The notes below the pieces were generated by a model. That model saw only the letters and a list, made by a program, of their open reading frames with translations. It searched no databases and was not told where the DNA came from. This document shows, piece by piece, positions 1-36,855 of a DNA stretch of 36,855 nt. The position numbers and the translations under genes are program-made. The first letter of the stretch is position 1, and the number at the start of each line of letters is the position of its first letter. The stretch is from Halorubrum sp. (GTDB lineage: Archaea; Halobacteriota; Halobacteria; Halobacteriales; Haloferacaceae): positions 1 through 36,855 of the forward strand of contig JAQCNI010000043.1 of assembly GCA_028275105.1 (NCBI GenBank). Reading direction: 5' to 3'.

Positions 1-168
1 GTAAACAATCAGGTAACTCGAAGCCCTCTACGGGGTACGAGTAACGGCTTCGTGGCAAAGCCACTGGCTGACTGTCCAGCAAACCTTAGACTCCCAATCT
101 TTAGGATTGACCTGCTCGGCCAACACCGGGTGGGAGGCCCGCGCCTTTATGGGCGGGAGGATGTCACG
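1..168 (+). mobile_element. 3' end of a TnpB-type IS200/IS605/IS1341 element, possible omega-RNA
   Basis: No protein-coding signal is seen here. A block at 39-62 beginning GAGTAACGGC closely matches one at 22051-22074, and both are followed about 100 bases later by a GC hairpin and a GGATGTCA ending. The hairpin here is 138-157 with a TTTA loop. This layout resembles the right end of haloarchaeal TnpB elements, where the end of the element is also the scaffold of the guide RNA (omega-RNA). That is inferred from the family; no tnpB lies inside the window and one may lie to the left. The terminal TCA at 164-166 is also the stop codon of apbE on the other strand. Confidence 0.6.
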
Positions 169-1042
169 TGTCCAAGACATGTGTCTCAAACGCTCCCGTC
201 GTATGAAAGACTCCCTCGTGGATGATGAGCGCCTCCAACCCATCCCACTCCGCCGCAAGGGTCTTTGCCTCTTCGAGCGGGAGCGCAGTGAGCGTCGTCG
301 CCAGGGCATCGGCTTCCATACAGTCTCGGCGCGCGACGACGGTGACGGACTCGTGGCGCGAGCCGAGCGACTCGGTGGTCGAGTCGTATATGTGGTCGGT
401 GCCGTTTCGCGAGCGTTTGTATCCCCCGGACGTCGCGACGCGCCAGTCCGTGTCCAGAATCTTCAGCGGCGTGTCGTCGCCGTACGGGCTCTCGATGGCG
501 ACCGCCCCCGTCGGTGGAGACATGTCCCCACCACCACTGACGAACCCACCTCGACCAAGACCCGTGAGTGCCTCGCTGGCTCGGTCGACGACGTACCCCT
601 TCGCGAGACCGTTGAGGTCGAGTTCGACGTCGGCAGTGACGTGAGACCCGCTGACTTGGACGGTGCCAGTGTCGAACGTCGCCGGGACCGCATCGCTGTC
701 ACCGCGCAGGTACGCTTTGAGGTCGTGTTCGACGCGGCCCTGATGAATGTCGAACACCCGGTCCGTCCGGTCGTAGTATTCCAACCCACGGCGGATGATC
801 CGGGCGACGTGCTCGTTTGTGACCTCGCCTTCGCGGTTGAGCCGTCTGACTGCACTCGTCTCATCGAAGGCGTTCAGCCGCGCTTCGAGTGACTCAGCCG
901 TTTCTCGAGCCGCAGTCACCGCAGCGTCGGCCCGGATGCCCGTCGCCTGGACCCGAAACGTCGTATCACAACAGTCGAACTCGCGGCGAGTGTCCCCCAG
1001 CCATTCGGTGGCCGGCGCGAGCGATCCCATCATCTCATTCAC
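164..1042 (-). CDS. apbE: FAD:protein FMN transferase, ApbE family
   Basis: ApbE enzymes move FMN from FAD onto Ser/Thr of target proteins. This 292-residue protein carries the family blocks in order: LDLNGLAKGYVVD near 141-153, GGFVSGGGDM near 165-174, ATSGGY near 203-208, HIYD near 217 and EADALAT near 243. There is no signal peptide or lipobox, so a cytoplasmic location is likely. The start is a GTG that overlaps the TGA of the upstream acidic-protein gene by 4 bases, implying coupled translation; in-frame ATGs lie three and four codons in. The stop codon is supplied by the GGATGTCA end of the mobile-element relic that converges on the gene, so the natural C-terminus may have been altered. 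Which protein it flavinylates is not shown by the sequence. Confidence 0.9.
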   Translation of the reverse strand: MNEMMGSLAPATEWLGDTRREFDCCDTTFRVQATGIRADAAVTAARETAESLEARLNAFDETSAVRRLNREGEVTNEHVARIIRRGLEYYDRTDRVFDIHQGRVEHDLKAYLRGDSDAVPATFDTGTVQVSGSHVTADVELDLNGLAKGYVVDRASEALTGLGRGGFVSGGGDMSPPTGAVAIESPYGDDTPLKILDTDWRVATSGGYKRSRNGTDHIYDSTTESLGSRHESVTVVARRDCMEADALATTLTALPLEEAKTLAAEWDGLEALIIHEGVFHTTGAFETHVLDT

Positions 1043-1419
1043 TCTTCCTCCTCGCCTTCCTCGTCTTCTTCGTGCTCTTCGCCTTCCTCGTCTTCTTCAT
1101 ACTCCTCGTGCTCTTCGCCTTCCTCGTCTTCTTCATCTTCCTCGTGCTCTTCGCCCTCCTCGTCTTCTTCATACTCCTCGTGTTCCTCGTAGCCAGACTC
1201 CGTCTGGACTTCCGGGGTGAAGTCCTGGTTTGGCGTCGGGGCATCGGCAGCGACCTGTTGTGATGCGTCCGACCCGGTCGCATCCAGTGAGTCAATTTCT
1301 TCGCCAGCCTGCGCGAGGCCCCCACCGGGTATGGCGAGACCACCGGCTACGATGGCCGTGAGGAGGGCACCTGCGAGCGTGAAGGCGACGAGTTTGTTAC
1401 TGGGGACTGGACTGCGCAT
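1039..1419 (-). CDS. Secreted or anchored protein with Glu/His/Asp repeat tail
   Basis: I do not recognise a family. The 126-residue product starts with a short basic segment and a hydrophobic stretch (about residues 10-32), then LAQA, a plausible signal-peptidase site near residue 38. The middle (39-76) is Ala/Thr/Asp-rich. The tail (77-126) is almost only Glu, Asp, Gly, His and Tyr in a 12-residue period of the type EEHEEYEEDEEG, with His recurring once per unit. The ATG at 1419 was chosen because it puts the hydrophobic segment at the N-terminus; a longer upstream reading is Arg-rich and unlikely. The stop overlaps the GTG of apbE by 4 bases, so the two are probably co-translated. A metal-binding or buffering role outside the membrane is only an inference from composition. 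Confidence 0.75.
   Translation of the reverse strand: MRSPVPSNKLVAFTLAGALLTAIVAGGLAIPGGGLAQAGEEIDSLDATGSDASQQVAADAPTPNQDFTPEVQTESGYEEHEEYEEDEEGEEHEEDEEDEEGEEHEEYEEDEEGEEHEEDEEGEEEE
1045..1193. repeat. In-frame 36-bp repeats encoding the Glu/His tail
   Basis: About four degenerate copies of a 36-bp unit (12 codons) encode the acidic tail of the small exported protein. Copies differ mainly at the Tyr/Asp position, so the unit alternates between EEHEEYEEDEEG and EEHEEDEEDEEG. Confidence 0.8.
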
Positions 1420-1688
1420 GATCAGCTGCGCCCCGTCGTAGAATCGCCATCTTCGACGTGTCGGTGGTTGCTTTCTGCCATTGCAAATGGTGGCTGGAGA
1501 CGGTCGCATTAAGCCGTTCGCGTCCAGCCCTCGAATCCTCGTACAGCCATCGAATCGATCCGGTTCGGAGCGATTCCATCAGGGAGTTACGGACCGAACG
1601 ACGTCCATTCGAATCGGCACGACCGCCGGACCTACGACACGGCGCTCGGCGGACTCCGAAACAGCATTTACCACGGCGTCGATCGCGC

Positions 1689-2291
1689 TTAGTCGTCGTT
1701 TGCGGGGTCGCCGTCGGTGGTCCCGTCGTCCGCGGTCGGTTCATTCCTCTCGTCGGCATCGATCACGGTCTTTCCGGTCGCCTCCGGCATCACTCTCCGG
1801 TCGGCGTTGACCCATTCCCGGTCGAGTTCCGCGCCCTCGAAGAACCGGTCGAGGAACACCGCGAGTCCCGCGACCTCCGAGTGGGGCTGGTTCGTCACGG
1901 CCACGTTGAAGTCGGCGTGCTCGTACAGTGCCCACGGAACCTTCTCGCCCCCGACGACGACCAACAGGTCCTCGTCGCCGGCGCGGACCGACTCACGAAC
2001 CGCGCCTTCGACGCCCTGGATCGGTTCGCCGTACATCGTGAGATGGACGACGACGCCCGCCCAGTTTCGAACGATCGCCGCCCCGTCCTCGCGGCGTTCG
2101 ACCGCGAACGGCCCGCCGAACCGGCCGGTGACCTCCCGAACCGTCTCCGTCGACTGGCCGGCGTTGTCCGGGAAGATCGCGCGGTCGGCGCCGAGCGCCC
2201 GCGCGGTCAGCCCGACGTGGGTCGTCATCCGGTCGTCCCGTCCGGGGCGATGGCCGTACCGGAGGACGACGACGTCCCCTGTCGCGTTCAT
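1689..2291 (-). CDS. trm56: tRNA (cytidine-56 2'-O)-methyltransferase, aTrm56
   Basis: aTrm56 is the archaeal SPOUT enzyme that methylates the 2'-hydroxyl of C56 in the T-loop of tRNA, using S-adenosylmethionine. The 200-residue protein matches the family in length and blocks: [20 protein letters not shown] at the N-terminus, HLTMYG near residue 83, the SAM-knot region [11 protein letters not shown] near 109-119, and [20 protein letters not shown] near 128-147. The last 20 residues are a haloarchaeal acidic extension. The ATG at 2291 begins directly before the conserved [10 protein letters not shown] block. The gene stands alone, divergent from purC across a 258-base gap. Confidence 0.93.
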
Positions 2292-2381
2292 ACACCTTCT
2301 GTGACGGGAACGCGGGAGGTCCTTTCGATGTGGGGGCGATCGGTGGCGTTCGCGCTGAGCGCCTTCGACGCGACTCGGCGA

Positions 2382-2453
2382 TTCGCCGGATCGTCGTGGT
2401 TCGCCGGATGGTCGTGGTTCGCCGGATCGTCGTGGTTCGCCGGATCGTCGCGG
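2382..2453. repeat. Four 18-bp tandem repeats upstream of purC
   Basis: Four consecutive copies of TTCGCCGGATCGTCGTGG, with single changes in copies two and four, sit in the 258-base gap between trm56 and purC. I see no other gene in that gap. The reading frame through the repeat is open into purC but has no haloarchaeal coding character. The unit length is a multiple of three, as in the other repeats of this window. Confidence 0.9.
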
Positions 2454-2549
2454 TCCGGGTCCCACGGCCGTGGATCGTCGGACCGTCTCGTGGATCGCGG
2501 TGCCCAGGTAAGTGAAAGGTTCATTGGGGCGGGGGTCGCCGGATCCGGT

Positions 2550-3623
2550 ATGACGAGCGTCAAGGAGTTCCGCGTCGGTGACCCCGCGACCCCCGACGCC
2601 CTCGGCCGCGGCCGGTTCGTCTTTACGGACGCCTATTCGGTGTTCGACTGGGGCCGGATGCCCGACGCGATCCCCCGGAAGGGCGCGAGCCTCTGTACGA
2701 TGGGCGCGTTCAACTTCGAGCGGCTGTCGGCCGCGGGGGTCCCGACCCACTACCGCGGGGTCGTCGCCCCCGACGCGGTCGAGGCGGGGACGGACCCGGA
2801 GGACGCGGTCGTCCCCCTCGCGGAGGCGGGCGCCCCCCCAACGGCGATGGCGATCGAGTTGACACAGGTCCCCGAACTCCCGTACGAGGGGCCCGAGACG
2901 GGGTACGACTACGACGCCTTTCACGCCGCGGGCGGCGACAACTACCTCGTCCCGCTGGAGGTCGTCTTCCGCAACCGGGTCCCCGTTGGGTCCAGCCTCC
3001 GGCGCCGCAGGGAGCCCGCCGACTTCGGGCTCGAGGCGGGCTCCGATATCGACGCCGACGCGTGGCCGGACGGGCCGGTCGACCTCCCCGAGGCGGTCGT
3101 GGAGTTCTCGACGAAGTACGAGCAACAGGACCGCTACCTCACCCGCGACGAGGCCGACCGGATCGCCGGCGTCGCCGATATCGACGCCCTCGAATCGCTC
3201 GCGCGCGACGTGAACCGGGTCGTCACCGACCGCGCCGAGGCGGCCGGATTCGTCCACGAGGACGGGAAGATCGAGTGCCTGTACACGGACGGCAAACTCC
3301 GCGTCGCCGACGTGGTCGGCACGTTCGACGAGAACCGGTTTTCCTACGGCGGGCGCGGGATCTCGAAGGAGGTCGTCCGGCAGTGGTACAAGGCGAACGA
3401 CCCCGCGTGGGTCGATGCCGTGACGGAGGCGAAGGCGGCGGTCGCCGACCGCGACATCGACGACTGGCGCGAACTCTGCGAGGCGGACCCCGACCCGCTT
3501 CCGCCGGCGGTCGTCGACGCGGTTTCGGCGCTGTACGCGGCCGGCACGAACGCGTACACCGACCGGGAGTGGTTCGATGTTCCGGATATCGAGGCGGCGC
3601 TCGACGCGGTCGACGGGCCGTAG
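2550..3623 (+). CDS. purC: SAICAR synthetase (phosphoribosylaminoimidazole-succinocarboxamide synthase)
   Basis: PurC joins aspartate to CAIR using ATP in purine biosynthesis. The protein has 357 residues, longer than the roughly 240 usual in bacteria but in line with haloarchaeal forms. The N-terminal block with [16 protein letters not shown] and the following IPRKGASLC is the SAICAR-synthetase nucleotide and substrate region. A central [20 protein letters not shown] is the conserved E/R-containing strand, and [20 protein letters not shown] resembles the C-terminal half with catalytic acidic residues. The ATG at 2550 was chosen because the block before it is repeat-rich and lacks coding character. 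No other pur gene is adjacent. Confidence 0.93.
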
Positions 3624-3697
3624 GGAGAAGGCCCGAACCCTCACGATCGACGAAACGCGAGGGAACCTCTTTACCCCCGACGCGCGTGGGTCGGCAC

Positions 3698-4414
3698 ATG
3701 TCCACCGACGCCGACTTCGGGGAACGACTCGAAGCCAAGACCGTCACGTATCTCGATCGGATCGACGACTGCGTCGCTCTCCTTCCGCGTGCCCTCGACG
3801 AGTACGCGAGCGGGGGTGACTACCGCGAGACGGTCGACGAGATCGCCGCGATCGAGAGCGAGTGCGACGAGTTGGTCCGCGGGATAACCGGGACCATCAC
3901 CAACGCCGGCCCGGACGACATCGGGCTGTTGAACACCCGGATCAACTTCAACCAGTCCGCGCTGCTCGACTTCTATAAGGAGCTCGACGTGGTTCCGAAC
4001 CACACCGAGCGGATCGTCCAGGAGGTGGTCATGATGCGGCCCGACGCCGACGGCGACCCCTTCCGCGACATGCGCAAAATGGCGACCCGGATCGTCGAGA
4101 TGGTCGCGGTCCTCGGCGACGTGGTCGAGGGGTTCGTCCGCGGGCTCGCGCGGAGCGACGCCACCGAGACCCTCACGGAGGGTATCGAGGCGATCCGCGG
4201 CCTCGAAAGCGAGTGTGACGGGCTCCGCAACGACGCCATCGAAACAGCGTTCGCCGACGATGCGGTCGACCAGCCGCTCGTCTACCGGGAGCTCGCGATC
4301 CTGCTGGACGAACTGGCAAACGCGATCGAGGACCTCACCGACCGGATCGTCGTCATCGCCAGCAAGGAGCCGGGGATCGTCACCGAGGCGGACCCCGACG
4401 CAGGCCGAGAGTAG
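3698..4414 (+). CDS. DUF47 / PhoU-like phosphate transport accessory protein
   Basis: This 238-residue, mostly helical protein resembles the DUF47 (TIGR00153) family, PhoU-like helical bundles usually linked to low-affinity phosphate (Pit) transporters. Visible family features are the heptad-like helices with E-x-x-x-D/E metal-type clusters (EIAAIESECDELV near 48-60 and GLESECDGLRNDAIE near 168-182) and a C-terminal LLDELANAIEDLTDRIVVIA segment. A T-rich box, CTCTTTACCC, lies about 28 bases before the ATG and would suit a leaderless transcript. No pit gene is seen next to it, so its partner must be elsewhere or unlinked. It follows purC by 74 bases and may have its own promoter. Confidence 0.85.
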   Translation: MSTDADFGERLEAKTVTYLDRIDDCVALLPRALDEYASGGDYRETVDEIAAIESECDELVRGITGTITNAGPDDIGLLNTRINFNQSALLDFYKELDVVPNHTERIVQEVVMMRPDADGDPFRDMRKMATRIVEMVAVLGDVVEGFVRGLARSDATETLTEGIEAIRGLESECDGLRNDAIETAFADDAVDQPLVYRELAILLDELANAIEDLTDRIVVIASKEPGIVTEADPDAGRE

Positions 4415-4454
4415 ATCATAACTGCGGACGGGGCGGCCGTCTCACCGCCGCGGT

Positions 4455-4512
4455 CAGTCGAGCATCCGCTCGTAGAACGGCTCCGAACACAGCGCGTCGG
4501 CGTCGCCGACGA
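4455..4512 (-). pseudogene. Relic copy of the helicase gene 3' end
   Basis: These 58 bases match 6123-6180, the last codons of the Dna2-like helicase gene, at 53 of 58 positions. Read on the minus strand they still encode VGDADALCSEPFYERMLD followed directly by a stop codon. Nothing of the rest of the helicase is visible upstream. The lipoprotein gene lies between the relic and the intact helicase end, so the two copies bracket it. Confidence 0.8.
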
Positions 4513-4591
4513 TAGCGGCTCTTCATTTTGGACGGACGACCGGTTCTGGTCTCCCAAGGCGGACCGACGGCTCGGTGAAAGACTCGTCAGG

Positions 4592-5992
4592 TCACCGGAG
4601 CGTCACGTCTTCCGACTCGACGTCCCCGAGGGGAATCGACCCCTCGACGATTGCCGTGTCCTCGTCCCCCTCTTGTGTTACCGACTCGTACCGACCGAAC
4701 AGCTCGCCTTCGCCGCTGTTCTCCGACACCCACGTCTCGATATCGCTCATCGAGGGCTGATCCTCGAACACGAGTACCCGTCGATGTATCATGCTCTCCT
4801 CCCCGAAGCGAATCGCGCTCCCTCGAGCCACCTCGCCCTCGAAGACGCCGTTTTCGGGACCGCCGAAGCCGCCGCCCAGCGACACTTCGACGGTGTACTC
4901 CCGCTCGGTCCCGCTGGTCCCGCTGGTCCCGCTGGTCCCGTTGACCTGGTCGGGGTCGTACACAATGAAGTTGTACGGTCCGTCCTCCGGCAGCCGCGTG
5001 CTGAACTCGACCTTTCCGGAGTCTCGGCGACTCTCGACCGGCGCCGAAACCTCGTTCCCGCTGTACAGGTTGACCCCCAGCCTGCCGGTGTCGTCCGACT
5101 CGGCGGTGATTGTGACCTCTGCCTCGGCGGCGCCGGCGAACGCGTACCGGTCGATGAACGCGTACTCTTGACCGTCTATCGTCGAGGTCGAGTCGGCGGT
5201 CAGCGTGCCCGAGACGGGCTGGCCGACCGTGATCGGGTCGTATTCGAGCGACCCGCTCGGGCCGTCCTCCGGTGAGACGGCATCGAACGTTTCACCGTTG
5301 AGGAGCGCGCTATCACCGAGTCCCTCCATGAGCGATACAACCGGTTCGACGACGTCTCTGTACCGGTCGGTTTCCCCCTCGGCGGTGTCTATCGCCCCGC
5401 GCATGACCGCGTTGCTCGAGGAACCGCCGGTCTCGGCCGCAAGAAGGACCAGAGAGATGTCCGCGGGCGCCTCTTCGGCGTCGCTACGACCCTCACCTTC
5501 GACGGCGAGCGTCACTCCAGAGGCGGTGTCGCTGTCGGACTCGATGAGCGCGTACCCGCCGTAGTCGCCCTGATACTGTAGCCCCTCGTATTGAAGACGC
5601 CGAAAGATGTCCTCACGGGAGAACCCCCCGGTGATCGCGGTGACCGGCCCGGCCGAGTACCGCGCTCCGACGTCCCAGAAGTCGACGCCGGCGGCCCTGA
5701 TAAGGCCTGACTCGCTCTGGCCGAAGCGCGCCACCGAGACGAGCCTCGCAAGCACCTCTTCGTCGAGCGCCTTGCGCAGACTATCGACCGCCACCGGAGA
5801 GCTCGCCGAAAAGGCGTAGTGATCGCGGTCCTCGAACGTTCCGGGAGCGTGCATCAAGTTTAATACGCGCTCCGTATCGAACGAAACGTCTCCCCCTCCG
5901 ACGGAACCGGATCCCGGTATCGAGTCGGCACAGCCGGCCAGACCGGTCGTAACGGCGCCAGCGGACAACGCTAACAGATGCCTCCGTTCCAT
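4592..5992 (-). CDS. Tat-exported lipoprotein of unknown function
   Basis: The 466-residue protein starts with a twin-arginine pair at 3-4, a hydrophobic stretch and a lipobox LAGC with Cys at 21, the usual form of haloarchaeal lipoproteins that are anchored outside the cell. Residues about 35-240 have no fold I recognise. Residues about 245-380 read like a beta-rich domain with the pattern seen in pre-peptidase-type domains (YAFAGAAEAEVTITAESDD, then LPEDGPYNFIVYD). A GTSGTSGTSGTE repeat encoded by 9-bp units sits in that domain. A clear A/T-rich promoter precedes the gene. The gene is bracketed by a duplicated helicase end, suggesting it is an accessory insertion. Function unknown. Confidence 0.82.
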   Translation of the reverse strand: MERRHLLALSAGAVTTGLAGCADSIPGSGSVGGGDVSFDTERVLNLMHAPGTFEDRDHYAFSASSPVAVDSLRKALDEEVLARLVSVARFGQSESGLIRAAGVDFWDVGARYSAGPVTAITGGFSREDIFRRLQYEGLQYQGDYGGYALIESDSDTASGVTLAVEGEGRSDAEEAPADISLVLLAAETGGSSSNAVMRGAIDTAEGETDRYRDVVEPVVSLMEGLGDSALLNGETFDAVSPEDGPSGSLEYDPITVGQPVSGTLTADSTSTIDGQEYAFIDRYAFAGAAEAEVTITAESDDTGRLGVNLYSGNEVSAPVESRRDSGKVEFSTRLPEDGPYNFIVYDPDQVNGTSGTSGTSGTEREYTVEVSLGGGFGGPENGVFEGEVARGSAIRFGEESMIHRRVLVFEDQPSMSDIETWVSENSGEGELFGRYESVTQEGDEDTAIVEGSIPLGDVESEDVTLR

Positions 5993-6001
5993 AACAACGA
6001 C

Positions 6002-6034
6002 TTATTTTATTAATTCCAATACTTTTATATTTGG
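6002..6034 (-). promoter_or_regulatory. A/T-rich TATA promoter of the lipoprotein gene
   Basis: On the minus strand CCAAATATAAAAGT is centred about 33 bases before the ATG at 5992, followed by a second A/T-rich run at 6002-6015. This is one of the most A/T-rich spots in the window and fits an archaeal TATA box for a short or leaderless transcript. Confidence 0.7.
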
Positions 6035-6109
6035 CGGCAAATTTCGCGTGCCGTTTTGCTCGTTCGCGGTAGCCCGTGTACCGTTCGTTTCACCGCGAGT
6101 CGCACCCGG

Positions 6110-8797
6110 CTATCGTCGTGCCCAGTCGAGCATCCGCTCGTAAAACGGATCCGAGGCGAGCGCGTCGGCGTCGCCGACGAGGGTCAACTGCTTTTTCGCC
6201 CGCGTGAGCGCGACGTTCACGCGGCGATGATCCTCGAAGATGGGGCCATCGAGGTCGCCCGTCGCGACGAACGAGACGACGATCACCTCCTTTGCGGACC
6301 CTTGGAACCGGTCGACGGTGTCGACGGTGACGTCGGTCCGGCGACCGATCTCCGCCACCTGCGCGCGAAACGGCGCGATCACGCCGATATCGTCCGGGTC
6401 GATCCCGGCCGCGAGGTACGCGTTGACGACCTCGACGACGCGTTCGGCCTCCGAGACGTTTCGGTTGCCGTCGCGGGTCCCGTCCGGGTCGACGAAATCC
6501 ACGCCGCCGCCGAACTCCGCCGGCAACGCTTCGAGGTCGACGTCGAGGGCGGCGAGCGTCTGGCCGGCCACGTCGGCGCTCGCGGGACGCAACTCGTCGT
6601 CGTAGAACTCCCGGGAGGCGAACGCCTGGATCCGCTGGCTCATCCGATACTGCCGGTCGAGGAGCACGCCCGCCTCGGGATACTCGTCGATAAGCCGTTC
6701 GAACAGCGAGGTCCGAAGGTCGTTTTCGGCCCTGACGACCGGCGGCAACTGCTCGTGGTCGCCGACGAGGACGAACCTGTCGGCGAGGGTGATCGCCGCG
6801 TGGGTGCTCGGCTCCGTGAGTTGTGCGGCCTCGTCGACGATGGCGACGTCGAACTCGCACTCGCGTACCACCCGGGAGCCACAGGCCGCGGTCGTCGCGG
6901 CGACGACCGGCGCGTCCCGGAGTTCCGCGGCCTTCTCGTTCGGGTCGCCGCGCTCGACCAACCGGAGGTCGCTCATGTCGTCGCGGACCCCGGTTTCGGT
7001 CCCCACTCGGCGGACGTCCTCGAACCCCTGATCCCGCACGGCCTCGACGGCGTTGTCGACCGCGCGGTTCGTGAACGCCGACAGCAACACGCGGTTCCCG
7101 TCGGCGACGAGCGCGCGGACCGTCCGCGCGATGGTGTACGTCTTGCCGGTCCCGGGCGGGCCGTGGATCAGCGCGCAGTCCTCGGCGGCGACCGCGCGAT
7201 TCACGGCGTCGTTCTGGGCCGGATTGTTGTCGATGTAGGTGGCCCGATCGTCGCGGAATCGCGGGGGATCTGCGTCCCCTCCGGCACCTCCGAACACCAG
7301 CTTCTTCCGGCGTTTGTCGCCCTTCAGGATCGCGTCGTGGAGGGCGGTGAGCATCCGGTCGACGGAGATCTCCGAGGGGTACACGTCGAGCCGTCGAAGG
7401 GCGACCGGCTCGTCGGTCTCGACGACGACCTCGTCACCGAGTTCGCGGATCCGGCCGAGTTCGGCGTGGCCCGTCACGGGGTCGCCGTCGCTCGCGAGCG
7501 CGACGTCGCCCTCGCGGAGCTTGGAGACGGCGTCGTCCGGCTTCCGGGCCCGCAGCTCCCAGCGGTGGTCGTCGATCCCGGTCCGGCCGGCCGGTTCGAG
7601 GTCGATCAGCGCGCGGTCGTCCGCCGCGCGCTCGTCGGGCGTCTGTTCCCACAGCTTCCGGTACTCCGCGTGGGTTTCGCGGCGCTCCGCCTCGATCGCG
7701 ACGTAGAAACGGTCGAAGTACGCCCGCTCCGTTTCGGGCACTGCGGTCCCGACCTGCCCGGCCTTCGACTCCTGATCCAGCCGGCCCGAGACGACCATAC
7801 AGGTGTCCTGCTCGAAACAGTAGTTACAGTTCGCGTCGGCCTCGTGGCCGGTCGGTACCGTCGGGCGCTCGCCGGGGTCGTTGAGCGCGCGCCACTCCAT
7901 GGCGGCGAGCGCGTTGCGCTCGCGGACGACGAACGTCAAGAGCCCGTCGCCGACCGTGAACTCCTTGGCCGGCGACAGGTCGCCGGACGCTTTGCTCCGG
8001 TCGAGCGCGGTGTTTTTCGTGTACAACAGGGTGCCGATATCGGGCTCGGTGCCGCGCTCGGCGAGCATGAGCGCGTAACAGGCCGCCTGTATCTTGTCGT
8101 GGAACCGCGGCTCGCGGTTCGTGTTCTTGCCCGTCTTGAGTTCGACGGGGGTCCCGCGCCGGAGCGCGTCGGCCCGCCCCTTCAGGCCGAACGTCGGCGA
8201 GATCAGGGTGAATTCGGACCGCCAGGTGTCGTCCTCGGCGAGCGTTCCCTGCGCGAGCCAGCCCTCGATCGCGGCCGCGTTGCGCCGGACCTCGTCGGCG
8301 ACCTCGTCGGCCTCGTAGCCGAGCAGACCGAGTTCGAGTCCGGCCTCCGCGACGCGGTCGGCCACGGACGCTTCCAACTCCACCCCACGGAGCAGGTCGC
8401 CGAACACCTCGTGGACGATCGTCCCCTTGACCACGGGGTAGTTGAGCGGGATTCCCGAGAGCTTATTCAGGTAGTACAGCCGCGGACACTGGACCCACGA
8501 TCGGATCCCCGTCACGTCGACGAGGAAGTCGGGTTCGAGCACCACCCACGACTCCCCGGTCGTGGCGTAGCCGGTCTCTCCGCGGTACTCGTCCGCCTCC
8601 ACGTCGGTGACGAGCAGTTCCATGCCGGGCTCCGCGTGCTCGCCCGTTTCCGCCCAGTCCCCCCACAGCGTCACGTCGACCGGATCGGCCGCGCCGCGAT
8701 CGGGGCGGATCCGGAGCTCTCGGAGCTCACGGTCGCCGTACGACGTCGACACCGTCCGTGCCTCGCTCACGGAGAGGATCGGCCCCCGAACGTTCAC
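6110..8797 (-). CDS. Dna2-like nuclease-helicase (Cas4-type nuclease plus SF1B helicase)
   Basis: The 895-residue protein has an N-terminal PD-(D/E)XK nuclease of the RecB/Cas4 type with iron-sulfur cysteines: CPRLYYLN near 104, GRAD near 207, ELKTGK near 219-224, and CNYCFEQDTC near 324-333. The C-terminal half is an SF1 helicase: GPPGTGKT near 546-553, VAIVDEAAQ near 651, GDHEQLPPVV near 679, QYRM near 715, then VDRFQGSAKEVIVVS and NVALTRAK. This order is that of eukaryotic Dna2 and its archaeal relatives, which process DNA flaps and ends. The GTG at 8797 was chosen because a GAGG lies just upstream and the longer reading is Arg/Ser-rich; the exact start is uncertain. A relic of the last codons lies at 4455-4512. 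Confidence 0.9.
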   Translation of the reverse strand: MNVRGPILSVSEARTVSTSYGDRELRELRIRPDRGAADPVDVTLWGDWAETGEHAEPGMELLVTDVEADEYRGETGYATTGESWVVLEPDFLVDVTGIRSWVQCPRLYYLNKLSGIPLNYPVVKGTIVHEVFGDLLRGVELEASVADRVAEAGLELGLLGYEADEVADEVRRNAAAIEGWLAQGTLAEDDTWRSEFTLISPTFGLKGRADALRRGTPVELKTGKNTNREPRFHDKIQAACYALMLAERGTEPDIGTLLYTKNTALDRSKASGDLSPAKEFTVGDGLLTFVVRERNALAAMEWRALNDPGERPTVPTGHEADANCNYCFEQDTCMVVSGRLDQESKAGQVGTAVPETERAYFDRFYVAIEAERRETHAEYRKLWEQTPDERAADDRALIDLEPAGRTGIDDHRWELRARKPDDAVSKLREGDVALASDGDPVTGHAELGRIRELGDEVVVETDEPVALRRLDVYPSEISVDRMLTALHDAILKGDKRRKKLVFGGAGGDADPPRFRDDRATYIDNNPAQNDAVNRAVAAEDCALIHGPPGTGKTYTIARTVRALVADGNRVLLSAFTNRAVDNAVEAVRDQGFEDVRRVGTETGVRDDMSDLRLVERGDPNEKAAELRDAPVVAATTAACGSRVVRECEFDVAIVDEAAQLTEPSTHAAITLADRFVLVGDHEQLPPVVRAENDLRTSLFERLIDEYPEAGVLLDRQYRMSQRIQAFASREFYDDELRPASADVAGQTLAALDVDLEALPAEFGGGVDFVDPDGTRDGNRNVSEAERVVEVVNAYLAAGIDPDDIGVIAPFRAQVAEIGRRTDVTVDTVDRFQGSAKEVIVVSFVATGDLDGPIFEDHRRVNVALTRAKKQLTLVGDADALASDPFYERMLDWARR

Positions 8798-9013
8798 GTT
8801 CGCGATCCTCGGCGACGGCGAAAAACGCTGTCGGTGCGGGGGGTCGCCGCTCCTCGTGTGAGAGGCGGACGGGGACGTTCGACGGCGGCGGAACTCCGTG
8901 TACGATCGAGCACGCCGAAGGCATCCAGGTTGCCAAGCCGAAGGATCGCTCCTTTCGAATGAACTCGATGGACCGACACGTTCTTTCGGTTTCGTCGACA
9001 ACTACTACATACC

Positions 9014-9565
9014 ATGCGCGTTCGAGACTGGCAGGACGTCCTCGACGACGTCGCCGGCGGATCGACCGATCCGGACGGGTGGCGTGCCGTCGCCGGGTCC
9101 CGCCGCGACGGACTCGGTGAGGACCTCTACTTCGGCCATCCGAGCATCGGCGTCTATCACCTGAAGACGTATGCGAAGAACCCGCGCGACCTCCGGGGCG
9201 TGGGGGCTCGGGTGGCGCGCCGGGTCGACGACGGCCTCGACCCCTTGCTTCCCGACGAGGAGTCGCCGGGGCGGTTCGCGGTGCGGAACCCGCCCGCCGA
9301 CGAGGACGAGGCGAAGGACGTGGCGACCCGGCTGGAGGAGACGCTGAAGGTCCACGCGGAGGCCCCGACCGAGCCGGACCACCTGTTCGAGGACGTGATG
9401 GATGCGATCGACTCGCCCGCGTTCGGGCCGATGTCGTACGAGTTCGACGGTCGCACCGACGAGCTTGACGAACTCACGGATACGTTCGACGAGGCCGAGG
9501 CGCTGCTGTCGGCCGAACTTGACGACCTGATCGAGGACGACGACGTCGGCCGCGGCTTCCACTGA
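9014..9565 (+). CDS. Conserved-looking haloarchaeal protein, function unknown
   Basis: The 183-residue acidic protein is soluble, with no signal or membrane segment. It begins MRVRDWQDVLDDV and has a central segment with FGHPSIGVYHLKTYAKNPRD, then a strongly acidic C-terminal third. Codon and residue composition (Asp/Glu-rich, few Lys) are typical of real haloarchaeal genes, and the start follows a modest A/T-rich stretch. I do not recognise the family. It is divergent from the helicase gene and convergent with menC, so context gives no strong hint of function. Confidence 0.8.
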   Translation: MRVRDWQDVLDDVAGGSTDPDGWRAVAGSRRDGLGEDLYFGHPSIGVYHLKTYAKNPRDLRGVGARVARRVDDGLDPLLPDEESPGRFAVRNPPADEDEAKDVATRLEETLKVHAEAPTEPDHLFEDVMDAIDSPAFGPMSYEFDGRTDELDELTDTFDEAEALLSAELDDLIEDDDVGRGFH

Positions 9566-9632
9566 CGGGTCGGCGACGGCCCCCGACTCGCGGCCGAGCG
9601 ATTCCCGAGCGATTCGGAGACTCCCGTACGAG

Positions 9633-10834
<1,202 letters not shown>

Positions 10835-10835
<1 letters not shown>

Positions 10836-11764
10836 TAGGCGGCGAGGCCGACGGCGAACGCGGCCGCGTACGCCGCGAGCAGTTTGCCGGTCGATTCGAG
10901 CGCCGGGTTCAGTGCCTCCCCGTCGGTCTCCCGCAGCACCGTCCGGCCGACGTCGACCGCGAGCGGGAGCGTCGTGAGCGGGAGGAGGGCGACGATGCCG
11001 TAGCCGGTCGCGAGGAACCAGAACGGGGCGAGATACGCGAGCGCGAGCAGCGCGAGGTACTGGGCGCGAGAGAACCGGTAGCCGAACCGCACGGCGAGGG
11101 TCCGTTTGCCCGTCCGGGCGTCCTCCTCGCGGTCGCGAACGTTGTTGACCACGAGGATGTTCGTCGAGAGCGCGGCCACGGGGAGACTCGCCACGAGGGC
11201 CGCGGTCGTCACCGTTCCCGCTGGGGGCGCCACCGGGACCCCGCCGCCGACGAGCGCGGCTGCCTGGACGTAGTAGGTCCCGGTGACGGCGATCACGCCG
11301 AAGAAGACGAACACGAAGAGGTCGCCGAGCCCGTGATACCCCAGCGGGTACGGCCCGCCGGTGTACGCGATCCCGGCGGCGACGGATGCGAGGCCGATCA
11401 CGAGGATCGGCACCCCGCCGACGGCCACGAGGTACGTGCCGACCGCGATCGCCGTCGCGAACGTCAGCCACATCGCCCGTTTGACCGCCGCCGGATCGAT
11501 GAGCCCGCTGGCAACGACGCGGGTGAACCCCTCGCGGTCGTCGGTGTCCGCGCCACGGACCGCGTCGTAGTAGTCGTTCGCGAAGTTCGTCCCGATCTGG
11601 ATCAGGGCTGCCCCGACGAGCGCCGCAAGCGCCGGCAGCGGGGCGAACACGCCGGCGTCAAGCGCGAGTCCGACGCCGACGACGACCGGGGCGGCCGCCG
11701 CCGGGAGCGTCTGGGGGCGCGCGGCGATCACCCACGCCCGCCGTCGCGACACCTCGGTAGCCAT
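10835..11764 (-). CDS. menA: 1,4-Dihydroxy-2-naphthoate polyprenyltransferase, MenA
   Basis: MenA attaches the isoprenoid chain to DHNA to make demethylmenaquinone in the membrane. The 309-residue protein is a UbiA-type prenyltransferase with eight to nine hydrophobic helices. The first Asp-rich motif is [11 protein letters not shown] near residue 64, and the second is [17 protein letters not shown] near 207. The N-terminal segment [20 protein letters not shown] is characteristic of MenA rather than other UbiA enzymes. It is the first gene of a menA-menC pair with a one-base TAATG overlap. It is divergent from the small gene at 11877; an AGTTAAGG box about 30 bases upstream of the ATG could serve as TATA element. 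Confidence 0.93.
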
Positions 11765-11876
11765 TATCGGGGGATTGTGCGGTGACGACCCTTAACTTTC
11801 CCATCGACGAACGTCGGGCTACCGGCGGGTCGACGGAAACCGACAGATACGATTGGATCCGGCTCGTACCCCATGT

Positions 11877-12149
11877 ATGGCAGAAACGACTGAGGGGAAC
11901 GGTGTTACCGCCCGCTACGAGGAGACGGACGCCGAGCGCCTGCTCACGTTCTCGGCCGACGGCCACACGGCGACCGTGGCACAGAACCGCGAGGGGTACG
12001 CGATGTTGAAGGTTCGGACGGGCCCCGATGGCGACGAACTGGAGCGGTACTACGGGTTCGACATGGCGCTTGACCATGCGGCCGAGCTGCTCGTGGTCGG
12101 GGTCAACGACCTTCCCGTCCCGGAGGCCGCCGCCGACATGGGCATGTGA
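11877..12149 (+). CDS. Small haloarchaeal protein, function unknown
   Basis: The 90-residue acidic protein has no signal, membrane segment or cysteine cluster. It contains a predicted beta-rich core (VTARYEETDAERLLTFSADG, then HTATVAQNREGYAMLKV) followed by a helix with ERYYGFDMALDHAAELL and ends with ADMGM. Residue composition is that of a true haloarchaeal gene. The ATG at 11877 was preferred over an upstream in-frame ATG at 11853 because the intervening codons are not conserved-looking. It sits between menA (divergent) and leuA (same strand, 61 bases away). No function is assigned. Confidence 0.75.
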   Translation: MAETTEGNGVTARYEETDAERLLTFSADGHTATVAQNREGYAMLKVRTGPDGDELERYYGFDMALDHAAELLVVGVNDLPVPEAAADMGM

Positions 12150-12178
12150 TCGGCGACGGATCGATCGGTTGACGGAAG

Positions 12179-12188
12179 GTTTAAGTAC
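12179..12188 (+). promoter_or_regulatory. TATA-like box of leuA
   Basis: GTTTAAGTAC lies 23-32 bases before the ATG at 12211, the spacing expected for a leaderless haloarchaeal transcript. It marks 12211 as the likely translation start of leuA, upstream of the apparent frameshift. Confidence 0.6.
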
Positions 12189-12210
12189 GCTTCCACACTT
12201 CCTTCGCTCG

Positions 12211-13429
12211 ATGTCAGATACTACGGAGGCTTCGTCGGACACCCCGGCAGATCGAGTTCTTCCAGGGCACGATAGCTTCTAACATCGAAATCGGTCCTGT
12301 ACGGATCTTCGACACGACGTTACGAGACGGAGAACAGTCACCACGGACGTCGTTCAGTTATGACGAGAAACGCCGCATAGCGGCAACGCTGGACGACATG
12401 GGAACCCACGTCATCGAGGCGGGGTTCCCGGTGAACTCCGACGCGGAGTTCGAGGCCGTGAGCGATATCGCCGCCGCGACGGACACCACCGTCTGTGGGC
12501 TCGCGCGCGTCGTTGACGGGGACATCGAGGCCGCGCTCGACTCCGGCGTCGAGTTGGTCCACGTGTTCGTCTCGACGAGCGACGTCCAACTTGAGGACTC
12601 CATGCACGCGACGCGCCAGGAGGCGAAGGAGCGCGCCGTCGACGCCGTCGAAACGGTGAAGAACGCCGGCGTCAACTGTATGTTCTCGCCGATGGACGCG
12701 ACCCGGACCGAGCCGGAGTACCTGACGGAGATCGTGACGGCGACGAGCGACGCCGGGGCCGACTGGATCAACATCCCGGACACCTGCGGCGTCGCGATGC
12801 CGACGAGCTTCGGCAAGACGGTGAAGGCGGTCGACGAGGCGAGCGACGCCCGCGTCGACGTCCACACCCACGACGACTTCGGGATGGCGGCGGCGAACGC
12901 GGTCACCGGCTTCGAGAACGGGGCCGAGCAGGCGCAGGTGTCGGTCAACGGGATCGGCGAACGCGCCGGCAACGCCGCCTACGAGGAGGTCGTGATGGCC
13001 GTCGAGGCCGTCTACGGCGTCGACACCGGGATCGACACGAGCCAGATAACGACGCTGGCCCGGATCGTCGAGGAGGCCTCGGACATCCCGGTGCCGGCGA
13101 ACAAGCCCGTCACCGGGCGGAACGCGTTCGCCCACGAGTCGGGGATCCACGCGGCCGGCGTCATCGAGAACAGCGACACGTTCGAACCCGGCGTGATGAC
13201 CCCGGAGATGGTCGGCGCGGAACGCGAATTCGTGTTGGGCAAACACACGGGCACACACAGCGTCCGGAAACACCTGGTCGAGGCCGGGTTCGACCCGACC
13301 GACAGCGAGGTCCGCGAGATCACCAAGCGGGTCAAGGAGTACGGGGCCGGCAAACGGCAGGTGACCGCCGGCGACGTCGAGCGGTTCGCCCGCGAGGTCG
13401 GGGTCGAGAAGGAGGAGGTCCGGATCTGA
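12211..13429 (+). CDS. leuA: 2-Isopropylmalate synthase, LeuA, with apparent N-terminal frameshift
   Basis: LeuA condenses acetyl-CoA with 2-oxoisovalerate, the first step to leucine. The TIM-barrel motifs are intact in one frame: RIFDTTLRDGEQSPRTSFSY (12298-12357), HTHDDFGMAAANA, then NGIGERAGNAAYEEV and HESGIH. That frame has no ATG, GTG or TTG before 12398, which is already past the catalytic RDGE motif. The ATG with a well-placed TATA box (12211) is in another frame that stops at 12282. Removing one C from CCCC at 12242-12245 joins the two frames into SSDTRQIEFFQGTIASN, a LeuA-like N-terminus. About 406 residues would result, without the C-terminal leucine-binding domain of full-length LeuA. 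Related citramalate or homocitrate synthases are less likely given the ilv/leu neighbours. Confidence 0.85.
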
Positions 13430-13650
13430 TGAGCCTCTCCTCGATCGCAGCGGCCCGCCAGCCGTTGCCGTCGAGGGGACTCGATGGATTTGCGGCCCGC
13501 GGTTCGGCCGGGCGAAGCGACGGATCGTCAGGCCGGACCGACGGATCGTCAGGCCGGACCGACGGATCGTCAGGCCGGACCGACGGATCGTCATCGATAC
13601 CCCGGGGAGCACCGAGAGGTCGTCGCGACGAGGCGGGCTCCCGACAGGAA
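13430..13650. other. Gene-free stretch between leuA and the ilvB promoter
   Basis: Apart from the 21-bp tandem repeat at 13521-13593, nothing is recognised in this stretch. An open reading frame starts at an ATG overlapping the leuA stop, but it is rich in Arg, Ser and Thr, is built largely from the repeat, and runs through the ilvB promoter and leader, so it is not called as a gene. Confidence 0.6.
13521..13593. repeat. 21-bp tandem repeats downstream of leuA
   Basis: Three full copies of a 21-bp unit starting CGGATCGTCAGGCCGGACCG and half of a fourth lie about 90 bases after the leuA stop. They contain the same CGGATCGTC core as the 18-bp repeats before purC. They are directly adjacent, without spacers, so this is not a CRISPR array. 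Confidence 0.9.
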
Positions 13651-13659
13651 TTTATAGAC
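13651..13659 (+). promoter_or_regulatory. TATA box of the ilvB operon
   Basis: TTTATAGAC lies 23-31 bases before the ATG of the leader ORF at 13682 and about 235 bases before ilvB. It is the only strong TATA-like sequence in the leuA-ilvB gap, so the ilvB transcript probably begins near 13680 with a long leader. Confidence 0.65.
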
Positions 13660-13681
13660 GGCCCGTGTTGTCATCGACGAG

Positions 13682-13756
13682 ATGCGACAGCACCGACGGA
13701 TCCGCGCGAGCAGTCCGGACACGGGAGCCGTGGTGCCGACCATCGTAGGGGCTTGA
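13682..13756 (+). CDS. Putative leader peptide of the ilvB operon
   Basis: A 24-residue ORF starts where a leaderless transcript from the TATA box at 13651 should begin. It is basic at the start (MRQHRRIR) and ends GAVVPTIVGA then TGA, so Val-Val and Ile-Val codons come just before the stop. The stop codon sits in the loop of a perfect 5-bp hairpin, GGGGC-TTGA-GCCCC (13748-13761). The remaining 133 bases to ilvB hold no further start with coding character. A role in attenuation or translation-linked control of ilvB in response to branched-chain amino acids is an inference by analogy with bacterial ilv leaders. Confidence 0.5.
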   Translation: MRQHRRIRASSPDTGAVVPTIVGA

Positions 13757-13761
13757 GCCCC
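13748..13761 (+). promoter_or_regulatory. Hairpin over the leader ORF stop codon
   Basis: GGGGC and GCCCC pair around a TTGA loop that contains the TGA stop of the 24-codon leader ORF. A terminating ribosome would cover this hairpin, so the structure could report leader translation. It is followed by CCTTCCTCCCC but not by a T-run. Confidence 0.45.
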
Positions 13762-13889
13762 ACCAACACTCCTTCCTCCCCGACACGGCGCACCGACGAT
13801 CGGCGGACGGACGGGTCTCGCCCCGCACGACCGTCGTTCGGACCGACCGACGCTCGAACCCGCGACACACCCACACACGATACACAACG

Positions 13890-15728
13890 ATGAGCGATTC
13901 AGCAGCACAACCACGAGAGGACGACCCCGAAGGGACCGACACGGCGTCCGATCCGGCCGACGCGGACGGAACGGGCGCGCCGGACGCGACCGGCGACGAG
14001 ACGAATACGGACGGCGACCCGAGGGGAACGGTATCGACGGGCGCTGAGGCCGTCGTCGCCGCCCTCGAGGCGGCCGGCGCGGACACCGCCTTCGGCGTTC
14101 AGGGCGGGGCGATCATGCCCGTCTACGACGCGTTGTTCGACTCCTCGGTCGATCACGTGGTGATGGCCCACGAACAGGGGGCCGCACACGCCGCCGACGC
14201 GTACGGCGTCGTCGCCGGCGAGCCGGGCGTCTGTCTGGCCACTTCCGGCCCGGGCGCGACGAACCTCGTCACGGGGATCGCCGACGCCGACATGGACAGC
14301 GACGCGATGCTCGCGTTGACCGGACAGGTGCCGACGGAGTTCGTCGGTAACGACGCCTTTCAGGAGACCGACACCGTCGGCGTCACCCGCCCGATCACGA
14401 AACACAACTACTTCGCCGGCGAGGCCGACACCGTCGGCGACGTCGTCGGCGAGGCCTTCACGCTCGCCGACGTCGGCCGCCCCGGGCCGACGCTCGTCGA
14501 CCTCCCGAAGGACGTCACGCAGGCCGACACCGAGTCGGCTCCGGGGCCGGCGACGGCACCGCCCGGAACGGATCCGGATCCGAACGCCGAGCCAGACGCC
14601 GTCGAGACGGCGGCCCGCGCGATCGAGGAGGCCGACCGTCCGCTGTGTCTGTTCGGCGGCGGCGTGATCAAGGGCGATGCGAGCGACGCCGCGCGAGCGT
14701 TCGCCCGCACTTTCGAGATCCCCGTCACTACGACGATGCCGGGGATCGGCTCGGTCCCCGAGGGCGACGACCTCTGTCTCTCGTGGGCCGGGATGCATGG
14801 GACCGGCCACGCCAACATGGCGATCACCCATACGGACTGTCTGATCGCCGTCGGGACCCGGTTCGACGACCGGCTGACCGGCGGGATCGACACGTTCGCG
14901 CCGGAGGCCGAGGTCGTCCACATCGACATCGATCCCGCCGAGATCTCGAAGAACGTCCATGCGGACTACCCGCTCATCGGCGACGCCGGGACGGTGCTCG
15001 AACAGCTGACCGCGGCGATCCGTTCCCCGCCCGACGCCGACGAGTGGCGCGAGCGGTGTCTCGAATGGCAGGAGACGTATCCGATGACGTACGCGACGCC
15101 GGACGACGAGCCGCTCAAGCCGCAGTTCGTCGTCGAGGCGTTCGACGAGGCGACCGACGACGACACGATCGTCACGACCGGCGTCGGCCAACACCAGATG
15201 TGGGCCTCCCAGTTCTGGACGTACTCCGAGCCCCGGACGTGGGTCTCCTCGCACGGACTCGGGACGATGGGGTACGGCGTGCCGGCCGCGATCGGCGCGC
15301 GGGTCGCCGCCGACACCATGGGCGACCCGGACCGTGACGTGATCTGCTTCGACGGCGACGGGTCCTTCCTGATGACGATGCAGGAGCTGTCCGTCGCGGT
15401 TCGCGAGGACCTCGACATCACCTTCGCCGTGCTCAACAACGAGTACATCGGGATGGTACGCCAGTGGCAGGACGCGTTTTATGAGGGGCGACACATGGCG
15501 TCCGACTACAACTGGATGCCCGAGTTCGACAAGATGGCCGAGGCGTTCGGCGCGCTCGGGATCCGCGTCGACGGCTACGACGAGGTCGCGCCCGCCGTCG
15601 AGGAGGCGCTCGAATACGACGGCCCCGCGGTGATCGACTTCCACGTCGACCCGGAGGAGAACGTCCTGCCGATGGTGCCGAGCGGCGGAGCGAACGGCCA
15701 GTTCGCGCTTTCGGAGGACCAGCTATGA
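13890..15728 (+). CDS. ilvB: Acetolactate synthase large subunit, IlvB
   Basis: IlvB is the thiamine-diphosphate catalytic subunit that makes acetolactate or acetohydroxybutyrate, the first common step to Val, Leu and Ile. The 612-residue protein has an acidic, probably disordered N-terminal extension of about 45 residues. The PYR domain then begins TGAEAVVAALEAAGADTAFG with the catalytic Glu in AHEQGAAHAADAYG. A central FAD-type domain follows, and the TPP domain has GDGSFLMTMQEL and the later AVLNNEYIGMV. It is the first large gene of ilvB-ilvN-ilvC-leuC-ORF-leuD. The ATG follows ACACGATACACAACG, with no Shine-Dalgarno sequence, although the transcript seems to have a 208-base leader. Confidence 0.96.
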   Translation: MSDSAAQPREDDPEGTDTASDPADADGTGAPDATGDETNTDGDPRGTVSTGAEAVVAALEAAGADTAFGVQGGAIMPVYDALFDSSVDHVVMAHEQGAAHAADAYGVVAGEPGVCLATSGPGATNLVTGIADADMDSDAMLALTGQVPTEFVGNDAFQETDTVGVTRPITKHNYFAGEADTVGDVVGEAFTLADVGRPGPTLVDLPKDVTQADTESAPGPATAPPGTDPDPNAEPDAVETAARAIEEADRPLCLFGGGVIKGDASDAARAFARTFEIPVTTTMPGIGSVPEGDDLCLSWAGMHGTGHANMAITHTDCLIAVGTRFDDRLTGGIDTFAPEAEVVHIDIDPAEISKNVHADYPLIGDAGTVLEQLTAAIRSPPDADEWRERCLEWQETYPMTYATPDDEPLKPQFVVEAFDEATDDDTIVTTGVGQHQMWASQFWTYSEPRTWVSSHGLGTMGYGVPAAIGARVAADTMGDPDRDVICFDGDGSFLMTMQELSVAVREDLDITFAVLNNEYIGMVRQWQDAFYEGRHMASDYNWMPEFDKMAEAFGALGIRVDGYDEVAPAVEEALEYDGPAVIDFHVDPEENVLPMVPSGGANGQFALSEDQL

Positions 15729-16390
15729 GCGGAGAGGGAACCACCGACGGGACGAACGAGATGCCCGGCCCGGCGCCCGAAGAGCGCCCCCACCCGGAAG
15801 GCCGACGGAACTTGGAGGGCCACCGGGTCGATCCCGCCGTCGAGGCGCAACACGACTCACGTCGAGCGGTCCTCTCGGCGCTCGTCGAGGACGAGCCGGG
15901 GGTACTCGCCCGTGTTTCCGGACTCGTCTCCCGGCGACAGTTCAACATCGAGAGCCTGACGGTCGGTCCGACGACCGTCGAGGGCCACTCGCGGATCACG
16001 ATGGTCGTCGAGGAGACCGACCCCGGAATCGACCAGATCGAAAAGCAGATCGCGAAGCTGAAGCCCGTCATCTCGGTCGGCGAGGTGTCCGGCAACGCGG
16101 TGACATCCGAACTCGTCCTGCTCAAAATCCACGGCGCGGAGCCGGACAAGGTCCATGCCGTCACCGAAATGTACGACGGTCGGACGCTCGATGCCGGGCC
16201 GGAGACGATCACCGTCCGGCTCACCGGCGACGAGTCGAAGATCGACGACGCGCTCGACGCGTTCGAGCAGTTCGGGATCATCGAGATCGCCCGGACCGGA
16301 CAGACTGCGCTGGCACGCGGGAACGTGCCGACGGCCCCAGGAGAGAAACCCGGAACGGCCGGCGAACCGACGACCCCGACGAGCGACTGA
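15725..16390 (+). CDS. ilvN: Acetolactate synthase small (regulatory) subunit, IlvN
   Basis: IlvN binds valine and activates and feedback-controls IlvB. The 221-residue protein has a variable N-terminal extension of about 45 residues, then an ACT domain with LVEDEPGVLARVSGLVSRRQ and FNIESLTVGPT, followed by the ALS_ss_C dimerisation domain (TSELVLLKIHGAEPDKVHAV). The start overlaps the ilvB stop as ATGA, so the two subunits are translationally coupled, as expected for a fixed-ratio complex. The C-terminal 25 residues are a Pro/Thr-rich tail without recognised function. Confidence 0.95.
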   Translation: MSGEGTTDGTNEMPGPAPEERPHPEGRRNLEGHRVDPAVEAQHDSRRAVLSALVEDEPGVLARVSGLVSRRQFNIESLTVGPTTVEGHSRITMVVEETDPGIDQIEKQIAKLKPVISVGEVSGNAVTSELVLLKIHGAEPDKVHAVTEMYDGRTLDAGPETITVRLTGDESKIDDALDAFEQFGIIEIARTGQTALARGNVPTAPGEKPGTAGEPTTPTSD

Positions 16391-16417
16391 CGACCCGGAC
16401 GACTCACACCATACACA

Positions 16418-17473
16418 ATGCCAACCGACGACACATACACGTTCGATTCGACAGTATACTACGACGAAGATGCCGACCCGGACCACATTGTCCACAAGAC
16501 CGTCGCCGTGCTCGGCTACGGCTCGCAGGGGCACGCCCACGCACAGAACCTCTCCGAGAGCGGGGTCGACGTCGTCGTCGGCCTCCGTGAGGGGAGTTCT
16601 TCGCGGGCGGCCGCGGAGAACGACGGCCTGCGCGTGGCGACCCCGGCGGACGCCGCGGCCGAGGCCGACATCGTGAGCGTGCTCGTCCCCGACACGGTCC
16701 AGCCGGACGTGTACGAGGCGGCGATCGAGCCGAACCTGGAGTCGGGCGACACCCTCCAGTTCGCCCACGGGTTCAACATCCACTACAACCAGATCCAGCC
16801 GCCCGAGGACGTCGACGTGACGATGGTCGCGCCGAAGTCGCCGGGCCACCTCGTGCGCCGAAACTACGAGAACGACGAGGGGACGCCCGGCCTGCTTGCG
16901 GTGTACCAGGACGCGACCGGCGAGGCCCACGACGAGGGGCTTGCGTACGCGGCCGCCATCGGCTGTACGCGCGCCGGCGTCGTCGAGACCTCGTTCCGCG
17001 AGGAGACGGAGACCGACCTGTTCGGCGAGCAGGCGGTGTTGTGTGGCGGCGTCACGTCGCTCGTGAAACAGGCGTACGAGACGCTCGTCGACGCCGGCTA
17101 CTCGCCGGAGATGGCGTACTTCGAGTGTCTCAACGAACTCAAGCTCATCGTCGACCTGATGTACGAGGGCGGGCTCGGCAAGATGTGGGACTCAGTCTCT
17201 GACACCGCCGAGTATGGCGGACTGACGAAGGGCGACGTCGTCGTCGACGAACACGCCCGCGAGAACATGGAAGCGATCCTCGAACAGGTCCAAGACGGGA
17301 CGTTCGCCCACGAATGGATCGCGGAGAACCAGGCCGGTCGCCCCTCGTACACCCAGCTCCGGACCGCGGAGAAAAACCGGGAGATCGAGGCCGTCGGCGA
17401 GGAACTGCGCGAGCTGTTCGCGTGGCAGGAGGCCGACGAGGACGAGGAGGAGTCCGCCGAGGTGACGGCGTAA
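16418..17473 (+). CDS. ilvC: Ketol-acid reductoisomerase, IlvC
   Basis: IlvC rearranges and reduces acetolactate with NAD(P)H and Mg2+. The 351-residue length is that of class I KARI. The Rossmann fingerprint [13 protein letters not shown] is near residue 31, and the cofactor loop has [18 protein letters not shown] and the C-terminal knotted domain with metal-binding Glu/Asp ([11 protein letters not shown], then [17 protein letters not shown]) are present. A 10-residue acidic haloarchaeal tail follows. It lies 27 bases after ilvN and its ATG is preceded by ACACCATACACA, nearly the same words as before ilvB. The stop overlaps leuC as TAATG. Confidence 0.96.
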
Positions 17474-18933
17474 TGAGCGAGGACACGCTGTACGACAAGG
17501 TGTGGGACCGACACAAGGTGACCGAGCTGCCGAACGGACAGGACCAGCTGTTCGTGGGGCTCCACCTCGTCCATGAGGTCACCAGCCCGCAGGCGTTCGG
17601 CATGCTTCGCGAGCGGGACCTCGACGTCGCGTATCCCGGCCGGACGTTCGCGACCACCGACCACATCGCGCCCACCGAGGCGGACAAGCGGGAACGACCG
17701 CTCGGCGACGATCAGGCCGAGGAGATGCTCTCGGCGCTCGAACGCAACACGAGCGAGAACGGGATCACCTTCTTTGGGTTCGAGTCCGGCAAACAGGGGA
17801 TCACCCACGTCGTCGCCCCCGAGCTGGGGCTTTCCCGGCCGGGGATGACCGTGGCGTGTGGGGACAGCCACACCGCGACCCACGGCGCGTTCGGCTCCAT
17901 CGGCGTCGGGATCGGGACCTCACAGATCCGCGACGTGCTCGCGACCGGCTGTATCGCCGCGGACAAACAGCAGGTGCGACGCATAAACGTCGAGGGCTCG
18001 CTCGGCGAGGGCGTCTACGCCAAGGACGTCATCATGAAGATCATCCAGGACCTCGGCGTCGACGGCGGGGTCGGCCACGTGTACGAGTACGGCGGCCCCG
18101 CGATCGAGGCGCTCGACATGGAGGGGCGGCTCGCGGTGTGTAACATGTCGATCGAGGGCGGCGCCCGCGCCGGCTACATCAACCCGGACGAAACGACCTA
18201 CGAGTACCTTGAGGGACGGGAGTACGCCCCCGAGGGCGACGCCTTCGAGGAGCGCAAGGCGTACTGGGAGTCGATCGCGTCGGACGCGGACGCCGAGTAC
18301 GACGACGTCGTCACCGTCGACGCCGACGGGGTCGACCCGCTCATCACGTGGGGGATCAACCCGGGCCAGGTGATCGAGATCTCCGACACCGTCCCGCATC
18401 CCGACGCGTTCGAGGACCGGACGGACCGGGAGGCGGCCGAGTCGGCGCTCGATCACATGGAGATCGACCCCGGCCAGTCGATGCTCGGCTACGACGTCGA
18501 CGTCGCGTTCCTCGGGACCTGTACCAACGGTCGCGTCTCCGACTTCGCGGAGGCGGCGAAGGTCTTGGAGGGGGAAACGGTCGACGATGGCGTCCGCGCG
18601 CTTGCCGTTCCCGGCTCCGAGACCGTCCGCAAGCAGTGTGAGGCGCGAGGGATCGACGAGACGTTCATCAACGCCGGATTCCAGTGGCGCCGCGCCGGCT
18701 GTTCGATGTGTCTCGCGATGAACGACGACAGCCTCGTCGACGACGAGGTGTGTGCGTCCTCCTCGAACCGGAACTTCGTCGGCCGGCAGGGGTCGAAGGA
18801 GGGTCGAACCGTGCTGATGAACCCCACGATGGTCGCGGCCGCGGCGGTCGAGGGGCAGGTTGCCGACGCGCGAGAGTATCTCGACGACGGGCCGACCGGC
18901 GGCGCCGGCGGCGTCGAGGAGGTGGCCGACTGA
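17473..18933 (+). CDS. leuC: 3-Isopropylmalate dehydratase large subunit, LeuC
   Basis: LeuC with LeuD isomerises 2- to 3-isopropylmalate using a 4Fe-4S cluster. The 486-residue protein is of the bacterial-type length. It has GDSHTATHGAFGSIGVGIGT in the N-terminal half and the cluster cysteines in FLGTCTNGR and AGCSMCLAMN, with GCIAADKQQ before them. Substrate-binding SSNRNFVGRQG is intact. The start overlaps the ilvC stop by one base (TAATG) and the stop overlaps the start of a 32-residue ORF in the same manner (TGATG). Translation along this part of the operon is therefore likely coupled throughout. Confidence 0.96.
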   Translation: MSEDTLYDKVWDRHKVTELPNGQDQLFVGLHLVHEVTSPQAFGMLRERDLDVAYPGRTFATTDHIAPTEADKRERPLGDDQAEEMLSALERNTSENGITFFGFESGKQGITHVVAPELGLSRPGMTVACGDSHTATHGAFGSIGVGIGTSQIRDVLATGCIAADKQQVRRINVEGSLGEGVYAKDVIMKIIQDLGVDGGVGHVYEYGGPAIEALDMEGRLAVCNMSIEGGARAGYINPDETTYEYLEGREYAPEGDAFEERKAYWESIASDADAEYDDVVTVDADGVDPLITWGINPGQVIEISDTVPHPDAFEDRTDREAAESALDHMEIDPGQSMLGYDVDVAFLGTCTNGRVSDFAEAAKVLEGETVDDGVRALAVPGSETVRKQCEARGIDETFINAGFQWRRAGCSMCLAMNDDSLVDDEVCASSSNRNFVGRQGSKEGRTVLMNPTMVAAAAVEGQVADAREYLDDGPTGGAGGVEEVAD

Positions 18934-19031
18934 TGGCCCCCGATGCCGACGCGGGCGGCGATTTCCGTCGTGTATCGGAGTCACACGACGACGTCCTCGC
19001 CATCGGTCTCACCGGGGGTGAGACGCGATGA
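18933..19031 (+). CDS. 32-residue micro-ORF joining leuC and leuD
   Basis: This ORF uses the last base of the leuC stop (TGATG) as the first of its ATG, and its TGA stop overlaps the leuD ATG as ATGA. It thus fills the 94-base gap between the two subunit genes exactly. The peptide begins MAPDADAGGDFRRVSESHDD and ends IGLTGGETR. It is acidic overall, as in real haloarchaeal proteins, and has no membrane segment. It may be a true small protein or only a bridge that carries ribosomes from leuC to leuD. I recognise no family. Confidence 0.55.
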   Translation: MAPDADAGGDFRRVSESHDDVLAIGLTGGETR

Positions 19032-19633
19032 GCGAAGACCAGCACATCACCGACGTCTCCGGTACCGGCGTGCCGATTCCGGGCGACGACGTCGATACCG
19101 ACCAGATCCTGCCGGCGAAGTTCATGAAGGAGGTCACGTTCGACAACATGGCGGACTACCTCTTTTACGACGTCCGGCGGGACGACGACGGCGAGTTCAA
19201 CGATCACCCGCTCAACCGCTTTGCGGGCGCGTCGATCGGGGTCGTCAACTCCAACTTCGGCTGTGGCTCCTCGCGGGAGCACGCGCCCCAAGCGATGATG
19301 CGGTGGGGAATCGACGGCGTCGTCGGCGAGTCGTACGCCGAGATCTTTCGGGACAACTGTAAGTCGCTCGGGATCCCGGCCGTCACGGCCGACCACGAGA
19401 CGGTGACGGCACTCCAGACGTGGATCGAGGACAACCCGGACGGCGACGTCGAGATCGACGTCGAGACCGAGACCGTCACCTACGGCGGGACGACGATCGA
19501 CGTCGACATCGACACGGGGATGAAGGAGGCGCTCGTCGACGGAATCTGGGATACGACCGCGTTGATGTACTCCAACCGGAGCAAGGTCGACGCGGCCGTC
19601 GACGATCTGCCGTACGTCGCGGGCGACGACTGA
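19028..19633 (+). CDS. leuD: 3-Isopropylmalate dehydratase small subunit, LeuD
   Basis: LeuD is the swivelling small subunit that completes the LeuC active site. The 201-residue protein has GDDVDTDQILPAKFMKEVTF near the N-terminus and the substrate-recognition block NSNFGCGSSREHAPQA near residue 75, then FRDNCKSLGIPAV. The length fits bacterial-type LeuD. It is the last gene of the tightly overlapped ilvB-to-leuD run; leuB follows after 76 bases with its own possible promoter. Confidence 0.95.
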   Translation: MSEDQHITDVSGTGVPIPGDDVDTDQILPAKFMKEVTFDNMADYLFYDVRRDDDGEFNDHPLNRFAGASIGVVNSNFGCGSSREHAPQAMMRWGIDGVVGESYAEIFRDNCKSLGIPAVTADHETVTALQTWIEDNPDGDVEIDVETETVTYGGTTIDVDIDTGMKEALVDGIWDTTALMYSNRSKVDAAVDDLPYVAGDD

Positions 19634-19645
19634 GTGCGATCCGAC

Positions 19646-19675
19646 CGACGTATCGGCGACCTGATCGACGTATCG
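19646..19675 (+). promoter_or_regulatory. 10-bp direct repeats upstream of leuB
   Basis: CGACGTATCG occurs at 19646-19655 and again at 19666-19675, exactly 20 bases apart, about two helical turns. A T-rich box CTCTTTTTGC follows at 19681-19690, 20-29 bases before the leuB ATG. The arrangement suits a regulator site just upstream of a TATA element; the regulator is unknown. Confidence 0.4.
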
Positions 19676-19709
19676 ACATCCTCTTTTTGCCGTCCCGCGG
19701 ACGACGCAT

Positions 19710-20702
19710 ATGACCGAACGCATCACCGTCATCGAGGGTGACGGGATCGGACGGGAAGTGATCCCGGCGGCGATCGACGTACTGGAGGCGCTCACCCCGG
19801 AATTCGAGTTCGTCACGGCCGACGCCGGCGACGCCGTGAAGGACGCGACCGGCGAGGCGCTGCCGGCCGAGACCTACGAACTGGCGGCGAGCACCGACGC
19901 GACGCTGTTCGGGGCGGCGGGCGACACCGCGGCCGACGTGATCCTCCCGCTCCGGGAGGCGGTCGGATCGTTCGTCAACGTCCGGCCCGCGAGGGCGTAT
20001 CCCGGCGTCGACGCGCTCCGCCCCGAGACGGACGTCGTCTTCCTCCGCGAGAACACCGAGGGCGTCTACTCGGGCCACGAGGCCCGGCTTAGCGACGACC
20101 TCTCGACGCTCACCCGCGTGGTCACCGCCTCGGCGTCGCGCGAACTCGCCGAGTACGCCTGCGAGTTCGTCGCCGACGGGCGCGGCCCCGGCCACCGGGA
20201 CGGGTTCACCGTCGTCCACAAGGCGAACGTGATGCGCGAGACCGACGGCCGCTTCCGCGAGGAGGCGCTCGCGGTCGCCGACGACCGCGACGTCGACGCC
20301 GACGAGGAGCTGATGGACGCGTTCGCGACGAAGCTCCCGCTCGACCCGACGCAGTACGGCGTCATCGTCTGTCCGAACCTCGCGGGCGACGTGCTTTCGG
20401 ACCTCGCGGCCGGGCTCGTCGGCGGGCTCGGGCTCCTCCCGTCCGCGAACGTCGGCCACGACAACGCGCTGTTCGAGCCGGTTCACGGCACCGCGCCGGA
20501 CATCGCCGGCGAGGGCGTCGCGAACCCGACGGCTGCGGTGCTATCGGCTGCGATGCTGGTCGAGTACCTCGGCCATGTCGAGGCGGGCGATCGCGTCCGC
20601 GACGCGGTCGAGTCCGTACTGTCCGACGGCCCGCGGACGGGGGACCTCGACGGCGACGCGACGACCGACGAGGTCACTGCGGCCATCATCGACCGGCTGT
20701 AG
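19710..20702 (+). CDS. leuB: 3-Isopropylmalate dehydrogenase, LeuB
   Basis: LeuB oxidises and decarboxylates 3-isopropylmalate with NAD+. The 330-residue protein is of the beta-decarboxylating dehydrogenase family: [13 protein letters not shown] at the N-terminus, [13 protein letters not shown] with substrate Arg residues, [12 protein letters not shown], the catalytic Lys in [13 protein letters not shown], the metal-binding Asp pair in [14 protein letters not shown], and the adenine-binding [13 protein letters not shown]. The family also contains isocitrate and homoisocitrate dehydrogenases; the leu neighbours favour LeuB. It completes the leucine branch begun by leuA at 12211. Confidence 0.93.
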
Positions 20703-20778
20703 GGATCCCGCCGGGACCGTCGCCGGCCGAGACCGCCGAACCACAAGAGAGGAAACCCTGCGGACCCTCAGTTCCGTC

Positions 20779-21159
20779 ATGAGCGATTACGAAGTCGCGA
20801 TGGAAGCCGCCTGGTTGGTCCGTGACGTCGAGGAGACCGACGACGCGATCGGCGTCGCGGTCAGCGAAGCCGGCAAGCGACTCAACGAGACGGACAAGCA
20901 GTACGTCGAGGTCGAACCCGGCGTCACCGGGTGTCCCGCCTGCGGAGAGCCGTTCGACGCCGCCTTCCTCGCGGCGAACACGGCGCTGGTCGGGCTACTG
21001 CTGGAGATCGACGTGTTCAACGCCGACAACGAGGAGCACGCCGAGCGGATCGCGAAAAGCGAAGTCGGCGGCGCGCTCCGGGACGTCCCGCTCGAGGTCA
21101 TCGAGATATTCGAAACCGATCCCGACGAGGCCGAGACCGAGGACGCCGCCGGCCGCTGA
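20779..21159 (+). CDS. DUF555 / UPF0212 family protein
   Basis: The 126-residue protein matches the archaeal DUF555 family as I know it: SDYEVAMEAAWLVRDVEETD at the start, IGVAVSEAGKRLN, the Cys pair in GCPACGEPFDAAFLAANTAL, and a C-terminal ERIAKSEVGGALRDVPLEV. The CPAC pair looks like half of a zinc site. The molecular function of the family is not known to me. It is 76 bases after leuB on the same strand; whether it is co-transcribed cannot be told from sequence. Confidence 0.88.
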   Translation: MSDYEVAMEAAWLVRDVEETDDAIGVAVSEAGKRLNETDKQYVEVEPGVTGCPACGEPFDAAFLAANTALVGLLLEIDVFNADNEEHAERIAKSEVGGALRDVPLEVIEIFETDPDEAETEDAAGR

Positions 21160-21198
21160 CCGCCCCACCCGATCTCCCGACCCCGCGGCCGAAACCTT

Positions 21199-21218
21199 TT
21201 CTAATAACCTTCGGTTAT
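21199..21218 (+). promoter_or_regulatory. TATA element with ATAACC-TTC-GGTTAT palindrome
   Basis: TTCTAATAACC followed by TTCGGTTATAC sits about 10-29 bases before the ATG of the HTH-CBS regulator. ATAACC and GGTTAT form a perfect 6-bp inverted repeat around TTC, overlapping the TATA region. This is where a repressor would block transcription, so autoregulation by the downstream HTH protein is plausible. A close variant, CTAATAACTTCGGTTACATT, occurs at 30366-30385. Confidence 0.5.
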
Positions 21219-21227
21219 ACATACGGT

Positions 21228-21767
21228 ATGGAGATCCCGACGCAACAGGACCTGCGAGAACGGCGCACGGCGCTCGAACTGACCCAGAGCGAGCTCGCCG
21301 ATGCCGCCGGCGTCTCCCAGCCGCTCATCGCCCGGATCGAGGGCGGCGACGTCGACCCCCGGCTCTCGACGCTCCGCCGGATCGTCAACGCGCTTCAGGA
21401 GGCCGAGGGGGAGGTGGTACGTGCGACCGACTTGATGAACGAGACCGTGATCAGCATCGCCCCCGACGACGCCGTGGGCGACGCCGTTGAACTGATGGAA
21501 CGCGAGGCGTACTCTCAGCTTCCGGTCCTCCAGAACGAGGTCCCGGTCGGGTCGATCAGCCAGACCGACGTCGTCCACGCCGGCGAGAACATCGGCGATC
21601 ACCCCGTTAGCGAGGTGATGAGTGAGTCGTTCCCCACGGTCGCACCCGACGCGACGGTCGACGAGGTGCGGAACCTCCTCGATCACTACAAGGCCGTCAT
21701 GGTGACCGACGGCGGTGAGACCGTCGGGATCATCGCCGAGGCCGACATCGCCGCGCACCTCTCGTAG
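21228..21767 (+). CDS. Transcriptional regulator with HTH (Xre/Cro) and two CBS domains
   Basis: The 179-residue protein begins with an Xre-type helix-turn-helix (LRERRTALELTQSELADAAG then VSQPLIARIEGGDVDPRLST, residues about 8-50). Two CBS domains follow (MNETVISIAPDDAVGDAVEL and MSESFPTVAPDATVDEVRNL), ending EADIAAHLS. CBS pairs bind adenosine nucleotides such as AMP, ATP or SAM, so it likely couples nucleotide state to transcription. The start at 21228 is supported by the TATA-like box 20-30 bases upstream. The palindrome in that box is a candidate operator. Targets are not known. Confidence 0.9.
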   Translation: MEIPTQQDLRERRTALELTQSELADAAGVSQPLIARIEGGDVDPRLSTLRRIVNALQEAEGEVVRATDLMNETVISIAPDDAVGDAVELMEREAYSQLPVLQNEVPVGSISQTDVVHAGENIGDHPVSEVMSESFPTVAPDATVDEVRNLLDHYKAVMVTDGGETVGIIAEADIAAHLS

Positions 21768-21797
21768 CCGGCGACGGCGGGAGCGGGCGCCGGTTAC

Positions 21798-21845
21798 GGA
21801 AGTTCGAGGAGAAAGTCTCGCGCTTCAGCGCGGGGATGAATCCGA
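21798..21845 (+). mobile_element. 48-bp IS605-like mini-element, copy 1
   Basis: This unit starts directly after TTAC and matches 28642-28689 at about 39 of 48 positions. It has the same layout: GGAAGTTCGAGGAGAAAG, an 8-bp GC stem (21816-21823 with 21828-21835) around a TTCA loop, then a short tail. The stem-loop and GGGGA tail resemble right ends of haloarchaeal IS200/IS605 elements. It lies 30 bases after the HTH-CBS gene stop. Confidence 0.6.
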
Positions 21846-21903
21846 CAACCCCTCTACACGCTACGCTCTCTGTTGTAAACGGATGTTTTAACTAAGCAAT
21901 TAC
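21846..21903. other. A/T-rich stretch without recognised gene
   Basis: Between the 48-bp mini-element and the next relic the sequence is markedly A/T-richer than its surroundings, with TGTTGTAAAC and GTTTTAACTAAG. No ORF with coding character is present. It ends in TTAC at 21900-21903. Confidence 0.5.
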
Positions 21904-22171
21904 CATACTAACAGATAACCGAGGCGGCCTATCCGCCCAGCTAATTGGACAATATCGGGATTCCCAGATTCCACGCAGAAAGCATCCCTTTCTGTTGTGG
22001 ATTTCGGGATACAGGCAGAAAAAGTATCTCTGAATCCCATACCGGCATAGGAGTAACGGCTGGTTGGCACAGCTAGTAGCCGTCATCGAGGCGTCTACAA
22101 ACCGTAACCATCCCAAACCAGCGGCGCAGTGCCGTGGGAATCTTCGCCCTTCAGGGCGGAGAGGATGTCAA
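21904..22171 (+). mobile_element. tnpB-less IS605-type relic with orphan omega-RNA-like end
   Basis: The interval starts after TTAC, the target of several IS200/IS605 elements, with a GGCGG-CCTAT-CCGCC hairpin 18 bases in. A long imperfect inverted repeat follows at about 21953-22015 (ATTCCACGCAGAAAG against CTTTCTGTTGTGGAT). The block at 22051-22074 matches 39-62 of the window, and the unit ends with CGCCC-TTCA-GGGCG and GAGGATGTCAA. No transposase or TnpB reading frame is present, so it is either a miniature element or a decayed one. Its final TCA (22168-22170) is the stop codon of the SDR gene on the other strand. Exact ends are inferred. Confidence 0.55.
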
Positions 22172-22872
22172 CGCGTTGCCGTTCGCCACTCACGGAGGCC
22201 CAATCGGCCGCCATCCAGGTCCGCCGCCGGCGCGTCCGTCGCCGCCCAGACGAACAGCGGCGCGACCTCCTCGGGATCACGGGCGCGTTCAACCCCGGTT
22301 AAGTCGGTGGCAACGAGCCCCGGATCGACGACCCCGACGGCCGCGTCGACGTCGGCGGCGAACCCCCGAGCGACCGCCTCGGCGGCCGCCTTCGAGATCG
22401 CGTATGCGCCCATCCCGGCGGTCGGCTCGTGCGCGACGGAGCCGGAGGGAACGATCACCCGCGCATCGTCCGCGAGGTGTGGGACCGCCTCGGTGACGGT
22501 CGCGAACACGCCGCGCGCGTTCGTCCGAACCGCCTCGTCGAAGTCGGCGTATGGAACGTCGTCGATCGGCGTGTCACCCGGGTCGCCACCGAAGACGGCC
22601 GCGTTCGCAAACACCACGTCGATCGGCCCAGCCTCGCCGCCGACCCGCTCGAAGAACCGTTCGAGTTCGCGCTCGTCGCGGACGTCGGCGCGGGTTCCCC
22701 AGGCGGTCCCCGCGGCGTCCGTTCCGTCCCCGTTCAACTCGGTGACCGTCCGGTCGACCGCTTCCCTATCGCGGCCGGAGACGGCGACGAAGGCACCGGC
22801 ATCGATGAAGGCCCGGGCGACTGCCCGCCCGATCCCGCTTGTTGCCCCGGTTATCGCAACTGTAGGCTCCAT
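22168..22872 (-). CDS. Short-chain dehydrogenase/reductase (SDR)
   Basis: The 234-residue protein is a classical SDR with TGATSGIGRAVARAF (NAD(P)-binding Gly motif) at residues 8-22, NAAVFGG near 90, the catalytic Ser in VPSGSVA and the YAISKAAAEA Tyr-x-x-x-Lys motif. DPGLVATDLTGV follows at the substrate lid. The substrate cannot be told. The last codons and stop lie at the end of the convergent mobile relic: the TGA comes from GGATGTCA, so the original C-terminus may have been trimmed. It is divergent from crtD, with 135 bases between. Confidence 0.9.
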   Translation of the reverse strand: MEPTVAITGATSGIGRAVARAFIDAGAFVAVSGRDREAVDRTVTELNGDGTDAAGTAWGTRADVRDERELERFFERVGGEAGPIDVVFANAAVFGGDPGDTPIDDVPYADFDEAVRTNARGVFATVTEAVPHLADDARVIVPSGSVAHEPTAGMGAYAISKAAAEAVARGFAADVDAAVGVVDPGLVATDLTGVERARDPEEVAPLFVWAATDAPAADLDGGRLGLREWRTATR

Positions 22873-22975
22873 ATACCGATCGATACGCGCGTCGGCGACT
22901 TAGTGGTGTCTTCGGGCTTCCGGACGTCCGGCTCGACGGCGTCCTCCGAACCCGACCTCGGCGAGCCGATGCCGG

Positions 22976-22985
22976 TATTTATACC
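22976..22985 (+). promoter_or_regulatory. TATA box of the crtD-lyeJ-cruF operon
   Basis: TATTTATACC lies 23-32 bases before the crtD ATG, the ideal place for a leaderless transcript. Confidence 0.7.
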
Positions 22986-23007
22986 GCTCCCGTGCGTCGG
23001 ATCGAAC

Positions 23008-24645
23008 ATGGACGCGGTTCCGGAAATCGACGGCGTGGCCGGCGAGTCCGTTGTCGTCATCGGCGGCGGCTTCGGCGGCCTCTCGACGGCCTGTTACCTC
23101 GCCGACGCCGGCGCGGACGTGACGCTTCTCGAGAAGAACGGACAGCTCGGCGGACGCGCGAGCCGGCTCGAAGCCGACGGGTTCGAGTTCGACATGGGCC
23201 CGTCGTGGTACCTCATGCCCGACGTGTTCGAGCGGTTCTTCGGTCACTTCGGTCGGTCGCCGGAGGACTACTACTCACTGAGCCACTTGGACCCGCACTA
23301 CCGCGTGTTCTGGAAGGACGGCGATCAGGTCGACGTGCTCTCCGACATGGACCACAACCGCGAGCTGTTCGAATCCTACGAAACCGGCGCGGGCGACGCG
23401 CTCGACGAGTACCTGACGGAGTCGAAACGGACCTACGAGATCGGGATGGAGCACTTCGTGTACGAGGACCGGCCGCGGCTGCGGGACTACGTCGACACCG
23501 ACGTCCTCCGGTACTCCTGGGGACTCTCGTTGCTCGGCAAGATGCAGGGCCACGTGGAGGGGTACTTCGACCACCCGAAACTCCAACAGCTGATGCAGTA
23601 CACGCTCGTGTTTCTCGGCGGGTCGCCGACGAACACCCCCGCGCTGTACAACCTGATGAGCCACGTCGATTTCAACATGGGCGTCTACTACCCCGACGGC
23701 GGACTCGGCGCGGTCGTCGACGGGATCGTCGAACTCGCCGAGGAGCTCGGCGTCGAGTTCGTCACCGACGCCGAGGTCACCGCGATCGAGGGCCGACGCG
23801 GCGGGTTCGCGGTCGAGGTCAACGGCGGCGGCGACGGCGTCACGAACGTCGAACGCGAGGCACGGGGAGCGAGGGACGCGGAGACCGGAGAGGCCGTCGG
23901 CGACGGCGGCGCGGTCGCCGACGACAACGGTGGGACCGCCGCCGGCGACCCCGGTCCCGACGACACCACCCGTTACCTCGCCGACTTGGTCGTCTCGAAT
24001 GCCGACTACGCCCACACCGAGCAGGAGCTACTCCCGCCGGAGAAGCGCCAGTACACCGATGAGTACTGGGAGTCGCGGACGTTCGCGCCCTCGGCGTTCC
24101 TGTTGTACCTCGGCGTGGAGGGTGACGTCGACGAGCTCGCCCACCACACGCTGGTGTTGCCGACGGCGTGGGACGAGCATTTCGCGCAGATCTTCGACGA
24201 GCCGGCGTGGCCCGACGATCCGGCGTATTACCTCTGTGTGCCGTCCGAGACGGACGACTCGGTCGCGCCCGAGGGCCACAGCAACCTGTTCGCGCTCGTC
24301 CCGATCGCACCCGGGCTGGAGGACACCCCCGAACGCCGTGCCGAGTATCGTGACCTCGTCCTCGACGATATCGCCGAGAACACCGGGACCGACCTCCGCG
24401 ACCGGATCGTCTTCGAGGAGATGTTCTCCGTCGAGGACTTCGCCGACCGGTACAACAGCTACGAGGGGAGCGCACTCGGACTGGCCCACACGCTCCGACA
24501 GACGTCGCTGTTGCGCCCGCCACACCGTTCCTCGGAGGTCGACGGACTCTACTTCACCGGCGCGACGACGACGCCCGGAATCGGCGTCCCGATGTGTCTG
24601 ATAAGCGGAGGATTGACGGCCGAGCGGATCGCGGATACGATCTGA
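23008..24645 (+). CDS. crtD: Carotenoid 3,4-desaturase, CrtD (CrtI family)
   Basis: The 545-residue flavoprotein has the CrtI-family FAD motif VVVIGGGFGGLSTACYLADA near 14-33, LEKNGQLGGRASRL, DMGPSWYLMPDVFERFF and the C-terminal GLYFTGATTTPGIGVPMCL. CrtI-like enzymes include phytoene desaturase and the 3,4-desaturase of bacterioruberin synthesis. The neighbours lyeJ and cruF, in the order described for Haloarcula japonica, favour CrtD. A low-complexity acidic/Gly-rich insert of about 45 residues (around 272-315) sits in the middle and is probably a surface loop. The ATG at 23008 has a well-placed TATA box. A phytoene desaturase assignment is the main alternative. Confidence 0.85.
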   Translation: MDAVPEIDGVAGESVVVIGGGFGGLSTACYLADAGADVTLLEKNGQLGGRASRLEADGFEFDMGPSWYLMPDVFERFFGHFGRSPEDYYSLSHLDPHYRVFWKDGDQVDVLSDMDHNRELFESYETGAGDALDEYLTESKRTYEIGMEHFVYEDRPRLRDYVDTDVLRYSWGLSLLGKMQGHVEGYFDHPKLQQLMQYTLVFLGGSPTNTPALYNLMSHVDFNMGVYYPDGGLGAVVDGIVELAEELGVEFVTDAEVTAIEGRRGGFAVEVNGGGDGVTNVEREARGARDAETGEAVGDGGAVADDNGGTAAGDPGPDDTTRYLADLVVSNADYAHTEQELLPPEKRQYTDEYWESRTFAPSAFLLYLGVEGDVDELAHHTLVLPTAWDEHFAQIFDEPAWPDDPAYYLCVPSETDDSVAPEGHSNLFALVPIAPGLEDTPERRAEYRDLVLDDIAENTGTDLRDRIVFEEMFSVEDFADRYNSYEGSALGLAHTLRQTSLLRPPHRSSEVDGLYFTGATTTPGIGVPMCLISGGLTAERIADTI

Positions 24646-24656
24646 GGCGAGGAACA

Positions 24657-25568
24657 GTGACCGGAACCGACCACACCGGCTCGGACGCGGGCCGTCACAA
24701 CGCGGCCGACGGCCGGGGGATCGTCGGCCATCTTCGGTACCTGTTCGTGCTCTCACGACCGCGCTTCTGGCTGTACCTCGCGGGCCCGGTCGCGGTCGGA
24801 GTCACCTACGGGATCGACGACGTAAGCGGGCTGTTCACTCCGGTGACGGTCGCACTCGCCGCGTACTTCCTCCTGCCGGCGAACGTCTTCCTGTACGGCG
24901 TCAACGACGTCTTTGACGCCGATATCGACGCAATCAACCCAAAAAAGGAGGGTCGCGAGGCGCGCTGGCAGGGAGATCGGGTCGTCGCGGCCGCAGTCGC
25001 CGTCTCCACGGCGGGCGGGCTCGCGACGCTCGCGATCACGCCGCAGGTCGCGTGGCCGTACCTACTGGGGTTCGTCGCCCTCGCCGCGGGGTACAGCGCG
25101 CCGCCGTTGCGGTTCAAAACGACGCCGCTGCTCGACTCGGCCTCGAACGGGCTGTACATTCTTCCGGGAGCGGCCGCGTACGCGACCGTGGCCGGCACGC
25201 ATCCGCCGCTTCCGGCGCTCGTCGGGGCGTGGCTCTGGACGATGGGGATGCACACGTTCTCGGCGATCCCGGACATCGACCCCGACCGTGAGGCGGGGAT
25301 CCGGACGACGGCGACGGTGCTCGGCGAGTCCCGGACGTACGCCTACTGCTTCGGCTGCTGGGCGGCCGGTGCGGTCGCGTTCGCGGTCCTCGACGTCAGG
25401 CTCGGCCTCCTCCTCGGCCTCTATCCCGCCTTCGTGGCGTGGGTCGCGACCTCGGGCGTCGCCGTCGACCGGGCCTACTGGTGGTTCCCGGCGCTTAACA
25501 CCCTCGTCGGGACCCTGCTCGCGATGGGCGGACTCTGGCGCGTCTACCCGATCTGGGGGGTGCTCTGA
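24657..25568 (+). CDS. lyeJ: Lycopene elongase/hydratase, UbiA family (LyeJ type)
   Basis: This 303-residue membrane protein is a UbiA-type prenyltransferase with NDVFDADIDAINPKKEGRE as first Asp motif and DIDPDREAGIRTTATVLGE as second. About eight hydrophobic helices are visible. In haloarchaea this type adds C5 units to the ends of lycopene and hydrates them, giving the C50 skeleton of bacterioruberin. The GTG at 24657 follows a GAGGCGAGG Shine-Dalgarno-like run and lies 11 bases after the crtD stop; the longer frame upstream overlaps crtD. The stop overlaps the cruF start as TGATG. Gene order and overlap point to one operon. Confidence 0.87.
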   Translation: MTGTDHTGSDAGRHNAADGRGIVGHLRYLFVLSRPRFWLYLAGPVAVGVTYGIDDVSGLFTPVTVALAAYFLLPANVFLYGVNDVFDADIDAINPKKEGREARWQGDRVVAAAVAVSTAGGLATLAITPQVAWPYLLGFVALAAGYSAPPLRFKTTPLLDSASNGLYILPGAAAYATVAGTHPPLPALVGAWLWTMGMHTFSAIPDIDPDREAGIRTTATVLGESRTYAYCFGCWAAGAVAFAVLDVRLGLLLGLYPAFVAWVATSGVAVDRAYWWFPALNTLVGTLLAMGGLWRVYPIWGVL

Positions 25569-26455
25569 TGGACGGCGACGGGCCGCCGTCGCCGGCGTCC
25601 TCGCCGAGCACCCCTCGAACGCTCCGCGATCGGCTGCCGAACACCCGCGAGGGAGCGGAGACGTCGCTCGACCGTCTCGTCCGCGAAAACCGCTTCACGA
25701 TCGCCGTGTTGTTCCCCGCGGTCGGGGCGGTCACGCTCGTCGGGAGCGCCGAGGGGTGGATCCCGGAACCGTTCGCGTTTCACCCGTGGTTCGTGCTGTT
25801 CGGCGTGCTGGTGATGCGGTCGCCGCTCGTCGTGGGGATCCTGCCGCTGCTCGACCGGCGGGCGGTCGGCTGGATCGGCGTGTTGATCGCGTACACGTAC
25901 GCGATCGAGGGGCTCGGCGTCCGGACCGGCTGGCCGTACGGAACCTTCGAGTACACCGTGAGTCTCGGGCCGATGCTCGGCGGCGTTCCCGTCGCGCTCC
26001 CGGTGTTTTTCGTCCCGCTCGTCGTCAACGCGTACCTGCTGTATTCGTTGTTGTCCGGCGGGCGCTCGTCGAGCGGGTGGGTCCGGCTGCTCGCCGTGGC
26101 CCTCGCCGTCGTCGCGATGGACGTGGTGTTGGACCCCGGCGCGGTCGCGGTCGGTTTCTGGACCTTCGGTGGCGGCGCGTTCTACGGCATTCCCCTCTCG
26201 AACTACGCTGGATGGGTGCTGTCGGCGACGGTGGCGGTGGTCACGCTCGACCGCGCGTTCGACGCCGACGCGGTCCGAGACCGGCTCACACGGTGCGAGT
26301 TCATGCTCGACGACATGGTGAGCTTCGTGATCCTCTGGGGTGGGATCAACGTGTGGTTTGGCAACTATCTCCCGGCCGCCGTCGCGCTCGCGTTCGGGGT
26401 CGCGCTCGTCCGGGCCAACCGGTTCGACGCCCGCCTGCTGAACCAGTGGCGCTGA
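25568..26455 (+). CDS. cruF: Bisanhydrobacterioruberin hydratase, CruF
   Basis: The 295-residue protein has an N-terminal charged region of about 45 residues and then seven to eight hydrophobic helices, with GVRTGWPYGTFEYT, MDVVLDPGAVAVGFWTF and ILWGGINVWFGNYLPA. These are typical of the CruF/DUF422 carotenoid hydratases. In haloarchaea CruF hydrates the ends of bisanhydrobacterioruberin to finish bacterioruberin. It overlaps lyeJ by one base (TGATG) and is the last gene of the cluster. Confidence 0.87.
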   Translation: MDGDGPPSPASSPSTPRTLRDRLPNTREGAETSLDRLVRENRFTIAVLFPAVGAVTLVGSAEGWIPEPFAFHPWFVLFGVLVMRSPLVVGILPLLDRRAVGWIGVLIAYTYAIEGLGVRTGWPYGTFEYTVSLGPMLGGVPVALPVFFVPLVVNAYLLYSLLSGGRSSSGWVRLLAVALAVVAMDVVLDPGAVAVGFWTFGGGAFYGIPLSNYAGWVLSATVAVVTLDRAFDADAVRDRLTRCEFMLDDMVSFVILWGGINVWFGNYLPAAVALAFGVALVRANRFDARLLNQWR

Positions 26456-26503
26456 GTCGAGGAGCGGTATCACTCCCGACCGACATCGTCCCGCCGGACA
26501 CCG

Positions 26504-26511
26504 TTTATATA
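26504..26511 (+). promoter_or_regulatory. TATA box before the DAC-like gene
   Basis: TTTATATA lies 22-29 bases before an ATG at 26533 that begins a 17-residue ORF, and 68-75 bases before the DAC gene start at 26579. This is the strongest TATA sequence in the cruF-DAC gap. Confidence 0.65.
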
Positions 26512-26532
26512 TCTTCCCGAGCTTATGACCGT

Positions 26533-26586
26533 ATGGAGCGGCCGAAGCACCACGAGGCGGCGTTCGGACGGAGGATCGATGCGTAA
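26533..26586 (+). CDS. 17-residue upstream ORF overlapping the DAC gene start
   Basis: The ORF starts at the position expected for a leaderless transcript from the TATA box at 26504 and encodes MERPKHHEAAFGRRIDA, ending at TAA 26584-26586. It contains the GGAGG (26570-26574) that would serve the DAC gene, and its stop lies just after the DAC ATG (26579-26581), so it could feed ribosomes to that start. Whether the peptide itself matters is unknown. Confidence 0.4.
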   Translation: MERPKHHEAAFGRRIDA

Positions 26587-27136
26587 CCTGGCGATCGAGT
26601 ACGAGGAACACGAACGGGTCGCGGAGATCGTCGACCGACTGTTGTACTGCGCCGAGGACGTCAGCGTCGGCTTCGACGGGTGGGACGAGCCCCACGTGAA
26701 GGGGCCGGGGCTGTACTTCGCGGTCGTCGCCGACCGTGACTACGGGTCGTACGCGGACCCGATGGGCGACAACCGGTGGCCCCGCGAGGACTGCGCGTCG
26801 GTCCTCGCCGAGGATTCGTTCATCGCGGCCGTCGAGCGCGTTAGCCTCAACCAGGACGGGGGGGTCGTCGTCGCCGTCGACGGCGAGATCGAATCGCAGA
26901 TGGTTCGGTTCAGGGACCTCGGCGCGCGTCGCGAGGACAGGGACCTTGCCGACGACGTGGAGTACGAGGCGTGGATGGGGTCGCGACACATGAGCGCGCT
27001 GGAGACCTCCGTCCGGCCGGAGGTCGTCGCGACGGTGACGGTGAGCGAGGAGACCGGGCGCGTGAGCGTCTTTCGCGACGGCGAGGCGGCGTCGGCGGAG
27101 CGCGGCGAGATCGGCGGTCCGTGGCGTGCGGAGTGA
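26579..27136 (+). CDS. DisA_N/DAC-domain protein, probable diadenylate cyclase
   Basis: The 185-residue protein ends in a region resembling the diadenylate cyclase fold: DGGVVVAVDG near 93-102 in place of the DGA motif, GSRHMSALETS near 134-144 in place of RHR, and TVSEETGRVSVFRDG near 154-168. Such enzymes join two ATP into cyclic di-AMP. The N-terminal 80 residues (DVSVGFDGWDEPHVKGPGLY and others) are not a domain I recognise. GGAGG lies 5 bases before the ATG, unusual among the mostly leaderless genes here, so this start was chosen over the in-frame ATG at 26525. A usp gene follows. DGG and RHM are departures from the canonical motifs; activity is unproven. Confidence 0.7.
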   Translation: MRNLAIEYEEHERVAEIVDRLLYCAEDVSVGFDGWDEPHVKGPGLYFAVVADRDYGSYADPMGDNRWPREDCASVLAEDSFIAAVERVSLNQDGGVVVAVDGEIESQMVRFRDLGARREDRDLADDVEYEAWMGSRHMSALETSVRPEVVATVTVSEETGRVSVFRDGEAASAERGEIGGPWRAE

Positions 27137-27187
27137 CCGCCCACGACGGCCCCACCGTTATGGTCCCCGCCGACGAACCCCCCGGAT

Positions 27188-27613
27188 ATGTACGACGACA
27201 TCCTGATCCCGACCGACGGTAGCGACACGGTCGACCGGGCGCTCAACCACGCGATCCCGCTCGCGACCGACCACGACGCGACCGTCCATGCGCTGAACGT
27301 CGTCGACCGGCGGGTCGCGAACGCGAGCTCCGGGGCGCTGTACGACGAGGTCGTCTCCGACCTCGAATCGCAGGGCGAGACCGCGGTCGCAGCCGTCGCT
27401 GACCGGGCATCCGAGGCCGGACTCGACGTGGAGACTCGGATCCGTCAGGGAACCCCGGACACCGAGATCGTCGCGTACGCCGAGGACGCCGGGATCGACG
27501 TCATCGTGATGGGGCCCGAGGGGAAATCCCCGCGTGAACGACTGCGGGCGCTCGGCAGCGTCTCCGACCGCGTCGCCGACGACGCGACCGTCCCGGTATT
27601 TTTGATCAAGTAG
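27188..27613 (+). CDS. Universal stress protein, UspA family
   Basis: The 141-residue protein is a single Usp domain: DDILIPTDGSDTVDRALNHA at the start, VHALNVVD, and the C-terminal phosphate loop GPEGKSPRERLRALGS followed by VADDATVPVFLIK. Usp domains of this type bind ATP. The loop has ten residues between the second Gly and the GS, one more than the usual G-2x-G-9x-G(S/T), which may alter binding. GTTATGG about 24-30 bases upstream may be its TATA box. It lies 51 bases after the DAC-like gene; Usp domains of KdpD-type proteins are known to bind cyclic di-AMP, so a link is possible but inferred. Confidence 0.92.
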   Translation: MYDDILIPTDGSDTVDRALNHAIPLATDHDATVHALNVVDRRVANASSGALYDEVVSDLESQGETAVAAVADRASEAGLDVETRIRQGTPDTEIVAYAEDAGIDVIVMGPEGKSPRERLRALGSVSDRVADDATVPVFLIK

Positions 27614-27664
27614 ATCCTGATCACGTCCGGCAACTTACTTAGTGGCGGCCGTGGATCAGCGCGT

Positions 27665-28450
27665 ATGCGACTCACCGTGCTCGGAACGGGGAGCGCGATG
27701 CCGGTCCCCGACCGCGTCCAGGCGGGGTACCTCCTCGACGACGGCGACCGCTCGTTGCTCGTCGACTGCGGCAGCGGCGTCCTCCAGCGGCTTGCCGACA
27801 CCGACACGGGATACGAGGGCGTTTCCACCGTACTGCTCACGCACCACCATCTCGACCACGTCGCCGCGCTGCTCCCGTTGATGAAGGCGCGCTGGCTCGC
27901 GGGCCACGACCACTTGGAGGTCGTCGGCCCCGACGGAACCAAGTCGCTCGTCCACGGACTTCTCGACGTCCACGAGTATCTCGATGGGCGGCTCGATCTG
28001 TCGCTCCGCGAGGTGTCGCCGTCCCGCTCCTTCTCCGTCGCTGGGTTCGACGTCGCGGCCCGCGAGACGCGACACTCGATGCCGTGTCTCGCGTACCGGT
28101 TCTCGCCGCCGAGTGGAGGGACCGACCCTACGGCCGGCCCGCTGACGCTGTCGGGTGACTCCGAGGCGTTCGGCGGACTCGCAAACTTCGCCGACGGCAG
28201 CGACGTGCTCGTCCATGACTGCTCGTTCCCCGACGGGATCGACGTTTCGAACCACCCGACCCCGACCTCCCTCGGCGAGTCGCTGTCGGACGCCGACGTC
28301 GGCACGCTGCTGCTCTCACATCTCTACCCGCAGACCGGCGGCCAAGAATCCGGGATGACGGAGAGCGTCCGGGCGGCCGGGTTCGACGGCGAGGTTCGGG
28401 TGGCATCCGACGGAGTTCAGGTCCGAATCCCCTCCAATATGTCCGAGTGA
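27665..28450 (+). CDS. Metallo-beta-lactamase fold hydrolase, RNase Z-like
   Basis: The 261-residue protein starts LTVLGTGSAMPVPDRVQAGY, has the metal motif THHHLDHVAAL near residue 59 (HxHxDH form with one extra His), a downstream HSMPCLAYRF, LSGDSEAF with metal-bridging Asp, and VHDCSFPDG and LLLSHLYP near the C-terminus. The order is that of RNase Z/ElaC-like and related metallo-hydrolases. It lacks a clear exosite arm, so tRNA 3' processing should not be assumed. A CTTACTTAG box about 25-32 bases upstream may be its TATA element. It is upstream of the broken tenA by 38 bases. Confidence 0.85.
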   Translation: MRLTVLGTGSAMPVPDRVQAGYLLDDGDRSLLVDCGSGVLQRLADTDTGYEGVSTVLLTHHHLDHVAALLPLMKARWLAGHDHLEVVGPDGTKSLVHGLLDVHEYLDGRLDLSLREVSPSRSFSVAGFDVAARETRHSMPCLAYRFSPPSGGTDPTAGPLTLSGDSEAFGGLANFADGSDVLVHDCSFPDGIDVSNHPTPTSLGESLSDADVGTLLLSHLYPQTGGQESGMTESVRAAGFDGEVRVASDGVQVRIPSNMSE

Positions 28451-28488
28451 TACCATACGCTTATCATCCTCATCCGAAACCAGATCGT

Positions 28489-29236
28489 ATGGCGTTCAGC
28501 GATGAACTTCTTGACGCCGGATCGGATATCTGGGCGGCACAGTTCGCCCACCCGTTCGTGAGCGAACTGGCCGCCGGCGACCTCGACGACGCCGCATTCA
28601 ACCGGTGGCTCGAACAGGATTACCGATATCTCTTTGATTACGGAAGTGCGAGGAGAAAGCCCCGTGCTTTAGCGCGGGGAGGATGTCGAGCTAGAACGTA
28701 CGCGATAGCTGGCGCGAAGGCACGCGAGGAGTCCACGATGGCGACGCTGCTCGGCGGGGCCGACCGCCGTGTTGAACGAGAAACTTGACCTTCACCGGTC
28801 GTTTGCGGGCGAGTACGGCGTCACCGAGGCCGACCTCGTCGAGACGAGGAAACTCCCGACGTGTGAGGCGTATACCAGCTTCCTCGTCCGAACGGCCTAC
28901 GACCGGCCGGTTCCGGTCACCGTCGCCGCGCTGTTCCCGTGTATGCGAGGGTATCTCGACGTGGCAGAACACGTGGCGGAGCGCGCCGAAGCGGAGCACC
29001 GATACACCCCGTTCATCGAGACGTACACGGCCGAGGAGTTCCGCGCCGAAACGGCGTCGGTTCGCGGGCTCGTTGACCGACTGGCGGCGTCACATCCCGG
29101 CACTCGGGACGCGATGCGCGAGGTGTTTCTCACGAGCGCCCGGCTCGAACTCGCGCTCTGGGAGATGGCGTACGCGGGCGAAGAGTGGTCGACACGCACG
29201 CCCCCCGGCGCCGCCGAGCGCGGGAGCGATACGTAA
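28489..29236 (+). pseudogene. tenA: tenA (thiaminase II/aminopyrimidine aminohydrolase), interrupted
   Basis: TenA hydrolyses degraded thiamin pyrimidines for salvage. The N-terminal part reads FSDELLDAGSDIWAAQFAHP and WLEQDYRYLFDY, then a 48-bp foreign unit adds 16 residues in frame, then ARTYAIAGAKAREE resumes. At 28761-28771 the frame shifts by one: LLGGAD continues in the next frame as VLNEKLDLHRSFAGEYGV, and the rest (EAYTSFLVRTAYDRPVPVTV, FPCMRGYLDVAEHV, RLELALWEMAY) is intact to 29236. One extra C in GACCGCC would explain the shift. The reading is thus broken, though decay is recent because the rest has kept coding character. A sequencing error could explain the one-base shift but not the 48-bp insert. 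Confidence 0.85.
28642..28689 (+). mobile_element. 48-bp IS605-like mini-element inside tenA, copy 2
   Basis: The unit lies immediately after GATTAC, the Asp-Tyr codons of tenA, and so directly after TTAC as in copy 1. It comprises GGAAGTGCGAGGAGAAAG, an 8-bp stem CCCCGTGC (28660-28667) with GCGCGGGG (28672-28679) around TTTA, then AGGATGTCGA. Being 48 bases it adds 16 codons without a stop. The hairpin and AGGATGTC tail link it to the TnpB-type right ends at 138-168 and 22145-22171. Confidence 0.7.
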
Positions 29237-29303
29237 CCGGATATTGTTTCATGTCTCGCTCCATGACCCGGAGACTTAAGCGGTCGTAGTGGCTTCGTCG
29301 GGT

Positions 29304-30308
29304 ATGACCGAGCCGCTCGCGGACGATTTCGGGCGGGAGGTGACGGGCGTACGTGTGTCGCTCACCGACCGGTGTAACTTCGACTGTGTCTACTGTCACA
29401 ACGAGGGGCTCGGCGACACGCGCGGACCGATGGAGCCGAGCGACGACGAGATGGATACCGACGACGTCGTCCGGTTCCTCGAGGTCGTCGAGGGGTACGG
29501 CGTCGATTCGGTGAAGTTCACCGGCGGGGAGCCGATGCTCCGACAGGATCTCGAGGAGATCGTCCGGCGGACGCCCGACTCGATGGAGGTGTCGATGACG
29601 ACGAACGGGACGTTCCTTCCGGGACGCGCCGCGGACCTGAAGGCGGCGGGGCTCGATCGCGTTAACGTTTCACAGGACGCGCTCGACTCCGACGATTTCG
29701 CCGAGGTAACGAAATCGGGCGCGTACGAGCAGGTCCTCGAGGGGGTGCGCGCCGCGGTCGACGCCGGGCTCGACCCCGTGAAGCTCAACATGGTCGTGTT
29801 TACCCACACCGCGGGCTACGTCGAGGAGATGGTCGACCACGTTGCCGACAACGAAGGGCTCCAGCTCCAGCTCATCGAGTACATGCCGGAGCTGACCGGG
29901 AAACCCGAGTGGAACATCGATATCGGACGGGTCCACGACTGGCTCGCCGACGTCGCCGACCGCGTCGAACACCGCGAGATGCACGACCGGAAGCGCTACT
30001 TCGTCGGTGAGGACGGCGACGGCCCGGGCGGCGGCATGGTCGAGATCGTCGACCCTGTCGAGAACGAGGGGTTCTGTGCGAACTGTGGGCGCGTTCGCGT
30101 CACCCACGAGGGGTACCTGAAGGGCTGTCTCAACCGCAACGACGACCTCCGATCGATGGGTGAGATGACCCGCGAGGGGATAGCCGAGACGTTCGAGGCG
30201 GTCGTCGCGAACCGGGTCCCGTACTACGGGGAGTACCTCGTCGAGAACGAGGACGGCGAGTACGAGATCAACGAGGAGTACCTCGCCGCGCCGTCCGCGG
30301 CCGACTGA
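29304..30308 (+). CDS. moaA: GTP 3',8-cyclase, MoaA
   Basis: MoaA is the radical-SAM enzyme that starts molybdenum-cofactor synthesis from GTP. The 334-residue protein has the SAM-cluster motif CNFDCVYC near residue 26-33, [22 protein letters not shown], and the C-terminal cluster cysteines in [39 protein letters not shown] tail closes the protein; the canonical MoaA C-terminal GG pair is not seen. The ATG at 29304 was preferred over a GTG five codons earlier because a CTTAAGC box lies 25-31 bases before it. No other moa gene is adjacent. The pyranopterin function is inferred from family. Confidence 0.9.
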
Positions 30309-30365
30309 CCCGGACGGGTCCGTCCTTGCCGAAGCGCATCGTCCGGCGGTTGTGTGATTCACAAA

Positions 30366-30385
30366 CTAATAACTTCGGTTACATT
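30366..30385 (+). promoter_or_regulatory. Dyad resembling the HTH-CBS operator
   Basis: CTAATAACTTCGGTTACATT matches the promoter-palindrome region at 21203-21218 except for one missing C and the final bases. It is centred about 90 bases before the ATG of the zinc-ribbon protein and about 55 bases before that gene's TATA box. It may be a second site for the same regulator or an unrelated dyad. Confidence 0.35.
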
Positions 30386-30429
30386 AATTCCCCGAACTGC
30401 GTCCCGTCGACCGGTACCGGCGTGCGGGG

Positions 30430-30439
30430 TTTTTAATAC
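30430..30439 (+). promoter_or_regulatory. TATA box of the zinc-ribbon gene
   Basis: TTTTTAATAC lies 24-33 bases before the ATG at 30463 and fits a leaderless transcript. Confidence 0.6.
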
Positions 30440-30462
30440 TCTCCCCCGCACAAGAATGACGT

Positions 30463-30633
30463 ATGAAAACCACGCGCAAGGCGCTCCGGGACGGTGACCT
30501 GTTCAAGGACACCTACGAGCGGCTCAACTGCGCGGACTGCGAGATGGTTCTCAAGACGGAAAACGACTCGGACGAGGTGTTCTCGGCTCGTATCTGTCCG
30601 GAGTGCGGCAGCGAATTCAAGCAACTCCGGTGA
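30463..30633 (+). CDS. Small zinc-ribbon protein
   Basis: The 56-residue protein begins MKTTRKALRDGDLFKDTYER and has two Cys pairs, CADC near 23-26 and CPEC near 45-48, enough for one zinc ribbon. It is small, soluble and basic at the N-terminus. The Cys-x2-Cys spacing and length are like the many one-domain zinc-finger proteins of haloarchaea, whose functions are mostly unknown. A TATA box sits at the right distance. It lies alone between moaA and a convergent aldo/keto reductase gene. Confidence 0.8.
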   Translation: MKTTRKALRDGDLFKDTYERLNCADCEMVLKTENDSDEVFSARICPECGSEFKQLR

Positions 30634-30669
30634 CTTTGGCGGTCGAACGCCGTTCGGCCGTCGCCCCCG

Positions 30670-31776
30670 TCACTCGAAGACGGCATCGAACGCCGACGCT
30701 CCGAGGGGGTCGAACGTTCCGGCGGCGACGTTCTCACGGAGATGAGTCGGGTCGTTCGTCCCGACGAGCGCCGTCGTCACCGCCGGCGCGCTGCGCGCGA
30801 AGTTGAGCGCCCGCTGTGCCGCCGTCTCTCCCGACAACCTCGCGTCGATCCGGTCGGGGATCGCGCCCTCGGTCGCGAGTTCCCCCTGTCCGATGCTCGC
30901 GCTCGTGATCACCGACAGCCCGGCGTCATGGGCGAACTCCAGCGTCGAGACGGGCGGCCCCTCGGGGTCGTCGACCGGTCGCTGGTTCGCCAGCGTGAAC
31001 GCGTCGGCCATCCGGACGTTGAACGGGAGCTGTATCGCCTCGAACCCGTGGTCGTCGTCCGGGCCGACCGCCTTGCCGGCCGCCTCCGCGCGGGCGAGGA
31101 CCTCGGACAACGAGAGATACCCCTCGTCACCTTCGGGGACGCGGAACGCTCGCCACGTCGCCGCCCCGTATCGACCGATATCGCCCGCGATCCGCCGTCG
31201 TTCGAGCGTCTCGAAGGCCGCCTCCAGCTCGTCGTAAACGGCCGCACGGGAGCGTTCGGCGAGCTGTGCCTCCGGGTTGTGGACGTAGTAGCAGTCGATC
31301 GTGTCGAGTCCGAGCCGGTCGAGAGACCGGTCGAGCGACCATTCCAGATACTCGGGCGCGATACAGTGGCCGCCGGCGAGGTCGTCGGGGTCGACGAGCC
31401 CGGCGTCGACGAATCGCTCTCGAACGTACCGTGCCGGGTCGTCCGGCTGCTCGCCGTCAAACGGGAGAAACCCTCCCTTCGTCGCCACCATGACCGCGTC
31501 GCGGTCGACGGTCGCCCGCCGAACCGCCTCGCCGACGACGCGCTCGGACCGACCACACCGGTAGTTCACGGCGGTGTCGACGTGGTTTATGCCGGTTTCG
31601 AGCGCGATCCGGACCGTCCGCCGGGAGGCGTCGTCGATGGCGTCGGTCGGCGCGCCGAGGTACGTCCCGAGCCCGACGCTGGACGCCACTCCTGGCCCGA
31701 ATCGCCGGAAGTAGGTTCGTCCGAACGCGTCGCCGAACTCGTCGCGGTAGTCCCAGAGGGCGGCTCGGGTCGCCAT
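30670..31776 (-). CDS. Aldo/keto reductase
   Basis: The 368-residue protein is an NADPH-dependent aldo/keto reductase. It has VGLGTYLGAP, the catalytic Asp/Tyr region HVDTAVNYRCGRSERVVGEA, Lys in VMVATKGG, and DTIDCYYVHNPEAQLAE with the catalytic His. The TIM-barrel end has SVITSASIGQGELATEGAIP. The ALVGTNDPTHLRENV near the C-terminus is the NADPH-binding site. The substrate is unknown. The ATG at 31776 was chosen because TTTTTATATG lies 25-34 bases upstream on this strand, which rules out an in-frame ATG inside that box. It is divergent from dacZ. Confidence 0.9.
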   Translation of the reverse strand: MATRAALWDYRDEFGDAFGRTYFRRFGPGVASSVGLGTYLGAPTDAIDDASRRTVRIALETGINHVDTAVNYRCGRSERVVGEAVRRATVDRDAVMVATKGGFLPFDGEQPDDPARYVRERFVDAGLVDPDDLAGGHCIAPEYLEWSLDRSLDRLGLDTIDCYYVHNPEAQLAERSRAAVYDELEAAFETLERRRIAGDIGRYGAATWRAFRVPEGDEGYLSLSEVLARAEAAGKAVGPDDDHGFEAIQLPFNVRMADAFTLANQRPVDDPEGPPVSTLEFAHDAGLSVITSASIGQGELATEGAIPDRIDARLSGETAAQRALNFARSAPAVTTALVGTNDPTHLRENVAAGTFDPLGASAFDAVFE

Positions 31777-31800
31777 GTCCGTCGCAAGTAAGGAGCGTAT

Positions 31801-31810
31801 CATATAAAAA
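31801..31810 (-). promoter_or_regulatory. TATA box of the aldo/keto reductase gene
   Basis: On the minus strand TTTTTATATG precedes the ATG at 31776 by 25-34 bases, a standard spacing. Confidence 0.65.
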
Positions 31811-31895
31811 CGGTGGGCGGTCGTCGTCGACCCATCCATCGGGCGTCCGAACATCGTTCGACCTCCGACCGCCGTCCGTGTGACGGCGTCACAAC

Positions 31896-31905
31896 GATTA
31901 TACGC
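31896..31905 (+). promoter_or_regulatory. TATA box of dacZ
   Basis: CGATTATACG lies 25-34 bases before the dacZ ATG at 31930 and supports a leaderless dacZ-mscS transcript. Confidence 0.65.
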
Positions 31906-31929
31906 TCGCCCCGAGTCGTTTACCCCGTA

Positions 31930-32763
31930 ATGGGATCGCTCACCGACCATCTGGCGGACCTCGTCGGGGACGCCGACACCGTGTTCCTGTTCTCGCCGAC
32001 CGCCTCCTTCCACGCCCGATTTACTGGCAACGATACCGGCGACGACGCCGCCAACGACGCCGACGTCGTCATCGTCGCACCCGACAACGACGTCGACGCC
32101 GACCAGTTCGTCGAGTTACCGGTGCCGTTCCGGAACGTCCGGGACCGGATCCGGTTCGGAATCGAGGGGGCGATGGATGCGTCGCTCGTCGACGAGGGTG
32201 ACGAAGTCGTCTGTGTCGCGTCCATCTTCGAGGGAGAGTCGGACGCGGTGATCCGCGTCACGGTCGACGAGACGGCCCAATCCGGCATCTATGATCTGTT
32301 CGTCAACTCCCGGGCGGACCCGGGCGTCATCCGGGACGTCTTCGAGGTCGCCATCGAACTCGGCAAAAAGGGACAGAAGGGGAAGCCCGTCGGCGCGCTG
32401 TTCGTGGTCGGCGACGCCGGCAAGGTGATGAACAAGTCGCGGGCGCTGTCGTACAACCCCTTCGAAAAGTCGCACGTCCACGTCGGCGATCCCATCGTGA
32501 ACGTCATGCTGAAGGAGTTCTCGCGGCTCGACGGGGCGTTCGTCGTCTCCGACTCCGGGAAGATCGTCTCGGCGTACCGGTACCTCGAGCCGGCGGCCGA
32601 GGGCGTCGACATCCCGAAGGGGCTCGGGGCCAGACACATGGCCGGCGGGGCGATCACCCGGGACACGAACGCGACCGCGATCGTCCTCTCCGAATCCGAC
32701 GGGTTGGTGCGGGCGTTCAAGGGCGGCGCCTTGGTGCTGGAGATCGATCCGGAGGAGTACTGA
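31930..32763 (+). CDS. dacZ: Diadenylate cyclase DacZ
   Basis: DacZ is the archaeal diadenylate cyclase that makes cyclic di-AMP from two ATP; in Haloferax volcanii the enzyme has been reported to be essential. The 277-residue protein has an N-terminal alpha/beta domain (about 1-130) with a KKGQKGKPVGALFVVGDAGK link. The C-terminal DAC domain has DGA at 191-193, GARHM at 213-217 and TAIVLSESDGLVRAF near 228-242. GARHM replaces the bacterial RHR. The ATG at 31930 follows a TATA box. The stop overlaps the next gene, an MscS-type channel, as TGATG, so the nucleotide and an osmotic safety valve are likely co-regulated. Confidence 0.9.
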   Translation: MGSLTDHLADLVGDADTVFLFSPTASFHARFTGNDTGDDAANDADVVIVAPDNDVDADQFVELPVPFRNVRDRIRFGIEGAMDASLVDEGDEVVCVASIFEGESDAVIRVTVDETAQSGIYDLFVNSRADPGVIRDVFEVAIELGKKGQKGKPVGALFVVGDAGKVMNKSRALSYNPFEKSHVHVGDPIVNVMLKEFSRLDGAFVVSDSGKIVSAYRYLEPAAEGVDIPKGLGARHMAGGAITRDTNATAIVLSESDGLVRAFKGGALVLEIDPEEY

Positions 32764-33584
32764 TGACGGCCGCGACAGCGTTCCGCACGTCGGCGAGCGC
32801 CGCCCTCGGGAACGCGCCGTCGACGTTCCTGAACGTGGTCCCCGAACGGATCTGGTTCGCTTCGCTCGCCCTCGTCGTCGGGGTAATCTTGGCGTCTCTG
32901 GTCGGGAGGCTGAATCGTCGTCTGCTGATCCGGGCCGGCGTCCCGGAGGCGATAGAGGGGACCGCCTTCGAGCGAACCGCCCGTCAGTTCGACACGTCCA
33001 CGGTCCGGATCGTGGCGAAACTGTCGACGTACTTCATCGTCGCCGTCACCGTGATCGTCGCGTTCAGCGTCGCGGAGCTCCGATACGTCGAGCTGTTCTG
33101 GCCCGACATCGCCGCGTTCGTCCCCCGGCTGTTCGTCGCGGTACTGATACTGATTCTCGGAATCGTCCTCGCCGACAAGGTCGAGCTCCTCGTCGCCGAG
33201 CGGCTCCGCGGGATCAAGCTCCCGGAAGTCGGCGTGATCCCGGCGCTCGTAAAGTACAGCGTCGTGTACGTGTTCGCGCTCATCGCGCTGGGACAGGTCG
33301 GGGTTCGGACGCTCGCGCTGATCGTGTTGCTCGGGGCGTACGCGTTCGCCCTCATCGTGTTGCTGGCGCTGGCGACGAAGGACCTCCTTGCGGCCGCCGC
33401 GGCCGGCGTCTTCCTCCTGTTGCGGCAGCCGTACGGAATCGGCGACGAGGTCCGCATCGACGGACGACGCGGCATCGTTCAGGAGGTTGACCTGTTCGTC
33501 ACCCACGTCGAGACGGACGACGGGGAACACGTCGTCCCGAACCACGTCGTGTTCCGGCGGGGGATCGTGTTGATACGGGCGTAG
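32763..33584 (+). CDS. MscS-family mechanosensitive ion channel
   Basis: The 273-residue protein has an N-terminal helix (about 30-48) followed by further hydrophobic helices around residues 80-100, 115-135, 160-180 and 183-205. It ends in the MscS beta domain: AAAAAGVFLLLRQPYGIGDE then VRIDGRRGIVQEVDLFVTHV and PNHVVFRRGIVLIR. It lacks the large cytoplasmic cage of E. coli MscS, so it is a compact member. It overlaps dacZ by one base, and cyclic di-AMP is known to govern osmotic balance in bacteria and has been linked to it in Haloferax; direct control of this channel is inferred. Confidence 0.87.
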   Translation: MTAATAFRTSASAALGNAPSTFLNVVPERIWFASLALVVGVILASLVGRLNRRLLIRAGVPEAIEGTAFERTARQFDTSTVRIVAKLSTYFIVAVTVIVAFSVAELRYVELFWPDIAAFVPRLFVAVLILILGIVLADKVELLVAERLRGIKLPEVGVIPALVKYSVVYVFALIALGQVGVRTLALIVLLGAYAFALIVLLALATKDLLAAAAAGVFLLLRQPYGIGDEVRIDGRRGIVQEVDLFVTHVETDDGEHVVPNHVVFRRGIVLIRA

Positions 33585-33620
33585 ATTTCGACCGTTCCCA
33601 GGGACTGAAACCGGGTGTGA

Positions 33621-33631
33621 GGGTATAATAG
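33621..33631 (+). promoter_or_regulatory. TATA box of the GNAT gene
   Basis: GGGTATAATAG is a strong A/T box in GC-rich surroundings at 23-33 bases before the ATG at 33654. Confidence 0.65.
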
Positions 33632-33653
33632 GGTCCGGCAGCGATCCTCCCGT

Positions 33654-34406
33654 ATGTGCGCCGACGTAACTGACGCCGCTTGTCGCGGCTGGGACGGCGG
33701 CGCGTGTGAGGGAACGGTCCACTGCCCACCACGGTGTCCACGATTCCGTGACGCGAACGGGGAGCGATGGACGATCCGGCCCGTCACGCCGGTTCCCGCG
33801 GCGGGTTCCGGTGACCGAAGTTCGGACGAAGGAGACGCCAACGAGGAGGGCTCCGAACGGGAGGCCGACGGGCGACCTAGCGTCGAGGGACGACCCAGTG
33901 CCGACCACCCGATGGCACGAGTCGGCGTCGAGCGGCTCAATGGCATGTACGAGGCGTTTGAGGGGCGAGACAGAGCCCAGGGGCTCCCGCCGCTGTCGCG
34001 TGACCGACGGACGGACTGGATCGGGTCGCTGTTGGCGGAGGGACACAACGTCGTGGCCGAGCGTGACGGCCGCGTTCTCGGGCACGCCGCGTACACGCCG
34101 GCCGACGCGCCCCGTCCCGAGATCGCGGTGTTCGTCCATCCCGCATTCCACGGACGGGGGGTCGGAACGGAGCTCTGCCGGCATCTGATCGCCGACGCCG
34201 CCGCGGGCGGACGTGAGGCGCTCGTGTTACACGTTGCGGCCGGGAACCACGTCGCCCGGGGGGTGTACCAAACGGTCGGGTTCCGGACCGTCGACCGCGG
34301 CGGCGACGTCCGGATGGAACTCCCGCTCGACGAACCGGTCGCGACCGAGGTCCGCTGGCCGCCCTTCGTCCGGACGGGGCCCGCCGATCCCACGAACGCG
34401 GAGTGA
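33654..34406 (+). CDS. GNAT N-acetyltransferase with Cys-rich N-terminus
   Basis: The 250-residue protein has five Cys in its first 28 residues (MCADVTDAACRGWDGGACEG then CPPRCPRF), a likely zinc-binding head. An acidic linker (about 45-85) follows, then a GNAT domain. Motif A is HPAFHGRGVGTELCRHLIAD near 162-181 with the acetyl-CoA loop GRGVG, and GFRTVDRGGD closes the fold. The substrate is unknown. GGGTATAATAG at 33621-33631 lies 23-33 bases before the ATG and supports the start. It is followed by a 9-bp tandem repeat and photolyase. Confidence 0.85.
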   Translation: MCADVTDAACRGWDGGACEGTVHCPPRCPRFRDANGERWTIRPVTPVPAAGSGDRSSDEGDANEEGSEREADGRPSVEGRPSADHPMARVGVERLNGMYEAFEGRDRAQGLPPLSRDRRTDWIGSLLAEGHNVVAERDGRVLGHAAYTPADAPRPEIAVFVHPAFHGRGVGTELCRHLIADAAAGGREALVLHVAAGNHVARGVYQTVGFRTVDRGGDVRMELPLDEPVATEVRWPPFVRTGPADPTNAE

Positions 34407-34423
34407 ACGCCGCCCCTCCTGGT

Positions 34424-34494
34424 GGGCGGGGTCGGCGGGGTCGGCGGGGTCGGCGGGGTCGGCGGGGTCGGCGGGGTCGGCGGGGTCGGCGGGG
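34424..34494. repeat. 9-bp tandem repeat upstream of the photolyase gene
   Basis: Seven identical copies of TCGGCGGGG, preceded by a partial one, fill the gap between the GNAT gene and the photolyase gene. The frame that continues into the photolyase gene is open through the repeat from a GTG at 34422 and would read Gly-Gly-Val repeatedly. I see no other function for the stretch. Confidence 0.93.
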
Positions 34495-34541
34495 AAGACC
34501 TCCGGCGGTACATTCAGGGGATCCGGGATCGATGTGGACGT

Positions 34542-36011
34542 ATGGAGCTGTTCTGGCACCGGTGTGACCTCCGGGTGGCCGACAACGTCGGGCTCGCGGC
34601 CGCCGCCGGACGCGACACCGTCGCGCCCGCGTTCGTGTTCGACGACGACGTGCTCGCACACGCGAGCGACGTTCGGGTCCGACGACTCATCGACGGGTTG
34701 TACGCGCTCCGGGCGGCGTACCGTGACCGCGGCGGCGACCTCCTCGTCGCGCGCGGCGACCCGGCCGAACTGTTGCCGGCGATCGCCGACGCGCTCGAGA
34801 TTGACCGAGTCGTCTGGAACCGCGACTACTCCGGGCTCGCCCGCGAACGCGACGCCGAGGTCCGCCGGGTCCTCGACGACGCCGGGATCGAACGCGAGGC
34901 CCATCACGACGCGGTGTTACACACGCCCGATTCGATCCGGACGAACGCCGGCGACCCGTACTCCGTGTACACGTACTACTGGAAGAAATGGACGGACCGC
35001 GAGGTGGATCCGCCCGCGCCAGCTCCGGACGGAGCCGCGCTGGCCGACCCGGAACCGCTCGCGTCGAAAACGACCGCGGTAGGGGGAGATACCGCCGACG
35101 TCGTCGTCGGCGACCTCCCGGCTCCCGATGACCTCGGGTTTTCCGAGCCCGATGCGAACGTCGGTCCCGCGGGGACCGAGGCGGCCCGGGACCGGCTTGA
35201 CGCGTTCCTCGCGGACGACGTATACAGCTACGAGGCCGATCGCGACTACCCGGCCCGCGGGGGAACCTCACGGCTCTCGACGTTCCTGAAGTACGGCGAG
35301 ATCGGCGTTCGGGAGGCGTACGAGGCCACCGAGCGGGCGATGACCGCAGCCGCGGACCGGCCGGAGGACGACGCGGCGGCAAGCGTCGAGGAGTTCCAGG
35401 GTCAGCTCGCGTGGCGGGAGTTCTACACGCAGGTGCTGTTCCACAATCCGTCGGTGGTGACCGAGAACTACAAGTCGTACGAGGAGGGGATCGAGTGGCG
35501 GAACGATCCGGCGGAGATCGCGGCCTGGAAGCGCGGCGAGACCGGCTATCCGATCGTCGATGCCGGGATGCGCCAGCTCCGCGAGGAGGCGTACGTCCAC
35601 AACCGGGTCCGGATGATCGTCGCGTCCTTCCTCACGAAGGATCTGCTCGCCGACTGGCGTCACGGCTACGGGTGGTTCCGCGACCGGCTCGCGGACCACG
35701 ACACCGCCAACGACAACGGCGGCTGGCAGTGGGCCGCCTCGACGGGGACCGACGCCCAGCCGTACTTCCGGATCTTCAACCCGATGACCCAGGGCGAACG
35801 CTACGACCCGGAGGCGGAGTACATCGCCGAGCACGTCCCCGAACTCCGCGGCGTCGACCCGGACGCCGTCCACGGGTGGCACGAACTCTCACCGACCCAA
35901 CGGGCGAACGCGGCCCCGGAGTACCCCGCGCCAATCGTCGACCACGCCGAGCGCCGCGAGAGGGCGCTGGCGATGTACAAGCGGGCCCGCGGCGAGGACC
36001 CCGACGAGTAG
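34542..36011 (+). CDS. phr: Deoxyribodipyrimidine photolyase
   Basis: The 489-residue flavoprotein belongs to the photolyase/cryptochrome family, which uses blue light to split UV pyrimidine dimers. It begins MELFWHRCDLRVADNVGLAA, the N-terminal antenna domain. The C-terminal FAD domain has GGTSRLSTFLKYGEIGVREA, QLAWREFYTQVLF, GYPIVDAGMRQLREEAYVHN, then NRVRMIVASFLTKDL and DHDTANDNGGWQWAASTGTD. These are standard class I photolyase motifs, so it is likely a CPD enzyme; a cryptochrome role is less likely. The ATG at 34542 starts the conserved N-terminus, but an in-frame GTG at 34422 would add 40 residues built from the repeat. Confidence 0.93.
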   Translation: MELFWHRCDLRVADNVGLAAAAGRDTVAPAFVFDDDVLAHASDVRVRRLIDGLYALRAAYRDRGGDLLVARGDPAELLPAIADALEIDRVVWNRDYSGLARERDAEVRRVLDDAGIEREAHHDAVLHTPDSIRTNAGDPYSVYTYYWKKWTDREVDPPAPAPDGAALADPEPLASKTTAVGGDTADVVVGDLPAPDDLGFSEPDANVGPAGTEAARDRLDAFLADDVYSYEADRDYPARGGTSRLSTFLKYGEIGVREAYEATERAMTAAADRPEDDAAASVEEFQGQLAWREFYTQVLFHNPSVVTENYKSYEEGIEWRNDPAEIAAWKRGETGYPIVDAGMRQLREEAYVHNRVRMIVASFLTKDLLADWRHGYGWFRDRLADHDTANDNGGWQWAASTGTDAQPYFRIFNPMTQGERYDPEAEYIAEHVPELRGVDPDAVHGWHELSPTQRANAAPEYPAPIVDHAERRERALAMYKRARGEDPDE

Positions 36012-36135
36012 CGCGGAGTCGTGAACGTCGTAGTCACACCGGCGAGGCTCGCGTGCGGTGCCGTTTCGTCCGTTCGACCATCTGGTGACGTCGTTCGACT
36101 CCCCGACGAGCGTTCAGCGTCGCTCGACGTGACTC

Positions 36136-36618
36136 TCAGCGGTGACCGACGGGCGTAGCCTGCTGGGAGTCGTCGAGGGACGCCCGAGGGAGATTCAGCA
36201 CAACGCGCGTTCCACGCGGCGAATTATCCTCGATCGACACCTCTCCCCCGAACAGCGACACGGTCCAGTAAACGATCCACAGCCCGAGGCCCGTCCCGTG
36301 TTGTAGCGGGGTTTCTTCCCCCGAGTCGATCGTTCGCTGCTCATTATCCGGAATCCCCGGCCCGTTATCCGCGACCACGACCGTGATCCAGTCGCCCGTA
36401 TCCCCTCCGCTCGATGGGGTGGTGGTAACCGCAACCTCCGGAGTAGGCTGATCGTTGTGAATGATGGCGTTTTGGAGCAGTTCCGAGAGTGCCGTTTTCA
36501 ACCGACCGTCCGCCCGAGCGTGGACGGTCTCACGTTCGCCGGTCGTGACTGCGGCGTCGGGATACGCGTCCGAAACCTCGTCGACGACCTCGGTCACTAT
36601 ACTCACCGACAGAGACAT
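36136..36618 (-). CDS. Truncated sensor histidine kinase, ATPase domain only
   Basis: The 160-residue product consists of a HATPase_c domain: the N-box LSELLQNAIIHND near residue 45-57, G1 box VADNGPGIP, GLGLWIVYWTVSLFGG as G2, and a C-terminal NSPRGTRVVLNLP. There is no HisKA helix with phospho-acceptor His, sensor or PAS domain. The residues before the N-box (MSLSVSIVTEVVDEVSDAYP) look like the link seen in longer haloarchaeal kinases, so the protein is probably the remaining 3' end of a longer gene. Seven codons before the ATG the frame has a stop. A transposase gene starts about 140 bases further upstream, which points to insertion or deletion. A standalone ATPase is the alternative. Confidence 0.75.
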   Translation of the reverse strand: MSLSVSIVTEVVDEVSDAYPDAAVTTGERETVHARADGRLKTALSELLQNAIIHNDQPTPEVAVTTTPSSGGDTGDWITVVVADNGPGIPDNEQRTIDSGEETPLQHGTGLGLWIVYWTVSLFGGEVSIEDNSPRGTRVVLNLPRASLDDSQQATPVGHR

Positions 36619-36707
36619 TGATACACTCCGGGCGGATCAATCTCTTTCATCGCTGAGCGGGTCTCACTACGAAGTTCGTCAATTTCTCCAAAGTATTGAT
36701 TACCAAG

Positions 36708-36855
36708 GAGGGTGTCATAGAACAGTTCGCATACCAAAGAGCAGGGTGAACGCTGAGGTGGAATGAGTTCAGCGACCCTGCAAGATGATCCTTCGGTAGA
36801 ATCGTTCTTCAATGCCGTGGAAACGGAGACGCTGGCGTTATTCGAGCATCTCTCC
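36708..36855 (+). mobile_element. Left end of an insertion sequence, cut by the window edge
   Basis: The element carries the transposase start at 36763 and continues beyond the window. GAGGGTGTCATAG at 36708-36720 is a candidate terminal repeat, but the other end is not visible, so the boundary is uncertain. The region is less GC-rich than the chromosome around it. Confidence 0.45.
36763..36855 (+). CDS. Start of a transposase gene (partial)
   Basis: The visible 31 codons read MSSATLQDDPSVESFFNAVE and continue to TLALFEHLS at the window edge. From memory this resembles the N-terminus of a haloarchaeal DDE transposase of the IS4/IS5-like group. No catalytic residue is visible in this part, so the family is provisional. 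Position beside the truncated kinase supports an insertion sequence. Confidence 0.6.
   Translation, partial: MSSATLQDDPSVESFFNAVETETLALFEHLS

Follow-up and report, generated by a model that had tools for sequence, protein, structure and literature searches.

The window analyzed here is an entire Halorubrum contig of 36,855 bases, from a genome of 155 contigs that is ~95% complete. At one end it encodes a small exported protein with an acidic tail, directly upstream of apbE, the gene for FAD:protein FMN transferase. This arrangement raises the question of what an acidic protein does beside a flavinylation enzyme and, if it does not accept the flavin, which protein does. Our preferred reading, to which we give a probability of roughly 0.6, is that the two genes belong to a haloarchaeal, often plasmid-borne electron transfer locus, in which a signal-less ApbE would flavinylate the C-terminal serine of C9, the product of the gene after apbE.

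The small acidic protein

We first list the features of the small gene, which lies on the minus strand:

1039..1419, minus strand: small exported acidic protein, 126 amino acids, first structural gene of the operon (open reading frame; ATG at 1419, TGA at 1041-1039)
1324..1395, minus strand: hydrophobic segment, residues 9-32, signal peptide or signal anchor (sequence; Kyte-Doolittle 17-mer maximum)
1189..1245, minus strand: juxtamembrane motif DAPTPNxxFTPxVQTxSGY, residues 59-77 (conserved across homologues)
1042..1188, minus strand: acidic tail, four units of ~12 residues with one His each (TRF, lag-12 identity)

The coordinates given for this gene by the first-pass annotation are correct, as is its 4-base overlap with apbE, which begins with a GTG at 1042. 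The tail had been described as 50 residues of 12-residue acidic repeats, each with one His; the repeats and their histidines hold, and the length is 49 residues (34 Glu, 5 Asp, 4 His, 4 Gly, and 2 Tyr). The histidines fall at positions 80, 92, 104, and 116, a spacing of exactly 12. Lag-12 identity is 32/37; when this tail was shuffled 10,000 times, the mean was 18.4 and the highest value 27. TRF reports a 36-base unit in 3.9 copies with 87% matches. Other short tandem arrays in the window lie at 10641-10710 (6 bp, 11.7 copies), 13518-13593 (21 bp, 3.6 copies), and 34421-34494 (9 bp, 8.2 copies).

Among 63 distinct homologues, the regular 12-residue unit is peculiar to the species of the window, and the tail is free to vary: it ranges from 17 to 137 residues with widely variable composition and lacks His in 4 of the 63, while remaining D/E-rich with Tyr or His throughout. 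The constant part of the family consists of the N-terminal hydrophobic segment and APTPNxxFTPxVQTQSGY, with few exceptions for the PTPNxxFTP stretch; the TPN motif is lost in the small protein of locus L078. Residues P61, T62, P63, N64, F67, T68, P69, and G76 are invariant in nine of nine homologues. The Kyte-Doolittle 17-mer maximum is at least 1.92 in all 55 homologues scored, and positive charges at the N terminus suggest an N-in/C-out topology.

Neither Pfam nor NCBIfam gave a match above cut-off (best in Pfam, DUF7263 at 15.9 bits against 27; none in NCBIfam), in keeping with the earlier impression that the protein fits no described family. Also as suspected earlier, it has no FMN_bind motif: the PF04205 profile matches neither the small protein nor C9. 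The ApbE-type motif [ST]GA[ST] is absent from all 55 homologues, and thus the small protein is probably not a flavin carrier.

Distribution and probable mobility of the locus

We searched 391 haloarchaeal genomes, counting matches to a profile of the small protein (A1) at E<1e-10. The small gene occurs in 53 genomes and apbE in 53, with both in 52 (Fisher p ~1e-62, uncorrected for relatedness). Genome G354 has apbE only. G073, with an A1 match at E 6.4e-11, is counted as having the small gene without apbE; its locus L031 retains, around 5080-5290, an operator and a leader region together with the degraded beginning of the small gene, and no apbE was found in its genome. G149 was retained in the counts despite a 27-residue small-protein match and a truncated ApbE. 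We rejected as chance the weak A1 matches in G080 and G022 (L011, L012) and 11 further matches in the class sample (E 3.8e-6 to 9.5e-4, removed by the threshold), all short and within other, mostly longer frames. In the first 97 relatives surveyed, nine genomes carry the small gene and the same nine carry apbE. An A1 pattern scan of 84,980 species returned 24 loci, all haloarchaeal.

The ApbE profile PF02424 matches 65 places in the 53 genomes, spread patchily over 25 of 86 genera. Six of these places, in five genomes belonging to a single genus, encode a higher-scoring ApbE in open frames of 368 to 396 amino acids; the remaining 59 fall into one group, typically ~290 to 310 amino acids long. 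FMN_bind proteins occur in those five genomes alone among the 391, the genus with the canonical ApbE. The other 48 apbE genomes have none, and none was found near the locus or in the genome of the window.

Nine plasmid records, all of large plasmids, hold copies of the locus, with three copies in Halorientalis marina. Since copies lie on large plasmids and several loci adjoin transposases, the locus probably travels. We did not count the transposase that adjoins some loci (C6) as part of the system.

Gene order and regulation

The order in nearly all of these loci is small gene, apbE, C9, and C2, with overlapping genes. We examined 59 places with this type of apbE, 57 of which were profiled together, while the window and G021 were read separately. 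The small gene is directly upstream in 57 of 59 (55 of 57, plus the window and G021); it is missing in L099, and L117 has only a fragment. The coupling to apbE that was proposed from the window is thus strongly supported, also by the 52 of 391 genomes that have both genes; relatives do not show the lack of a neighboring small gene that would have spoken against it. C9 is present in 54 of the 57 loci and C2 in 55, and G021 has both. Both are missing from L117, from L118 (ApbE cut at residue 128), and from the window, where the contig ends; L099 has C2 and a divergent C9. Spacing is -11 to +9 bases between the small gene and apbE, -17 between apbE and C9 (45/54), and -1 between C9 and C2 (52/54). 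With genes overlapping or so tightly spaced, all four are probably translated as one unit.

The far end of the operon in the window contains the following:

164..1042, minus strand: apbE, FAD:protein FMN transferase, 292 amino acids, no signal peptide (PF02424 profile; PDB ApbE matches)
166..180, minus strand: first five codons of the C9 gene, MSWTR (frame translation; relatives start MSWTxKQR)
1..165, no strand assigned: contig end, repeat-like sequence (10 records of haloarchaeal plasmids contain it, for the most part between annotated genes)

As in relatives, the start of C9 overlaps the end of apbE. Similarity to C9 then ends, 165 bases from the contig end, and the repeat occupies the place of the rest of C9 and of C2. 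A search for C9 and C2 in the rest of the genome gave no match. The locus may have been interrupted by an insertion or may merely be unassembled; in the best plasmid relative of the repeat, the only nearby open reading frame of at least 250 amino acids does not look like a transposase. Because the contig ends within C9, the likely carrier was hidden from the first-pass annotation.

Upstream of the small gene, we identified a leader frame and a tandem operator:

1422..1481, minus strand: 19-codon leader open reading frame between promoter and small gene (many relatives have one of equal length at this position, others have none)
1517..1535, minus strand: operator half 2, TTCGA-N5-GNACGCGAA, with a TATA-like TTAATG immediately downstream (motif scan)
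1540..1554, minus strand: operator half 1, TTCGA-N5-GNACG, 19 bp from half 2 (motif scan)

At least one copy of the operator box precedes the small gene in 54 of 56 regions in its loose form and in 49 of 56 in a longer, strict form. The loose form is expected by chance 1.38 times in the window (36.9 kb, both strands) and was found three times, two of which are this pair. Convergent behind C2 are C3, an ArsR-type two-wing regulator above the NCBIfam metalloregulator cut-off, and C8, a small membrane protein, in all 54 loci that include C2 and have sufficient flanking sequence (23 of the 24 named loci and 31 from the class sample, some organisms appearing twice). The same box precedes C8 in 53 of these 54 loci and, in some loci, the divergent gene C7.

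In relatives without the leader frame, the small gene looks leaderless. Two Halorubrum loci encode an exported Asp-rich repeat protein with the same operator (L024:6784-7350 and L044:3-371, both minus strand). In L030, a P-type ATPase of the calcium type (10802-13480, minus strand; NCBIfam score under the cut-off) lies near the locus, and a cluster of P-type ATPase-like frames is within 6 kb of 7 of the 24 named loci. In the window, the region upstream of the promoter contains aTrm56, by profile match, and, by our reading of the open frames, a probable purC and PhoU-like gene; the neighborhoods of the locus in relatives show no sign of these three.

ApbE

The ApbE of the window matches PF02424 at 121.4 bits (cut-off, 25.6), and it diverges from characterized ApbE, with PDB matches at E 3e-10 and weaker. 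The segments AKG, GGGD, HxY, and ADAxAT, which align to PDB ApbE, are retained in at least 97% of 56 sequences, as are K148, H217, D245, and T249. These are active-site segments with catalytic roles, and the protein is a predicted FMN transferase. An export signal or hydrophobic N terminus is absent (over the first 60 residues of 57 sequences, no Kyte-Doolittle 17-mer maximum exceeds 1.16), suggesting that this ApbE is probably cytosolic. Most known ApbE have an export signal or lipobox; cytosolic ones are covered in a review (PMC12052999). The original suggestion of a functional pair, with ApbE acting on an exported protein, stands for the gene coupling; the small protein is probably not the carrier, and the enzyme itself is probably not exported.

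C9 as candidate flavin acceptor

C9 has 95 amino acids, comprising one transmembrane helix, a linker, a thrombospondin type 3 (TSP3) repeat with two Cys, and a conserved C terminus. The C9 of L026 scores 26.9 bits against PF02412 (cut-off, 25) and the distant C9 of L030 falls just under, at 23.1; on annotated plasmids, C9 carries the product name thrombospondin type 3 repeat-containing protein, and C2 and the small protein are listed as hypothetical. A structure model shows a helix at residues 5-44 and an unstructured tail (pTM 0.32).

Conservation in C9 is highest in its last five residues, with a mean entropy of 0.12 bits compared to 0.58 for the TSP3 part. The 54 sequences end in TTGAS (49), TTRAS (3), TTGAT (1), or TTGGS (1), and [ST]GA[ST] is present in 50 of 54, always at the C terminus. 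In L078 the TSP3 repeat is gone and VVETTGAS is kept; in L080 there are two TSP3 repeats and a single conserved end. According to the same review (PMC12052999), the FMN acceptor for ApbE is the final residue of D-x-x-[ST]-G-A-[ST], either Ser or Thr, with Thr preferred; replacing the Asp by Ala has a minor effect, and the motif works most effectively as a tag at protein ends. The Asp is absent from its usual place in C9, which has Val there (entropy, 0.16 bits). From its motif and position, C9 is likely the flavin acceptor.

L099, from G354, has no small gene before apbE, so the small gene is not strictly required. Its C9-like protein keeps the two Cys and has a D/E/H/Y-rich stretch ahead of a TTRAS end, a single case that hints that the tail may act together with the flavin site. 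The TTRAS members, L099 included, form a single clade in the ApbE tree, which may reflect enzyme and tail changing together or a single change for another reason.

Membrane proteins C2 and C7

C2 has 180 amino acids and five predicted helices (pLDDT 78), and H46, H60, H123, and H136 are invariant in 44 sequences. These form two pairs of candidate heme ligands, H46/H60 and H123/H136, whose spacing matches that of NOX. The best family is PF01794, at 18.8 bits and E=0.0017, below the cut-off of 28. The first two Foldseek matches to the C2 model are STEAP1 (E 0.08) and NOX5 (E 0.78), and in VIA-align, NOX5, STEAP4, cytochrome b561, and Dcytb score Z 9-10, a range that unrelated helical bundles also reach. 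A PDB sequence search returned one receptor match, which we dismissed as meaningless, and [ST]GA[ST] is absent from all 55 C2 sequences. With moderate confidence, we assign C2 as a ferric-reductase-like membrane cytochrome that would bind heme.

C7 is a second multi-His membrane protein, of 236 amino acids with an acidic loop, encoded by a divergent gene. In the 13 copies read of 14 found (L153 left out), the loop contains TGAS in 10 and EGAS, EGVS, and EGGS in one each. C7 occurs in 13 of the 391 genomes, and all 13 are among the 53 with apbE (hypergeometric p ~1e-12, uncorrected). It matches DUF4405 weakly, at E=0.25. Copies lie at L034:4987-5694 (minus strand) and in L023, L024, L036, L039, L042, and L141-L154, and share the operator.

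Proposed mechanism and alternatives

In the mechanism that we propose, ApbE made in the cytosol would move FMN from FAD onto the last residue of C9, Ser or Thr. C9 would be an exported, transmembrane-anchored protein with a calcium-type TSP3 spacer, and its C terminus would be a naturally occurring flavin tag. Across the membrane, this flavin would exchange electrons with C2, a putative ferric-reductase-type membrane cytochrome with four His. A point against this scheme is that C9 would have to be modified before translocation, because ApbE is signal-less and the C terminus of C9 is exported. The missing motif Asp of C9, the sub-threshold PF01794 score of C2, the small gene lacking in L099, the tails without His, and the failure to find C9 and C2 in the genome of the window also count against it. 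The small protein is probably a polyanionic exported accessory: it would sit beside C9 and C2 as a membrane-anchored extracellular polyanion and would not be flavinylated. We propose that it holds cations near C9 and C2 because ApbE has no export signal, the N termini of the small protein and C9 are hydrophobic, and the C9-like protein of L099 contains a D/E/H/Y-rich stretch. Its most likely role would be to concentrate cations close to the flavin, whether Ca/Mg or a metal that serves as substrate; the tail may bind metal, and its histidines are not conserved. More speculatively, and in our view doubtful as it stands, the locus could be a transferable archaeal surface metal reductase, with a cytosol-attached C-terminal flavin on a calcium-stabilized surface protein beside a His/Tyr-studded, metal-gathering polyanion, working without FMN_bind or c-type cytochromes.

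The conservation of TTGAS might instead arise at the level of RNA. The C9 stop and C2 start overlap by one base in 52 of 54 loci, and the Gly93 codon lies at the expected position of a ribosome-binding site for C2. This codon is GGG in 44 of 51, compared to 27% in the same genes, and the Gly-to-Arg variant, AGG, preserves the purines. The GGG excess at this place suggests that the Gly may be held by an RNA function, and part of the conservation of TTGAS could reflect the ribosome-binding site. In the full form of this alternative, C9 is structural and the true ApbE substrate is an unknown protein or the C7 cytochrome, which has TGAS in 10 of 13 copies. We regard this as rather unlikely. Codons for T91, A94, and S95 vary at third bases (GCC/GCG/GCA for Ala; TCG/TCC/TCT for Ser) while the residues almost never do, and the sole replacement of the Ser, by ACG, is Thr; these three positions thus favor selection on the peptide. 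C7 cannot be a general substrate, since only 13 of 391 genomes have it. That the small protein itself is the substrate, on a Thr of its APTPNxxFTP segment, would suit its adjacency to apbE, seen in 57 of 59 loci, and the invariance of T62 and T68 in nine of nine homologues, but we consider this very improbable: [ST]GA[ST] is found in 0 of its 55 homologues, whereas C9, encoded on the opposite flank of apbE, ends with it in 50 of 54. In addition, the TPN motif is lost in L078, and in L099 no small gene accompanies apbE.

The divergence of the locus ApbE (PDB matches at E 3e-10 and weaker) would also be compatible with an FAD pyrophosphatase (Ftp-like) or an otherwise non-transferase protein, an activity that PMC4767422 describes for a Treponema homologue. 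This is improbable, as the segments aligned with known transferases are kept and a motif-bearing partner is next in the operon. The acidic tail, in turn, could simply be a disordered spacer suited to high salt, or a tail for solubility, that binds no ligand itself; this reading is compatible with flavinylation of C9, and we consider it less likely than not. Its length (17 to 137 amino acids) and composition vary, and His is missing in 4 of 63 homologues. Arguing for a more specific role are the D/E-rich character with Tyr or His kept throughout and the stretch inside the C9-like protein of L099, which suggests a job for the tail near the flavin site.

Relation to known systems and significance

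The closest counterparts are the MsrQ-like flavinylation clusters described by Meheust et al. 2021 (PMC8238504), which, much like the arrangement proposed here, combine ApbE, a PF01794 ferric-reductase-like membrane cytochrome, and an exported flavin carrier, typically an FMN_bind protein. The haloarchaeal locus differs in having no FMN_bind, a signal-less ApbE, a TSP3 carrier with a C-terminal motif, and an acidic small protein. That survey retained a gene only if it had a signal peptide or a lipidation site, and it would therefore miss the locus ApbE. It also reports orphan-apbE substrates, DUF2271 and DUF3570, as FMN_bind-free neighbors of ApbE that carry [ST]GA[ST] and were shown to be flavinylated; these are other domains, of ~135 and ~420 amino acids, while C9 is a 95-residue TSP3 protein that terminates in the motif. 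The Flavin-tag (Tong et al. 2021, as cited in PMC12052999) shows that a short terminal ApbE motif is sufficient for flavinylation; that tag is engineered, whereas we propose a natural one in C9. DUF4405 flavinylation-associated cytochromes (PMC11334425) are, like C7, multi-His membrane cytochromes adjoining apbE, although C7 does not reach a family-level score and has an extra acidic, TGAS-bearing loop. Our literature searches returned no paper on apbE together with flavinylation in haloarchaea or on FMN transferase in haloarchaea, nor any on thrombospondin type 3 with apbE or haloarchaea; for flavinylation in halophilic archaea they gave two, one of which, PMC7226565, deals with a Sulfolobus enzyme.

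The locus provides a context for an exported acidic-repeat protein that belongs to no known family, and offers a candidate substrate for the ApbE of most apbE-bearing haloarchaeal genomes, since 48 of the 53 sampled have no FMN_bind protein. In our reading, C9 would carry a natural flavin tag at its C terminus, and the locus points to a route, not described before, by which archaea would move electrons across the cell membrane. Such a route would add an archaeal, plasmid-borne flavin pathway to extracytosolic electron transfer, which to date is known mainly from bacteria.

Follow-up and report, generated by a model that had tools for sequence, protein, structure and literature searches.

A conserved mini-ORF ending in a hairpin before the ilvB operon of Halobacteria, a probable archaeal counterpart of the bacterial leader-peptide attenuators

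The question raised by this locus is whether a very short open reading frame, whose stop codon lies within a hairpin ahead of ilvB, could control the branched-chain amino acid genes of an archaeon through its own translation. The DNA analysed, called the window hereafter, is a stretch of 36,855 nucleotides from Halorubrum sp., and the leader elements and operon genes located in it are on the forward (+) strand. The genes downstream of the leader encode the large subunit of acetolactate synthase (ilvB, 13890-15728; TIGR00118), its small subunit (ilvN, 15725-16390; TIGR00119), ketol-acid reductoisomerase (ilvC, 16418-17473; TIGR00465) and the large and small subunits of 3-isopropylmalate dehydratase (leuC, 17476-18933 with an approximate start, TIGR00170; leuD, 19028-19633, NF002458), each of them matching its model above the cut-off. 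They are followed by a leuB-type 3-isopropylmalate dehydrogenase gene (19710-20702), named from the operon context since its best NCBIfam match, TIGR02088, falls below the cut-off of that model. With leuA located directly upstream of the leader, this gene content indicates an operon devoted to the synthesis of valine, isoleucine and leucine.

Scanning positions 13430-13890, between leuA and ilvB, reveals a single TATA hexamer scoring at least 5/6, the sequence TTTATA at 13651-13656. This putative leader promoter is located 31 nt 5' of an ATG at 13682, a spacing which implies that the leader mRNA would be leaderless. The ATG opens a reading frame of 24 codons, MRQHRRIRASSPDTGAVVPTIVGA*, extending from 13682 to 13756 in a frame that is kept in all relatives. 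Its TGA stop codon (13754-13756) occupies the loop of a 5-bp hairpin, GGGGC-TTGA-GCCCC (13748-13761, called hairpin B), and the codons preceding the hairpin, ATC GTA (13742-13747), encode Ile-Val with a rare valine codon. Folding predicts a further pairing within the reading frame, helix A, between GCACC-G-ACGG (13690-13699), which is the version of the window's own species, and CCGT-GGTGC (13728-13736), a segment placed directly 5' of the cognate codons and recovered in relatives as well. On the other side of the hairpin, a G-free tract (13762-13781) carries a C/T box, CTCCTTCCTC, about 10 nt 3' of the hairpin, and constitutes a candidate pause or termination region. The ilvB gene itself (ATG at 13890) has no Shine-Dalgarno sequence, its upstream sequence being ACACACGATACACAACGATG. 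The lone strong TATA box at leaderless distance, the 24-codon ORF ending in a hairpin loop and the missing Shine-Dalgarno sequence had all been put forward in the original prediction, and all were confirmed. On the sequence side, nothing points to a transcript start close to ilvB, which would speak against that prediction, no TATA box being found near this gene, either in the window or in those Halorubrum relatives that were checked. The gap separating leuA from the leader promoter also contains a perfect 21-bp tandem repeat in 3.6 copies, CGACGGATCGTCAGGCCGGAC, at 13518-13593.

A comparison set of 80 ilvB loci was assembled from species-representative genomes. Two of them (L061 and L086) begin inside or at ilvB and could not be judged, leaving 78 loci with upstream sequence. 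A mini-ORF with its stop codon in or at a GGGG..CCCC hairpin is found in 78 of these 78 loci. The leader finder that singled out this element asked for nothing more than a hairpin holding a stop codon and carrying GGGG on its 5' side. The exact sequence AT[CT]-GTA-GGG-G is present in the window and in 77 of the fetched loci (78 with upstream sequence), ATYGTAGGGG having served as the search anchor in a separate alignment of the loci; the sole variant lacking it is L088, whose leader ends RVVVGAV*. The positive genera include Halorubrum, Haloferax, Halobellus, Haloarcula, Haladaptatus, Haloquadratum, Halobaculum and Halonotius. A covariance model built from 47 leaders matches 381 of the 391 genomes of the class and 85 of its 86 genera at E <= 0.01, with about 4 matches in 391 expected by chance and with a valS leader as the best match instead in some lineages. 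Outside Halobacteria, about 165 genomes gave only two weak matches to this model (L281 and L282), both rejected as leaders because they lie within coding sequence. The ORF and the hairpin, whose absence from close relatives would weigh against the original prediction, are in fact conserved across the class. Two additional loci deserve mention. In genome G160, a second full leader (L171) ending ...RLIVGV* and followed by its hairpin precedes a short interrupted ORF and no ilvB; it is perhaps the remnant of a lost operon copy. In genome G205, a second ilvB paralogue (L173) has a leader ending VAIIGAAQ*, with isoleucine codons and no GTA before the hairpin.

As to the translation of the ORF, the evidence lies in its reading frame. 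An ATG located 29-34 nt downstream of a TATA-like box and open up to the hairpin exists in the frame of the ORF in 68 of the 78 loci, and in either other frame in none of the 78; from this comparison, the leader frame is judged to be under selection. Leader length varies from 16 to 55 residues across genera; 30 Halorubrum leaders all have 24 codons, their stop alternating between TAA and TGA. Among these 30 leaders, each of the three positions drifts in codons 4-14, with no amino-acid constraint; codons 15-21 differ mostly by third-position changes, and GTA GGG is invariant. Drift in the middle combined with fixed last codons fits a sequence that is read by the ribosome, not a working protein, and six leader peptides compared with Pfam and NCBIfam matched 0 families. 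The end of the leader is fixed as Ile-Val-Gly, and the main regulatory codons are an Ile-Ile-Val run at the hairpin, often extended to Leu-Ile-Ile-Val. The valine codon in question is GTA, which accounts for 0.4% of the 3518 valine codons of the corresponding ilvB genes. For isoleucine, the leaders often use ATT, a codon that represents 6.8% of the isoleucine codons of these genes. Since GTA is incompletely paired in several loci, its invariance is not explained by pairing alone. The original prediction had proposed to look for conserved codons among relatives; the Ile-Val codons are kept, GTA included.

In terms of RNA structure, hairpin B is best appreciated over the whole set of loci. In the window alone it exceeds chance by a modest margin (z -1.75, matched by 12 of 200 shuffles), and the fold of the whole leader is not unusual against chance (z -0.62). 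Over the 78 loci, the mean z is -2.67, with z < -1 in 97% of them; the rating of the hairpin above chance comes from this conservation in relatives and not from the single sequence. Compensatory changes in the stem at 13748-13761, which the original prediction had proposed to look for, were observed in part: the inner pair next to the invariant GGGG/CCCC core varies in a compensatory manner (C-G, T-A and once G-C), and the rest is mostly invariant. Loci devoid of this inner pair tend to carry outer GTA/TAC pairs. Helix A, detected with RNAalifold in Halorubrum, pairs the start-codon end of the ORF with the segment just 5' of the isoleucine codons. Its 5' arm begins just past the AUG in the relatives, the window's own species displaying a shifted version. 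The two arms co-evolve, as each pairs better with its own partner than with those of other species (44 representatives, p 2e-4, the lowest value possible with 5000 permutations).

Downstream of the hairpin, 81% of the 78 loci have no G in the first 13 nt, a figure that drops to 0-5% for windows further along; T is most frequent between +10 and +14, where its share is 45%. No T-tract terminator is apparent, since TTTT occurs within 30 nt past the hairpin in 14 of the 78 loci and in the next 30 nt in 13 of the 78, that is without enrichment. Archaeal terminators differ from bacterial ones, and the absent T tract counts for this reason only against a terminator of the bacterial type. The search for an antiterminator, comparing the 3' arm of helix A with the 40 nt downstream, gave no matched-arm signal (p 0.95). 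Beyond the hairpin region, 90 nt are structured no better than chance (mean z about 0). Finally, five loci submitted to cmscan against the Rfam covariance models produced no relevant match, T-box included.

Weaker second matches of the covariance model led to related leaders in front of valS and ileS. The valS leaders, present in some lineages only, end in VxVGA or VVGA, without isoleucine (L184-L191, L196, L203, L211 and L212), and in two of them (L196 and L203) the stop is located just past the hairpin instead of in its loop. A strongly conserved block, CCCCGTTTCGACGGATGTATTGTCGCCGACCAG, was also observed between the hairpin and valS in L184-L191, which belong to several genomes of one family. 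The ileS leaders, found in two genomes (L174 and L213), end in S-L-I-I-A-G-Q* or P-I-I-A-G-Q* and have no valine at the hairpin; L173, once a candidate for this group, was rejected because its translation is that of the ilvB paralogue mentioned above. The genome to which the window belongs apparently has no leader before either valS or ileS. Upstream of pheS, leaders passed the filter in 21 of 28 loci (L245-L272), with GFGFFF or PFF as typical ends, and that of the window's own genome (L268) reads MASEHATGGIARGTDGDAFGPFFE*. In some of them the stop codon falls within a strong hairpin, GCCCGG-TGAC-CCGGGC; these stop-codon hairpins are uneven, with a mean z of -0.88. One type of trpS is preceded, in 8 of 9 loci (L283-L290), by a leader containing WRW, or WRWW in some cases, whose tryptophan codons fall in the loop closed by a strong conserved stem, AGTCCGCTC..GAGCGGACA. 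This layout differs from that of ilvB, and a ribosome stalled there would disrupt the hairpin too. No leader was seen at leuS (7 loci) or trpE (25 loci).

The composition of the last 15 residues follows the downstream gene. Phenylalanine represents 25% of these residues in the pheS leaders; isoleucine and valine represent 12.6% and 22.5% in the ilvB leaders and 0.5% and 15.9% in the valS leaders; tryptophan reaches 8.3% in the trpS leaders and is 0 in the other four leader sets. The background in the IlvB protein is 3.2% F, 3.8% I, 8.0% V and 1.6% W. A run of cognate codons can be recognized beside a hairpin in the predicted leaders of ilvB, valS, ileS, pheS and trpS. Two of these leaders have a counterpart in the published transcript maps of Haloferax volcanii, in which uORFs of 26 aa before pheS and of 23 aa before a trpS are supported by transcription start sites (PMC4983044, Table 2). 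The gene and the size of these long-5'-UTR uORFs match the pheS and trpS leaders found here; in that study, whose scope was 5'-UTRs of 150-250 nt, they were not read as attenuators and no ilvB leader was listed.

Taken as a whole, the comparative evidence strongly supports the sensing of codons by the leader, and control of the branched-chain amino acid genes through translation, already proposed in the original prediction, is supported as the best reading, refined here to the Ile-Ile-Val run at the hairpin. It is probable, in our judgement, that this codon-sensing leader is an archaeal counterpart of the bacterial leader-peptide attenuators, with transcription attenuation as its output, the latter step being the inferred one. 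Transcription would begin at or beside the leader AUG, as the TATA position suggests, and a ribosome would load on this leaderless AUG and melt helix A. To complete the ORF, this ribosome would have to decode isoleucine, valine and often leucine codons, the rare GTA among them, directly before hairpin B, as can be read from the codons themselves. When charged tRNA is plentiful, the ribosome would reach the stop codon in the hairpin and leave, hairpin B would re-form behind the RNA polymerase, and transcription would stop or fall strongly at the G-free C/T tract. When isoleucine or valine tRNA is uncharged, the ribosome would stall on the Ile-Val codons. Ribosomes cover roughly 12-13 nt past the A-site codon; hairpin B overlaps the stop codon and its 5' arm starts 6 nt past the start of the isoleucine codon. 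By this geometry, the leading edge of the stalled ribosome would cover the 5' arm GGGGC, so that the position of the hairpin makes it preventable in principle, and the RNA polymerase would continue into ilvBNC-leuCDB. Leaders with other codons would work likewise for valS, ileS, pheS and trpS. Two observations favour attenuation of transcription over an effect on the translation of ilvB. Among the loci, the spacing between hairpin and ilvB varies between 52 and 361 nt, and in H. volcanii a hairpin alone is able to end transcription, having terminated 59% of the transcripts of a reporter in vivo (PMC7237163).

Several points count against this attenuation reading, namely the lack of a T5-type terminator and of an antiterminator, the uneven pheS hairpins and the patchy distribution of the valS and ileS leaders, both apparently missing from the window's own genome. 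As neither a T tract nor an antiterminator was found, the same codon-sensing leader could act instead on mRNA stability or on ilvB translation, a stalled or released ribosome altering decay or the access to the ilvB start. The lack of a canonical T-tract terminator past the hairpin would agree with such an output, as would the missing Shine-Dalgarno sequence of ilvB and the 20-30 nt 5' of its start, which are well conserved within Halorubrum. It is nevertheless considered unlikely in view of the variable distance separating hairpin and ilvB and of the 90 nt past the hairpin region, unstructured beyond chance.

The remaining explanations dispense with codon sensing. The conservation of the last residues at the amino-acid level might suggest that the C-terminal IIVGA/IVGV is an arrest peptide sensing a branched-chain amino acid in the exit tunnel, in the manner of TnaC with tryptophan. 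These residues vary, however, with the downstream gene (FFF, WRW, VVGA, IIAGQ), and the GTA codon itself is kept, not valine alone, as codon sensing predicts; an arrest peptide is thus improbable. Even less credit can be given to a DNA operator, in which a regulator, for instance an Lrp-type protein, would bind the palindrome, the ORF being incidental. Even if GGGGC/GCCCC is a dyad, the spacing of its half-sites is variable among the aligned loci, all of them keep the frame together with a stop in that frame within or at the dyad, and the codon content tracks the downstream gene. A stable small protein encoded beside ilvB would account for a conserved ORF with its own promoter; the unconstrained codons 4-14, the differences in length between genera and the failure to match any Pfam or NCBIfam family make it highly implausible.

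The codon-sensing attenuator favoured here resembles well-known systems. Leader-peptide attenuation is a classic bacterial mechanism, and ribosome-mediated attenuators with leader peptides control ilvGMEDA (IlvL), ilvBN (IvbL), pheST (PheM) and trp. The likeness lies in a short ORF whose codons call for the amino acid that the downstream genes synthesize or charge, in the RNA hairpins next to it and in the kinds of genes that follow. The haloarchaeal leader differs in being archaeal, in its presumed leaderless initiation and in the stop codon inside the hairpin, as well as in having no detected antiterminator, no U-tract terminator and no sequence relation to the bacterial attenuators. In the tnaC leader of E. 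coli, a ribosome stalled at the end of the leader ORF masks RNA needed for factor-dependent termination. This leader senses free tryptophan via the nascent peptide, whereas codon identity in the haloarchaeal leader points to tRNA charging. T-box riboswitches likewise place aminoacyl-tRNA synthetase and branched-chain amino acid genes under the control of tRNA charging, but they bind tRNA directly without translation, and no Rfam family matched the haloarchaeal leader. Also comparable is the ilvB-II motif/uORF of the Corynebacterium ilvBNC operon, a bacterial case of a conserved uORF before ilvB with a role in attenuation (PMC10272879).

Full-text searches of the open-licence PMC literature gave no case of leader-peptide attenuation in archaea. 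With a slight inclination in its favour, it can be proposed that Halobacteria independently evolved a family of codon-sensing leader-attenuators for the ilvB operon, pheS and trpS, joined by valS and ileS in part of the lineages. Each would consist of a leaderless mini-ORF with cognate codons at a hairpin, on which a stalled ribosome would block an archaeal termination or pausing signal without an antiterminator. If true, Archaea would for the first time have been shown to use leader-peptide attenuation, and the convergence with bacterial attenuation would be striking. These class-wide leaders, in which the position of the ribosome should set the fate of the transcript, are directly testable in the tractable model Haloferax volcanii.
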